Assembly: GCA_016938735.1 (NCBI GenBank) | Contig: JAFGUB010000060.1 | Span: 1 to 53,117 of the forward strand | Length of the DNA stretch: 53,117 bases | Direction of reading: 5' to 3' | Source: Campylobacterales bacterium | GTDB taxonomy: Bacteria; Campylobacterota; Campylobacteria; Campylobacterales; Sulfurimonadaceae | Shown: in pieces, positions 1 to 53,117 of the stretch | Layout of the letters: each line of letters opens with the position of its first letter | Numbering within the stretch: the first letter of the stretch is position 1 | Translations under genes and position numbers: made by a program | The notes under the pieces: generated by a model | The model's input: only the letters and a program-made list of their open reading frames with translations | The model's database searches: none | Told to the model about the DNA's origin: nothing

Positions 1-26
1 CGCGGCTTGGCTCCTTCACAATCTGT

Positions 27-46
27 AATGCTTACATGTAAGCATT
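27..46. repeat. 20-bp perfect palindrome containing TTACATGTAA
   Basis: AATGCTTACATGTAAGCATT is a perfect inverted repeat, the longest extension of the dispersed palindrome that I noticed here. Many other copies share the next base pair (C-TTACATGTAA-G), which suggests the functional site is wider than ten bases. Confidence 0.8.
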
Positions 47-72
47 GTAATGACAAAATAGTTCCTTTGGCT

Positions 73-107
73 TTTTATTTACCGTTTGTTTAAAGTAGCC
101 TGTCCCC
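73..107 (-). repeat. REP-like repeat, left inverted copy
   Basis: The reverse complement reads GGGGACAGGCTACTTTA, six bases, then CGGTAAATAAAA. It matches the forward-oriented copy at 980-1014 over about 35 bases with a few differences. The two copies bracket the two small secreted genes. Sequences of this general type (GGGGACAGGCTACTTT) are, from memory, often attached to REP-associated tyrosine transposases; no transposase is visible in this window. Confidence 0.6.
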
Positions 108-150
108 TTTATCCCCTTTATCGGCATTCGTCATTTTTCCTTATTGGTGA

Positions 151-462
151 CTATTCTTCAATCTCTCTGGTAATGACATAAATTGAACCTTTTTCGTCTT
201 TTAGTTGAGTAATTCCATTCTTTTTATCTGTTCTTTCAAACCAATCAATATTAACATTTACGTGTAGTTCTCCGCAAATTCTTTTTGTCTTCATATCTGA
301 TTGAAAAGTATAAAATTCTTGAAATGAAGACAATTCTCTACTGTCGCCAAGAGTCAATATTTTTAACATAGTATCTTCATTTTTGCAAAATAAATACCCT
401 TGTGGAATCACTCCTCCCGCAGCCAAACAAAAGGCTATTGATAAAAATAATGATATTTTCAT
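151..462 (-). CDS. Small exported protein of unknown function
   Basis: A 103-residue product that I do not recognise. It opens with a Lys-plus-hydrophobic stretch (MKISLFLSIAFCLAAGG) that looks like a signal peptide, so a periplasmic or surface location is likely. Two cysteines remain in the predicted mature part (in YLFCKNED and RICGELH), which could form a disulphide. Its ATG overlaps the stop of the upstream gene (459-725) as ATGA, so the two are translationally coupled and presumably act together. Base use is AT-rich, unlike the core genes further right, and the pair sits between inverted REP-like repeats; both facts point to acquired DNA. A lipoprotein is an alternative, but I see no clean lipobox. 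Confidence 0.6.
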   Translation of the reverse strand: MKISLFLSIAFCLAAGGVIPQGYLFCKNEDTMLKILTLGDSRELSSFQEFYTFQSDMKTKRICGELHVNVNIDWFERTDKKNGITQLKDEKGSIYVITREIEE

Positions 463-725
463 TTATTATAGTTATTGATAAATCGAATTAATTCTTCTTC
501 AGCAGTTTCCATACCAGATTTAATTCCTTTTGTAGTAGCACTGTGCTCACGGCAACTAAGAGATATTGCTATATCTGTGCCTTGTTGACAAGGTAAACCT
601 TGCATACTATTATATGAGCACTTTCCATATAAAAAGCCTTCCTCGAAACACTTAGACCAAGCATCTTTTGCTTGTGAAGAAGAAACAATTGCTAGAAAAA
701 GAACGATCCCAGCTATTAACTTCAT
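459..725 (-). CDS. Small cysteine-rich exported protein of unknown function
   Basis: An 88-residue product, not recognised. Residues 1-19 (MKLIAGIVLFLAIVSSSQA) are a textbook signal peptide with an S-Q-A cleavage site. The mature part, about 69 residues, has four cysteines (WSKCFEE, YGKCSYN, GLPCQQG, LSCREH), consistent with two disulphides in the periplasm. It is the first gene of a two-gene unit, overlapping the next gene by four bases. AT-rich codon use and the flanking inverted repeats suggest horizontal origin. Secretion is visible in the sequence; the role (inhibitor, immunity protein, adhesin accessory) is not. Confidence 0.65.
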   Translation of the reverse strand: MKLIAGIVLFLAIVSSSQAKDAWSKCFEEGFLYGKCSYNSMQGLPCQQGTDIAISLSCREHSATTKGIKSGMETAEEELIRFINNYNK

Positions 726-1391
726 AGTATGACTCCTATTGTCTTTAAATTTTTAGATAAGAGGTTGAAATAGTTAACACCCAAACTCTTGTTATGTTTA
801 GACGCGATCACTCTGTTGAAACAGCTTAAGAATATATCTAAGAATAAAATCTCTAAACTTCTATTACCTAAAATTGAATATCGATTATAAGGGTTAGTGG
901 TTGAATCACACCTTAGAAAATGGTGTCAAACAGAAACGAGGCTACTTTTGCAGGAAACGAGAAATGGGGACAGAGAAATGGAGACAGGCTACTTTAAATG
1001 GTCGGTAAATAAAATCGCCACCTGCACAAAAAATGGGGACGATGCTACTTTAAATATGTGAGCTGATAAGCTGCATGATAAGAGGTTTTACATGTAAGGT
1101 TTAGGTTTAAGAGTAGCCTCGCGCCTATTTTCTTCAGTTGGAGAAATCGAGCAGATAACGTAAAATGCAATTGGCGTCGATCCTAATCGTCGGTGATGCC
1201 GCGACTACCCCGGCTTGATGATGTTGGTTGCTACGATAAGACGTTTTTACACCTTACTGCTGAGCTGCGCTCTGTGTTTCATCTTGAGCTTTCAAAATCT
1301 GGAATGAACGGCTAAAATCCGATAAGCGTTTTATATCACTCCATCTTCTGCTTGCGTGCTTTTTTCAAAATGGATGTTGAAAGGATTTTAA
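726..1391. other. 666-bp stretch without a convincing gene
   Basis: AT-rich to about 1.1 kb, then of normal composition. It holds the three REP-like repeats (936-1053), a small inverted repeat ACACC/GGTGT near 908-926, and one TTACATGTAA at 1088-1097. No open frame of convincing length or codon use is visible on either strand. The right part presumably carries the promoter of the thioredoxin gene. Confidence 0.6.
936..1053 (+). repeat. Cluster of three REP-like repeats, right side
   Basis: Three forward copies of a GGACAGGCTACTTT-like word lie in tandem: a short one at 936-950, the best at 980-1014 (GAGACAGGCTACTTTA followed by CGGTAAATAAAA) and a diverged one at 1034-1053 (GGGGACGATGCTACTTTA). 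The middle copy is the inverted partner of 73-107. A further inverted fragment (GAGTAGCCTCGC) follows at about 1111-1122. Confidence 0.6.
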
Positions 1392-1745
1392 ATGGTACAA
1401 GAACTCAACGATGACACCTACAGCGACCTCATCGCCTCCACCGACAAGGCGCTCTTCATCGACTTCTACTCCCCCACCTGCGGCCCCTGCCAGAGCGTGC
1501 TGGGGATGCTCGCTCCTATCGCGGCGCATTTTGGCGACACAGCTTTAGTGTGCAAGGTCGATGTCTCGCGTAACCCGCGTCTGGCGCAAAAATACGAGAT
1601 CCGCAGCGTCCCTTTTTGCGTCAGTATCGGGACTGATAAAATGGTCAAGGATTATGAGCTCGGTGCCGCCTCCATAGGCCGCTATATCGCCATGATCGAG
1701 AAGGCGCAGGGCAAGGGTTTTTGGTCGCGGCTCTTTGGCAACTAG
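1392..1745 (+). CDS. Thioredoxin-family protein
   Basis: A 117-residue thioredoxin fold protein with the active site Cys30-Gly-Pro-Cys33 (in SPTCGPC; the usual Trp before the first Cys is Thr) and the cis-proline at Pro74 (RSVPF). It should carry out thiol-disulphide exchange in the cytoplasm, as there is no signal peptide. The C-terminal tail (KGFWSRLFGN) is longer and more basic/aromatic than in classical thioredoxin and could touch a partner or the membrane. The ATG follows a good AAGGA ribosome site. The Crp/Fnr gene starts 15 bases after the stop, so they probably form one operon. The altered WCGPC motif suggests a specialised thioredoxin; its partner is not visible. Confidence 0.9.
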   Translation: MVQELNDDTYSDLIASTDKALFIDFYSPTCGPCQSVLGMLAPIAAHFGDTALVCKVDVSRNPRLAQKYEIRSVPFCVSIGTDKMVKDYELGAASIGRYIAMIEKAQGKGFWSRLFGN

Positions 1746-1760
1746 CCTTACATGTAAGCC

Positions 1761-2405
1761 ATGAAATCGACCGAACTCACCCCCGCCGCACTGGAGCGTT
1801 TAGCCCCCGCCCTACCCCAAAAGCGCCGTCTCGTCTTTGAAGCGGGCGCTACCCCTTTTGATGGCACCGACACCCAAAAGCACTTCTACTTCATCATGGA
1901 CGGCGTCATCAAAATTTCGCAGATCAATCCCAAAAATGGCCGCGAACAGACCCTCTACCTGCTCTCACGCGGCGATATGTTTGACGTGATCAGCCTGCTT
2001 GACGGTGCGGAGCACGAATATGTCGCGCAGGTGCTGGAGCGCGCGGAGCTGGTCGAAGTGGAGATGGCGCAGGTGCGCACCCTGCTAGAGCACGACGTGG
2101 AGTTCAAGCGCTTTTTCTTCCCCTACATGGCCGCGCAACTGCGCCAGATGGAGCAACTCGCCTCCGATCTTTCGCTGCGCGACGTCTATGATCGGCTACT
2201 CAACCTCTTTGGCCGCTACGCCCGTAGTGACGGCAGCCTGCGGCTTATCGGCAACCTCAGCCACGAAGAGCTCGCCGCACTGGTCGGCTCCGTGCGCAAA
2301 GTGGTCAACCGCGCCTTGCAGCAGCTCAAAGAGGAGGGGGTCATCGAACTCTCGCGCAAACATCTGCGGCTTAAGAGTTTGAAGAAGTTGCTGGATCGGT
2401 TGTAA
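1761..2405 (+). CDS. Crp/Fnr-family transcriptional regulator
   Basis: 214 residues. An N-terminal cyclic-nucleotide-binding-type beta-roll (roughly 20-125, with FYFIMDGVIKIS and LLSRGDMFDVISLL) is followed by the dimerisation helix and a C-terminal winged helix (about 165-205, LSHEELAALVGSVRKVVNRA). The Fnr iron-sulphur cysteines are absent, so it is not a classical oxygen sensor; it may read a small ligand or redox state. It follows the thioredoxin gene by 15 bases, and that gap contains a complete TTACATGTAA, leaving only a weak ribosome site; coupling to thioredoxin translation is likely. The target genes are unknown. Confidence 0.9.
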   Translation: MKSTELTPAALERLAPALPQKRRLVFEAGATPFDGTDTQKHFYFIMDGVIKISQINPKNGREQTLYLLSRGDMFDVISLLDGAEHEYVAQVLERAELVEVEMAQVRTLLEHDVEFKRFFFPYMAAQLRQMEQLASDLSLRDVYDRLLNLFGRYARSDGSLRLIGNLSHEELAALVGSVRKVVNRALQQLKEEGVIELSRKHLRLKSLKKLLDRL

Positions 2406-2500
2406 AGCCCAAACTCTAATTCATCTACAAACTTCTATCATCTCCAATAACATGCTTTTTTGCACTACATAATGAATTTTATGTCACTTTGCAATAGATT

Positions 2501-2532
2501 TAATGTCTGGGATATTTTTTGACATAATGTCA
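2501..2532 (+). promoter_or_regulatory. Candidate promoter/operator of the methyltransferase gene
   Basis: TGACATAATGTCA at 2520-2532 is an inverted repeat of TGACAT about one central base. Half-site-like words ATGTCAC (2481-2487) and TAATGTC (2501-2507) lie upstream. A possible -10 (CATAAT, 2523-2528) is inside the palindrome, so a bound protein would block transcription. The helix-turn-helix at the start of the methyltransferase is the natural candidate binder. Inference from layout. Confidence 0.45.
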
Positions 2533-2557
2533 CTATTCAACCTAGAGGAGGTAGTCT

Positions 2558-3805
2558 ATGCATTCTTTTTCCCAACTGCGCGAGCGCTCAGGGCTCAGCA
2601 TAGAAGAAGTTGCTACTTTAGTACATAAGAGCGAACGCACCATCTATCGATGGGAGGGTGGGGCAACAATGCCCGATACGCTTGTTGTCCAGAAATTGCA
2701 AGATATAGTTAATGCAAAAAAAACCCTCCATCATGTACCCACCTTCACATTCATTGATCTTTTCGCAGGAATTGGGGGCCTTCGGATGGGCTTTGAATCT
2801 ATCGGAGGAAAATGCATTTTTACTAGCGAATGGGACAAATATTCACAAATCACCTACCGTGCGAATTTCCATGATGATCATCCCATTGCGGGAGATATCA
2901 CCAAAATTGCTGCCGCTGATATTCCCGCACATGATGTTTTGTTGGCTGGTTTTCCCTGCCAACCCTTTTCACTTGCCGGAGTTTCAAAAAAAAACAGCTT
3001 AGGGCGCGAACATGGATTTAAATGCGACACCCAAGGTACGCTATTTTTTGATGTAGCTCGCATTATAGAACATCATAAGCCAAAAGTTTTTTTGCTTGAA
3101 AATGTCAAAAACCTCCAAAGTCACGATAATGGGCGCACTTTTGAAATAATCAAAAAAACCCTAACTGAAGAGCTTGGCTACAATATCGACTCAATTGTTC
3201 TTGATGCAAAAACCCTTGTACCTCAGCACCGTGAACGTATTTTCATTGCCGGCTTCAGGGACAATATAGACTTTAAATTTTCCAATTTTTCCTTCCAGAA
3301 ATCGATACAAAGCCCAAAATTAAAAACTATTTTACATAACGAGTCCGAAGCATCTGAACTACCTTATACTTTGCGCGATCCCATCACTAAAGCATTGCGT
3401 GTTAACCCAAAATACACCCTTTCAGAAAAACTTTGGGATTATCTTCAAGCTTATGCAGAGAAACACCGCCAAAAGGGTAATGGATTTGGATTTGGCCTAG
3501 TCGGACCAAATGACACAGCGCGTACCCTTTCCGCCCGCTATTACAAAGATGGTTCAGAAATTCTCATCCGCCAAGAAGGCGCTATTCCGCGCCGACTTAC
3601 ACCACGAGAATGTGCACGACTGATGGGCTTTGATGCAACCCGTAATCCCGACTTTGCTATTCCTGTTTCCGACACCCAAGCTTATCGACAGTTTGGAAAC
3701 TCGGTCGTAGTGCCAGTCATTAAGGAAGTCGCTCGATACATGCAACCTTTTATTTTATCTACACTCTCACGAAAGATACAATTGTCCTCTCACTTTACTG
3801 TATAA
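2558..3805 (+). CDS. Dcm/M.EcoRII-type DNA (cytosine-5) methyltransferase
   Basis: 415 residues. A helix-turn-helix of the XRE type fills residues 3-50. The methyltransferase domain follows with motif I (FIDLFAGIGG, 65-74), the catalytic motif AGFPCQPFS with Cys134, ENV at 181-183, QHRER at 223-227 and the closing QFGNSVVVP from 378. The stretches FPCQPFSLAGVSKKNSLGR and SARYYKDG with LTPRECARLMGF are strikingly like E. coli Dcm and M.EcoRII, so the expected product is C5-methylated CCWGG. The start follows a strong GAGGAGG site. The gene is AT-rich relative to its neighbours and faces the EcoRII-like nuclease gene tail to tail. The N-terminal helix-turn-helix probably also regulates expression, as proposed for M.EcoRII. 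An A9 run lies at 2986-2994. Confidence 0.95.
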   Translation: MHSFSQLRERSGLSIEEVATLVHKSERTIYRWEGGATMPDTLVVQKLQDIVNAKKTLHHVPTFTFIDLFAGIGGLRMGFESIGGKCIFTSEWDKYSQITYRANFHDDHPIAGDITKIAAADIPAHDVLLAGFPCQPFSLAGVSKKNSLGREHGFKCDTQGTLFFDVARIIEHHKPKVFLLENVKNLQSHDNGRTFEIIKKTLTEELGYNIDSIVLDAKTLVPQHRERIFIAGFRDNIDFKFSNFSFQKSIQSPKLKTILHNESEASELPYTLRDPITKALRVNPKYTLSEKLWDYLQAYAEKHRQKGNGFGFGLVGPNDTARTLSARYYKDGSEILIRQEGAIPRRLTPRECARLMGFDATRNPDFAIPVSDTQAYRQFGNSVVVPVIKEVARYMQPFILSTLSRKIQLSSHFTV

Positions 3806-3905
3806 GCAGACGCTATGATCCCTAAAATGATAGATATTGCTTGTCGGCTCTACGCTTAAGGAGTGCGATGAAGCCTTCGATATCCATTAACCATTCTCGC
3901 TGCCT

Positions 3906-5078
3906 CTATCGATATGATGCGGCTATGGGGCGTGGTACCACTAATTGCACTCTATGGGTTTTCATCTCTTCTGTCTGATCAAAACTAATAGACGGCTCTA
4001 ATGTGACTAGATGTTTAATATCTACAAGAGCCGCCTCCTTCGTGATTTGTCGCCATCGATCTTTGCAGGTGGTTTTTGCCCCAAGTACGGTCAAAGAGGG
4101 TACAAGCTCGGGATTTTCGCGAGCCGCATAATAGCGTTCGGCAGAAGGAAAGATAAAATCAGGCCTAGACTTGCCTTCGGTCGTCTTACCCCTAGCATAG
4201 GCAAGATTGTGATCGACAAAAACCTGCTCCAGATGATTTTCAAAAGCGTGTCCTGCTCTAGAATATCTGCGGTTCATAACGCTTTTTGCATATTCGATAA
4301 ATTCATCGACATCGGCAAATTTTCCTGCGGCAAGATGCTCTTCGACAATATGTTTTTCTAGTGCCCTGAAGAGCCTCTCTTCATGATTCCACCAATACAG
4401 CAGGGTATCATCCGGAGCACCTAGAGAAGTGGCAATCCCTGAATCCGCTCTAGCATAAGTCGAAAACTCTTTTGTTGTCGGGAAATGACCATTGAATGCA
4501 GATAGCATTTTCTCATAATCAATGCCTGCGTCAGCCTCAATCTCTAATCCCAACTGCTCAAGAATAAGATTTTCAATCTCATGAAGCATAATGCCCTTGT
4601 CATGAACATCGGCAATCTGAAAGTTTCCACTAATATCGCCTTGTCTATCCTGAAAACCGAAAATCCACAAAAGCTGACTTTCAATAGTTGAGCTTTGTTC
4701 TACAGCAATAAGCCACACTTGTCGACCATCAAAACCGACAATAAGTAGATCATTTTCATAGGCATTCTCAAGAAAAAGCGATGATGAATAATAAAGCCGA
4801 TATTCCGTCCGACTTTCATGTTTTTCACGGGCATCATACCAAGTAACAAAATCCTCTTGTGGAGGTAATGTTTCGCTAGATGCAGGAAAACCAGCTAATT
4901 TGACATCCGAAAGGTACAATGCAGTTGCCTGAAAGCGTTGCTTTCCATTTGGAATACCAAAGATATTCACCAATTCTTTGACGCCATTGATTTCATGCTG
5001 GTGCGATACCTTTTTGCCAATTTCCACGCGGGAAAGACGCTTAACGGCAACTTTTTTAAAAACATCAGTCAGTTTCAA
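3906..5078 (-). CDS. EcoRII-family type IIE restriction endonuclease
   Basis: 390 residues, close to the roughly 400 of EcoRII. The C-terminal nuclease domain is unmistakable: RAGHAFENHLE, then Arg-Pro-Asp307 (RPDFIFPS), then KTTCKDRWRQ with Lys335 and Lys339, then HRVQLVVPRP near the end. This is the PD-(D/E)XK core as found in EcoRII. The N-terminal half (about 1-200) should be the effector-binding domain that makes EcoRII need two sites. With the adjacent Dcm-like methyltransferase the predicted target is CCWGG. The start is TTG, with GGAG eight bases upstream and a possible -10 TATAAT at 5113-5118 on this strand. AT-rich composition supports joint acquisition of both genes. Confidence 0.93.
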   Translation of the reverse strand: MKLTDVFKKVAVKRLSRVEIGKKVSHQHEINGVKELVNIFGIPNGKQRFQATALYLSDVKLAGFPASSETLPPQEDFVTWYDAREKHESRTEYRLYYSSSLFLENAYENDLLIVGFDGRQVWLIAVEQSSTIESQLLWIFGFQDRQGDISGNFQIADVHDKGIMLHEIENLILEQLGLEIEADAGIDYEKMLSAFNGHFPTTKEFSTYARADSGIATSLGAPDDTLLYWWNHEERLFRALEKHIVEEHLAAGKFADVDEFIEYAKSVMNRRYSRAGHAFENHLEQVFVDHNLAYARGKTTEGKSRPDFIFPSAERYYAARENPELVPSLTVLGAKTTCKDRWRQITKEAALVDIKHLVTLEPSISFDQTEEMKTHRVQLVVPRPIAASYR

Positions 5079-5160
5079 GATGGTGACTCCATGTACATTA
5101 CAAATATATTGAATTATACACTTACAAACTATTATGGTTAATGATACGAATACCGCCCTG

Positions 5161-5176
5161 TGCCACTTAAGTGGCA
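5161..5176. repeat. 16-bp palindrome upstream of hsp20
   Basis: TGCCACTTAAGTGGCA is a perfect inverted repeat, 65 bases before the Hsp20 start codon, followed by GACACCC and then a TTACATGTAA at 5190-5199. It does not match the CIRCE or HAIR heat-shock operators. It could be an operator, or a REP-like remnant at the border of the restriction-modification island. Confidence 0.6.
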
Positions 5177-5241
5177 GACACCCTTCGCCTTACATGTAAC
5201 AATAACGCCTGAAAAAACAAAATTGATTCAAGGAGTTAGCC

Positions 5242-5667
5242 ATGTTAGTCACCCGTTTTGATCCCTTCCGCGAATTGCGTGAACTGGAGAACCGTTTTTT
5301 GAGAACCTATAGTGCCCCCGAAAAAGAGGGAGCCATTGCCGGCTTTACGCCGAGTGTGAACATCCGTGAGGGGGAGTTTGCCTACCATGTGGACGTCGAT
5401 CTGCCCGGCGTGGCCAAAGAGGATATCAAGGTGGATGTGAAAGAGGGCAAACTCACCGTGAGCGGCGAGCGTAACTTCAAAGCCGAAGTGAAAGAGGAGG
5501 ATTACTACAAGGTCGAAACCAGCTTCGGCAAATTCAGCCGCAGTTTCGCCCTGCCCGAAAACGCCGATGTCGAAAACATCGACGCCGCGTGCGATAACGG
5601 CGTGTTAGAGGTGGTGATCCCCAAACTCGCGGACAAAACCAACACCCGCTCGATTGCGGTCAAATAG
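5242..5667 (+). CDS. Hsp20/alpha-crystallin small heat-shock protein
   Basis: 141 residues with the typical opening MLVTRFDPFRELRELENRF and an alpha-crystallin domain (about 35-130: VDVDLPGVAKEDIKVDV, FGKFSRSFALPENAD, NGVLEVVIPK). It is an ATP-independent holdase that binds unfolding cytoplasmic proteins. The C-terminal I-X-I anchor is weak (TRSIAVK). The ribosome site AAGGAG precedes the ATG. The upstream region carries a 16-bp palindrome and a TTACATGTAA. The convergent DoxX gene ends two bases beyond the stop. Confidence 0.96.
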   Translation: MLVTRFDPFRELRELENRFLRTYSAPEKEGAIAGFTPSVNIREGEFAYHVDVDLPGVAKEDIKVDVKEGKLTVSGERNFKAEVKEEDYYKVETSFGKFSRSFALPENADVENIDAACDNGVLEVVIPKLADKTNTRSIAVK

Positions 5668-5668
5668 C

Positions 5669-6061
5669 CTAGCGGGCGTTGATTCCGTAGCATCCGGGCC
5701 CCAGCAGCATGATGCACAGCGCGCCCAGCAGATACAGTAGCGGCAGCTCGATCACTGGTGCGCCATGTTTGCCCAGCGCCAAAAGCGCATCTGCGTGGGC
5801 GAAGTAGATCGCCCCCGCCATCGTAAACGCCACAATTCCCGCCGAAGCGCGGCTGTAGATCCCCAAAATAAGCAGCAGCGGAGCAATCAGCTCGCCCGCA
5901 TACACCCCATAAGCCACCACCTCCGGCAGACCCGCTTTCACCACCAGAGCCTTCACCCCGCCGATTCCGTGGATCACCTTGTAAAAACCGTGAAAGAGCA
6001 TCAAACCGCCCACGCCGAGCCGCAAGATCAGCTTGGCCAAATCGTCATCAAGAAAGCGCAT
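5669..6061 (-). CDS. DoxX-family membrane protein
   Basis: 130 residues with four predicted membrane helices (near 8-28, 47-66, 72-90 and 104-124) and the family features GLMLFHGFYKVIHG near the start and GVYAGELIAPLLLILG in the middle. DoxX-like proteins are small inner-membrane proteins linked to thiol and oxidative-stress chemistry; the exact substrate is unknown. Its ATG lies inside the 3' end of the dehydrogenase gene (14-base overlap) and uses an AAGGAG inside that gene as ribosome site, so the two are coupled. Confidence 0.9.
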   Translation of the reverse strand: MRFLDDDLAKLILRLGVGGLMLFHGFYKVIHGIGGVKALVVKAGLPEVVAYGVYAGELIAPLLLILGIYSRASAGIVAFTMAGAIYFAHADALLALGKHGAPVIELPLLYLLGALCIMLLGPGCYGINAR

Positions 6062-6980
6062 AAAACTCCTTTATATTTTGGATGCTCAAGGCAATGAGCC
6101 GCCCTCTGGCTTCGATCGACGTCCACGCGATGTGCGGGGTGATGTAGAGCCGCTCGCCGTGGCCTACATATAAGAGCGGATGGGGGCTTTTCATGGGTTC
6201 GACTTCGAGTACGTCGAGGCCGAAATAGAGTGCGCGCTCATCCACGATCCGCGCCACCGCTGCCTCATCGACGATGCCGCCGCGCCCTAGGTTGAGCACC
6301 ACGGCACCCTCTTTACATGTAGCGAGCTGCGCGTAACCAAGGAGGTTTTTGGTGGCGGTACTCAGCGGCGCATGGATCGAGATGACGTCACAGGTGCGCA
6401 GCAGCTCTTCAAGGCCGACGCGCGCAAAGGGCTCTTCACGCACCACCCCCGAAGTCGAGGCGTAACACACCTCAGCCCCAAACGCCTGCGCCGCATGGGC
6501 CACCTTGCGCCCAATCGCCCCCAGCCCGATAATCCCCCAGCGTTTGCCCGCCAGCTCCCAAAAAGGACGCCCCACATGGGTAAAAATCGGGCTTTGCTGC
6601 CATGCGCCGCTTTTGACGTAGTCGTCGTAATAGCGGCTCTGCCCAAGCAGATAAAAGAGCATCGAAAAGGTGTGCTGCACCACCGAATCGCTGGAGTATC
6701 CGGCAACGTTGCGCACGGCGATTCCGCGCGCTTTGGCCGCTTCGAGATCGACGTTGTTCATCCCCGTCGCGGCGACGCAGATGAGTTTAAGCCGCTTACA
6801 TGTAGCCATGTGTGATTCGGTGATAACAACCTTGTTGGTGACGACCACATCGGCCTCTATGATACGCTCTAGCATCTGCTCCGGCGTAGTCGTCGCGTAG
6901 GTGCGCACCTCGCCCAAAGTTTTGAACCCCTCCAAAGAGGTGTCGCCGTAGGTGAGAGCGTCGAGTATAACAATCTGCAT
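6048..6980 (-). CDS. D-2-hydroxyacid dehydrogenase (NAD-dependent)
   Basis: 310 residues of the D-isomer-specific 2-hydroxyacid dehydrogenase family. The nucleotide-binding fold shows GIIGLGAIGRKVAHAAQAFG (around 150-170), LNLGRGGIVDE with the substrate-binding Arg/Gly segment, and the catalytic His in ITPHIAWTSIEAR near residue 285. Likely substrates are hydroxypyruvate/glycerate or a related 2-oxoacid; specificity cannot be read from sequence alone. Its ribosome site TAAGGAG is formed by the right half of a TTACATGTAA (6989-6998) plus GGAG. Two more palindrome copies are inside the gene, both read as Ala-Thr-Cys-Lys (ATCK). First gene of a pair with DoxX. Confidence 0.92.
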   Translation of the reverse strand: MQIVILDALTYGDTSLEGFKTLGEVRTYATTTPEQMLERIIEADVVVTNKVVITESHMATCKRLKLICVAATGMNNVDLEAAKARGIAVRNVAGYSSDSVVQHTFSMLFYLLGQSRYYDDYVKSGAWQQSPIFTHVGRPFWELAGKRWGIIGLGAIGRKVAHAAQAFGAEVCYASTSGVVREEPFARVGLEELLRTCDVISIHAPLSTATKNLLGYAQLATCKEGAVVLNLGRGGIVDEAAVARIVDERALYFGLDVLEVEPMKSPHPLLYVGHGERLYITPHIAWTSIEARGRLIALSIQNIKEFYALS

Positions 6981-7005
6981 AAGACTCCTTACATGTAACG
7001 TGGGA

Positions 7006-8682
7006 TTAGACGATCAAATGGGCAACGCGGTTTTTCCCCGACTTTTTGGCCTCATAGAGCTGCCGATCGGCCAGCGCGTAGAGAGTGTAGGCATCGGGAT
7101 AGCTTTGATCACACACCACGACGCCCGCCGAGATACTCACAAAGACGTTATGGGGATGCGGCAGACGCAACGCCGCCACCGCCTCGATCATACGCTGCGC
7201 CGACGCCACGGCCTCCTGCGGGTTTTTGGCACAGACGATCACCCCGAACTCCTCTCCCCCAAGCCGAAAGACACGGTCGCACTCGCGCCGGAACTGCTCG
7301 ATCAGCACCCCGGAGATGGCCTGAATCACTCTATCGCCGTGCTGGTGTCCCCAGGTGTCGTTGATCGCCTTGAAATCGTCGATATCCGCGATCAAAAAGG
7401 CAAAACTCTGGCGGCGCGCCTGATACTCCTCGCGCATCTTCTGAAAAAGCGAATCGAAATGCAGACGGTTCCACAATCCGCTGAGGGGGTCTTTGCCCAG
7501 CAGCGCCTTGCTGTGCTCCAGCTCGTTCTCGATGCGCTGTTTTTCGATTTTGATGCGGTGAATCCGGAATGAGAGCGCAAACGAAAAGATCACAAACTCG
7601 ATGACGGCGCCGAACATATTGGCATTAGCGGTAAAGAGGTTGAAGGGAAGATAGCCGAAAAAGGCGACAGCCCAGAGAATGTAAAAAAGGGCGTAGGGAA
7701 CCCATCCCGCGATAAAAAAGAGGGCAAAGCGGTTGCCTCTACGCCAGACCATCACCCCCGGAATGATCATCACAAAGGGCAGCAGCGCCGCCGCGTAAAC
7801 GCCCGCCTCCATCACCGAATGATACGGCAGCACCACCGTCGAGAGGGCAATCGCCCCATAAGCATAAGCGGCAAACCGTAAGACGCGGTCAAGCCCCAAG
7901 TGGTAGCGCTTCGTCTCTAAAAAAGTGCGGGCAAAGAGCGCCACAAAAGCCATATAACCGCACATCAGCAGGTTGTACATGAGTTCGTTAAAGACGATCC
8001 GATCGCCCCAGAGGTAGAGTCTGGCATAACCGTTGATCGAGAAATTGAGCAGCCCAAAGAGCAGCACATACAAGCCGTAATAGAGATAGAGCTTGCGGCG
8101 CAGCAGATAAAAAAACGAAAAGGCGTACAAAGCGAGCAGCAGCATGGCACCGAACATCAAGCCGTGCATAATGCTTTGAGCCTGCTGCGCTTTGACAAAA
8201 CCCTTTTGACTGTAGAGATAGAGCGGAATCTGCAGTGCGTCTTTACCCTCGATGCGCCAATAGAGCTCCTGCGGCACCCCCGCCGCAATGGCATGACTAA
8301 AGGTGATGCCGCCGCTGTGGTAGGCAAAATCCTCAAGCCCTACATGGTCGCCGCCTCGCTGATGCGTGACAAGCCGCCCCTCTTGCAGCACATAAAAATC
8401 GACCTGATCGATCCACGCGGTCTGGATTTTGTTGAAAAGCTCCTGAGCTTGCTGCGCCTCGACCTTCAGACGCAACCAGTAGACCCGGTCGCTAAAATGG
8501 AAATAGAGATAAGCGTTGGGATTGGGCTCAAAGCCCCCGTCGCGCACGGCAAACGGGTCGCGCGCGTCACTGACGAGCAGCTCTACCTCAGATCCAAGCA
8601 GAGCGCTTTGAAACTCTCTATCGACCCAAAGCGCCGCGCCGAGCGTTACATGTAAGAGCAACAGCAGCGCCGCGATGCGCAT
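7006..8682 (-). CDS. 7TM-DISM diguanylate cyclase
   Basis: 558 residues. A signal sequence (about 1-17) is followed by a periplasmic 7TMR-DISMED2-type beta domain (about 25-165, SDRVYWLRLKVEA), seven membrane helices (about 175-375) and a GGDEF domain (about 395-555). The active-site loop is Gly-Gly-Glu-Glu-Phe at 475-479, and an inhibitory RxxD site (RECD) sits exactly five residues before it, so the enzyme should make c-di-GMP from GTP and be product-inhibited. The periplasmic domain of such proteins usually binds carbohydrate or another small ligand. It begins seven bases after purT. The palindrome at 8646 encodes Leu-His-Val inside the signal peptide. Confidence 0.95.
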   Translation of the reverse strand: MRIAALLLLLHVTLGAALWVDREFQSALLGSEVELLVSDARDPFAVRDGGFEPNPNAYLYFHFSDRVYWLRLKVEAQQAQELFNKIQTAWIDQVDFYVLQEGRLVTHQRGGDHVGLEDFAYHSGGITFSHAIAAGVPQELYWRIEGKDALQIPLYLYSQKGFVKAQQAQSIMHGLMFGAMLLLALYAFSFFYLLRRKLYLYYGLYVLLFGLLNFSINGYARLYLWGDRIVFNELMYNLLMCGYMAFVALFARTFLETKRYHLGLDRVLRFAAYAYGAIALSTVVLPYHSVMEAGVYAAALLPFVMIIPGVMVWRRGNRFALFFIAGWVPYALFYILWAVAFFGYLPFNLFTANANMFGAVIEFVIFSFALSFRIHRIKIEKQRIENELEHSKALLGKDPLSGLWNRLHFDSLFQKMREEYQARRQSFAFLIADIDDFKAINDTWGHQHGDRVIQAISGVLIEQFRRECDRVFRLGGEEFGVIVCAKNPQEAVASAQRMIEAVAALRLPHPHNVFVSISAGVVVCDQSYPDAYTLYALADRQLYEAKKSGKNRVAHLIV

Positions 8683-8689
8683 GAGCGTC

Positions 8690-9853
8690 TTAATGATCGC
8701 CCATCCGCTCGATCATCGCTTTGGCCTGCTCCAGCGCCTCTTCGGCTTTGCCCGCAACCAGCAGCACCGCCATGCGCCGGCCGACGTGCGATTCGGGTTT
8801 GCCGAAGATCCGCACAAAAGTGTTGGGGGTAAAAAGGCTTTCGGGCACATCCACGATCGGATCGTGCGCCTCGTTTTTGGCCTTGTACGCCGCGCTCGCT
8901 CCTTCGCTATAAAAGCTAAAGCCCAGCGGCAAACCCAGCACCGCCCTTACATGTAAGGCAAATTCGCTCTGGCTTTGGGTGATGAGCGTCACCATGCCCG
9001 TATCGTGCGGACGCGGAGAGACTTCGCTAAAATAGACCTCATCGCCTTTGACAAAGAGTTCTACCCCAAAAATCCCCCGACCGCCTAGACCGTCGGTAAT
9101 GCGCTTGGCGATCTCCTGCGCGCGCGCTTTGGCCGTCTCGCTCATGCGCATCGGCTGCCAGCTAAAGACGTAATCGCCATCACGCTGAATATGCCCGATC
9201 GGTTCGCAAAAGATCGTTTCTACGCCGTTACGCGCGCTAAGCAGCGTGATCTCATAGTCAAAATCGATAAAAGCCTCCACGATCAGCTCGCTGGCATCGC
9301 CGCGCGCCTCTTTGGCCATCTCCCAGGAGCGCTCCAGATCCTCAGGAGCGCGCGCCACGCTCTGGCCGTGGCCGGAGCTGCTCATCACCGGCTTAATGAC
9401 GCAGGGAAAGCCCATCGCTTCGGCCGCGTCGCAGAGCCCTACATAGCTGCTCACGAAGCGGTAGGGCCCCGTTTTGAGCCCCAGCTCTTCGGCGGCGAAT
9501 TTACGGATGTTTTTACGGTTCATCGTTTTATTCACCGCTTCGGCATTGGGGATCACGCAAAAACCCTCGGCTTCGGCGGCAAAGAGCGCAGAGATGCTAA
9601 TCGCTTCGATCTCAGGCAAAATATAGGTCGGCCGTTCGGCGCGGATCAGATCGAGCAAGACCTGCTCATCTTGCATGTTGATGGCATAGCTGCGGTGCGC
9701 GACGTGCATCGCGGGAGCATGGTCGTAGCGGTCTACGGCGATCACCTCAAGACCGAGTCGCTGCGCCTCGATGGCCACCTCTTTGCCCAGTTCGCCTGAA
9801 CCCAGCAGCATGATTTTGGTAGCGCTGGGTTGGAGTGGAGCGGTAAATTGCAT
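8690..9853 (-). CDS. purT: Formate-dependent GAR transformylase
   Basis: An ATP-grasp enzyme of 387 residues that makes formyl-GAR from GAR, formate and ATP in purine synthesis. Visible features: [19 protein letters not shown] near the N-terminus (first nucleotide-binding-type loop), PEIEAI, the ATP-grasp block [15 protein letters not shown], and the metal/substrate segment [23 protein letters not shown]-like (read here as [20 protein letters not shown]). I chose the ATG at 9853, seven bases after AAGG, over an in-frame TTG two codons upstream. A TACAAT -10 lies about 25-30 bases upstream. The diguanylate cyclase gene follows after seven bases. Confidence 0.96.
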
Positions 9854-9898
9854 GGTCAAACCTTATATGAGAAGTTCGTTATTGTAGCATTGTGCGCT

Positions 9899-11704
9899 TT
9901 AGGCGAGCGGCAAGCTCACCTCAAAAACGGCGCCGTCCTCTTCGTTGTACGCCCGAATCGTCCCCTCATGCTCATGGATAATCCGCTGCGCGATATTGAG
10001 CCCAATCCCGATACCGCCGTGGGTCTTGCCCGAGACAAAAGGGTCAAAGAGATGCGCGAACATCTTCTCGTCAATCCCCCCGCCGTTGTCTTTGAAACGG
10101 ACGGTCACGCGCCCATTCAAAGCGCTACATGTAAGCTCCAGACGGTTGGTATCAAACGCGCCGCGCTGCTCTAAGACATCCAGCGCGTTGTTGATGATGA
10201 TGATCCACACCTGTTCCAGCCGCTGACGCTGCGCGTTCACTTCAATGACGCAGAGGTTACGCGCTATGCTCGGCGTAAAGAGCTGATCTTGTATCTTCAC
10301 CCCTACGATATGCTTGATGCGGTTATAGCCCATCACGAGCGCCGTCATCAGCGTCTCGAAGAGGTTGAGCCGCACCTTCGCCTCGTTGCTGCTGCTGGCT
10401 ACCTCGCGCATCGAGGCGACAATGTTCTCGATACGCATCACCCCCTCAAGGATCTGGCGATGACAGCGCTCGACCCCGCTGCGAACCGCACTGTTTTCAA
10501 TATCATCCATCTCCAGCGCCAGCATCTCTGCATTACCTTTGATGTAAGTCAGCGGCGTGTTGATCTCATGGGTGATACCGGCAGCGAGCTTTCCGATCGC
10601 TGCAAATTTGGCGTCATAGAGCCGTTCTTCCATATGCTTTTGCTCAAGTGCGGACTTTTGCATCATCTCCTCTTCGACGCGCTGCTGCAGATAGATCTCA
10701 CGCGTTTCGTGGTGCGTCACGTCGATAATGACTCCCACAATCCCCTTAAACTGCTTTTCGTGGTTGATAGCAACCTTGTGAAACTCCAAAAAGAGCTGCT
10801 TGCTTTTAAAATTAAAACGCTCGATATAGTGCTGATAAGGCTCAAAACGCATCATCAAATCGGCGCGGTTGATCGACTCAGCAATCTCGCTACGGTGAAT
10901 CTCATCGACGCGCCTTCCGATCACTTCGCCTTTTTTGAGCTCCAGTAGATTCAAAAAAGCGGCATTGCACTCGCGGTAACGGAGCTGTTCATCCTTGACA
11001 TAGATCGGAACAGGGGCAATGTTGATCATGCTGCGTAAAAAGATGACGCTCTCTTGCAACTCTCGATTGAGCGCTTCGACTACGTTGCGGTTATGCATCT
11101 CGTCGCTGACATCAACGACACTCCATAATACGCCCCTATCCCATACCCCGTCCTGCTCATGCATTCTGACGCCGGAGACCTCCACCCACAACGGAGCTCT
11201 CCCTTTTTGGTGCATCAAGAAGCGTTCCCTTCCGCCCTGTGCCTGCTGACTCCACTGAGCAAACGCCACACTATCGACAAAGAGCGTGTGCGGCTCTGCT
11301 CCAATCAGCTCCCCTTGGTCAGTACCCAACATCCTCACAACGGTCTCATTGACGCGTACGATCCGGTACTCCGCATCACACACCAAAAACCCTACCGTTG
11401 CGTGTTCGAAAAAAAAGCGGTTTTCAAGAAAGAGACGGTGGTTTTGCCTGTACGAAAGATGCTCACGATCTCTACTCGCAATAAAACGAAGCAACGTAAT
11501 AAACAGCGCCAACATCAGCACGAAAGCGACCATCAACGCAAAATCGATCAGCTCGGCGAGCCTCTTTACATAGACGTCAAGATCGACACTCTGCTCATAG
11601 AGTGCTACCACCTCTTGTTGCACAAAGTGCACGTAAAAGGCAAAGGCGACAAACGAAAGGATGGATGCCAGCAGTGCCAGACGATAGGTAAGAGCTCGGC
11701 GCAT
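9899..11704 (-). CDS. PAS-domain sensor histidine kinase
   Basis: 601 residues. Two membrane helices (about 8-28 and 52-72) enclose a very short periplasmic loop of some 25 residues, so the signal is probably not a large periplasmic ligand. Two PAS domains follow (roughly 95-200 and 220-340; the first with FFEHATVGFLVCDAEYRIV, the second with INIAPVPIYVKDEQLRY), then a HisKA helix with the phospho-acceptor His in AAGITHEINTPLTYIKG, an N-box IIINNALDVLEQ and G-boxes DNGGGID and GIGIGLNIAQ. All catalytic boxes look intact. It follows the receiver gene by one base and is the last gene of the chemoreceptor-receiver-kinase operon; the receiver is its obvious partner. Confidence 0.95.
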   Translation of the reverse strand: MRRALTYRLALLASILSFVAFAFYVHFVQQEVVALYEQSVDLDVYVKRLAELIDFALMVAFVLMLALFITLLRFIASRDREHLSYRQNHRLFLENRFFFEHATVGFLVCDAEYRIVRVNETVVRMLGTDQGELIGAEPHTLFVDSVAFAQWSQQAQGGRERFLMHQKGRAPLWVEVSGVRMHEQDGVWDRGVLWSVVDVSDEMHNRNVVEALNRELQESVIFLRSMINIAPVPIYVKDEQLRYRECNAAFLNLLELKKGEVIGRRVDEIHRSEIAESINRADLMMRFEPYQHYIERFNFKSKQLFLEFHKVAINHEKQFKGIVGVIIDVTHHETREIYLQQRVEEEMMQKSALEQKHMEERLYDAKFAAIGKLAAGITHEINTPLTYIKGNAEMLALEMDDIENSAVRSGVERCHRQILEGVMRIENIVASMREVASSSNEAKVRLNLFETLMTALVMGYNRIKHIVGVKIQDQLFTPSIARNLCVIEVNAQRQRLEQVWIIIINNALDVLEQRGAFDTNRLELTCSALNGRVTVRFKDNGGGIDEKMFAHLFDPFVSGKTHGGIGIGLNIAQRIIHEHEGTIRAYNEEDGAVFEVSLPLA

Positions 11705-11705
11705 C

Positions 11706-12077
11706 TCAGGCTTCTGCGGCTACCTCTTTGAGCTTTTTCTCAAGTGCGGCAAGCGATTCAAAGGGCTTCATGACATAGTGAACCGCACCGTTGCGGTGGG
11801 CATCGAGCACCTTATCAAGCGTCGAATAAGCGGTCATCATGATCACCTTGGTTTGTGGAAATTTCTGCTGCAACTTTGGTAGCAGCTCCAGTCCACCGAT
11901 TTGAGGCATCATAATGTCGAGCAACACGACATCAGTCGAGCGCTCCAGCGACGAAAGCGCCGTCAGCGGATTTTGGTAGGTTACCACCTTATAACCCGGC
12001 TGTTTGGAGAGATAGCGCGAAAGCATCTCTAAAATATCCTTTTCATCATCAATAATGGCTATGCTGACTGGATTCAT
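11706..12077 (-). CDS. Single-domain response regulator
   Basis: 123 residues, receiver domain only. Acidic pocket Asp10-Asp11, phospho-acceptor Asp54 (VVLLDIMMPQ), the conserved Thr in MMTAYS and Lys in VMKPFES are all present, so it should accept phosphate from a kinase, most likely the adjoining one. With no output domain it acts by protein contact (CheY-like). Its ATG overlaps the stop of the chemoreceptor tail frame as ATGA, so translation is probably coupled to whatever reads that tail. That matters because the chemoreceptor frame is cut by an amber codon 195 bases upstream. Confidence 0.95.
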   Translation of the reverse strand: MNPVSIAIIDDEKDILEMLSRYLSKQPGYKVVTYQNPLTALSSLERSTDVVLLDIMMPQIGGLELLPKLQQKFPQTKVIMMTAYSTLDKVLDAHRNGAVHYVMKPFESLAALEKKLKEVAAEA

Positions 12078-12271
12078 TTATGCCCCTTTGTCTTTTCAAA
12101 AAGCGTGCTTACGGCCTCTTTCATCACACCGTGCGACTTCTGCTCGACCATCTCGTCAAGCACCTTGAATACCTCGGCACTGGCCGCTTCAATGTCATGC
12201 ACCATCTGTTCTATCGTCTCTTTGGAGCAGATCGCCTTATTGCCCGCACACTCTTTGGCCAAACGATTGGC
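12074..12271 (-). pseudogene. C-terminal tail of the chemoreceptor, separated by an in-frame TAG
   Basis: Sixty-five codons continue exactly the reading frame of the chemoreceptor after its TAG at 12272-12274: the protein runs HAIVHT-stop-ANRLAKECAGNKAIC and on to a helical end (EKTKGHK). The tail fits what follows a CZB domain (ANRL, then an amphipathic helix pair), so this was once one 443-residue protein. A weak internal TTG start at 12262 exists without a clear ribosome site. The tail overlaps the receiver gene by four bases (ATGA). It may be untranslated, read through at low level, or restored by suppression. Confidence 0.75.
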
Positions 12272-13405
12272 CTAGGTATGGACGATGGCGTGCGGCTTGT
12301 CAAGTGCGGCGTAGGCTGCGGTCTGCGCGAACTCCACTTTACCTTTGCCGCGCTCATACCAGTTGCCAAGTCGGCAACTGTGATGGTCGGTCTCTTTGAA
12401 GTCGTTCTTCTCGCCAAATAGGAGGGCATAAACATTGTGCTTGTAGATGACGTGGTCGATTTTGGCCAGCGAAGAGAAGATTTTGTCGCTGATATACTTC
12501 ACTTCATAGACCGAACGTGAAGCATTTTTCTCAAACGAAACAATCTTCTCATAAAGCCGGTCAATCTGCCCCTTGCTCTCATGCACCACCTTGCCCGCGG
12601 TATCGGTGTTGGTCTCTGCGTTGGATGCCTCTTGCTGCATGGCGCGCACCACAACGGAGATATCTTTGGTCGCGGTCTGAGTCTTCTCTGCCAGTTTTCG
12701 TACCTCATCGGCCACCACCGCAAATCCGCGTCCGTGCTCTCCGGCGCGCGCCGCTTCGATCGCGGCGTTAAGCGCGAACAGGTTGATCTGATCGGCAATA
12801 TCTTCGATAAGATTGACGACGTTGGTGATCTCGGTGGAGCGCTCACTAAGCATCCGCGCCCCCTCCATCGTCACCTGCATATCCTGATAGAGGCGGTCCA
12901 TATTTTTGGAGGTGGAAGTGATGAGGGAGAGCCCTTCGCGCGACTCTACCGCGATCTGCTGCGACTCCGTATTCATCATGTCAAGCTGCTCTAGCATACT
13001 GGTGAAGGTCTTTTGTGAATCTTGCAGCGCGTGGCGGATGGCATCTTGATGTAGGGTCAGAATATCCGAATCTTTGGCGTTTCGGATATCGGTTTTGATG
13101 ATCGAATAGAGCATCGATCCGTCGCTAAGCTTTCGGCTTTTGAATTTCCCCGTACATCCATCCATCGAGAGCTCCTCGCTGCCCGATGCCAGTGCGCGCA
13201 ATAGGCCGTCGGGGTTTTGGATACTTCGTTCTGCCATATCGTTACGCGCGACAATCTCTGCGCTATCCGAGACAATAATACGGATCTCCTCTTGTGAAAA
13301 AGCAAAGGCCTCTTTATAGCGCTGAAGCTCTCGCTCCAACTCTTTGATCTTTTGTTCCAGCGGTTTGGTTTGCGCACTGCAATCTTTGGAGCCGAATATG
13401 GACAT
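12272..13405 (-). CDS. Soluble TlpD-like chemoreceptor with zinc-binding CZB domain (amber-truncated)
   Basis: 377 residues up to an in-frame TAG. No membrane helix. It has an N-terminal coiled coil (about 14-35), a small PAS-like or linker region (about 40-110), then the methyl-accepting signalling hairpin with the highly conserved tip ([20 protein letters not shown]). The CZB motif is complete before the stop: H-V-I-Y, then C-R-L-G-N-W, then H-A-I-V-H. Such cytoplasmic receptors signal energy, redox or chlorine-type oxidants to CheA. The operon continues with a receiver and a histidine kinase, so it may feed a private kinase pathway as well. The start ATG is preceded by AAGGG formed next to a TTACATGTAG (13415-13424). 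Whether the truncated form is active is open. Confidence 0.92.
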
Positions 13406-13516
13406 GATGAACCCTTACATGTAGACGAATAGATGGGTATTTTAGGAGAAAAGGGTGGAAATAAAACTGAAAGTGACGAAGAAATGAGAGGCTAAACGCT
13501 GCCCGAAGGCAAACGC

Positions 13517-13729
13517 TTAGAGACGTGATTCGTAACGACGCATCATATAAAGACGTTTGAGCATCTTCTTACGCGCTGCGATCTTCTCTTTTTTGCGGAT
13601 CTCGGTCGCTGTTTCGTGGAAACGGCGGGCGCGAGCTTCGGTTACAATAAGATTGCGATCGGTTTGCTTTTTGAAGCGGCGGTACGCGGCGTCGAAATTA
13701 TCATCGTGTCGGAGGATAATCCCTGGCAT
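13517..13729 (-). CDS. rpsU: 30S ribosomal protein S21
   Basis: 70 residues, strongly basic, with the family core [20 protein letters not shown] and a Lys/Arg-rich C-terminal helix ([16 protein letters not shown]). Part of the small ribosomal subunit near the 3' end of 16S rRNA. It is divergent from dnaG, a linkage that echoes the rpsU-dnaG neighbourhood of other proteobacteria but with the orientation changed. A TATAAT -10 lies at 13769-13774 on this strand. A short UUCG-capped stem (TGCC/GGCA) follows the stop and may be a weak terminator. Confidence 0.97.
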
Positions 13730-13768
13730 TCACATCACCTACTTTCTTTAAAATTTTTGTGGACGCGC

Positions 13769-13774
13769 ATTATA
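13769..13774 (-). promoter_or_regulatory. -10 element of rpsU
   Basis: TATAAT on the minus strand, about 40 bases before the rpsU start codon. No clear -35, as usual for Campylobacterota promoters. Confidence 0.55.
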
Positions 13775-13815
13775 GCCAAAGAAGTGGCTTTATGCAATCT
13801 TACATGTAAAGGCCG

Positions 13816-13821
13816 TACAAT
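13816..13821 (+). promoter_or_regulatory. -10 element of dnaG, predicts a leaderless mRNA
   Basis: TACAAT ends six bases before the dnaG ATG (13828), which would place the transcription start at or next to the start codon. There is no Shine-Dalgarno sequence. A TTACATGTAA (13800-13809) lies just upstream of the -10, where a bound protein could affect initiation. Confidence 0.5.
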
Positions 13822-13827
13822 CACGCC

Positions 13828-15471
13828 ATGATAACCCAAGACTCCATCGAAGCGCTCAAAGCGCGTCTTGACATCGTCGATGTGATCGGCAACTACATCG
13901 AGCTGCGCAAGAACGGCGCCAACTTCAAGGCGCGCTGCCCCTTTCACGATGAAAAATCGCCCAGCTTCAACGTCAACCCCCAAAAGCAGATCTACCACTG
14001 CTTCGGTTGCGGCGCAGGCGGAGACGCGATCAAGTTTGTGATGGAGTATGAGAAGCTCAGCTACCCCGAAGCCCTTGAAAAACTGGCACAAAGCCTCAAT
14101 TTCACCCTTCACTACGACGACAAAGGGGTGAAAAAAGAGCGCTCCAAGCTGATGGATCGGCTGAGCGATTTTTACAGCTCCTGCCTTGAAAAAAACACTC
14201 AGGCCAAAGCCTATCTTCACGAGCGCGGCGTCTTTGAATCGAGCATCGAGCACTTCGGCATCGGTTACGCCCCCGCTTCTCAGCAGACGCTGGGCTTCAT
14301 CAAATCCCAGATGTTTCGGATGGATGAGGCGGTTGATCTGGGTGTGGTCGGCAAGGGCGAAAACGGTCTGTATGCCCGTTTTATCGAGCGCATCACCTTT
14401 CCCATTCACAGCCCCAGCGGCGCGCTTGTGGGCTTTGGCGGGCGCACCATCAGCGGCCACGCGGCCAAATATGTCAACTCTCCCCAAAGCGAAATCTTCA
14501 ACAAATCGCGCCTGCTCTACGCCTACCACCACGCCAGAGAGAGCATCCACCGCAAAAAAGAGATCATCATCACCGAGGGCTACCTCGATGTGGTAATGCT
14601 GCATCAGGCGGGTTTTACGCAGGCGGTTGCGACGCTGGGCACCGCGCTGACCGCCGAGCACCTTCCTTTGCTGCAAAAAGGAGAACCCCGCGTCATTATG
14701 GCTTATGACGGGGATGATGCGGGCCAAAACGCGGCGCTCAAAGCAGCGAAATTACTCAGTACCAAAAAGATCGACGGCGGGGTCGTGCTTTTTGAAGGGG
14801 GTCTTGACCCCGCCGATATGGTCAAATCGGGCCAGATAGAAGCGCTGGGTACCCTTTTTCGCCAACCGCAGCCCTTTATCCCTTTTGTGCTGGAGCGCAT
14901 TTTAAGCGCCTATAGGCTTCAAGAGCCGCTCCAAAAGGAGCAGGCGCTGCATGAATGTATCGGCTATCTTAAAACCCTCTCGCCGCTCATGCAAGAGGAG
15001 TACCGCGGCCACATCGCCTCCAGACTTGGGATCAGCCCCGCGCTCATCAAACTCTCAGGCACAACCGCCGCCGTGCAGGTACAACCCTTTTTGGGGGTGC
15101 GCGACATCGGCGAGCTGGGGCTGATCAAAACCATGCTGGAGCATCCGCGTTTTGTGGATCAGATTCTTGATTTTATCGACGGCTCAATGCTGACACACCA
15201 TGGCGCGGAGTTTGCACTGGCGCTGCAAGGGCGTCTTGATGATCCCAGACTGATGGCGCTGCGGATCGATCCGCAGATCAGAGCCTTTGAAAACGACACG
15301 GAACTCAAGGCGGAGATGCGCACCTTTTTGCGCACCTTTTACCTGCGCCGCCTCAAAACGGTGACGAGCGAAAATACGCTAAAATTCGAAAAAAAAGCGT
15401 TTTTGATCCGCACCTACCGCGACAAAATCAGCCGCCTTGAGCGCGGCGAACTGGTCAGTTTTGATGGATAA
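13828..15471 (+). CDS. dnaG: DNA primase
   Basis: 547 residues. An N-terminal zinc-binding domain (Cys37-Pro-Phe-His40 and CFGCGAGG near 58-65) is followed by the RNA polymerase core with the TOPRIM segment (about 248-330: EGYLDVVMLHQAGF, MAYDGDDAGQNAA) and a C-terminal DnaB-interacting part. It makes RNA primers on the lagging strand. The length is normal for Campylobacterota. The gene is divergent from rpsU and followed after 23 bases by the PP-loop gene. Confidence 0.97.
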   Translation: MITQDSIEALKARLDIVDVIGNYIELRKNGANFKARCPFHDEKSPSFNVNPQKQIYHCFGCGAGGDAIKFVMEYEKLSYPEALEKLAQSLNFTLHYDDKGVKKERSKLMDRLSDFYSSCLEKNTQAKAYLHERGVFESSIEHFGIGYAPASQQTLGFIKSQMFRMDEAVDLGVVGKGENGLYARFIERITFPIHSPSGALVGFGGRTISGHAAKYVNSPQSEIFNKSRLLYAYHHARESIHRKKEIIITEGYLDVVMLHQAGFTQAVATLGTALTAEHLPLLQKGEPRVIMAYDGDDAGQNAALKAAKLLSTKKIDGGVVLFEGGLDPADMVKSGQIEALGTLFRQPQPFIPFVLERILSAYRLQEPLQKEQALHECIGYLKTLSPLMQEEYRGHIASRLGISPALIKLSGTTAAVQVQPFLGVRDIGELGLIKTMLEHPRFVDQILDFIDGSMLTHHGAEFALALQGRLDDPRLMALRIDPQIRAFENDTELKAEMRTFLRTFYLRRLKTVTSENTLKFEKKAFLIRTYRDKISRLERGELVSFDG

Positions 15472-15494
15472 GGTCGTACATGTAAAGTAGATTA

Positions 15495-16469
15495 TTGAAA
15501 GCAATCGCCCTCTTTAGCGGCGGACTCGATTCAACGCTGGCGATGAAACTCGTCATCGATCAAGGCGTCGAAGTCCTCGCCTGCAATATTCACACCGGCT
15601 TTGGTGCCACCAAAGAGCGTGAAGCGCATATGCGCAGCATGTGCGATCAGGTCGGCGCCAAGCTTCGCATCGTGGACATCCGAAGCGAATATCTGCGCGA
15701 CGTGCTTTTTACCCCCAAACACGGCTACGGCAAGCACTTCAACCCCTGCATCGATTGTCATGCCAAAATGTTTGCCGTCGCCAAGCGGCTGATGGATGAA
15801 GAGGGGGCGAGCTTCCTGATCAGCGGCGAGGTGCTCGGTCAGCGCCCTATGAGCCAAAACGGCGAGGCACTGGAGAGGGTTTTGGCCGAAGGCGACGTAG
15901 ACGGATTGCTGCTGCGCCCGCTCAGCGCCAAAGCGCTCAAGCCAACGATCGCCGAAGAGCGCGGTTGGGTTGATCGCGACCGTCTTGAAGGCATCGTAGG
16001 GCGCAACCGTGAGCGCCAGATGGAGCTGGCGCAACACTACGGCCTGCGTGATTTTGAGACCCCCGGCGGCGGCTGTCTGCTCACTGATGAGCACTTCGCG
16101 CGGCGTATGCGCGACTTCATCGCACATGACACTTTTGACATCGACGACATCCCCGTCGTCAAATACGGCCGTCAGCTTCGTCTGCCTGAGGGCGCCAAAC
16201 TCGTCATCGGACGCAACCAGGAGGAGAATGCCAAAATCCTCACTATCCGCAATGACAAATACCTCTCTATCAGCGTTGCTCCCTTGATGGGCCCCGATTC
16301 GCTCCTCAGCGCAAACGCAACCCAAGCCGATCGCCTGCTCGCCGCGCGGCTGATTCTGACCTACTGCAAAACCTCCGATCAAAGTACCTATCCGCTTACC
16401 ATCGGCAGCGAGCGCATCGAAGCATCTCCATTTCCCTCCCGTGAGGGCTTTGAGCGCTATTTCGTCTAG
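15495..16469 (+). CDS. PP-loop ATPase, tRNA thiolation type, with NFACT-R-like C-terminus
   Basis: 324 residues. The PP-loop SGGLDS at 8-13 binds ATP for adenylation of a substrate. Cysteines in FNPCIDCHAK and GGGCLLTDEH are placed as in MnmA/ThiI-type sulphur-transfer enzymes. The C-terminal part (KYGRQLRLPEGAKLVIGRNQ, then ENAKIL) resembles the small NFACT-R/DUF814 domain. The likely role is a tRNA base sulphuration or related modification, but it is not MnmA itself and the target nucleoside is not known to me. The start is TTG, in the 23-base gap after dnaG that also holds a GTACATGTAA; it may be co-transcribed with dnaG. Confidence 0.8.
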   Translation: MKAIALFSGGLDSTLAMKLVIDQGVEVLACNIHTGFGATKEREAHMRSMCDQVGAKLRIVDIRSEYLRDVLFTPKHGYGKHFNPCIDCHAKMFAVAKRLMDEEGASFLISGEVLGQRPMSQNGEALERVLAEGDVDGLLLRPLSAKALKPTIAEERGWVDRDRLEGIVGRNRERQMELAQHYGLRDFETPGGGCLLTDEHFARRMRDFIAHDTFDIDDIPVVKYGRQLRLPEGAKLVIGRNQEENAKILTIRNDKYLSISVAPLMGPDSLLSANATQADRLLAARLILTYCKTSDQSTYPLTIGSERIEASPFPSREGFERYFV

Positions 16470-16515
16470 CGTGGTGTATACTTTTACATCTACGCTCTGA
16501 TCTTAGGAGGCTCTT

Positions 16516-16947
16516 ATGGCAGGTATCCACTTCTCGTTCGCCGAATTCCCCAGTCTGGTTTCACTCAATATAGGTATTGCCGAACGGCTTGACGAAAACC
16601 GTGCAGAGAGCATGACGATTCTCTTTTGTGACTTTTCGGATGCTACCGCCGAAAGTATCAAAGAGAGCTTGCAGGGAATTTTGCGTTCTTCGGATTCTAT
16701 CGTCCATTTCGACCGCTACTACTTTTTTGTACTCCCCTACACCGATAAATACGGGGCAACGGTCGTCAAAAATATGTTTGAAGAGTTTTTCAACGTCTAT
16801 GTCCGCTCCGTAACCGTCAGCTACCCCATCGACGGCGAGAGTGCGTCCGAACTCTTTGATGCTATCCGGGCAAAAACCCAAAAAGAGCACAATATCTACC
16901 TCGAATGTCTCGACATGACCGAAAAAGTAGCCCAAAAGCTACAATAG
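16516..16947 (+). CDS. Small protein with a degenerate GGDEF-like fold
   Basis: 143 residues, cytoplasmic. The stretch LRSSDSIVHFDRYYFFVLPYTDKYGATVVKN-type (key pieces RSSDSIVHFDRYYFFVLP and YGATVVKNMFEEFF, about 56-95) has the spacing of the GGDEF half-domain: R-x-x-D, the loop, F-x-V-L-P, then a helix. The signature Gly-Gly-Asp/Glu-Glu is replaced by His-Phe-Asp-Arg, so it cannot be a diguanylate cyclase; it may be a binding or regulatory relic. TAGGAGG precedes the ATG. It stands alone between the PP-loop gene and tRNA-Ala. The fold call is by pattern only. Confidence 0.65.
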   Translation: MAGIHFSFAEFPSLVSLNIGIAERLDENRAESMTILFCDFSDATAESIKESLQGILRSSDSIVHFDRYYFFVLPYTDKYGATVVKNMFEEFFNVYVRSVTVSYPIDGESASELFDAIRAKTQKEHNIYLECLDMTEKVAQKLQ

Positions 16948-16986
16948 TCTTTTTGTATAGTAGTAAAACTTTAAGGTTAAAGTCTT

Positions 16987-16992
16987 TATAAT
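16987..16992 (+). promoter_or_regulatory. -10 element of the tRNA-Ala gene
   Basis: TATAAT, 21 bases before the tRNA 5' end, with a T-rich upstream region. Distance and sequence fit a strong stable-RNA promoter. Confidence 0.6.
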
Positions 16993-17013
16993 TCCAACCT
17001 TCCTTCAGCAAGT

Positions 17014-17089
<76 letters not shown>

Positions 17090-17118
17090 CCGTTTACATT
17101 TTTCAACTTTTATATCCT

Positions 17119-18114
17119 CTAAATTTGCTTCCCTATCACTTTATCAACCGCAAAATGCATTGCTCCTAGCAGCGCCGTTTCGGGATTAAGCGACACTTTG
17201 ACCGGCAAAGTACGCAGCAGTGATTCGAAGCGCCCTTTGGTGACGAACGAAGCCATGAAATGCTTGTGCAACAAGGGCAGAATCTTAGGCGCGATGCCTC
17301 CACCGATGTAGACGCCGCCAAGCGCCATGGCCTTCAGTGCCCAGTTGCCGGCTTCTGCTGCATAGATCGATACAAAGAGCCTCAAAGCTTCGCAACACAA
17401 CGGATCATCCATCTCCAGCGCACAGCGGCTGATCGCGGCGCTTTGGTCGGCTTCGGGTGGCAGCGTGCGCAACATTGGCGGCTCCGGGGCAAACCCCGTC
17501 TCCAGCAAAAACGTATAGAGCGTCGTGATACCCGGCCCCGATACGATGCGTTCATAGCTTACATGTAAAGGGTATCGCTCTCTCAGCCACGCCAAAAGCG
17601 CATCTTGCTGCGCATCCAGCGGGGCAAAATCGCAATGTCCCCCTTCGCTTCCGCTGGGATGAAACCCATTGCCGTCAAAAAAGAGCATCGCCTCTCCCAG
17701 ACCCGTACCCGCAGCAAGCACTGCTCGGTTTCCCTGTCGCTTTGTGGCATCGGGGTTTAGATCGACCCACTCATCCGCTTGCAGATAGAGCATACCGTAA
17801 GCCGTCGCTTCGAGATCATTGAGCAGACGCACTTTAGCCGATCCAAGCGTGCGTGCCAAATCGACCTCATCAAGAGCCCACGGCAAATTGGTGGTACGAC
17901 AGCGCCCCTCGATCACCGCGCCAGCCACCCCAAAACAGGCCGCATCAATTGCCACGTCAGGCGCAGATGTCCTAAAAGCCTCAATCACCCCATCAAACGT
18001 AGGGTAGTCGCGGCTGGCAAACTGCGATTGCGCGACAAGCGTATATCCTATCTCTCCCGCCTCATAAAGCGCCAAATTGGTTTTGGTGCCGCCGATATCG
18101 CCTGCCAGTATCAT
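17119..18114 (-). CDS. glk: Glucokinase
   Basis: 331 residues from the ATG at 18114 (AAGGGGG six bases upstream); a GTG five codons earlier overlaps the previous stop. The N-terminal phosphate loop LAGDIGGTKTNLAL, the motif LNDLEATAYG with catalytic Asp, AGTGLGEAML, and SEGGHCDFAP place it in the bacterial glucokinase family (ATP:glucose 6-phosphotransferase, cytoplasm). It follows the GH15-like gene on the same strand, so glucose released from an alpha-glucan could be fed to it. The region has a NUDT14-like gene nearby, which fits UDP-glucose/glycogen handling. Confidence 0.93.
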   Translation of the reverse strand: MILAGDIGGTKTNLALYEAGEIGYTLVAQSQFASRDYPTFDGVIEAFRTSAPDVAIDAACFGVAGAVIEGRCRTTNLPWALDEVDLARTLGSAKVRLLNDLEATAYGMLYLQADEWVDLNPDATKRQGNRAVLAAGTGLGEAMLFFDGNGFHPSGSEGGHCDFAPLDAQQDALLAWLRERYPLHVSYERIVSGPGITTLYTFLLETGFAPEPPMLRTLPPEADQSAAISRCALEMDDPLCCEALRLFVSIYAAEAGNWALKAMALGGVYIGGGIAPKILPLLHKHFMASFVTKGRFESLLRTLPVKVSLNPETALLGAMHFAVDKVIGKQI

Positions 18115-18125
18115 CCCTGCCCCCT

Positions 18126-21100
18126 TCACGCGAAATCCTCTTGGGGTTTGAGCAAAAACATAAACGCCTCAACAAACGCCTTTTCCACCTCCGGCGGCGA
18201 GAGGCGATAAATCGCCTCCCATGCCCTAGAACGCTCCTCGTCGTACGTCCCTTCATGCGCACGCCCATGCCACGCGATACGCACCGCATGGCCGATCAGT
18301 ACATCCAGCACCAGATCGTTTTCGATCCGAATGTCGGGGTTATGGCGTAGCAATCGCGCCAAGCTTCCGATCACTTCGATGTTGAGCTGACGGTATTCAG
18401 GTGCCTCGATCCCCTGAAGCAGCGTGTCAATGCGCAGCTCGAAACTGCGCTCGCCGGCAGTGGCATCAAGAGTGAGCTCAGAGCCGATGCGGGTCTGAGC
18501 GCTGTATTTGTCGCCGATCACGAGTCCCTTACAGCGCTGCAGCAAGTGCCAAATGTCTTTGTAAAAACCAGACGGCAGCCGTCCAATCATACCTGCATGA
18601 CTGCGCCACTGCGCCCAGTCCTCCACATCCGCATCAACCCCCAAAAGCGGCGCCGTTTTGATCGCATCAATGCTCTCAAAGCCGCTTCCGTGCAGATGCT
18701 CACGGTGGCGCATCTGCGCTATCTCCCAGCCAAAGTCCAAAAAGACGGCGCGCAGCCGCTCATAGATTGAATGGGGCGAACAGCCCAGAAGCCGCTCATA
18801 CGCCTCACCCATACCGCAACCGTACTCACGGCTGATCTGCCCCACCAAAAGTTGAATAAAATACCAAGTACGCAGCGTGAGCATGTGATCAAAGAGCTCA
18901 GGTTCACTGCGAATCAGATGCCCAAGATGCAGCACCACCTCCTGAGTCAGCACAGCCTCGGCGGTATTGTTGCCGCAATAGGTCTCGATGAGACGGACGA
19001 TATCGGTGCTTTTGACCGGTTTTGAAAAGGTGCCCTGCTCGCAGTAAGCGCGCCCTACCGCCAAGCGCTTTTGCCGGATCACGATATCAAGCAGCGCATC
19101 TTCAAGGCGGTCATCATATTTACCCGTCAGTTGCGCCACCCTGCGCAAAACAGCCCAATCCTGACAGTGCGACGCCGACTCGTAGATCTGATCGGCTATG
19201 GCACCTAATGTGACATGATCCGAATCGATCCAAAAGGAGCCCTCGCTTCCCCTGCGCAACCACAACAGCTCCAAAGCGCGCAAGCGCAGCATCGTCTGCT
19301 CCTCACCGATCAAAAGGCCCCAAAGGTGTTCATCGGACGCATGCTCAAGCGCACTGAGGGCCTCTACATGTAAAGAGGACATTGAGCGGTTGTTGCCGGG
19401 CCACCGGCAATAGCTTCGCCCGATGCGCTTGGGCTGCAACCCCTTGAAGATAAACCCGTGCAGATTATCGATCCGCTCGGTCGATGCAGTGGTGAGCAGT
19501 TGACGCATCGGATGGGTGCGGATCACGATTCCCTGTGATTCACCCCGTTGCAGATCGTGCAAGAGCCCCAAAACTACCGCGCGTTCCTCCTCGTGCAGCA
19601 TCTCTTCACGCACCAAAAAGGTGATCAGCGGCTGCCCGGGCTGATCCCAGTGGCGTTGTAAAAAGCGCAGGGATGAGCGAAAATGCTGCACCAGCAGCTT
19701 GTTGTCATAGCTGAGATAAAAGCTCTTGGGATCAAAATAGTAGGGCAAAAAGACGATCTCCTCGCCGCCAAGCAGATAAAGCCTCGAAGAACTGATAGTA
19801 CGCGAGACCAAAAAGGGGCGACCGCTCAAGCCCAGTTTGGTGTTTTTGCCCAGCAAGGTATGGACCGCTGATAGCTCCGAAGCGTGCAAAATACGCAAAG
19901 GGGCAAGCTCCTCAGGCGTTTCGCTCTCAAATCCCAGATCGAGCAGTGTGCGCTTCACCTGAGGGTTTTCGGCCAACACTGCCACAAGCGGCACGGTTTG
20001 GCGCTGATAGCCAAGACGGCTGTGCCGATGCAACGGATCGATGTCAGAGGGGTGCAAGATCCCATCGAGCATCATCTCAGAGAGGATAAAAAGGCTCTGT
20101 GCCCAAACGAGCGGTAGGTTCTCATTGGGCAAACGCGTCTGCGAACCCGGACGCTCCCGCTCGGCATCTAGCGCCTCATGCGGCACGAAGTAGAGCTCCG
20201 GCAGCAGCATCAACCCCTCTTGCTCCACAAAAAGCGGCTCCAGACGCTGCCGCCACTCGATGATCGCCTGTGCATCACCCCGCATCAGCGCATCAAGCAG
20301 CAAGTAGGTGAAAAAGAGCGGCCACTCCGACTCGATATGCTCAAAGGCCCGCAACTCATGCGCTTCGTAGTGCAGACGCGACGTATCTTCGATCACGCTT
20401 TGATGCCCATCGAGCAAAAAGCGTTTGCAGCCATAGCGTCCGGCCAGTTTTTTGATGATCTTGCCGCGCGTACGCTCCACCAGCTCAGCATCCTCAACCG
20501 CGTATGCAGGATAACCGATGATGCTCAGTAGCGCCGCGTCACTCTCTTTGGAGCTTGACTCGCGGGGCAATAAGCCGGTGAGCGTGAAACGAGAACGGGC
20601 GATGTCGTTGGGGATGACGTGAATCACCGCCTCTTGCGAAGCGACATTACCAAAGAGGTTAAAGCCGTCCAGCGCCTCAAGCGCCGCCTTGGCCATCCCC
20701 ACCGATGAACAGTTGATCTCGGTTGTGCCGTGGTTGATCTTGTTGCCACGCTCCCAGATACCGTAATCGGGGGTGCAGTAGGTTCGGCTGATGTAGTGCA
20801 CCAGATTTTGCACAAACTGCACCTCATCGAGGGTATAGATGAGCCGTAGCCCCGAAGCAGTCATCTGAGCGATCATGAGCAGATAGAGCGAGGTGGCGTC
20901 AAGCTGCAAATGCCCCCACTCATGATCGCCTACCACGGCCAGAGCCGTCTTCGTGCCGTATTTGGCATGCAGGGCATCGGCGGGCTGGAGGCTATGCTTG
21001 AAGCGCTCCACGCGGTCGCTTTGGCGCATCATGGAGCCTAGCAAGCCCCGCATCAGCTTCACAACACTTTGCGAAAGCAGATAAGTGCGGTGGTGATCGG

Positions 21101-21311
21101 GGTGAAATTTGCGGTAAGAGAGCGCCAAGCCCCAGACGCAGAGAATGCTGTAAACATTGTCACGCACCCAAGCGTCGGTGTAGTCGCCGTGCGCGTTAAC
21201 GGCAGTACTTGCAGGCAACAGGCCCGTCACGGCGTCCTGTCTGGAGAGAATAATCCTCTCAACGGCCACAAAATGACGATCCAGCGCCCTGTGTGCTCGG
21301 TCAAGATTCAT
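18126..21311 (-). CDS. GH15 / phosphorylase-kinase-alpha-like protein
   Basis: 1061 residues from the ATG at 21311 (AAAGG seven bases upstream). The first 450 residues form an (alpha/alpha)6 glucoamylase-like barrel: GDYTDAWVRDNVYSILCVWG near the start, GHLQLDATSLYLLMI, CTPDYGIWERGNKINHGTTE with acidic residues at the catalytic position, and PAYAVED. The rest is helical and resembles the calcineurin-like/KAB parts of eukaryotic phosphorylase kinase alpha/beta subunits, a family that also exists in bacteria. It may hydrolyse alpha-glucans or regulate glycogen breakdown; I cannot decide which. It precedes glk by 11 bases. One palindrome (19364) encodes Leu-His-Val. Confidence 0.85.
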   Translation of the reverse strand: MNLDRAHRALDRHFVAVERIILSRQDAVTGLLPASTAVNAHGDYTDAWVRDNVYSILCVWGLALSYRKFHPDHHRTYLLSQSVVKLMRGLLGSMMRQSDRVERFKHSLQPADALHAKYGTKTALAVVGDHEWGHLQLDATSLYLLMIAQMTASGLRLIYTLDEVQFVQNLVHYISRTYCTPDYGIWERGNKINHGTTEINCSSVGMAKAALEALDGFNLFGNVASQEAVIHVIPNDIARSRFTLTGLLPRESSSKESDAALLSIIGYPAYAVEDAELVERTRGKIIKKLAGRYGCKRFLLDGHQSVIEDTSRLHYEAHELRAFEHIESEWPLFFTYLLLDALMRGDAQAIIEWRQRLEPLFVEQEGLMLLPELYFVPHEALDAERERPGSQTRLPNENLPLVWAQSLFILSEMMLDGILHPSDIDPLHRHSRLGYQRQTVPLVAVLAENPQVKRTLLDLGFESETPEELAPLRILHASELSAVHTLLGKNTKLGLSGRPFLVSRTISSSRLYLLGGEEIVFLPYYFDPKSFYLSYDNKLLVQHFRSSLRFLQRHWDQPGQPLITFLVREEMLHEEERAVVLGLLHDLQRGESQGIVIRTHPMRQLLTTASTERIDNLHGFIFKGLQPKRIGRSYCRWPGNNRSMSSLHVEALSALEHASDEHLWGLLIGEEQTMLRLRALELLWLRRGSEGSFWIDSDHVTLGAIADQIYESASHCQDWAVLRRVAQLTGKYDDRLEDALLDIVIRQKRLAVGRAYCEQGTFSKPVKSTDIVRLIETYCGNNTAEAVLTQEVVLHLGHLIRSEPELFDHMLTLRTWYFIQLLVGQISREYGCGMGEAYERLLGCSPHSIYERLRAVFLDFGWEIAQMRHREHLHGSGFESIDAIKTAPLLGVDADVEDWAQWRSHAGMIGRLPSGFYKDIWHLLQRCKGLVIGDKYSAQTRIGSELTLDATAGERSFELRIDTLLQGIEAPEYRQLNIEVIGSLARLLRHNPDIRIENDLVLDVLIGHAVRIAWHGRAHEGTYDEERSRAWEAIYRLSPPEVEKAFVEAFMFLLKPQEDFA

Positions 21312-21472
21312 CAAGCTACCTTTAGGGTTCAATTAGAGCGAATCATAACATCTTGCATGCCCCATTTTCCTTGCCCGTTGCTTACATGTAAGGCATCGTG
21401 GAAACGCTTTCAGTAAAAGCACGCCGGATCCTATGCTATCGTCTCACATCCAATCACTTACAAGGAGTATGA

Positions 21473-21829
21473 ATGTATCTGCACAAAACGCTCGAAAGCA
21501 TCGAAGCCGCACCCCAAAAAGCCGGAGCGGGGGTGAGCATGAAAATGCTGCTCTCGCCGCAGGAGGCGGCCAACTTTGCCATGCGCTGTTTTAGCATCGA
21601 AGCGGGCGGCCACATGCCACTGCACACCAACACGATCGAACATGAGCAGTATGTCATTTCAGGTCGCGCGAACGTCACCGTAGGATCGGCGCAGTTTGAA
21701 GCCAAAGCCGGCGATATCCTCTACATTCCGGCCAACGAACCCCACGCTTATGAGACGATCGGCGATGAGGCCTACACCTTTTTGTGCCTCGTGCCCAAAG
21801 GCGAAGATTGCATTACGGTGATGGCGTAG
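21473..21829 (+). CDS. Small cupin-domain protein
   Basis: 118 residues, a single cupin barrel. Motif 1 runs as GGHMPLHTNTIEHEQYVISG (two to three His plus Glu metal ligands) and motif 2 as GDILYIPANEPHAYE. The metal site looks intact, so a small-molecule enzyme or sensor role is possible; the substrate is unknown. ACAAGGAG precedes the ATG. A TTACATGTAA lies 80 bases upstream and another immediately downstream of the stop. Confidence 0.9.
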   Translation: MYLHKTLESIEAAPQKAGAGVSMKMLLSPQEAANFAMRCFSIEAGGHMPLHTNTIEHEQYVISGRANVTVGSAQFEAKAGDILYIPANEPHAYETIGDEAYTFLCLVPKGEDCITVMA

Positions 21830-21848
21830 CCTTACATGTAACCGATCT

Positions 21849-22421
21849 TCATTGCCCGTAACGCTCAAAAAACCAGTAAAACGCGAACATGAGTCCGGGT
21901 GTTTTGGCCTTGGACTCATCATACACGAAACTGCGCGCCGCATGGATGCCGACCCATTCAAGCTCGATATACTCCGTATGTATTCCGCCGCCTTTACCGC
22001 AGCGCATCGTCTCGTCGATAAGGGCAAAAAAGAGATGCTGCTTGGCACCCGAGATTCCGACATTGGTAAAAAACGAGGTGATCTTTTCGATCCTCTCGAT
22101 TGCGACGCAATAGCCACACTCCTCCTCTATCTCTTCAAGCGCGATCTGCTCCAGCCCATGGGGCTTATCGACGATGCCCGCGCACAGCTCATAGGTGAAA
22201 AGATGATCGGTGTCGCTAAGATAAACCGGAGGGCGAAACTGTTTGACCAGCAAAAACGCCTGTTTGTCGGCGTGATAGAGCAACACCGCGACACTGTCGA
22301 AACTGTGCACCGCCTCCCATGAGCGCTCTTGGCCGTTTTGACGGTAGTGAATCCGTAGGGGACGCACATACTGCGGCGTTTCAAGCGGTGCCGTACGCAC
22401 CGAATCGATCTCTACGCGCAC
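21849..22421 (-). CDS. Nudix hydrolase, NUDT14/UDP-glucose pyrophosphatase type
   Basis: 190 residues. The opening (YVRPLRIHYRQNGQERSW, then VKQFRPPVY) and the Nudix box region (ELCAGIVDKPHGLEQI, then ALEEIEEECGY) closely resemble human NUDT14. As in that family the usual Arg of the Nudix REUxEE motif is replaced by Glu. Later segments TNVGISGAKQHLFFA and GGGIHTEYIELE also match. The expected reaction is cleavage of UDP-glucose, and perhaps ADP-ribose, to UMP plus glucose 1-phosphate. Start is GTG, with the ribosome site TAAGGAG formed by the end of TTACATGTAA (22431-22440). Next to glk and the GH15-like gene it suggests UDP-sugar/alpha-glucan turnover. Confidence 0.88.
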   Translation of the reverse strand: MRVEIDSVRTAPLETPQYVRPLRIHYRQNGQERSWEAVHSFDSVAVLLYHADKQAFLLVKQFRPPVYLSDTDHLFTYELCAGIVDKPHGLEQIALEEIEEECGYCVAIERIEKITSFFTNVGISGAKQHLFFALIDETMRCGKGGGIHTEYIELEWVGIHAARSFVYDESKAKTPGLMFAFYWFFERYGQ

Positions 22422-22494
22422 CTGTTCTCCTTACATGTAATGGCGTATCATAACGAATCACGCTATGATCACGCAAACGTTTTAAGAGAAGATT

Positions 22495-23286
22495 ATGGCT
22501 TATGTTTTGCTTCTGCTTTTGAGTACCATCGTCAGCGCGCAGAGTGTCTCCGCCGGGTACGACGTTACCTTTTCGGTCTTTGGCAAGATCGGCGAAGCCG
22601 TCGTGCGCTATGAGCGCTTCGACAACCGCTACGTCATCACCGCAGAAGGACGGCTCACCGGAGAAGCCGCTGCCATCGGTGCCAATCGCGGCGAACTGCA
22701 TGAGAGCTTCGGAGTCATCAAAGAGGGAATGCTCGTGCCTGAGCTTTACAAAGTGACCCGCAGCAGTGATCACTACTACAATCAGAGCTTTTTTGTCTTC
22801 TACCCGCAAGAGCGCCGCGCCGAAGAGCACCGCATGAATGAAAAGTACGGTACCAAAAACCATTTCGACGCTAAAACATTTCGTATCATCTCTACCCCCT
22901 ACACCACCAAAAGCATCAAACTCAAACCACTTGATTATTACGCCCAAAACGATCTGCTCTCGCTCTTTTTCAACGTCCAATCGCTCATCGCGACGCTCAA
23001 AGAGGGAGAGACCAAGCTGGTTCATGCGATGGGGGGTAGCAATAAAAAAGGGGAGGTTTTGCTGGGCAATCCGGGCGGTGAAAAGCGCGACAACCTGCTT
23101 GCGTCCATGAGCAATAAAGAGGGCCATCTGGCGACAGTGCTAATCAACCAAAATATCTTCAAAAGCGACAAAGGAGAGCTCTGGGTCCGTATGGATGATG
23201 CGCTGCTGGTCGAAGAGGCGCTGCTCAAGGATGTGCTGCTTTTTGGGGATATCAGAGGCTACCGCACCTGGAGTAAAAAGGAGTAA
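22495..23286 (+). CDS. DUF3108-family periplasmic protein
   Basis: 263 residues with a signal peptide (MAYVLLLLLSTIVSAQS) and the DUF3108 pattern: YDVTFSVFGKIGEAVVRYE at the start of the mature part, DLLSLFFNVQS in the middle, and a C-terminal beta-rich half ending in DIRGYRTW. The family is a common secreted beta protein in Campylobacterota with no proven role. AAGAGAAG precedes the ATG; a -10-like TATGAT is about 30 bases upstream. The tiny membrane protein starts two bases after the stop. Confidence 0.85.
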   Translation: MAYVLLLLLSTIVSAQSVSAGYDVTFSVFGKIGEAVVRYERFDNRYVITAEGRLTGEAAAIGANRGELHESFGVIKEGMLVPELYKVTRSSDHYYNQSFFVFYPQERRAEEHRMNEKYGTKNHFDAKTFRIISTPYTTKSIKLKPLDYYAQNDLLSLFFNVQSLIATLKEGETKLVHAMGGSNKKGEVLLGNPGGEKRDNLLASMSNKEGHLATVLINQNIFKSDKGELWVRMDDALLVEEALLKDVLLFGDIRGYRTWSKKE

Positions 23287-23288
23287 CC

Positions 23289-23447
23289 GTGGAACACAAC
23301 GCCACCGCCCAAAGCATCATCAACCCCGCACTTTTGCCCAACTTTCTCTTTTTGTTGGCGCTCTTTTTGATGATGGCTTTTTTGTGGTACCACTTCGACT
23401 ACAAAAACGGCGACGACCCTACACGCGGGCCGAAAGACCCCGATTAA
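23289..23447 (+). CDS. 52-residue single-pass membrane protein
   Basis: GTG start two bases after the stop of the DUF3108 gene, within coupling distance. The product begins MEHNATAQS, has one strong membrane helix (LPNFLFLLALFLMMAFLW, about 16-34) and ends in a charged cytoplasmic or periplasmic tail (YKNGDDPTRGPKDPD). The 3' end overlaps the convergent gene by 29 bases. Not recognised; the evidence is placement, start, and a clear helix with soluble ends. Confidence 0.55.
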   Translation: MEHNATAQSIINPALLPNFLFLLALFLMMAFLWYHFDYKNGDDPTRGPKDPD

Positions 23448-23868
23448 GCATCTCCTCAATCTCCCTAGCGTAGCTTGGGTTACGGCGGCTGAGCTCCCGA
23501 TCAAACATCACCACCAACTCTTTGGTTGTATTAGGATGGGCGCTGATCGCGTAAATCGCTTCACCGTAGCGTCTGAAATCTTTGTTAGGCACCACGCCGT
23601 GTTTTGGCTCAATCGTACCGTAATAGCGCAACATCAGCTCAGCCGCCTCACGCAGTGTAGCTTCGTCACTGTAGCGGTTTTTGATCTTTAAAAGCAAGGT
23701 ATCGAACGTCGGGATCTCAGACCTTTGCGGTGTGCTTTTAATCGCTTCAGCTTGCAGCCTCATCGCCGCTTTGCGTTTTTGGGCAGGCTTGTAAACGTAT
23801 AAAAAAATCAACAAACCAAGAACTACTGAAAACGCAATAATCAATATCAGCAGCTCAATAATATGCAT
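23419..23868 (-). CDS. Membrane-anchored protein of unknown function
   Basis: 149 residues from the ATG at 23868, preceded by AAGGGG. A longer frame starting at 23898 is unlikely because its first codons contain the promoter -10 TATAAT (23887-23892). One N-terminal membrane helix (IIELLILIIAFSVVLGLLIF) is followed by a basic linker and a cytoplasmic helical domain (about 50-149: FDTLLLKIKNRYSDEATLRE, AELMLRYYGTI, KELVVMFDRELSRRNPSY). It is shared by Campylobacterota as far as I recall but has no named function. Divergent from the PhoB-like regulator. Confidence 0.75.
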   Translation of the reverse strand: MHIIELLILIIAFSVVLGLLIFLYVYKPAQKRKAAMRLQAEAIKSTPQRSEIPTFDTLLLKIKNRYSDEATLREAAELMLRYYGTIEPKHGVVPNKDFRRYGEAIYAISAHPNTTKELVVMFDRELSRRNPSYAREIEEMLNRGLSARV

Positions 23869-23940
23869 AACACCCCTTGTGATTTTATTATAACACAAGA
23901 TGAGCTACAATAACCGCGACAAAAAGAGGGAGAAACCACG

Positions 23941-24615
23941 ATGAATGCGACCATTGCCGTCGTCGAAGACGAAGAGGATATTTTAGAGCTGATCGAGTAT
24001 CACTTAGAAAAAGAGGGCTATGAAAGCATTGGCTTTTTAAGCACCAAAAACCTCTCAAGCGTCCTAGAAGAGGAGAAGATCGATCTGCTTATTATGGACC
24101 GCAACCTACCCGGTACGGAAGGAAGCGAATTCGTCGCCGCGTTACGCGCCAAAGGAATTAACACCCCCGTCATCTACCTCACCGCCAAAAACAAGGAGAG
24201 CGACATCGAAGAGGGATTCGTCTCCGGAGGGGATGACTACATCACCAAGCCCTTTAACATCAAGGAGTTGATGCTGCGCATCAAAGCCCTGCTCAAACGC
24301 ACGCAGACCAACACTACCGAAGGGTGCCTTCGCTACCGCGACATCACGCTCAATTTGGGTTCACGCGAAGTGCATATCGAAGAGACACCGATTGATTTGA
24401 CGAAGTTGGAGTTCGATCTGCTCTGCACCCTTATTAACAACCAAAACATCGTACTGAGCCGCGAATACCTGCTTGACCATGTCTGGGGTACCGACGAGAT
24501 CTTTCAAGACCGCACCGTCAACGTCGCCATCAATCGACTTAAAGAGAAGATCGACCCCGACAAGTCCAAAGAGTACATCAAAACCGTGCGCGGAGTGGGC
24601 TACACCTTGTGCTAG
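23941..24615 (+). CDS. OmpR/PhoB-family response regulator
   Basis: 224 residues. Receiver domain with Glu9-Asp10, phospho-acceptor Asp53 (LLIMDRNLPG), a conserved Thr (IYLTAKN) and Lys (ITKPFN); then a winged-helix DNA-binding domain (about 130-224) ending in RGVGYTLC. It should bind direct repeats upstream of target genes when phosphorylated by the next gene's kinase. GAGGGAG precedes the ATG, and a TACAAT -10 is at 23906-23911. The stop overlaps the kinase start by seven bases. Confidence 0.95.
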   Translation: MNATIAVVEDEEDILELIEYHLEKEGYESIGFLSTKNLSSVLEEEKIDLLIMDRNLPGTEGSEFVAALRAKGINTPVIYLTAKNKESDIEEGFVSGGDDYITKPFNIKELMLRIKALLKRTQTNTTEGCLRYRDITLNLGSREVHIEETPIDLTKLEFDLLCTLINNQNIVLSREYLLDHVWGTDEIFQDRTVNVAINRLKEKIDPDKSKEYIKTVRGVGYTLC

Positions 24616-26006
24616 GGATTCACCACCTCTTTTTCATCAAGTTCATGGGTATTTTTGCCGGCACCTTGCTGCTGGCCTCCTTCATCAGCTATCTCACGCT
24701 CAAAGATATCGTGATTGTCAATAACAAACATCAACTTCAAAGTACGATCAATCTGCTCGCGCTTCAGCTCGAAAAACGCCTCGACTACGCGGCATTGGCA
24801 CAAGAGGTCAAGGAGCGTACGGGCTTTCGCTTTACTTTGATCGACCAAAACGGAACGGTTATAGCCGAAAGCGACCACGATATAGAGACAATGGAAAACC
24901 ACGGCTCACGCAAAGAGATCCTTCTGGCCCTGGCCGAACCCTTTGGTATGGCCATACGCTACTCTAGCACCGTCAAAAACGACTTTCTCTATGTAGCCAA
25001 GGCGCTCAAGATCAATCATCAAACCTACTATTTGCGGCTGGCGATGAGCTTGGAGAAGGTTTTTGAATCTTTTCATATCTTCTGGTACCGGATGATCATC
25101 GCGGTCGGTTTTTTTATTTTGCTCTCGATGATCATCCCCTATCAAATGAGCAAAAAAATTCGTTACGACATCGACCAAATCATCCGCTACCTCGAAGAGC
25201 TCTCGGATAAAAACTACCATGCCGTCTTGCAAACCCGCTACTTCAACGAGTTTTTGCAGATTTCGGTCATGCTCAAAAGTCTGGCCAAAAAGCTCAGCAA
25301 CCGTGCCAAACAAAAGCGCAAACATGCGGCCAAACTCCGTTTGATCAACAAACAGCGCAGTGACTTGCTCTCGGCGATCAGCCACGAATTTAAAAATCCC
25401 ATCGCTTCCATCACCGGCTACGCCGAAACGCTTTGCGATGATCCTAACGCTTCGAGCGAAATTCGGGAGAAATTTCTCAAAAAAATCATCTCCAATGCAC
25501 TCAAAATTTCCACCATGCTGGATCGACTTGCGCTTTCAGTTAAACTCGAAAACAACGACCTCTCGATCAAACCCTCAAACTTTGTTTTAAGCGACAGCGT
25601 GTTTGAGATAGTCGATAACCTCAAAAACAAGCATCATGACCGCGTGATCCGATTTGAAGGGGTGCCCGTCACCGTCTACGCCGACAAAACCATGATCGAA
25701 CTTGTGATTACCAACCTGATTGATAACGCCCTCAAATACTCCCAAGAGGAGGTACGCGTCGTGCTCACTCCGCAACGTTTAAGCGTGATCGATCACGGCA
25801 TCGGAATTTCGGAAAAAGAGATTAAAAAGATCACCTCTAAGTTCTACCGCGTCCAGAAAAACACTTGGGACAACTCGATGGGATTGGGCCTGGCCATTGT
25901 TGAATACATTCTCAAAATTCACCGTAGCGCTCTTCAAATAGACTCACAACCTTCTATCGGTTCCACTTTTAGCTTCGACATTATCCCGCTCAAACCAAAC
26001 GAATGA
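24609..26006 (+). CDS. PhoR-like sensor histidine kinase
   Basis: 465 residues, GTG start overlapping the regulator. Two membrane helices (about 8-28 and 155-175) flank a periplasmic domain with the PhoR-like run FRFTLIDQNGTVIAESDHD, MENHGSRKEI and AIRYSSTVKNDFLYVAK. A HAMP-like linker, HisKA with His in LLSAISHEFKNPIASI, N-box LVITNLIDNALKYS and G-boxes follow (DHGIGIS, SMGLGLAIVEYI). The periplasmic match suggests sensing of phosphate limitation or envelope state, as in Campylobacter PhosS/PhosR, but no pst or phosphatase genes are nearby. The cca-type gene overlaps its stop by four bases. Confidence 0.92.
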   Translation: MLGIHHLFFIKFMGIFAGTLLLASFISYLTLKDIVIVNNKHQLQSTINLLALQLEKRLDYAALAQEVKERTGFRFTLIDQNGTVIAESDHDIETMENHGSRKEILLALAEPFGMAIRYSSTVKNDFLYVAKALKINHQTYYLRLAMSLEKVFESFHIFWYRMIIAVGFFILLSMIIPYQMSKKIRYDIDQIIRYLEELSDKNYHAVLQTRYFNEFLQISVMLKSLAKKLSNRAKQKRKHAAKLRLINKQRSDLLSAISHEFKNPIASITGYAETLCDDPNASSEIREKFLKKIISNALKISTMLDRLALSVKLENNDLSIKPSNFVLSDSVFEIVDNLKNKHHDRVIRFEGVPVTVYADKTMIELVITNLIDNALKYSQEEVRVVLTPQRLSVIDHGIGISEKEIKKITSKFYRVQKNTWDNSMGLGLAIVEYILKIHRSALQIDSQPSIGSTFSFDIIPLKPNE

Positions 26007-27247
26007 AAGTGACCTTGCCCAAGGCCGTTGATGAAATCGTTCGCACCCTCATCACAGAGGGAATTCGGCCCGTACTGGTGGGAGGGTATCTGCGCGATTG
26101 GTTCTGGAATCAAACCTGCGGATATGATATTGATCTGGAACTCTACGGTCTTGATACACTCGAATACCTCACAAAGCTGCTTGCGCCCTTTGGTAAAGCA
26201 GTTCTGGTCGGCAAAAGCTTTGGCGTCGTTAAACTCACCTATCAAGGCTATGCGATCGATCTCTCGCAACCCCGAACCGAAACCAAAATCGCAGCCGGTC
26301 ATCGGGGATTTGAGATTCGCACCCACGCCGATCTGGATTTTCACACCGCCGCCTCGCGTCGGGATTTTACGATCAACGCTATGGGGTATGATCTACTGAC
26401 ACAAAAATTGCTCGATCCTTTCGGCGGCCTGGAAGATCTACACCAACGACGACTCGACTGTGTCCTGCCCGAACGTTTTGTTGAAGATCCCTTGCGGCTG
26501 CTACGCGCAGTGCAGTTTGCGGCCCGTTTTGGTCTTACATGTAGCCCGCGCCTCATTGAACTCTGCCGTAGCATGCACGCCCAAGGCGCGCTCGATCAAC
26601 TCCCCAAAGAGCGTATTTTTTATGAAGTACAAAAACTTCTGCTTAGCCCTACCCCATCCATCGGCTTTATGCTGCTTGAATCCATGCAGGCGATCAAACT
26701 GCTGCAGGGTCTTGAAACTTTGACTTTTGAAGATCGAACGCGGCTTTATAGAAGGCTAGATCGACTCGCTTCAAAAAATGAGCGAACACTTAGTGTAATG
26801 TTAGCTGCGTTAGCGCTCGATTTTGACGCAACAGCGCTTGAGCGGATGGTTGGTGCGCTGACACAGGAGAAGAAGGTACATGAAGAGGTAAAACGCCTTT
26901 GGGAGGGGTATCAAACGCTCTCGAAGTGTTTACATGTAACGCCCTACACCGTTCGTCTGCTGGCCTCTAAGATGACGGTTCAGACACTGTTGATGCTGCG
27001 TGAAGGTGAAGAAGATCCGCGTATGATCAATCGGTTTGAGCAGCTTCGATTAAATGCCGATGGGCTTAGCTTGCTTGAAACGAAGCTCGAACCCCTACTG
27101 CGCGGTCGTGATCTTCTCAAAAGAGGAGTCACGCCATCAGCACACTTCTCTGTGGTGCTTGACAAAGCTTTTGAAGCCCAGCTTGAGGGAGTTATTTCAA
27201 CTCAAGAAGAGGCGCAGCGTTGGCTTGATAGCGCGCTTAACGGCTAA
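26003..27247 (+). CDS. cca: CCA-adding enzyme / poly(A) polymerase family nucleotidyltransferase
   Basis: 414 residues of the class II nucleotidyltransferase family. GGYLRDWFWN, then the catalytic Asp pair YDIDLELYG, RRDFTINAMGYD, and the helical neck DPLRLLRAVQFAARFG are present. It should add or repair the 3' CCA of tRNAs with CTP and ATP; poly(A) addition is the alternative within this family. The start ATG overlaps the kinase stop (ATGA). It ends inside the convergent queF gene (11-base overlap). Two palindromes (26535, 26930) are read as Leu-Thr-Cys and Leu-His-Val. Confidence 0.88.
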   Translation: MKVTLPKAVDEIVRTLITEGIRPVLVGGYLRDWFWNQTCGYDIDLELYGLDTLEYLTKLLAPFGKAVLVGKSFGVVKLTYQGYAIDLSQPRTETKIAAGHRGFEIRTHADLDFHTAASRRDFTINAMGYDLLTQKLLDPFGGLEDLHQRRLDCVLPERFVEDPLRLLRAVQFAARFGLTCSPRLIELCRSMHAQGALDQLPKERIFYEVQKLLLSPTPSIGFMLLESMQAIKLLQGLETLTFEDRTRLYRRLDRLASKNERTLSVMLAALALDFDATALERMVGALTQEKKVHEEVKRLWEGYQTLSKCLHVTPYTVRLLASKMTVQTLLMLREGEEDPRMINRFEQLRLNADGLSLLETKLEPLLRGRDLLKRGVTPSAHFSVVLDKAFEAQLEGVISTQEEAQRWLDSALNG

Positions 27248-27620
27248 AACGGCTGCTATCGATCTCGATGACGGTATGGACGTTGCCGCGCGGATTGAAA
27301 TCTGCAACCAGTTTCATATATTTGGGTTTAAGTTTGCGTTCAAGTACTTCATAGATCTCATTGGCGCTGTTTTCATGTGAAATAGAGCGGTTTCGAAAAG
27401 AGTTGATATAGAGTTTGATCGCTTTAAGCTCAACAACCCACTCATCCGGCGTATATTCCAGATAAAAAGTAGCAAAATCGGGATAACCGCTGCGTGGACA
27501 GAGACATGTGAATTCGGGTAGCGTCATTTTGATCAGGTAGTCGCGCTTGTGGGGATTGGGCCAGATTTCGAGATCTTTGTCGATATCAAACGCTTCAATA
27601 ATCGCCTCTCCGTATTTCAT
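27237..27620 (-). CDS. queF: NADPH-dependent 7-cyano-7-deazaguanine reductase
   Basis: 127 residues, the short unimodular QueF type. The catalytic Cys is in FTCLCPRSGYPDFA, followed by the NADPH/substrate motif ELKAIKLYINSFRN and the His-Glu of ISHENSANEIYE. It reduces preQ0 to preQ1 in queuosine synthesis. Its ATG overlaps the stop of the GGDEF-EAL-like gene (ATGA). The dnaA-dnaN-gyrB-(insert)-queF order matches Campylobacterota origin regions. Confidence 0.95.
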   Translation of the reverse strand: MKYGEAIIEAFDIDKDLEIWPNPHKRDYLIKMTLPEFTCLCPRSGYPDFATFYLEYTPDEWVVELKAIKLYINSFRNRSISHENSANEIYEVLERKLKPKYMKLVADFNPRGNVHTVIEIDSSRFSR

Positions 27621-29023
27621 GATTCATTCCTTATAAGGGTTTCAATGGGTGCGATTGTACCCAAAATGTTGCCGCTCAACAGGTCAATACCCATCGCTTT
27701 TGCCGCTTGAACACTCTTTTGATCTTCGATCATTCGTAGCCATGTTTTGACACCCAAACGTTTGGCACTTACATGTAAACCCTCAATAAGTGCTCTGTAG
27801 CGCTCATCTTCAAATTTTTTCCCAAATGAGCCCTCGAAACGGATAAAGTCTACATGTAAATCTTTAAGATAGAGCAGGGTGGTATGGTTGCTGCCATAGC
27901 CGTCTAAGGCAATACCGATTCCCATATGACGATAACTCTGAAGTATCTCCTCAAAGCGTTTGATGTTCGAGAAATACTCCTTCTCTTGAAGGACAAAGAT
28001 CAAATTTTGAATCGATCTTAAGGTAAGATCGGCAGTAACGGTATAAGAGAAATCGCGTTGACGTAGCAGCTCTGCAGGTATCTCTAAAGCAAAACGGTAC
28101 TGAGGATAGGTCGAGGCTATTTCGTAAGTTTTGGCAAGTACCGATTGCATGTAAGGAGCAATGAGCCCTAAGCGCAACACAATGGGAAAAAAACGGTTTT
28201 GATGGATCAGATGACCTGAGCTGTCGATAAGTTTAAAAGTGAGTTCAAAAAAGCGGCCTGTCGTGATATCAATCTCCTGAGCACGCATAGAAAGTCGACT
28301 TGATCGAATAGCATCGAGTACTTCGTTCTCTAAAGTATTCAAGTCGGTTTTATCATCTTCGACCAATATTTTCCCAAGTGATGAGTAGGCCTGCAACTCA
28401 AACAGACGCTCAACCAATTGTTCAAACTCTCCAGAAGTTTCCGTATCGATAATCGCTCCGCAGCCTTTGATCTCAACGCCGTCTAAAACCGCACTTCCCA
28501 TACGTACCAAAAAGTGCTCAAACAAAATGCGATATTCATCAATATTACCATCAAGTAAAAGTAAAAACGTACCACCTTTAAAGTGGCTGATTATGGGTTT
28601 TTTCACCCCTCTATCGGTGAGAAAAAAGTCAATCTGTTGTGCTGCGGTGTATAAGATCCGATCACCTTTACGGTATCCCAAACGCTCATTGATATCAGCA
28701 AAGTTTTGTATTGTGAAGAGAATCAGCGTACAGGTATGCCGCGCTTTGTGCTGTAAAAAAAGCTTTTGAAAATAGTCCCGCGTAAAGGTGTGGGTGATGT
28801 TTTCCGTTACCCGCTCTTTAAATCCGCGGTAGATTAGATAAAACTGGAAGTAGACGGCTACCGCCAACACACCCACCACAATCACAATAAAATGATAGGG
28901 AATTTTCTCAAAATATTGCATCAGTACGGAGAAAAGTAAGATGCCGGCCAGCATAAAGACGGGAATTCCCATTCTCAAAGCAAGCTTGAAACGTTGTACC
29001 CGCTCGATCGATTCAGTATACAT
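27617..29023 (-). CDS. Degenerate GGDEF-EAL membrane protein
   Basis: 468 residues. Two membrane helices near the N-terminus (about 16-33 and 40-58), then a GGDEF domain in which the loop is His-Phe-Lys-Gly-Gly-Thr-Phe, so the catalytic acids are lost, and an EAL-like domain that lacks a clear E-A/V-L motif but keeps IALDGYGSNHTTLLYLKDL and DFIRFEGSFGKK. It is most likely a c-di-GMP-binding or scaffold protein, not an enzyme. It lies between gyrB and queF. A CTACATGTAA (29029-29038) is just before its ATG and supplies the only Shine-Dalgarno-like bases (TAGG). Two more copies inside encode Leu-His-Val. Confidence 0.85.
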   Translation of the reverse strand: MYTESIERVQRFKLALRMGIPVFMLAGILLFSVLMQYFEKIPYHFIVIVVGVLAVAVYFQFYLIYRGFKERVTENITHTFTRDYFQKLFLQHKARHTCTLILFTIQNFADINERLGYRKGDRILYTAAQQIDFFLTDRGVKKPIISHFKGGTFLLLLDGNIDEYRILFEHFLVRMGSAVLDGVEIKGCGAIIDTETSGEFEQLVERLFELQAYSSLGKILVEDDKTDLNTLENEVLDAIRSSRLSMRAQEIDITTGRFFELTFKLIDSSGHLIHQNRFFPIVLRLGLIAPYMQSVLAKTYEIASTYPQYRFALEIPAELLRQRDFSYTVTADLTLRSIQNLIFVLQEKEYFSNIKRFEEILQSYRHMGIGIALDGYGSNHTTLLYLKDLHVDFIRFEGSFGKKFEDERYRALIEGLHVSAKRLGVKTWLRMIEDQKSVQAAKAMGIDLLSGNILGTIAPIETLIRNES

Positions 29024-29044
29024 CGAGCCTACATGTAAAGCAAA

Positions 29045-31354
<2,310 letters not shown>

Positions 31355-31420
31355 CTAAGGCTCCAACATCTAAAAGAGTAAGTGTTAGATTTTATCTGAA
31401 ATAAGCTAAAAATAAGGTTT

Positions 31421-31439
31421 AGGGGGCGTTGTGCCCTCT
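31421..31439 (-). terminator. Possible intrinsic terminator after dnaN
   Basis: A seven-base-pair stem (AGAGGGC/GCCCCCT with one G-U) and a five-base loop start just after the dnaN stop. On the minus strand it is followed by TAAACCTTATTTTT, so a weak, partial terminator between dnaN and gyrB is plausible. Confidence 0.45.
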
Positions 31440-31446
31440 AGCGATG

Positions 31447-32514
31447 CTAGATGACGATGGGCATAACGATGGTTTTGAAGTTGTTATCTTGTAAAACAAA
31501 GGGTTGGTTGGGTTCGTTCATGCCAATGGTGAATTGGGTACTTTGGATTTGAGAGAGGAAGTCAAGAATATAACGACTATTAACGGCGATATGGAAGGGA
31601 GCAGAAAAACTTGTATCGCATTCAATTGTCGTTTTTGCTTCGATATTGTCATCAGTGAGGCTTTCAAAAGTAATTTTGTTTGCCTCAAAAGTTAATTTCA
31701 TGTCATTACTAATCGTAGTGATTTGTTTGATGGAGTCGATGATTTGTGGTTTAGAAAGTTTAAGTGTATGCTTGAGCTCTTTTGGAATAATCCGGTTGTA
31801 ATCGGGAAATTTTCCATTGATGAGTTTAGTAAAAAAGTTGTAGTTCTGAGATTTGATGATAAGGTATGTCTCATCGTAGACGATAGAGATATCATCAAAG
31901 AAGAGTTTTTGAATCTCTACGATTGCTTTTTTGGGAATGATTATAGAGAGTTCACGGCTACTGCTATTATCGATATTGACCAGAGCTAGTCTTCTTGTAT
32001 CGGTAGCAACAAAGTTTATGTTGTTGTTACGTATATCTATCAATGCACCATTAAGTTCAAATTTTGGATTATTGGTATCTGCAGCCGGAGTGATTTTTTT
32101 TAGAGAAGTGACAAGACTTTGTGCATCAATAGTGATGTTAGCAGTTTCACTGAATGAAGGGAATTTTGGAAATTCATTACTTTGAAAAGTAGGTAGTTTA
32201 AATTTTGATGAACCTTGATGCACATGCAAGATGTCATGTTGGGATTCAAGTGTCAAATCGTTCTCTTTTAGAATGCGTACGATATCAAGTAACTTTTTTC
32301 CGTTGGCTGTTACATTACCTACCTCTTCGATATGAGCCTGTGTTGTTTGTACATGTAAGCCTATTTCGTAATCGGTTGCTTTGAGGACCAGTAGATTTTG
32401 TCTTGCTTCAATCAATATATGAGATGTAATCTGTGAGGTATCTTTTTTTTCCAGGAAGGGCTGAATGTGTATCAGGATATTTTCAAGTATGGCCTTAGCG
32501 ATCACAATCTTCAT
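31447..32514 (-). CDS. dnaN: DNA polymerase III beta subunit (sliding clamp)
   Basis: 355 residues with the three-fold clamp architecture and the typical ending FVLQDNNFKTIVMPIVI (M-P-hydrophobic C-terminus). It encircles DNA and tethers polymerase III. AAGGA is seven bases before the ATG. It is the second gene after dnaA, separated by 192 bases that look like the second half of the origin. The palindrome at 32349 encodes Leu-His-Val. Confidence 0.97.
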   Translation of the reverse strand: MKIVIAKAILENILIHIQPFLEKKDTSQITSHILIEARQNLLVLKATDYEIGLHVQTTQAHIEEVGNVTANGKKLLDIVRILKENDLTLESQHDILHVHQGSSKFKLPTFQSNEFPKFPSFSETANITIDAQSLVTSLKKITPAADTNNPKFELNGALIDIRNNNINFVATDTRRLALVNIDNSSSRELSIIIPKKAIVEIQKLFFDDISIVYDETYLIIKSQNYNFFTKLINGKFPDYNRIIPKELKHTLKLSKPQIIDSIKQITTISNDMKLTFEANKITFESLTDDNIEAKTTIECDTSFSAPFHIAVNSRYILDFLSQIQSTQFTIGMNEPNQPFVLQDNNFKTIVMPIVI

Positions 32515-32706
32515 GAGTATTCCTTCTTCTCTTTATTAATAAATAGCTAGCAATAGTAGTAAGCTACGTGATTGTGTGAGAAAAGCCTCTTAGCACCCAA
32601 AACAGCGTTGTTTCGGAGGTGAGCAGATTAGTCTATTTTCTTCACACTTGTTCACATGGAATTATAGCCTGTTTTTTTATCGGCCTTCAAGAAGGCTCTT
32701 TAAGGC
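32515..32706. other. oriC, downstream part (dnaA-dnaN spacer)
   Basis: A 192-bp spacer. Two tandem DnaA-box-like sites, TTCTTCACA (32638-32646) and TTGTTCACA (32648-32656), each differ in one base from TTATTCACA. About 80 bases away lies an AT-rich tract with repeated TAG trinucleotides (32543-32562, ending in TAGTAGTAAG), which resembles a DnaA-trio element next to an unwinding region. A hairpin (GCCTTC/GAAGGC) follows the dnaA stop. This matches the bipartite oriC described for Helicobacter and relatives, where unwinding is on this side of dnaA. Confidence 0.65.
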
Positions 32707-34035
32707 TTAATGGGTACCAACCGTTATTTTATTACGCAGCTCTTGGATTTTGAGCTTGAAATCTTCGTCATCTTTGATTAATTCAGCAATTTTTTTCATC
32801 GTGTGGCTTACTGCCGTGTGGTCTTGCATTCCGAACTGTTGCGCCAGTTGTGTGATGGTATTGGAGGTGAGTTCACGTGCCAGATAGATAGCGATTCGTC
32901 TTGCATAGACGATATTACGGTTACGACTTTTTGAGCAGATTTCACTCGCTTTGACGTTTAGATCTTTAGCAACAGTTGTGATAATGAGATCTAAGGTAAT
33001 GTTGGCTCTTTTCTCTTGAATCTGCTCTTTAAGTACGTTTCTGGCGAACTCTATCCCTATATCAGCGTGCATGAGCTGTGCATAAGCGTTGAGTTTGATC
33101 AAAATACCTTCGATTTCCCGTGAGTTATTTTCAATGATGGTAGCAATGTAGTTGATGACCTCATTATCAAGTTTAACACGATTAATATCGCACTTTTTGC
33201 GGATAATTGCGATTTTGGTTTCCAATTCCGGGGGCTGTATATCTGCTACTAAGCCCCATTCGAAGCGGTTTTTGAGCCGTTCTTGTAGTCCGGCGATTTG
33301 CTTTGGGTGCTTGTCGGCAGTCATAATGATCTGTTTGCCATGGTTTCGCAGCTCTTCGAAGGTGTGGAAAAATTCCTCTTGTATCTGGTTCTTTCCGCTT
33401 AGAAATTGAATATCATCAATGAGTAACGCATCACACCCACGATATTTTTCTTTGAAGCGATCCATAGTATTGTGGTTACCTAAATGGCGTATAAAGTCGT
33501 TCAAAAACTGCTCGGATGAGGTGTAGATAACACTTTTACCATTTTGCTGTAGCACGTTTCCTACTGCCTGCATCAGGTGGGTTTTTCCAAGTCCTACACC
33601 GCCGTAGATAAAGAGCGGGTTGAAGACCTCTCCTGGTTTTTTGCTCACACTTTTTGAGGCTTTGACCGCAAACTCATTGGATCCGCCTTCGACGAAATTG
33701 TCAAAAGTGTACGATGGATTGAGTAGGGAGTGAATGGTCTTCTCGTTAGGCACTTTTTTTGGACTCTTTTTGAGCTGCTTATGATTGGTTTTAATCTCAA
33801 AGACAACTTCAGGATGTGTTCCTGTGCTAATTTCAAAAAGATGGGCAATTTTTTTAGTGTATTTAGTTTTGACCCAATTGGCGATTAGTTGGTTGGGTGC
33901 CAAGAAGAGTGCATACTCCTTTTTGGATTTCTCTTCACTATACTCTAGTTGTTTGATATACCGTGTATACTCAAGTTCACTGATTTCATCTTTAAGACGT
34001 TCTAATACACGCATGCCAATATTTTTTTCGCTCAA
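32707..34035 (-). CDS. dnaA: Chromosomal replication initiator protein
   Basis: 442 residues. Domain I (about 1-85), a short linker, the AAA+ domain III with Walker A GGVGLGKTHL and Walker B LLIDDIQF, and the domain IV DNA-binding helix with DHTAVSHTMKKI near the end. It binds TTATTCACA-type boxes at oriC and opens the duplex. The start is TTG with TAGG upstream; an ATG seven codons later is the alternative. Divergent from ruvC across the upstream origin element. Confidence 0.98.
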   Translation of the reverse strand: MSEKNIGMRVLERLKDEISELEYTRYIKQLEYSEEKSKKEYALFLAPNQLIANWVKTKYTKKIAHLFEISTGTHPEVVFEIKTNHKQLKKSPKKVPNEKTIHSLLNPSYTFDNFVEGGSNEFAVKASKSVSKKPGEVFNPLFIYGGVGLGKTHLMQAVGNVLQQNGKSVIYTSSEQFLNDFIRHLGNHNTMDRFKEKYRGCDALLIDDIQFLSGKNQIQEEFFHTFEELRNHGKQIIMTADKHPKQIAGLQERLKNRFEWGLVADIQPPELETKIAIIRKKCDINRVKLDNEVINYIATIIENNSREIEGILIKLNAYAQLMHADIGIEFARNVLKEQIQEKRANITLDLIITTVAKDLNVKASEICSKSRNRNIVYARRIAIYLARELTSNTITQLAQQFGMQDHTAVSHTMKKIAELIKDDEDFKLKIQELRNKITVGTH

Positions 34036-34150
34036 GGGAACCTACATCTCTATGTGAATAAATTAACCAATTATACTCAATGAAGCCCTGAAGTGTGTTA
34101 AAATCATGTGAATTACTAAGTTATTCACATCGTGAAGAAATGGATGAATA
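34036..34150. other. oriC, upstream part (dnaA-ruvC spacer)
   Basis: Within 115 bp there are three DnaA-box-like sites: TTATTCACA at 34121-34129 on the plus strand, the same word on the minus strand at 34053-34061, and TAATTCACA on the minus strand at 34107-34115. The segment is AT-rich and also holds the divergent promoters of dnaA and ruvC. Together with the dnaA-dnaN spacer it forms a bipartite origin. Confidence 0.75.
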
Positions 34151-34630
34151 TTGATTATTTTGGGCATCGATCCAGGTACGCGAAATTGTGGTTATGCTGT
34201 CATTGAAAAGATAGAACACAAATTAAAACTCCTTGAGGCAGGTCTGATTAAGATGAAAGCAGAGGAGTTACAGCTTCAAATTCCTCAAGCTATTGAGGGT
34301 TTGGAGCAGATCTTTGCTTTACATGTAATCGATGAAGTGGCAATGGAGAGTATGTTTTATGCGCACAATCCAAAGACCGTTTTAAAGCTTGCTCAGTTTA
34401 GAGGGGCGCTGATGCTTAAAATTTTGCAGGAGTTCGGTATGTTTGCCGAATATACACCTTTGCAGATCAAAAAGGCGCTGACGGGCAGAGCAAAGGCATC
34501 CAAAGAGCAGGTAGCTTTTATGGTACAAAAGCTTTTGGGAATCAAAAAAGAGATCAAACCTTTGGACATTAGTGACGCTATTGCCGTAGCCATCACTCAT
34601 GCACAACGTTTAAATGTCATGGGATCATGA
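34151..34630 (+). CDS. ruvC: Holliday junction resolvase RuvC
   Basis: 159 residues, TTG start. The first catalytic Asp is in [13 protein letters not shown], the middle acid in [12 protein letters not shown], and the final pair in [15 protein letters not shown]. It cuts four-way junctions in recombination together with RuvAB. Divergent from dnaA, as in many Campylobacterota. The palindrome at 34319 is read as Leu-His-Val. Confidence 0.96.
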
Positions 34631-34753
34631 GTGTACATTAGGCATAAAGATTGCGTCAATAAGAGATTCATCTCTATCTTTTTCGTCTTAGATGTGCTAA
34701 CATTGCACTAACAACATCATAGACAATGCACTAGGAAAAGAGTTACATTCGTT

Positions 34754-35014
34754 ATGAGATCTATTGCTTATCTCGTTTTAATCAATAACGCTTATCCAGA
34801 AACAATAGCCTTTGACAAAGATGTGTCGCTGGAAATTGCCGAACGTTTTAATCCAAAAGCTGCAAAACATATCACACGCACCTATACTGAGCGACGATCA
34901 GCATCAGAATTGGCAAAAATGCTTGCGTTTGATAATTGTGAAACGCGTGAAGAGGTGCTACGACGTGTCAGAAATGAGCTGGCGGAGTTTTGGAAGCAAA
35001 AAAATCTTCTATAG
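34754..35014 (+). CDS. Small hypothetical protein
   Basis: 86 residues, not recognised. Mixed alpha prediction with a basic C-terminal half (RTYTERRSASELAKML, then REEVLRRVRNELAEFWKQK). No signal peptide or membrane helix. AAAAGAG lies about seven bases upstream of the ATG. It stands alone between ruvC and the parS-like sites. The charged helical C-terminus could bind nucleic acid or a partner, but that is only a guess. Confidence 0.55.
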   Translation: MRSIAYLVLINNAYPETIAFDKDVSLEIAERFNPKAAKHITRTYTERRSASELAKMLAFDNCETREEVLRRVRNELAEFWKQKNLL

Positions 35015-35238
35015 AGGCAAAACGGCCAACACACCAGGGAAGCCGTTTCGTACAGAATAGTAACACACTTTACTTAGTAGTTGCTTATCTATTTTTTCTC
35101 TTACGCTTTACAAACAGCAGTTTCAATTTCATATTCTGCAACGCTCAAGTGGATGGTTTGCATTATATTCACATTGTGTTGTAGCATGTGAACAAGTACA
35201 CTTTATACTGATTTTATTAGCCATTTTTATTCTAACTT

Positions 35239-35254
35239 TGTTTCACATGAAACA
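35239..35254. other. parS-like centromere site 1
   Basis: TGTTTCACATGAAACA matches the ParB target TGTTTCACGTGAAACA at 15 of 16 positions. It sits in non-coding DNA about 1.2 kb from dnaA and forms the centre of a longer near-palindrome (35234-35259) that could also fold as a hairpin after the RluA gene. parS sites normally cluster near oriC. No parA or parB is in the window. Confidence 0.65.
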
Positions 35255-35263
35255 AAGTTTTAT

Positions 35264-36193
35264 CTACGCTAAGGTACCGCAGACGGCGTAATGAGCAGCG
35301 ATAGCTTCTGCTGCGAAGTCTCTTTTGGACTGAATAATAAAATCTTGGTTTTTGTACGAGAAGCGAAGAAAATCTGCATGTAATAAAAGACGATTAGCTC
35401 CTGTTAGCCTGATTCGTTCGTCTTCAAGGAGTAATCGGTCTAGGTATTTGACGATTTGCTCGGATGATTGTCCATAAATCGGGTCTCCAACGATTGGATG
35501 TTTCATGTGAAACAAATGGACGCGAATTTGATGCTGTCGACCCGTATATGGGATGGCTCTGATGAGTGTAGCATCCAATTCTTTGAAATAGCGAATAGGA
35601 CATAATGAGGTCTGGGAGGGCTTGCCACTAGGATCTGCCTTGACCAGCATACGTACTACAGCACTTTCATCCCCCAAGCGTGTTAAGGGTATATCGACTG
35701 TTGTCGAGGCTTGGAAGTGACCGTGTACCAAAGCAAGATACTCTTTTTGAACATTGCGCTCTTGAAACATTATCTTTAGCGTGCGTTCAGCTACTTTATT
35801 GCGTGCGGCTAGAACGAGGCCGCTGGTCTCTTGATCGATGCGGTGTACGATGTTGGCATCTTTCCCGAAACGATATTTGATTTCATCGACCAGAGAGTAG
35901 GGGGTATATCGGTTTTGTGGATGAATCAGGAGTCCTGAAGGCTTTTCGTATACAGCAAAATCCTCTTCGACAAATATGGGTTCAAGATTGCGGCTACATG
36001 GCTCAAAAGTGATAAACTCAAAAGGACCGTTGATTTCAGCCGAGCTGTCGGTCATCGGCAAACCGTTTACATGTAAGCGCCCTTTGGCAATGAGACGTTG
36101 TGCTTCTCTTTGGGAAAGACCGAGTTCGCGGATAAGAAACAGAAAGGCTTTTTGAGGCTCTTGTGCATAGAGCTTTTGGATTACGAAAGGCAG
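35264..36193 (-). CDS. RluA-family pseudouridine synthase with S4 domain, non-ATG start
   Basis: About 309 residues if translation starts at CTG 36193 (or ATT 36196), six or three bases after an AGGA. The N-terminal extension encodes a real S4 RNA-binding domain (KAFLFLIRELGLSQREAQRL, then IAKGRLHVNGLP), which would be lost if the first ATG (36061) were used. The catalytic domain follows: EKPSGLLIHPQ, the Asp motif IVHRIDQETSGLVLAA, YLALVHGHF, and FHMKHPIVGDPIYG. It isomerises uridines in rRNA or tRNA; which site is unknown. No ATG, GTG or TTG exists in frame upstream before a stop. It also contains the second parS-like site and one TTACATGTAA. Confidence 0.88.
   Translation of the reverse strand: MPFVIQKLYAQEPQKAFLFLIRELGLSQREAQRLIAKGRLHVNGLPMTDSSAEINGPFEFITFEPCSRNLEPIFVEEDFAVYEKPSGLLIHPQNRYTPYSLVDEIKYRFGKDANIVHRIDQETSGLVLAARNKVAERTLKIMFQERNVQKEYLALVHGHFQASTTVDIPLTRLGDESAVVRMLVKADPSGKPSQTSLCPIRYFKELDATLIRAIPYTGRQHQIRVHLFHMKHPIVGDPIYGQSSEQIVKYLDRLLLEDERIRLTGANRLLLHADFLRFSYKNQDFIIQSKRDFAAEAIAAHYAVCGTLA
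35499..35514. other. parS-like centromere site 2
   Basis: TGTTTCATGTGAAACA is the exact reverse complement of site 1, 260 bases away, inside the RluA coding region where it encodes Phe-His-Met-Lys. Two identical 16-base sites this close to oriC are unlikely by chance. Confidence 0.65.
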
Positions 36194-36296
36194 AATTAAT
36201 CCTGTTGTTATGGAGAATCAGATAGTATAAATTACTATATTTACCGCATTGTAGCATAGCTCTAAGAGCATTTACATGTAAGCAAAAAGGATCAAA

Positions 36297-37628
36297 ATGG
36301 TAGAACGATACGCGCGTGAAGAGATGCGTCAAAAATGGACCATGCAGGCGAAATATCAGGCATGGCTAGATGTCGAAAAAGCAGTGGTGAAAGCTTGGAA
36401 TCAGTTGGGTCTGATACCTGATGAAGATGCGAATAAGATCATTGAAAATGCCGGATTTGATGTCGAAGAGATCGATGAAATCGAAAAGGTCACCAAGCAT
36501 GATTTGATTGCGTTTACGACGTCGGTTGCCAATACGCTAGGTGAAGAGAGCCGTTGGTTCCACTACGGAATGACCAGTTCCGATACGATTGATACCGCAG
36601 TAGCACTTCAGATGAGAGAGTCGCTGTCGCTAATCATTGAAGATGTCAAGATGGTGATGGAGTCGATAAAAAAGCGTGCGTTTGAGCATAAAATGACCTT
36701 AATGGTCGGGCGTTCTCACGGTATTCACGGGGAGCCGATCACCTTTGGATTAGTTCTTGCGGTTTGGTATGACGAGATGGCACGTCATTTGAAGAATCTG
36801 GAGCAGACCATGGAAGTGATCTGTGTCGGGCAAGTCTCAGGTGCGATGGGTAATTTTGCCCATGCACCGTTAGAGCTTGAAGAGCTTACATGTAAAGCTT
36901 TGGGTCTGCAAGCGGCACCCGCTTCCAATCAGGTGATTCAGCGCGACCGGTATGCACGCCTAGCGACCTCTTTGGCGTTGCTTGCAAGCAGTATCGAGAA
37001 GTTTGCCGTGCAGGTACGTCATTGGCAGCGCACAGAGGTTTATGAGTGTGAAGAGTACTTCGCAAAAGGACAAAAAGGCTCTTCGGCGATGCCACATAAG
37101 CGCAATCCGATATTGACTGAGAATATCACGGGTCTGGCACGCATGGTACGCGCTTATGCGATTCCGGCTATGGAGAATGTGGCACTGTGGCACGAACGAG
37201 ACATCTCACACAGTTCGACCGAACGTTTTTGGTTGCCCGATGCATTTATTACGAGTGACTTTATGCTGCACCGTATGAACAGCGTTATTGCGAATTTGAC
37301 GGTATACCCTGAAAATATGATGAAGAATCTTAACCTGACGGGTGGCTTGGTCTTTTCGCAGCGCGTATTGCTTGAATTACCGCTTCAGGGGGTTTCACGC
37401 GAAGAGGCGTACAAGATCGTTCAGCGCAACGCAATGAAGGTTTGGGAGGGTTTACAACAGGGCAAAGCGGCGATCAACGATGCCGGAGAGAGCCTTTATT
37501 TGCAGTATCTGCTTGCAGACGAAGAGTTGCGATCCAAGTTGTCCGAAGCGCAGATTCGTGACTGTTTCAACTATGATTACTACACCAAAAACGTTGATGG
37601 GATCTTTCAACGGGTTTTTAATCAATGA
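36297..37628 (+). CDS. purB: Adenylosuccinate lyase
   Basis: 443 residues of the fumarase/aspartase superfamily. Features: MVERYAREEMRQKWT at the start, HYGMTSSDTIDTA, the catalytic His segment GRSHGIHGEPITFG, and the flexible signature loop KGSSAMPHKRNP. It acts twice in purine synthesis (SAICAR and adenylosuccinate cleavage). AAGGA precedes the ATG, with a TTACATGTAA 16 bases upstream. Another copy inside the gene encodes Leu-Thr-Cys-Lys. nrdA follows after 45 bases. Confidence 0.97.
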   Translation: MVERYAREEMRQKWTMQAKYQAWLDVEKAVVKAWNQLGLIPDEDANKIIENAGFDVEEIDEIEKVTKHDLIAFTTSVANTLGEESRWFHYGMTSSDTIDTAVALQMRESLSLIIEDVKMVMESIKKRAFEHKMTLMVGRSHGIHGEPITFGLVLAVWYDEMARHLKNLEQTMEVICVGQVSGAMGNFAHAPLELEELTCKALGLQAAPASNQVIQRDRYARLATSLALLASSIEKFAVQVRHWQRTEVYECEEYFAKGQKGSSAMPHKRNPILTENITGLARMVRAYAIPAMENVALWHERDISHSSTERFWLPDAFITSDFMLHRMNSVIANLTVYPENMMKNLNLTGGLVFSQRVLLELPLQGVSREEAYKIVQRNAMKVWEGLQQGKAAINDAGESLYLQYLLADEELRSKLSEAQIRDCFNYDYYTKNVDGIFQRVFNQ

Positions 37629-37673
37629 AGATAAAATATATTTTTTCAAAAATCAAGCTGAAGGAACCTGCCC

Positions 37674-40040
37674 ATGATCTCTGTCATTAAGCGGAACGGC
37701 CGCCGCGAACCGCTCGATATTACAAAAATTCAAAAATATACCGAGGCTGCGGTCAAGGGGCTGCAAAACGTCAGTCAAAGCGAACTTGAAGTAGATGCTC
37801 AAATCCAGTTTCGTGACGGTATTCACAGTGATGAGATTCAAAAAACATTGATCAAGACCGCGGTTGATAAAATCGATATCGATAGACCCAACTGGACATT
37901 CGTTGCCGCACGGCTCTTTTTGTATGATCTGTATCATAAGGTGACGGGTTTTACAGGCTATAACACACTTGAAGCGTATTTTAAACGTGGTGAGCAAGAG
38001 GGAAGAATTTTGCTTGGGCTACGTGATAAATATGATTTAGAGCGACTTGAAAAACACCTAGACCCATCGCGCGATCTGCAGTTTAATTACCTTGGTATCA
38101 AAACACTTTACGATCGCTATCTGATCAAAGACCGCAAGGGTGAGCCGATTGAGTTGCCGCAACATATGTTCATGGCGATAGCCATGTTCCTGGCGCAAAA
38201 CGAAGAAGACCGTCATGGTTGGGCGGTCAAGTTTTATGACATGATCTCCAAGTTTGAAGTGATGCTTGCTACCCCTACGCTCTCCAATGCCAGAACGACG
38301 CGCCACCAGCTCAGCTCATGCTATATTGGCTCTACCCCGGATAATATCGAAGGGATCTTTGATGCCTACAAAGAGATGGCATTACTGTCGAAATTCGGCG
38401 GGGGTATCGGCTGGGATTGGACGAATGTGCGCTCGATGGGATCGCCGATTGACGGGCATAAACATGCGGCGGGTGGAACAGTTCCGTTTTTAAAAATCAC
38501 CAATGATATCGCCATCGCCGTGGATCAGCTCGGGACGCGCAAAGGGGCGATCGCGGTTTATCTTGAGCCTTGGCATATCGATATCAACGATTTTCTCGAT
38601 CTGAAAAAGAACTCCGGAGAAGAGCGTCGCAGGGCGCACGATCTCTTTCCGGCTCTGTGGATCAACGACGTCTTCATGAAACGGGTGATTGAGGATGGCA
38701 TGTGGACGCTATTTGATCCTTATGAGACGAAAGAGCTTACGACCCTCTATGGCGAAGCGTTTGAACGGCGTTATCTGGAGTTTGAACAAGATCCCTCTGT
38801 GATCAAAGAGCACGTCAAGGCCAAGGTGCTCTGGAAAAAGATACTTACGAGCTACTTTGAAACCGGTAGCCCATTTTTGTGTTTTAAAGACAACGCTAAC
38901 AGGGCTAACCCCAATGATCACTACGGTGTTATCCGAAGCTCTAACCTTTGTACGGAAATTTTTCAAAATACGGAGCCTAATCACTATCTCATTAAGGTGA
39001 AGTTTGAAGAGGGGGACTTCGTCACTTTTGAAGAGGACGAGGTCATACGTGTCGATAGCGGAATAGAGAAGTCCGCAAACAAAATTACGGTACTCGATAC
39101 GCTTGGTGGGCGGAAGATCTATATTGTTGAGAAAGAGAAAGTTGACGGTGCGACTGCTGTGTGCAACCTTGCTTCGGTCAATCTGGCACGTATCCATATG
39201 CAAGAGGATATTGATCGTATCGTGCCGATCGCGATTCGCGCTTTGGATAATGTGATCGATCTTAATTTCTACCCACTAGAGAAGGTCAAACGGACCAATA
39301 TGCGCAGTCGTTCCATCGGCCTTGGCGTGATGGGTGAGGCTCAGATGCTGGCAGAGCATGGTATTGCCTGGGGTTCGCAGGCGCATTTTGACAAGATTGA
39401 TGAGGTGATGGAAGCCATCAGCTACAACGCCATTAACGCTTCATCAGATCTGGCTGTAGAGAAGGGGTGTTATCCTGAGTTTGAAGGTTCAAAATGGAGC
39501 CGAGGCATTTTGCCCATGGATCACACATCGACTGAGGTACAAAAACTGGTTGATCGCGGCGGATTGTTCGCAACCGGTTATGAGTGGAGCGATTTGCGCG
39601 CAAAGATTAGAAAGCAGGGGATGCGTAACGGCTATCTGATGGCGATTGCTCCGACAAGTTCAATTTCTATTCTCATCGGTACCACGCAGGCCATTGAGCC
39701 GGTCTATAAACGTAAATGGTATGAAGAGAATCTGTCCGGCTTGATTCCTGTTGTAGTGCCGAATTTGAATCCGGACACATGGAGTTACTATACGCCTGCG
39801 TATGATTTGGATCAGAAAGTGTTGGTTAAAGCGGCAGCGATTCGCCAAAAGTGGATCGATCAGGGGCAAAGTCTCAATATTTTTGTAACTCTAGATAAGG
39901 CAAGCGGCAAATACCTGCATGATATCTACACCCTTGCATGGAAATTAGGACTCAAATCGACCTACTACTTGCGTTCACAATCGCCTGAGACCGCTACCGA
40001 CATCGAAGACCGTTCTATGGAATGTGTGGGCTGTCAGTGA
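37674..40040 (+). CDS. nrdA: Class I ribonucleotide reductase, large subunit
   Basis: 788 residues. An ATP-cone regulatory domain occupies about 1-90 (KRNGRREPLDITKIQKY). The barrel carries NLCTEIFQNT with the cysteine/glutamate active-site region, LDNVIDLNFYPLEK, and APTSSISILIGTTQAIEPVY. The C-terminal shuttle is Met-Glu-Cys-Val-Gly-Cys-Gln, a C-x2-C pair that takes electrons from thioredoxin or glutaredoxin. It makes dNDPs from NDPs. The extra segment around 415-490 is as I remember it in Campylobacter homologues and is not an intein. nrdB is 2.4 kb away on the opposite strand. AAGGA precedes the ATG. Confidence 0.96.
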   Translation: MISVIKRNGRREPLDITKIQKYTEAAVKGLQNVSQSELEVDAQIQFRDGIHSDEIQKTLIKTAVDKIDIDRPNWTFVAARLFLYDLYHKVTGFTGYNTLEAYFKRGEQEGRILLGLRDKYDLERLEKHLDPSRDLQFNYLGIKTLYDRYLIKDRKGEPIELPQHMFMAIAMFLAQNEEDRHGWAVKFYDMISKFEVMLATPTLSNARTTRHQLSSCYIGSTPDNIEGIFDAYKEMALLSKFGGGIGWDWTNVRSMGSPIDGHKHAAGGTVPFLKITNDIAIAVDQLGTRKGAIAVYLEPWHIDINDFLDLKKNSGEERRRAHDLFPALWINDVFMKRVIEDGMWTLFDPYETKELTTLYGEAFERRYLEFEQDPSVIKEHVKAKVLWKKILTSYFETGSPFLCFKDNANRANPNDHYGVIRSSNLCTEIFQNTEPNHYLIKVKFEEGDFVTFEEDEVIRVDSGIEKSANKITVLDTLGGRKIYIVEKEKVDGATAVCNLASVNLARIHMQEDIDRIVPIAIRALDNVIDLNFYPLEKVKRTNMRSRSIGLGVMGEAQMLAEHGIAWGSQAHFDKIDEVMEAISYNAINASSDLAVEKGCYPEFEGSKWSRGILPMDHTSTEVQKLVDRGGLFATGYEWSDLRAKIRKQGMRNGYLMAIAPTSSISILIGTTQAIEPVYKRKWYEENLSGLIPVVVPNLNPDTWSYYTPAYDLDQKVLVKAAAIRQKWIDQGQSLNIFVTLDKASGKYLHDIYTLAWKLGLKSTYYLRSQSPETATDIEDRSMECVGCQ

Positions 40041-40414
40041 GTTTGAGGCCTCTGTATGCGCATGAAGTGGAGTCTTTTGAGGCCCGCTTTGATTATGCGA
40101 TCGGCGGTGTTTTGCGCCGCATAGAGATTAAAAATCCGGAAACGATCTCTTTACATGTAAGTGTTCAGGATAAACGTCGGGATTTTGATTGGATCGATCT
40201 GGAAATTGAAATCAGCAGCGTCAGTGATACGCGCTTGGTTGAAGACAAACAGCTACGTTATCTTGATATGGAAGAGGGTATAACTGTAATGTTTGAAGAG
40301 AAAAAAGCATTGATAGCAGTCGGTGAATATGATACGATAGAGTCAGCGCTGAGCGCACCGCTGTATATTTTAGGCGGCGCACTCAAGTATCAGGAAAATA
40401 CCTTTAGCGCTTGA
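40037..40414 (+). CDS. Hypothetical protein coupled to nrdA
   Basis: 125 residues from a GTG that overlaps the nrdA stop as GTGA; an upstream ATG inside nrdA (40022) is less likely. Composition is acidic with beta-strand pattern (FDYAIGGVLRRIEIKNPE, WIDLEIEISSVSD, ALIAVGEYDTIESAL). No motif is recognised. The tight overlap suggests co-translation with the reductase. The palindrome at 40151 encodes Leu-His-Val. Confidence 0.65.
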   Translation: MSLRPLYAHEVESFEARFDYAIGGVLRRIEIKNPETISLHVSVQDKRRDFDWIDLEIEISSVSDTRLVEDKQLRYLDMEEGITVMFEEKKALIAVGEYDTIESALSAPLYILGGALKYQENTFSA

Positions 40415-40529
40415 TAGCTTCAGTCCAAGTAAAAAGCAGAGTAAGCAATTTATTTGCTTCCTGCTCAGTAATGACGTGCTGTGCAAGTGCATGGATGATA
40501 TTTTCTTGGGTGAGGTAAGCGTGTACCAT
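40404..40529 (-). CDS. 41-residue small protein
   Basis: ATG at 40529, three bases after an AGGGAGA ribosome site, which is close but strong. The product starts MVHAYLTQENIIHALAQHVI and continues with two amphipathic helices to TWTEAIKR. No membrane helix. It overlaps the convergent gene's last bases. It lies 43 bases downstream of the phosphatase gene on the same strand. Not recognised; coding status is supported by the ribosome site, operon position and protein-like composition only. Confidence 0.45.
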   Translation of the reverse strand: MVHAYLTQENIIHALAQHVITEQEANKLLTLLFTWTEAIKR

Positions 40530-40572
40530 AGTTCTCCCTTGAAAAAAGATGAACAATAACTGTATCCTATCT

Positions 40573-41058
40573 TCATTTAAAGCTATTTGAATGAATATTA
40601 TTACTACAGATTAAGTTAGTGAGCAAACTCTCCACACATTCTTCGATCATTCGATAAACTTTGTCAAAGCCCTCAAAACTGGAAAAGAAATAAGGATCGG
40701 GTATGTCTTTTCCGTTATAACCGAAATCACCCAATTTAAAGAGTTTGGTAGCACCCGCTGTTTTGAGATCGTTATAGTTGTTGGTATCGAGCGCAATGAT
40801 GTAGTCAAAGTGTGCAAAATCAGCTTTGTTTACCTGCCGAGCGCGTAGCGATGATATATCAACACCGTTTATTCTGGCTATTTCGATTGATCGCTCGCAA
40901 GGTGCCTCCCCAATGTGCCAATGACCGGTTCCTGCTGAATCGATGGCTACATGTAAGCCCATCTGAAGGGCTTTATGTTTTGCGATTCCTTCTGCAAGCG
41001 GGGAGCGGCAGATGTTTCCTAGGCAGACAAACAAAAGAGAAACGCAGGGTTTGTGCAT
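40573..41058 (-). CDS. Low-molecular-weight protein-tyrosine phosphatase
   Basis: 161 residues from the ATG at 41058, two bases after the pcm stop; an upstream ATG at 41100 lies inside pcm. The P-loop is VCLGNICRSP (C-x5-R-S) near residues 10-19, and the general acid Asp sits in GKDIPDPYF. The fold is complete. It removes phosphate from phosphotyrosine or related substrates; in bacteria often linked to polysaccharide kinases or arsenate reduction, neither of which is nearby. The palindrome at 40947 encodes Leu-His-Val. Confidence 0.9.
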   Translation of the reverse strand: MHKPCVSLLFVCLGNICRSPLAEGIAKHKALQMGLHVAIDSAGTGHWHIGEAPCERSIEIARINGVDISSLRARQVNKADFAHFDYIIALDTNNYNDLKTAGATKLFKLGDFGYNGKDIPDPYFFSSFEGFDKVYRMIEECVESLLTNLICSNNIHSNSFK

Positions 41059-41060
41059 GG

Positions 41061-41702
41061 TTATTTCTGAACTCCGCTTAGCACAGGTACAAAAATGCAC
41101 GATTCAAGGGCTTCGCCAATAAGTTTGCCGGAGACTTTTTTGTAGCGCATTATCTGCTGTTGGCCTCCGGTGTCAATGGGTGCTACCAAAATGCCCCCTT
41201 CGGCGAGTTGGGAGACAATGCGTTCGGGTAGCTGTTTGAGCGACGCAGAGAAGAGAATGCGCTCATATGGGGCGTACTGAATCCATCCGTTTTGTCCGTC
41301 GTCGGTGCGTGTGTGAATATTGGAGATACCAAGGGAGCGAAAACGGTTTTTGGCCTCGAGCATTAAAGATTCGATCCGTTCTATCGTAAAAACACCGCGA
41401 AACAGATGCGATAACACAGCTGCTTGATAGCCGCTACCGCACCCTATCTCCAAAACTTTATCGGCACCTTCATGTGTGAGGTAGTGGGTCATTTTGGCAA
41501 CCGTGAGCGGCGAGCTGATCCACTGTTGGGCACTGATGGGTAGCGCATCTAACTTGTAGGCGTGGTGTCTAAAACCGCTTGGTACAAAAGCCTCTCTATT
41601 GGTTTGTGCAATGGCGGCTTTAATGGCTGCGGAGAGGGGAAATAGCTTGTCGATTTCGTCAGCGAGTTTGGCATTTTTCATTTGGACGATTTTATGGCTC
41701 AT
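41061..41702 (-). CDS. pcm: Protein-L-isoaspartate O-methyltransferase
   Basis: 213 residues from the ATG at 41702, which overlaps the end of the nitrilase-family gene by 11 bases; longer N-terminal extensions would lie wholly inside that gene. The SAM-binding motif is VLEIGCGSGYQAAVLSHLF, preceded by the family segment AQQWISSPLTVAKMTHYL and followed by RTDDGQNGW and LFSASLKQLPE. It starts repair of isoaspartyl residues in aged proteins. It is the middle gene of the nrdB-nitrilase-pcm-phosphatase run. Confidence 0.92.
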   Translation of the reverse strand: MSHKIVQMKNAKLADEIDKLFPLSAAIKAAIAQTNREAFVPSGFRHHAYKLDALPISAQQWISSPLTVAKMTHYLTHEGADKVLEIGCGSGYQAAVLSHLFRGVFTIERIESLMLEAKNRFRSLGISNIHTRTDDGQNGWIQYAPYERILFSASLKQLPERIVSQLAEGGILVAPIDTGGQQQIMRYKKVSGKLIGEALESCIFVPVLSGVQK

Positions 41703-42429
41703 TAGCGATTCCGACATTGATATAGCGCCGCATTGCGGCAATTTTTTTAGGTTCAAAGGCAGCGGTCAAAAGTAACCCTTCGTTGCGCTGCTCCTCCCCA
41801 AAAGGATCGATAATGCCGCTTAAGGCGGTAGCATCGGCATTCGCACCGTCGGCGCAGAGCAGATAGCACTGATTCATGATCGCCAGAGCGGTAGTGAGGA
41901 TGCGAAAATGGTGAGCGCGGGTATGACCCCAGCGGGCGGGAATCAGAATGATATCGGCACCTTCAAGTTGCTTCCAGAGGGTTTTGAAGCGTAGCTCGAA
42001 ACAGATCAAAATACCGAGCTTAATCCCATCGATTTCAAAAATGGCGATATCACTTTGGGTGCCTGGCGCGAAATGGCGCTCTTCAGAGCCCAGAGTAAAG
42101 AGCATCGCCTTGGCCTGTTCATGTACAACGCGGTTGTGGGTAATCACTTTGGCTACATTGTAGTAGAGGCCGTTGCGTTGTTCTATGAGTGTGAAGACAA
42201 GGATCTGATCGCTTACATGTAAGCATAACTCCTTCAGCGCCTCCGCACCAAAATCTGCGGCCTCTTCGAATTGGTCGTAGTCAAAGCCGGTGAGACAGAC
42301 TTCGTGGGCCAGAATAAGAGCGTCTTTAGGGGCGCGAGAGAGGGCGTCGACAAGAAGATCAAGATTGATGCGGTAGTCGCTGACGCTTTCGAAGCAAAGC
42401 GTACACAGCGGCCTAGAAGTCGTCGTCAA
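41692..42429 (-). CDS. Carbon-nitrogen hydrolase (nitrilase superfamily)
   Basis: 245 residues. The Glu-Lys-Cys triad can be placed: Glu in [14 protein letters not shown], Lys in [10 protein letters not shown], Cys in [15 protein letters not shown]. It hydrolyses or amidates a C-N bond; the substrate is open (omega-amidase, N-carbamoyl compounds). The best start is TTG at 42429, overlapping the nrdB stop by 17 bases; a downstream start cannot be excluded. One TTACATGTAA (42213) encodes Leu-His-Val. Confidence 0.88.
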
Positions 42430-43435
42430 AGCTCAGGCTGCCTTTGGAATAGTTGGTGACGGTGCTTTCGAAGAAGTTGGATTTTTGATCGTTGAAGCGG
42501 GCAAAATCATCGACCCATTTGATAGGGTGCTCAACGTTGTAAAGAGGTTTCATGCCGACTCCTTTGAGTCGGTCATCGGCGAGGTACTGGATGTATTGGC
42601 GGACGATGTCGTTGGTAAGACCGAGGATTTGCCCCTGGGTGATGTATTGTCCCCAGCCTACCTCAAGCTCGACCGCTTTTTTGAACATCTCATAGACCTC
42701 TGCCTCCAGATCCGCAGTAAAGAGGTCGCCGCGTTCGCGTTTGAGCGTGTTAATCATATTTTTAAAGAGTGCCAGATGGGTCACTTCGTCTCGCTGTATA
42801 AAACGGATCATTTGTGCGCTGCCGAGCATCTTGCCTGAGCGTGCCAAAGTGTAGATGTAGGCAAAACCGCTGTAAAAATAGATTCCTTCAAGAATCTGAT
42901 TAGCGAAGCAAGCAAGCACGAAGTTACGGTCCGTCGGCTCCTTTGCCAGACGATCATAGACGGCGGCAATGGCGTCATTTTTGCTTTTGAGCATCATGTC
43001 GCGTCGCCATAGCTCGTAGATTTCCGCGCTGTTTTGAGAGATCGAATCGACCATCACTGCGTAGCTTTGGGAGTGGAGCGCCTCTTCGAAGGATTGGCGT
43101 ACCAAAATGAGGTTGATTTCGGGCGAAGTGATATAGGGATTGACATTATCAATAAGGTTATTGGTCTGGAGCGAATCCATAAAAATGAGCTGAGCCAGCG
43201 CTTTGTCATAAGCCGCTTTCTCAGTTTCGGTGAGGTGCTTGTAGTCGCTGACGTCACGCGTCATATCGACCTCTTTGGGAAACCATGTGTTGTTGAGCAT
43301 GACCTCCCAAAGGTTGTAGGCCCATTGGTATTTGATATTATTGAGCTCAAAAATACCCGTTGGATTACCACCGAAGATTTTACGCTCGTTGACATGCTCT
43401 CTGGATTCGGGATTGTAGATTTTTTTTCTGTCCAC
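42413..43435 (-). CDS. nrdB: Class I ribonucleotide reductase, small subunit
   Basis: 340 residues, GTG start with GGAG nine bases upstream. The di-iron and radical site is visible: [14 protein letters not shown] carries the Glu-x-x-His and the Tyr four residues later; a second pair is [10 protein letters not shown]. It is thus a classical tyrosyl-radical subunit. The C-terminal tail GSLSFDDDF docks into NrdA. It is transcribed opposite to nrdA and heads a four-gene run. Confidence 0.96.
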
Positions 43436-43499
43436 GGCGCGTTACTCCATAAAAAAATAAGGTGCTCATTATGGCAAAAAAAGCTTAAAAGCAGAGTCG

Positions 43500-44915
43500 C
43501 TATTGATCAGTGTCGCTCAGGTTGGCCTCGAGGGGTGCGCCAAAGACGATCTGGGTTCCGTCTTGAGAGATGGTGACGGATTCAAAGAGTGTTCCGCGTT
43601 CTTCAAAGCCGTCAAAAGCGCCTGCATTATGAACAGGCTTCCACTCTCTGGTGCCGGGAACGAGCTGCCAGATACTTGGGTTGGAAAAGTCTCCTCCGGC
43701 CAGATAGGTGCTGCCATCAGGCGATGAAAAGAGGTACCATCCAAAGCTAAGCGTCTGATTGGAAAGTGCGGCGACGTCTGCGGCGACGGAAAGATCAAGC
43801 TCGCCTCTGCCGGGTCGAAGACCGCACGCCTCCGGATGCTCCATGCAATATCGTTTCCCCTCTTCAAAGCGCTCATCCGCAAGTACGGCAAAGCGCTCTC
43901 TGACATAGTAGAGTTCGTTGACCTCGTATGCGCTAAGGGGGGCTTGATAGATACGCAGATCATCCAAAAGCATTCCTGAAGCAGGATGGAGAACGACCGC
44001 TTCATTGGCTTGATGGAGCGTCGCACTGGTAGTGAAGGTATCGTAGAGCGTGCCGTCGACGTATACAGAGATCATCTCTTCATCGCGCACGACCACGACA
44101 TGGTGCCACTGTCGCGGACTCAAGCTCTTAGATGAGATATAAGGCGAGAAAAAAGATTCGCTAAGCGAGAGTTCAAGCGCAAGCGATTCGTTGATCCCAA
44201 GCTGCATACGAGAGGCATTGTCTGCAGTTGATAGAACTGTAGTACCACTTTGGGCGTCAGAGATGTAGAGCCAAAATGCGATGCTTTGGATCTCTTTGGC
44301 AGGGTGATCAAGGATGAGTGATGCCTCAAGAGCGGTGAGGCTTAGGGCTTTGCCAATCTTGCCGTTAGACACAAGTGTTTGAGACGCCGTTGCTTCTTCG
44401 AAGCGGTAATGTGTGATAAGACCGTCGGTCAGTGCGAAGGTATCTAGCGAGCAGCTTTCGGTAGCGATGTCATCGATGAGGAGTTTTTTGCCTCCGGCAG
44501 TGGTAAGGGTAACGCTTTCCGCTTTGAGGCCTACATTTACCTCTCCGACGTATAGACCGCCGGTATAGCTGCCTTTGAAGCTCGAGCGGTAGACTTCTGC
44601 TCCGCCTGATGAGCCGGTAACGATCAAAGAGTCGTCCCCGTCGGTAGCGTAGGTGAGGCGCAGCTTGCATTGCGGCGCGCTAAAGCGTAGGGTGAGAGGT
44701 GCATGAGCCGAGGTTTTGCCCGGTTCGAGCAGTACGGGGGTCGTAAAGCTGGCAAATGGAGCGGTAAAAATCTCCCAGCTTCCAGATGCACTATAGCTGA
44801 TACCTTCGGAGGTCAGGTTTTTGAGCGGTGTGCCGTTTTTGTAGCTGTTGAAGTTCTCTTCATACGCCGACACCGAACAGAAGAGTGCAACAATAAGGGT
44901 AATAATCTTTTTCAT
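43500..44915 (-). CDS. Secreted LamG-domain protein
   Basis: 471 residues with a signal peptide (MKKIITLIVALFCSVSA). The central part (about 165-335) is a concanavalin/LamG fold: LITHYRFEEATASQTL, SIAFWLYISDAQSGTT, QWHHVVVVRDEEMISVYVDG, LLDDLRIYQAPLSAYEV. The N-terminal part is a beta-sandwich-like region with a Cys pair, and the C-terminal 120 residues contain WYLFSSPDGSTYLAGG and TREWKPVHNAG, perhaps a carbohydrate-binding or beta-propeller fragment. Role likely in adhesion or ligand binding at the surface. No sortase or type-9 signal is seen. Confidence 0.8.
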   Translation of the reverse strand: MKKIITLIVALFCSVSAYEENFNSYKNGTPLKNLTSEGISYSASGSWEIFTAPFASFTTPVLLEPGKTSAHAPLTLRFSAPQCKLRLTYATDGDDSLIVTGSSGGAEVYRSSFKGSYTGGLYVGEVNVGLKAESVTLTTAGGKKLLIDDIATESCSLDTFALTDGLITHYRFEEATASQTLVSNGKIGKALSLTALEASLILDHPAKEIQSIAFWLYISDAQSGTTVLSTADNASRMQLGINESLALELSLSESFFSPYISSKSLSPRQWHHVVVVRDEEMISVYVDGTLYDTFTTSATLHQANEAVVLHPASGMLLDDLRIYQAPLSAYEVNELYYVRERFAVLADERFEEGKRYCMEHPEACGLRPGRGELDLSVAADVAALSNQTLSFGWYLFSSPDGSTYLAGGDFSNPSIWQLVPGTREWKPVHNAGAFDGFEERGTLFESVTISQDGTQIVFGAPLEANLSDTDQ

Positions 44916-45013
44916 TGTTTGGTGAACCTTTATATCATCTCAATCAGAGGATGCAGACGCAACCTGTAGAGGGAAAAGGGTCGTAACCCGCTTCACTTTA
45001 CATGTAATCGTAC

Positions 45014-45076
45014 GATAAGGACGCTTTAGTCGATGGCCAATCAGCTGAGATAGTGTCCTTATCTAAATGCTTTTTT
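45014..45076 (+). ncRNA. Long hairpin followed by T6: attenuator or small RNA candidate
   Basis: GATAAGGAC (45014-45022) pairs with GTCCTTATC (45055-45063) as a perfect nine-base stem. Inside, AGTCGAT and ATCAGCT form a second stem with one mismatch around the loop GGCCA. T6 follows at 45071-45076. On the plus strand this would act as terminator/attenuator ahead of the DUF748 gene, or be the 3' end of a small RNA. It matches no riboswitch class that I recognise. Confidence 0.4.
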
Positions 45077-45185
45077 AACAGGAAAAAATGTAGCAATAGT
45101 GAGAAAAGGGCGTTTCGTCGCCGATTGCGCGGTCGGCATTGTGATCTGTTTTGGTTACAATCTAAATGATAGCGTCCATTAAAAA

Positions 45186-45193
45186 GGGGGGGG
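45186..45193 (+). repeat. G8 homopolymer serving as ribosome binding site
   Basis: Eight G residues precede the DUF748 ATG by three bases (G8-ATT-ATG). Poly-G tracts are classic slippage sites in Campylobacterota. Length change here would alter Shine-Dalgarno strength or spacing, not the reading frame. Confidence 0.7.
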
Positions 45194-45196
45194 ATT

Positions 45197-47971
45197 ATGC
45201 GTCGGATAGTGTTCATAAGTTTGACGATTTATGTCATCGTCGGTTTTGTGGCACTGCCTTTTGCAATCAAGCGTTATGCGCCTGAATGGACTCAGCGCCA
45301 TAACGGCGCGCTCTTGTCGCTCTCTTTTGTGGGATTCAACCCTTTTTCGGGGACGCTCTATCTTGAGGGTGTGGCGCTTGACGACCCGCAGGGTTCAGCG
45401 CTGCTGCGTTTGGAGTCGCTACGGCTAAATCTGGGTATTTGGGCGTTGGCGCGCGGCGAGCTGAAGATTGAGGAGTTATGGCTCAAGGCGCCCAGGCTCT
45501 CTTTGGGTCGGAGCGCGCAGGGGATTTGGAGCGGCGCATTTTTGATCGGCGATCACAACGCAAGTGCGCCAATGCGAGAGGAGGCCCCGCTGCTGCGCAT
45601 CATCGTCGAACAACTCCGGATCGAAAACGGCGCGATCATGCTGGTCGATGCGACGCAGAGGGCGCCGTTTGAGCTTCAGATCACGCCTTTGGATCTTAAA
45701 ATAGAGCAGCTTGATACCTACGCGCACGAAGGAGCGCTGCGGCTGCGTGCGCAGATGCATGACGGCGGCGCAGCGCTGCTGCGCGTCAGGCTCTCCGAAG
45801 GGGTGGGGTATCGGCTTGAGGGGGAAATGACCTATGATTCGGGTCGCTTGTTTACCGGTTGGCGTTATTTGCAAGAGATGCTCGCACTCGAGGTGGCCGA
45901 CGGTGCCCTGCATGCGTACAGCGCTTTTGTTTGGGACAGCGGCGACGCCAACGCAACGCGCCTTTTTGACGCAGCGCTGCGTCTGGAGCATCTACGTATC
46001 AAGCCCAAAAATGCGCCGCATGATCTGTTGCGGCTTGAATCACTGGAACTCTCAGGCATTGAATCCAAGCCCTTGGATCGGTATCTATCGATCAAGCGCA
46101 TAGGGCTTGAGGCACCGGCGCTCTTTGCCAAACGGCTTCAAGACGGCTCGATCGATTGGAGCGGTTATCTGGAGATGCCCCCAAGCGGCGACGCTTCCGC
46201 AAGCTCGGCCACGCCATGGCGCTTGAGCGTGGGGAGGATAGAGGTCATTGATGGGCTTGCGCGTCTTGAGGATGAGAGCGTAACGCCCAAGGCGGAGCTG
46301 CGCATTGATGCCTTTGACTTACATGTAAACGATCTGCACAACGGCGCGAACCGTCCGATCGGCTATGAGACGCGCATGAAGATCAATGAAACGGGCCGTT
46401 TCGAGAGCGCGGGGCGTTTTACTCTGGCTCCTTTGACGCTGGAGGGGGCGGTGCATCTTGACGCTTTGTCGCTGACGATGCTCAACCCCTACATCGCGCC
46501 CTCTGTCGCACTGGTGCTGGATCGGGGTTTTGCGCGTCTGGATGCGAATGTGAGCTACGGGGCTTTTGGGCGTCTTTCGGGGAGGGCGTCGCTGCATGAT
46601 CTGGTGCTCAGTGCCGAGTCGGATCGGCGGCTGATGCTGGCTTTTGATACGCTCAGTGCCGATGATTTTGACCTGAAGCCCGAAGGGATCACGATAGAGA
46701 CGCTGGGGCTGCATGCCCCTTATGCCTATGTGCAGATCGATGAGAACAAGAGCCTCAACTGGAATACGCTGCGCAAATCCGAGGCCGTCGTTTCCGAGGC
46801 CGCTTCCGCCCAAAAGGAGCCTTTTGGCGTTGAGATCGCGCAGTTTCGGTTGAGCGACGCGGCGGTCGATTTCGGCGACGACGCTCTGCCGCTGCGCTTT
46901 CATAGCCACATCAACGAATTTGGCGGCACGCTTTATGGCATCTCCTCGCAGATAGCGCGCGAAACCCGTCTGGAGTTTAACGGCGTCGTCGATCGCTATG
47001 GGATGGTGAAGCTAGGCGGCGGAGTGAACCTTTTTGATCCGCGCGCGTTGAGTGATCTTGAGTTGAGTTTTCGCAACATTGCGCTGGCCAATATGAGCCC
47101 CTATTCGGCCGGATTTGCCGGACGGGTGATCGATGAGGGGAAGCTGGATCTGGATCTGCGCTACAAAATCGTGGAGTCGCAGATGGCGGGAGAGAACCGG
47201 ATTGTCATCAAAAAGATCAAGCTGGGCGATACGATCGACGGGACAACACCGCTGCCGCTTGGGTTGGCGGTGGCGCTGCTTGAAGATCGTGAGGGGGTGA
47301 TCGATATCGATCTGCCGGTCGAGGGAGATATGGACAACCCCCGTTTTCGCTACGGCGCCGTGGTGTGGGGTGCGATCAAAAATCTGATTGTCAAGGCTGC
47401 GAGCGCACCGTTTGCGGTGCTTGGAAGTTTGCTTGGGATCGAAGGCGACGCCCTCAAAGCGGTGACGTTTGAAGCCGGAAGGAGCGCTCTATCGCCGCCG
47501 CAGCGCGAAAAACTTGACGCCCTCTCCAAAGCGCTTTTGCAGCGTCCCAAGCTGGTGCTTGGCATTGGCGGCGGCTATGCGCCCAAAGAGGATGCGCGCT
47601 CACTGCGGCGCTTGAAGTTTGAAGCCCTCTATGCCGAGGCGCTGCGTCAAGGCGCGCAGGCCGATGTTTTAGCGCGGCTCTACGCTACGGCGATGGGCCA
47701 AGAGGCGCTTGAAGCGCTGCGCCGCGCCTATAAACCGGAGGAGGCGCACCTGCTTGATGAACAGATGCGCCAAACGCTGATCGATGCGCAGCCGCTGGGC
47801 GCGGAGGAACTGGAGTATCTTGCGCGCGAGCGCGCACTTGTCGTACGCGACTATCTCATCAAAGAGCGTTCGGTAGCGCCTGCGCAGCTGCTTTTGGAGC
47901 CCAACGGTTTGGCCGGTGCGGATGGTGAGGGGGTGATCGGCGCAGCGCTCAAACTGCACCCGCAGGAGTGA
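45197..47971 (+). CDS. DUF748/AsmA-like envelope protein
   Basis: 924 residues. An N-terminal membrane anchor (IVFISLTIYVIVGFVALPF) is followed by a very long series of beta strands typical of AsmA-like/DUF748 proteins, which span the periplasm and are thought to help phospholipid or envelope traffic. Repeated patterns such as FNPFSGTLYLEGVALDDP, LESLRLNLGIWALARGE and IKKIKLGDTIDGTTPLPLGL fit the family, and the C-terminal 170 residues (FEAGRSALSPPQREKLDALS) form the small alpha/beta end domain. The G8 tract is its ribosome site. The palindrome at 46319 encodes Leu-His-Val. Confidence 0.85.
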   Translation: MRRIVFISLTIYVIVGFVALPFAIKRYAPEWTQRHNGALLSLSFVGFNPFSGTLYLEGVALDDPQGSALLRLESLRLNLGIWALARGELKIEELWLKAPRLSLGRSAQGIWSGAFLIGDHNASAPMREEAPLLRIIVEQLRIENGAIMLVDATQRAPFELQITPLDLKIEQLDTYAHEGALRLRAQMHDGGAALLRVRLSEGVGYRLEGEMTYDSGRLFTGWRYLQEMLALEVADGALHAYSAFVWDSGDANATRLFDAALRLEHLRIKPKNAPHDLLRLESLELSGIESKPLDRYLSIKRIGLEAPALFAKRLQDGSIDWSGYLEMPPSGDASASSATPWRLSVGRIEVIDGLARLEDESVTPKAELRIDAFDLHVNDLHNGANRPIGYETRMKINETGRFESAGRFTLAPLTLEGAVHLDALSLTMLNPYIAPSVALVLDRGFARLDANVSYGAFGRLSGRASLHDLVLSAESDRRLMLAFDTLSADDFDLKPEGITIETLGLHAPYAYVQIDENKSLNWNTLRKSEAVVSEAASAQKEPFGVEIAQFRLSDAAVDFGDDALPLRFHSHINEFGGTLYGISSQIARETRLEFNGVVDRYGMVKLGGGVNLFDPRALSDLELSFRNIALANMSPYSAGFAGRVIDEGKLDLDLRYKIVESQMAGENRIVIKKIKLGDTIDGTTPLPLGLAVALLEDREGVIDIDLPVEGDMDNPRFRYGAVVWGAIKNLIVKAASAPFAVLGSLLGIEGDALKAVTFEAGRSALSPPQREKLDALSKALLQRPKLVLGIGGGYAPKEDARSLRRLKFEALYAEALRQGAQADVLARLYATAMGQEALEALRRAYKPEEAHLLDEQMRQTLIDAQPLGAEELEYLARERALVVRDYLIKERSVAPAQLLLEPNGLAGADGEGVIGAALKLHPQE

Positions 47972-48012
47972 AAAGAGTATAATGACGTTTTTCTTACATG
48001 TAAGGAGTGCTT

Positions 48013-49050
48013 ATGCCTTTCTCTCCGGCCAAACGCAAAGATACCTTTAGCGGTATCGTTTTTGTGGCCATTATCGCCGCTGCCGCGACGTGGATCGCCG
48101 CGCTCGCGCCCGTTGCCAAACTGGGCATCTCCCCGCTGGTGGTGGGGATCGTCATCGGGATTTTTTATGCCAACACCCTGCACAACCGCTTTCCCGCCGC
48201 ATGGGAGGGGGGAATTACCTTTTCGGCCAAGAAGATTTTGCGCTTCGCCATCGTTTTTTACGGTTTTCGTATCACCTTTACCCAGATTGCCGAAGTGGGC
48301 ATCGATGGCTTTTTGGTTTCGCTCATCATGCTGGCTTCTACGTTTCTGATCGGCACCTGGGCGGGGCAGAAGCTCTTCGGGCTGGATCGTGACACCTCCA
48401 TGCTCAACGCTTCGGGCGCTTCGGTCTGCGGCGCGGCGGCGGTACTTGCAACCGAGCCGGTGCTTAAAGCCGAGGAGCACAAGGCGGCGATTGCCGTATC
48501 GATGGTGGTGCTCTTTGGCACGATTGCGATGTTTTTGTACCCCGCCCTTTACGGCGCAGGGGTTTTTGATATGAGCGAGCGGGAGTTCGGTATTTACGTC
48601 GGCGGCACGATTCATGAGGTGGCGCAGGTGGTGGCCGTGGGCGGCGCGTTTGGCACCGAAGCGAGCGACGCGGCGGTGATCGTGAAGATGACGCGGGTGA
48701 TTCTGATCGCGCCGATGCTCATTTTACTGGGCATCTACCTCTCGTTTGCGGCGCGGCGCAGCGGCGGCGATAGCGGACCGATCAAGTTGGTGATCCCGTG
48801 GTTTGCGGTCTATTTTGTGGGCGTTGCGGGGTTTAATACCTTGCAGATCGTTCCGCCATTAGCGGTAGAGTGGATCAACGAAATCGACACTTTCTTGCTT
48901 ACCATGGCGATGACGGCACTGGGCATGGGGACACGCTTTGCCAAGTTCAAGGGACTGGGGCTTGCGCCCGTCTATGCGGCGGGGGTGATGTTTTTGTGGC
49001 TGATGATTGGCGGGTACTTCATCACCAAGTGGGTTGTGGCTGCTTTTTAA
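48013..49050 (+). CDS. YeiH/UPF0324 family membrane transporter
   Basis: 345 residues, around ten membrane helices, the YeiH family (annotated as putative sulphate exporter, unproven). Typical pieces: LGISPLVVGIVIGIFYANTL, LRFAIVFYGFRITFTQIAEV, LNASGASVCGAAAVLATEPV and VGGTIHEVAQVVAVGGAFG. I chose the ATG at 48013 over an in-frame GTG at 48007, because AAGGAG at 48002-48007 is then five bases away; this ribosome site is the right half of a TTACATGTAA (47994-48003) plus GGAG. Confidence 0.9.
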   Translation: MPFSPAKRKDTFSGIVFVAIIAAAATWIAALAPVAKLGISPLVVGIVIGIFYANTLHNRFPAAWEGGITFSAKKILRFAIVFYGFRITFTQIAEVGIDGFLVSLIMLASTFLIGTWAGQKLFGLDRDTSMLNASGASVCGAAAVLATEPVLKAEEHKAAIAVSMVVLFGTIAMFLYPALYGAGVFDMSEREFGIYVGGTIHEVAQVVAVGGAFGTEASDAAVIVKMTRVILIAPMLILLGIYLSFAARRSGGDSGPIKLVIPWFAVYFVGVAGFNTLQIVPPLAVEWINEIDTFLLTMAMTALGMGTRFAKFKGLGLAPVYAAGVMFLWLMIGGYFITKWVVAAF

Positions 49051-49063
49051 GCTCAAAACGTGT

Positions 49064-49069
49064 TACAAT
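49064..49069 (+). promoter_or_regulatory. -10 element of the MBL phosphodiesterase gene, possible leaderless mRNA
   Basis: TACAAT ends five bases before the ATG at 49075 and no ribosome site is present, so the transcript may begin at the start codon, as proposed above for dnaG. Confidence 0.4.
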
Positions 49070-49074
49070 CTGGG

Positions 49075-49842
49075 ATGATTCATGTTTTAGGTGCGCAGGG
49101 CAGCGTCTCTCCCGAGGGGCGTAGCAGCTCTTTTTTACTCTCTCCCACGCTGGCGATCGATGCCGGTAATCTACTCTCTCCGCTGGGCGCTTCTTGTGTG
49201 GCGTTAAACAATATTTTCTTGACGCACTCCCATTTTGATCATATTGCTGATTTGCCCTTTTTGCTGAGCAGTTATTTCGAGTTGCGTACCCAAACGCTGC
49301 GCGTTCATGCGCTGCCCGAGACGATCAGTGCTTTGCAAAAACACATTTTTAACGATCTCATCTGGCCGGACTTTACCAAAATCAATCTCTTTAGCGGCGT
49401 GCCTGCACTGGCGTATGTGCCGCTGGCGTATGGCGAGCGCGTAGCGATCGGCGGGGTCGAACTGACGCCGGTGCGTGCGCGCCATCTGGTGCCGACCTGC
49501 GGCTATCTGATCGGGATGCAGGGGCGCTACGCGCTGCTTAGCGGCGACACCTACCTCAACCCGGATCTGATCGATCTGCTCAATACCGATACGCGGATCG
49601 GCACCTTGATCATCGATGTTTCGTTTGTATCATCGGAGGCGCAGCTCGCACTTGAGAGTATGCATCTCACCCCGCAACTGCTGCGCACGATGCTTGAGCC
49701 CCTGCGCCGCGACGATCTGCTGATCTATACTTACCATCAGAAGCCGGAGCATCACCGCCTTATCGATGAGGAGCTGCGCGCACTCGGTTTTTTTCAAAAC
49801 GGTGGCAGACAGCTTGGCGACGGCGAGCACTTCTCTTTTTAG
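49075..49842 (+). CDS. Metallo-beta-lactamase-fold hydrolase, class II cyclic-nucleotide phosphodiesterase type
   Basis: 255 residues from the ATG at 49075 (a GTG five codons upstream is the alternative). The metal motif THSHFDHIADLPFLLSSYFE (H-x-H-x-D-H) and the start IHVLGAQGSVSPEGRSSSFLL match class II 3',5'-cyclic-nucleotide phosphodiesterases; a further ligand is in ALLSGDTYLNPD and the final His in YTYHQKPEHH. It may cleave cAMP/cGMP or another phosphodiester; the family assignment is by pattern. Its 3' end overlaps yifB (convergent, four bases). Confidence 0.8.
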   Translation: MIHVLGAQGSVSPEGRSSSFLLSPTLAIDAGNLLSPLGASCVALNNIFLTHSHFDHIADLPFLLSSYFELRTQTLRVHALPETISALQKHIFNDLIWPDFTKINLFSGVPALAYVPLAYGERVAIGGVELTPVRARHLVPTCGYLIGMQGRYALLSGDTYLNPDLIDLLNTDTRIGTLIIDVSFVSSEAQLALESMHLTPQLLRTMLEPLRRDDLLIYTYHQKPEHHRLIDEELRALGFFQNGGRQLGDGEHFSF

Positions 49843-51344
49843 CGTCTTCGGAAGCTGAGCGCTTCGAGCAGGTGGGTTTTTTCGATCTGCTCGGCGCCGC
49901 TTAGATCGGCGATCGTTCGGGCGACTTTGCGGATTTTGTTGCGGGCGCGAAACGAGAGGCCGAAGCGCTCCGTGGCCTGATCGAGCAAGGCGCCGGCTTG
50001 CGGGCTTGGCAGGCAATAGCGTTCGATGTCGGCTTCGTCAAGCCGACCGTTGGGCAGACTCTGTCCGCGCTCAATTTGGCGCACAAACGCGCTGATGACT
50101 TGGTCGTGCAGGCTGCGTGAGTCAAAGGTGGATTTTTGCTGTGCATCCACGCTTTGCATCTGGATATACAGGTCGATACGGTCCAAAAATGGCTCAGAGA
50201 GGCGGTTGCGGTAGCGCTCTATTTCGAGGTCGCTGCAGCGGCAGGTGTGGTGGGTGCTCAGCAGATGGCCGCAAGGGCAGGGGTTCATGGCCGCGACGAA
50301 GAGAAAATCGGTGGCATACTCGATCTTGCTGTTGACGCGCGAGATGCGGATGCGTCGATCTTCGAGCGGTTCACGCAGGGCTTCAAGGACGTTCTTACCA
50401 AAGTGCGGGAGTTCGTCAAAAAAGAGCAGCCCGAGGTGAGCCAAGCCTACTTCGCCGATGCGCGCGGAGCTGCTGCCGCCGCCGAAGATACTTGAGGCGG
50501 TGGAGCTGTGATGCGGCGATCTAAAGGGGCGTAGCGCATTAAAAGCGGGCGTTTTGCCCTCAAAACTATCCAGCTTGGCGATGTCGAGAATATCGCGCCG
50601 ACTCAGTGGGGCCATAATGTAGCGCAGGCGCTTGGCGATCATCGATTTGCCACATCCGGGACTTCCTTCTAGCAGCAGATTGTGCATCCCGGCAGCGGCT
50701 ATGAGCGCGGCGCGTTTGGCCAGCTCCTGACCGCGTACTTCGGCAAAATCGAGCGGATAGTCACGGCGAAAATAGTAGGTTTCACCCTTTACATGTAAGC
50801 ACTCCGCATCGATAGCGCTCTCTGCGGTCACGGCAGCTTCCAGCTCCCCTTTGAGCAGCGCGGTTGCCTCTTGCAGATGGGAGACGCCGATAAAGCGAAT
50901 ATCGGGAATATTGCGCAGTTTTTCCAAGCTTTGGGTCGGGACGATGGCTTCGTGCAGGAGGCATTGATTGGCCAGCGAGAGGATCAGGGCAAAGAGCAGG
51001 GCATTCTCCTTGACGCTGCCGTCAAGCCCCAATTCGCCGAAGATAAAATGCCCGCGTAGATCGACGTTGTGATCCCACAGTGCGATAAGCAGCGCGATGC
51101 CGAGGTCGAAATGACTCCCCTCTTTTTTGAGCTCCGAGGGCGATAGATTGACGGTGATGCGTTTGGGCGGGAAGGTGAAGCCGCCGGTGAGCAGCGCGGA
51201 TTTGACCCGCTCTTTGCTCTCGCTGATGGCCTGAGAGGCGATGCCGACGATCTGAAAGCTGGGCAGCCCTTTGGTCATGGTGGCTTCGACGCTGACAACC
51301 TTGGCTTCGAGCCCTTCAAAGGTGGCGCAGTTGATCTGTTTCAT
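49839..51344 (-). CDS. YifB/ComM-type Mg-chelatase-like AAA+ ATPase
   Basis: 501 residues. An N-terminal LonC-like fold (MTKGLPSFQIVGIASQAI, SPSELKKEGSHFDLGIALLI) is followed by an AAA+ core with Walker A LLEGSPGCGKSMIAKRL, PFRSPHHSSTASSIFGGG, LLFFDELPHFGKNVLEAL and a cysteine-rich zinc site (NPCPCGHLLSTHHTCRCSDL). ComM-type proteins are hexameric helicases that speed branch migration during natural transformation. The presence of such a gene fits a competent species. The palindrome at 50789 encodes Leu-His-Val. Confidence 0.95.
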   Translation of the reverse strand: MKQINCATFEGLEAKVVSVEATMTKGLPSFQIVGIASQAISESKERVKSALLTGGFTFPPKRITVNLSPSELKKEGSHFDLGIALLIALWDHNVDLRGHFIFGELGLDGSVKENALLFALILSLANQCLLHEAIVPTQSLEKLRNIPDIRFIGVSHLQEATALLKGELEAAVTAESAIDAECLHVKGETYYFRRDYPLDFAEVRGQELAKRAALIAAAGMHNLLLEGSPGCGKSMIAKRLRYIMAPLSRRDILDIAKLDSFEGKTPAFNALRPFRSPHHSSTASSIFGGGSSSARIGEVGLAHLGLLFFDELPHFGKNVLEALREPLEDRRIRISRVNSKIEYATDFLFVAAMNPCPCGHLLSTHHTCRCSDLEIERYRNRLSEPFLDRIDLYIQMQSVDAQQKSTFDSRSLHDQVISAFVRQIERGQSLPNGRLDEADIERYCLPSPQAGALLDQATERFGLSFRARNKIRKVARTIADLSGAEQIEKTHLLEALSFRRR

Positions 51345-51359
51345 ACGCGCATCATACCA

Positions 51360-52289
51360 TCAAGCACGGCGCAGTACAAGAAAGATGAAAAAAGGTGTAC
51401 CGACAAGGGCGGTGATGATCCCCACGCTCACCTCTCCCGAAGCGCCCGAGAGGGCTCTGGCCAGCGCGTCGGCGGCGGTGAGAAAGATGCCGCCTAGTAG
51501 TGCGGTAGGGACAATCAGCCGATCAACGCTGCGGCGATAGAGAAAACGCACCACATGCGGTACCACCAGCCCCACAAAGCCGATAGGCCCCGCGATGCTA
51601 ATAAGCGCGGCGACCGCGAAGGAGACCAGCAGCAGCAGCACGGTTTCGGTTCGCTTTACATGTAAGCCCCGCAGGGTGGCGCTTTGCGCACCCAGCGAGA
51701 GCAGGGCGAGGCGGTGACGCCACAGCCACGCCCAAAAGAGCAGCGCCGACGCGGCGGCGGCGATGATCCATAGTGCGCCTGAAGCATCGGCGGCGAGCGA
51801 ACCCATGGTGTAGCGCAGCAGGCTGTAGGCTTGAAGGGCGTCGGCAAAGTGGTAAAAAACCATCAGCGCCGCGCCGTAAAAGAGTGAAAGCGCGATGCCC
51901 ATCAGCAGCAGGGCTTCGGCGCTGCGCAGTCGGCTAGAGAGCAGCAAGAGCAGCAGCACCGATGAGGCGGCGGAGGCAAACCCCAAGGCCACGGCGCTGA
52001 TGCCCAGCGCCATCGCTGCCGCGCTGCCCAGCGTCGCGGCGCCCGATACGCCCAGCGTGTAGGGGGTCATCAGCGCATTGCGAAAAATCGTCTGAAAAAT
52101 CAATCCGCCTAAAGCAAGAATCATCCCCCCAAAAAAACCCAGCGCTACGCGTGGCAGCCGCAGCTCCCACCAGATGCGCCCTTCGATACTGGAAGGAGTA
52201 AGCAGCGCGTCGAGTGGCAGCGCGACACTGCCTATAAAAGGGGCGCCTAGCAATACCAAGAGCGAGAGTAAGAGGAGGGCTTTAGTCAT
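51360..52289 (-). CDS. FecCD/BtuC-family ABC transporter permease
   Basis: 309 residues with nine to ten membrane helices. Family segments: LRLPRVALGFFGGMILALGG, SLLRYTMGSLA, AGPIGFVGLVVPHVVRFLYR and LPTA-like VPTALLGGIFLTAADALA. It imports iron-siderophore, haem or cobalamin with the next gene's ATPase. The start overlaps the ATPase stop by eight bases. The palindrome at 51656 encodes Leu-His-Val. Substrate cannot be told; no cobalamin riboswitch is seen. Confidence 0.92.
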   Translation of the reverse strand: MTKALLLLSLLVLLGAPFIGSVALPLDALLTPSSIEGRIWWELRLPRVALGFFGGMILALGGLIFQTIFRNALMTPYTLGVSGAATLGSAAAMALGISAVALGFASAASSVLLLLLLSSRLRSAEALLLMGIALSLFYGAALMVFYHFADALQAYSLLRYTMGSLAADASGALWIIAAAASALLFWAWLWRHRLALLSLGAQSATLRGLHVKRTETVLLLLVSFAVAALISIAGPIGFVGLVVPHVVRFLYRRSVDRLIVPTALLGGIFLTAADALARALSGASGEVSVGIITALVGTPFFIFLVLRRA

Positions 52290-53025
52290 AACGGATGCTT
52301 ACATGTAAGGGGATAAGATCAAAAGGGGCGCCATAAAGTCGCTCCAGCGTCTGCGCCTCAAAGAGCTCTGCGCCCTTTGCAAAATAGTGCATGACCCCTC
52401 CGCCTAAAAAGAGGATCGGATCGCCTAGAATGCGGGCGAGTTGCAGGTCGTGCGTGATGAGCAGGGTGTGATGATCGGCTTTTAGGCTCTGAAAATGGCG
52501 CACGAATTGGCGTGCGTGCAGGGGGTCGAGGTGCGCCGTGGGTTCGTCAAAAACCAGCATACGGCTGCGCTGCATCATGGCTTGGGCCGTCATGACCAGT
52601 TGCGCTTCGCCGCTGCTAAGCGTGCCTAGCGTCTGATCTGAGAGATGCGCGATGCCGGTTTGACGCATCACCTCACCGGCGCGTGCATGTTCAAGGGCAT
52701 CAAATCCGCGCCACCGATCGGCCTGTGCGAAGGCACCGAGCAACACAAACTCCGACACGCGCAAATGGGCGTCATAGTGCTCCAGCCTAGGCGGCACATA
52801 AGCCAACAGTGCCGCGCGTTCATGGGGCGATAGGGTGCTAAGAGGCCGGTTGTCGCACGCGATGTGCCCTTCATAAGGGGCAAGGCCGCAGAGCATTTTG
52901 GCCAGCGTGCTTTTGCCTGCGCCGTTGGGCCCGATGAGGATGAGGTGCTGCGGCAGATCAAGCGAAATCGGCCCAAAAAGCGTGCGTCCCGCAAAGCGAC
53001 ACACGAGCGCGTCAAGCCTAATCAC
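52282..53025 (-). CDS. ABC transporter ATP-binding protein, BtuD/FecE type
   Basis: 247 residues from GTG at 53025, which has AAAGG six bases upstream; an ATG at 53055 would add a Lys/Arg-rich stretch unusual for the family. Walker A is LIGPNGAGKSTLAKML, the signature TLSSGEAQLV, and Walker B RMLVFDEPTAHLDPL; the switch His is in LLITHDLQLA. It powers the adjoining permease. The GTG lies inside the end of a 17-codon frame (53018-53071). The palindrome at 52299 encodes Leu-His-Val. Confidence 0.92.
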   Translation of the reverse strand: MIRLDALVCRFAGRTLFGPISLDLPQHLILIGPNGAGKSTLAKMLCGLAPYEGHIACDNRPLSTLSPHERAALLAYVPPRLEHYDAHLRVSEFVLLGAFAQADRWRGFDALEHARAGEVMRQTGIAHLSDQTLGTLSSGEAQLVMTAQAMMQRSRMLVFDEPTAHLDPLHARQFVRHFQSLKADHHTLLITHDLQLARILGDPILFLGGGVMHYFAKGAELFEAQTLERLYGAPFDLIPLHVSIRYD

Positions 53026-53071
53026 GCAGCGCCTTTTCTTTTTGCGTAGTTTCATCTCTTTTGGGGATCAT
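53018..53071 (-). CDS. 17-codon frame overlapping the ABC ATPase start
   Basis: ATG at 53071 is seven bases after AAGGA, a ribosome site made from the end of the palindrome at 53082-53091. The frame encodes MIPKRDETTQKEKALRD and stops at TAG inside the ATPase start region (GTGATTAG). It could be a leader peptide that couples translation to the ATPase, or chance. Confidence 0.3.
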   Translation of the reverse strand: MIPKRDETTQKEKALRD

Positions 53072-53117
53072 TGCATATTCCTTACATGTAGGCTTTCATG
53101 GGTATTCCCAACGGGGA
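53072..53117 (-). other. Window edge; possible end of an upstream gene
   Basis: An open minus-strand frame enters at 53117 and ends SPLGIPMKAYM at the TAA inside the palindrome 53082-53091 (read as Tyr-Met-stop). Eleven codons are too few to name a gene. Confidence 0.25.

Follow-up and report, generated by a model that had tools for sequence, protein, structure and literature searches.

Y1 transposases that generate dispersed repeats have been described under several names, and two descriptions lie closest to the locus analyzed here. TIRtrons, as outlined in portions of Di Nocera et al. (2013; PMC3733652), carry a Y1 transposase gene with GGGGWSAS ends, and their terminal inverted repeat (TIR) families occur as single, dimeric or grouped copies. 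In the TnpA-Y1 classification, going by excerpts of Quentin et al. (2018; PMC6006769), subclass 2.1 accounts for 20 of the 26 described TIRYTs, with GGGG[AT][CG]A[CG] present in most flanking repeats; these excerpts also note that some E. coli strains have a toxin-antitoxin operon in place of the REPtron locus. In general, RAYTs and TIRYTs tend to be portrayed as generators of short repeats, and their use to the host is unclear. The locus examined here lies in a 53,117-nucleotide stretch of DNA from a Campylobacterales bacterium (hereafter the window), which is the start of contig C40 in a draft genome of 62 contigs and 2.85 Mb. We consider it probable that the inverted repeats in the window are dispersed ends of an element with a REP-associated-type Y1 (HUH) transposase, and that the cargo between these decayed ends occupies a lineage-variable locus.

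An initial annotation of the window had described a 35-base inverted repeat (73-107 and 980-1014) enclosing an AT-rich block with two small secreted genes, and the observation was borne out. The arms are identical at 30 of 35 positions, or at 32 of 38 when extended to 73-110 and 977-1014; among ungapped inverted matches in positions 1-1100 the top score was 20, above all 200 dinucleotide shuffles (mean 10.5, maximum 14). Chance origin is ruled out by these shuffles together with a genome-wide count of the 16-base core GGGGACAGGCTACTTT, which has 39 matches at up to two mismatches in the 2.85 Mb searched versus two for the reversed control; confinement to the window is ruled out by copies across the genome. 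The left repeat unit (73-110, minus strand) comprises a RAYT-type TIR core at 92-107 and an outward leader of the AAATAAACGGTAAA kind, and the right unit (977-1014, plus strand) a core at 980-995, with one mismatch, and an outward leader. A partial core tip, GGGGACAG, read from the letters at about 966-973 on the plus strand, adjoins the right unit, and a degenerate GAGGCTACTTT at 935-948 represents a partial further copy. The two extra forward copies claimed at the right were recovered in part: one is clear but degenerate (1036-1055, plus strand, four mismatches versus the 20-mer GGGGACAGGCTACTTTAAAT), whereas the others are partial. GC content is 33% between the arms (111-976) against 51% in the remainder of the window (1400-53,117), and 12 bracketed stretches of the genome likewise range from 28 to 46% GC against 51%.

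The enclosed genes look like two small putative exported proteins. Both lie on the minus strand as open, ATG-started frames overlapping by four bases, encoding 103 (151-462) and 88 amino acids (459-725). By eye, both translations have signal-peptide-like N-termini, followed in the 88-residue protein by four cysteines. Neither has a match in Pfam or NCBIfam or a relative in plasmids, phages, the other repeat loci or the other-taxon loci examined, and the 88-residue protein, the one scanned against viral contigs, has no relative there; a second copy of the cargo was thus not found in any of these collections. Assignment to a known family is rejected on the Pfam, NCBIfam, plasmid and phage results and, for the 88-residue protein, the viral-contig result. 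Structure models of the two proteins are of low confidence (mean pLDDT 56.7 and 53.7).

Core matches and degenerate copies in the genome were grouped by us into 18 loci, excluding weak single matches (two mismatches) on C7 and C36. At 12 of the 18, a contig end is no more than 1.7 kb away, compared with about 7% expected for a random point, so the repeats either interrupt the assembly or lie at variable sites. Positions 1-110 of the window are 99% identical to the start of contig C1 (L032:1-110), where the next gene, encoding a DUF6602 protein, stands behind a similar repeat unit. The genome search proposed by the initial annotation, for the repeat and for a Y1/REP-associated transposase, also recovered two Y1_Tnp genes, on C5 and C28, both above the Pfam cut-off (62.2 and 58.3 bits versus 23) and both with the repeat just upstream. 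There the core, 40 or 43 bp before the ATG, reads AGGGACAG, its single mismatch falling at the first G of the GGGGWSAS motif. Because both proteins fall narrowly below the NCBIfam REP_Tyr_transpos equivalog cut-off (78.3 and 73.9 versus 80 bits), we term them RAYT-like rather than certified RAYTs. By eye, their translations share HFH (within MPNHFHLL), a candidate HUH motif, and a common YIEAN tyrosine, a candidate for the catalytic one. A matching 3' TIR was not found within 150 bp of either gene (best, six mismatches), and therefore no complete element was seen in this genome.

More complete arrangements came from other taxa. A 19-base form of the core retrieved 35 stretches across other contigs, belonging to Elusimicrobia, Campylobacterota, gammaproteobacterial symbionts and others, and relatives of the C5 and C28 proteins occur in 13 of these 35 (L074 and L102 being parts of one contig). 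Among 11 other-taxon transposase copies, seven (L077 twice, L082, L085, L086, L089 and L102) have the core, with at most one mismatch, inverted at both ends and GGGGACAG outermost. In L079, cores with zero and two mismatches surround a broken transposase gene; L074 retains a clear core on the 3' side only, and the copies in L103 and L106 run off the end of the locus. Open transposase frames are present in L077, L082 and L085; the L089 frame is partial, and stops interrupt those in L086, L102, L074 and L079. The Y1 protein of the sister genome (Sulfuricurvum sp. MAG SulCav_PC08_66, 74% complete, the sole other genome of the genus compared) is divergent, at about 30% identity, and has a different end. 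Since the core stands upstream of both resident Y1 genes and at both ends in seven of the 11 copies, the repeat is, by its sequence, the TIR of a TIRtron-like element, a kind already described: the predicted element end consists of the TIR core GGGGACAGGCTAC(TTT) with the transposase leader on its inner side, corresponding to the TIRtron of Di Nocera and colleagues. In a Campylobacteraceae MAG (L077:1534-6820), two near-identical 3.4-kb tandem units lie between porin-like genes, each with several cores, genes for small membrane-protein-like products and, with the core on either side of it, a transposase gene whose frame is open.

The anatomy of the dispersed units follows that of the transposase leader. 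Several align over roughly 35-70 bp with the leader of the C5 and C28 transposases, some of these alignments extending beyond both the ribosome-binding site and the start codon; a unit beside the C5 transposase gene keeps 149 bp of leader at 96.6% identity. The window units carry the AAATAAACGG leader and both resident transposases a different one, ATGATAYAAT; the parent gene of the window units is therefore absent from the assembly. By eye, the layout of the window leader kind resembles that of the leader of the L082 transposase. As far as the letters go, then, core-plus-leader copies are scattered, mostly without a gene, with tandem cores at several loci. Tandem core duplicates spaced 22-26 bp apart occur at six loci (C1, C28, C31, C42, C44 and C54). 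At the last of these (L041:3984-4047), a 26-bp core-containing unit is present twice, plus 13 bp, within nuoC, where it introduces a stop codon; the sister's nuoC is without these copies, and an assembly fault in the draft MAG is a possible explanation for them. The gene upstream of nuoC there encodes an HsdM-type methylase (N6_Mtase/HsdM).

A palindrome, TTACATGTAA, recurs beside the units. In the window it lies, with no strand assigned, on the outer (GTAG) side of the left unit (32-41) and outward of the right units (1088-1097), just more than 90 bases from the core at 980-995. Among 43 own-genome units, defined by the core or one of six typed variants with tandem copies counted separately, 30 have the letters ACATGTA within 90 bases on the GTAG (leader) side and three have them on the tip side. 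The palindrome is also abundant in its own right. The 53-kb window has 26 copies, where base composition predicts 0.05; 68 kb of sister sequence has 27 and 84 kb from other family members eight, and none occurs in stretches totaling 41 kb from Elusimicrobia and 71 kb from gammaproteobacteria. It is found within genes as well, in the manner of a highly iterated palindrome. Searching the literature for these letters returned no match by title or abstract opening among the matches listed.

To characterize the genes near the repeats, 50 proteins (both window proteins and both transposases included) and three later additions from C19, C38 and C54 were compared with Pfam, covering selected ORFs per locus rather than every ORF. 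Among these selected proteins, a toxin-antitoxin protein above the Pfam cut-off lies within 2 kb of a core at nine of the 18 loci (C5, C6, C9, C15, C28, both C31 loci, C48 and C56), and C41, C42 and C44 have sub-threshold matches only. At the remaining six (C1, C19, C38, C40, which is the window, C45 and C54), no toxin-antitoxin match was found among the scanned proteins, the C38 PIN gene being left out of the tally at 4.8 kb from the core; the genes there include DUF6602 (C1), Kelch (C19), AAA_14/DUF4143 (C38), ORF6N (C45) and nuoC (C54). On C9 the order is repeat, toxin-antitoxin, repeat, toxin-antitoxin, repeat, spaced by 677 and 630 bp. Such an alternating array would be expected of an integron-like cassette array with the repeats as attC sites. 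The core motifs of attC are GTTRRRY and RYYYAAC; the former is present in none of 32 units and the latter in one, and the enzyme linked to the repeat is a Y1 transposase. We reject the attC reading on these motif counts and regard an integron-like origin as extremely improbable.

A second alternative is that repeats and acquired small genes simply gather at tolerant intergenic sites with no mechanistic link between them, which we consider possible but doubtful. Zones extending 2 kb from a core cover 2.4% of the genome and contain two of 12 ParE and four of nine Phd/YefM matches; after collapsing, four of 17 Phd/ParE loci fall in these zones, which argues against mere co-location (p ~6e-4 on a uniform null, which ignores intergenic bias). 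Yet ten ParE and five Phd/YefM matches lie away from any repeat, and the repeat cluster inside nuoC has no cargo between its copies. The weakness of the cross-taxon comparison likewise suits mere co-location. Of 72 small ORFs no more than 1 kb from a core in other taxa and the sister, there are at least three ParE, two HigB-like and one each of YoeB, Phd, PIN and RelE (25 of 42 families listed, and one protein may match twice), and among 43 ORFs at least 2.5 kb from a core at least one antidote family (25 of 41 families listed). As a lower-bound count, near versus far stands at six to zero, giving a one-sided p of only ~0.056. Particular pairs do recur beside the same core elsewhere, which also speaks against co-location: the C42 RHH/RelE pair has homologues in L103 (48 and 57% identical), the C5 PIN/HicB pair in L089 (34 and 33%) and the C28 Phd/YoeB pair in L086 (42 and 52%), all of them 35-669 bp from that core and in another family or another phylum, although these loci were fetched for holding the core and their nearness is partly built in.

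Comparison with the sister bears on the history of the window itself. The thioredoxin-like gene trx (1392-1745, plus strand) and the Crp/Fnr-like regulator gene (1761-2405, plus strand), both named by reading their translations, form a flank common to the two genomes. In the sister, the stop codon of an AEC permease gene overlaps the ATG of trx and the window block is absent; in the window, homology to the sister resumes at 1375-1391 (plus strand), which corresponds to the final bases and stop codon of that permease gene abutting trx. In our genome AEC lies at the end of C20, followed by 262 bp, and trx on C40 after the block; C20 and C40 are unjoined, so the full left side of the block is not seen. 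About 20 bp of the AEC-trx junction are recognizable on both sides, as would follow either from a duplicating insertion or, in the sister, from a deletion between short repeats. Of 25 other loci examined, the sister alone has the AEC-trx-crp order, which leaves insertion and deletion indistinguishable. The comparison for an empty site suggested by the initial annotation thus found the junction intact in one sister, which fits gain or loss of the block alike. Searching the 74% complete sister with 24 flanks combined in one query yielded 10 matches, with both flanks recovered for C5 and nuoC only. An island of about 4.8 kb on C5, starting directly after the terminator-like palindrome of purH and containing the transposase, the PIN/HicB pair and exported proteins, is absent from the sister, where its site is in one piece. 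Just past the crp-like gene, the window encodes a predicted cytosine DNA methyltransferase (2558-3805) with an N-terminal HTH-like part, as read by eye from the translation.

The orientation of the arms qualifies the initial reading of the block as a mobile cassette. Relative to the transposase elements, the window bracket is inside-out, with leaders pointing outward and core tips towards the cargo. The same order of minus unit, cargo and plus unit, with tips facing the cargo, recurs at C42, C56, C31, C28, C6 and C45 as well as in the window, although some arms at these seven loci are degenerate or of the GACGAGGC variant; C9, with three cores in one direction, is the exception. Given this reversed topology, the cargo sits between two outward leaders, as if between two elements minus their transposase genes. 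Alternatively, the inverted units may be the functional ends of a true non-autonomous cassette, the transposase moving the two-gene block and similar blocks at C42, C56, C31, C6, C45 and others. The recurrence of the inward-tip topology would suit such a cassette, as would both C42 units extending 43 bases out to the palindrome, the absence of the block from the sister, and the C42, C5 and C28 pair homologues near the core in other taxa. But the transposase elements are oppositely arranged, with their tips outermost; cargo and both ends were not found as one unit at two sites, nor was a target duplication clearly belonging to the units; and the window cargo has no relative in the collections searched. 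We therefore regard the cassette as unlikely, although movement of the neighboring genes by these dispersed ends is in itself plausible. Of the initial reading, the link to a Y1 transposase and the empty sister site stand, but the inside-out arms and the lack of a second cargo copy do not agree with it. That annotation had also named genome-wide repeats unrelated to the cargo as evidence against mobility; the repeat does occur at 18 loci, and the window cargo has no relative at the others, which counts against the initial reading.

The reading we favor, that of dispersed transposase ends around a lineage-variable cargo, would proceed as follows. The enzyme would cut and join single strands at GTAG/CTAC beside the core, thereby seeding new ends and local tandem tips. 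Elements may have inserted on either side of AT-rich acquired DNA and subsequently lost their transposase genes, leaving two outward leaders around the two exported-protein genes. Recombination between repeats, or further transposase activity, could then have reshuffled the loci, such that close relatives differ. A broader and rather speculative proposal, which we think improbable as it stands, is that RAYT/TIRYT-type transposases with GGGGACAGGCTAC ends constitute a gene-cassette system in Campylobacterota and certain other bacteria. This would be the equivalent of an integron built on a single-strand transposase, in which toxin-antitoxin pairs and small exported or membrane proteins would be captured between transposase ends and exchanged between loci and taxa, and the window pair would be one such cassette. 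If these ends do also gather and exchange toxin-antitoxin and exported-protein genes, a widespread transposase group would be moving defense and surface genes.

Set against known systems, the loci resemble integron arrays and CALINs in having small accessory genes, including toxin-antitoxin pairs, separated by repeats, but differ in the missing GTTRRRY motif and in a Y1 transposase taking the place of the tyrosine integrase. With REP/REPIN sequences and their RAYT (TnpA-REP) they share an HUH/Y1 transposase, GTAG at one repeat end and dispersed non-autonomous copies; here, however, no REP-type hairpin was noticed by eye directly at the GTAG, and the copies are few (39 at up to two mismatches) and clustered. 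The C-terminal helix-turn-helix attributed to subclass 2.1 in the excerpts of PMC6006769 went undetected by Pfam in five proteins of the own transposase subfamily and in the sister's divergent Y1 protein, none of the six matching an HTH model up to E = 5 (HMMER filters on). In the titles and abstract openings among the matches listed, from a search that most subscription papers fall outside, RAYT, TIRYT or TIRtron ends are not described as enclosing cargo or toxin-antitoxin cassettes, and a word search of the main text of PMC3733652 gave zero occurrences of "cargo" and "toxin". The closest likeness is to the TIRtron as portrayed in portions of that paper: a Y1 transposase flanked by GGGGWSAS TIRs, here GGGGACAG, with single, dimeric and grouped dispersed copies. 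What distinguishes the present loci is that the 5' leader is part of many solo copies, which bracket AT-rich cargo and are often found next to toxin-antitoxin pairs, and this repeated association of TIRtron-like ends with AT-rich accessory genes in an inside-out bracket may be new.
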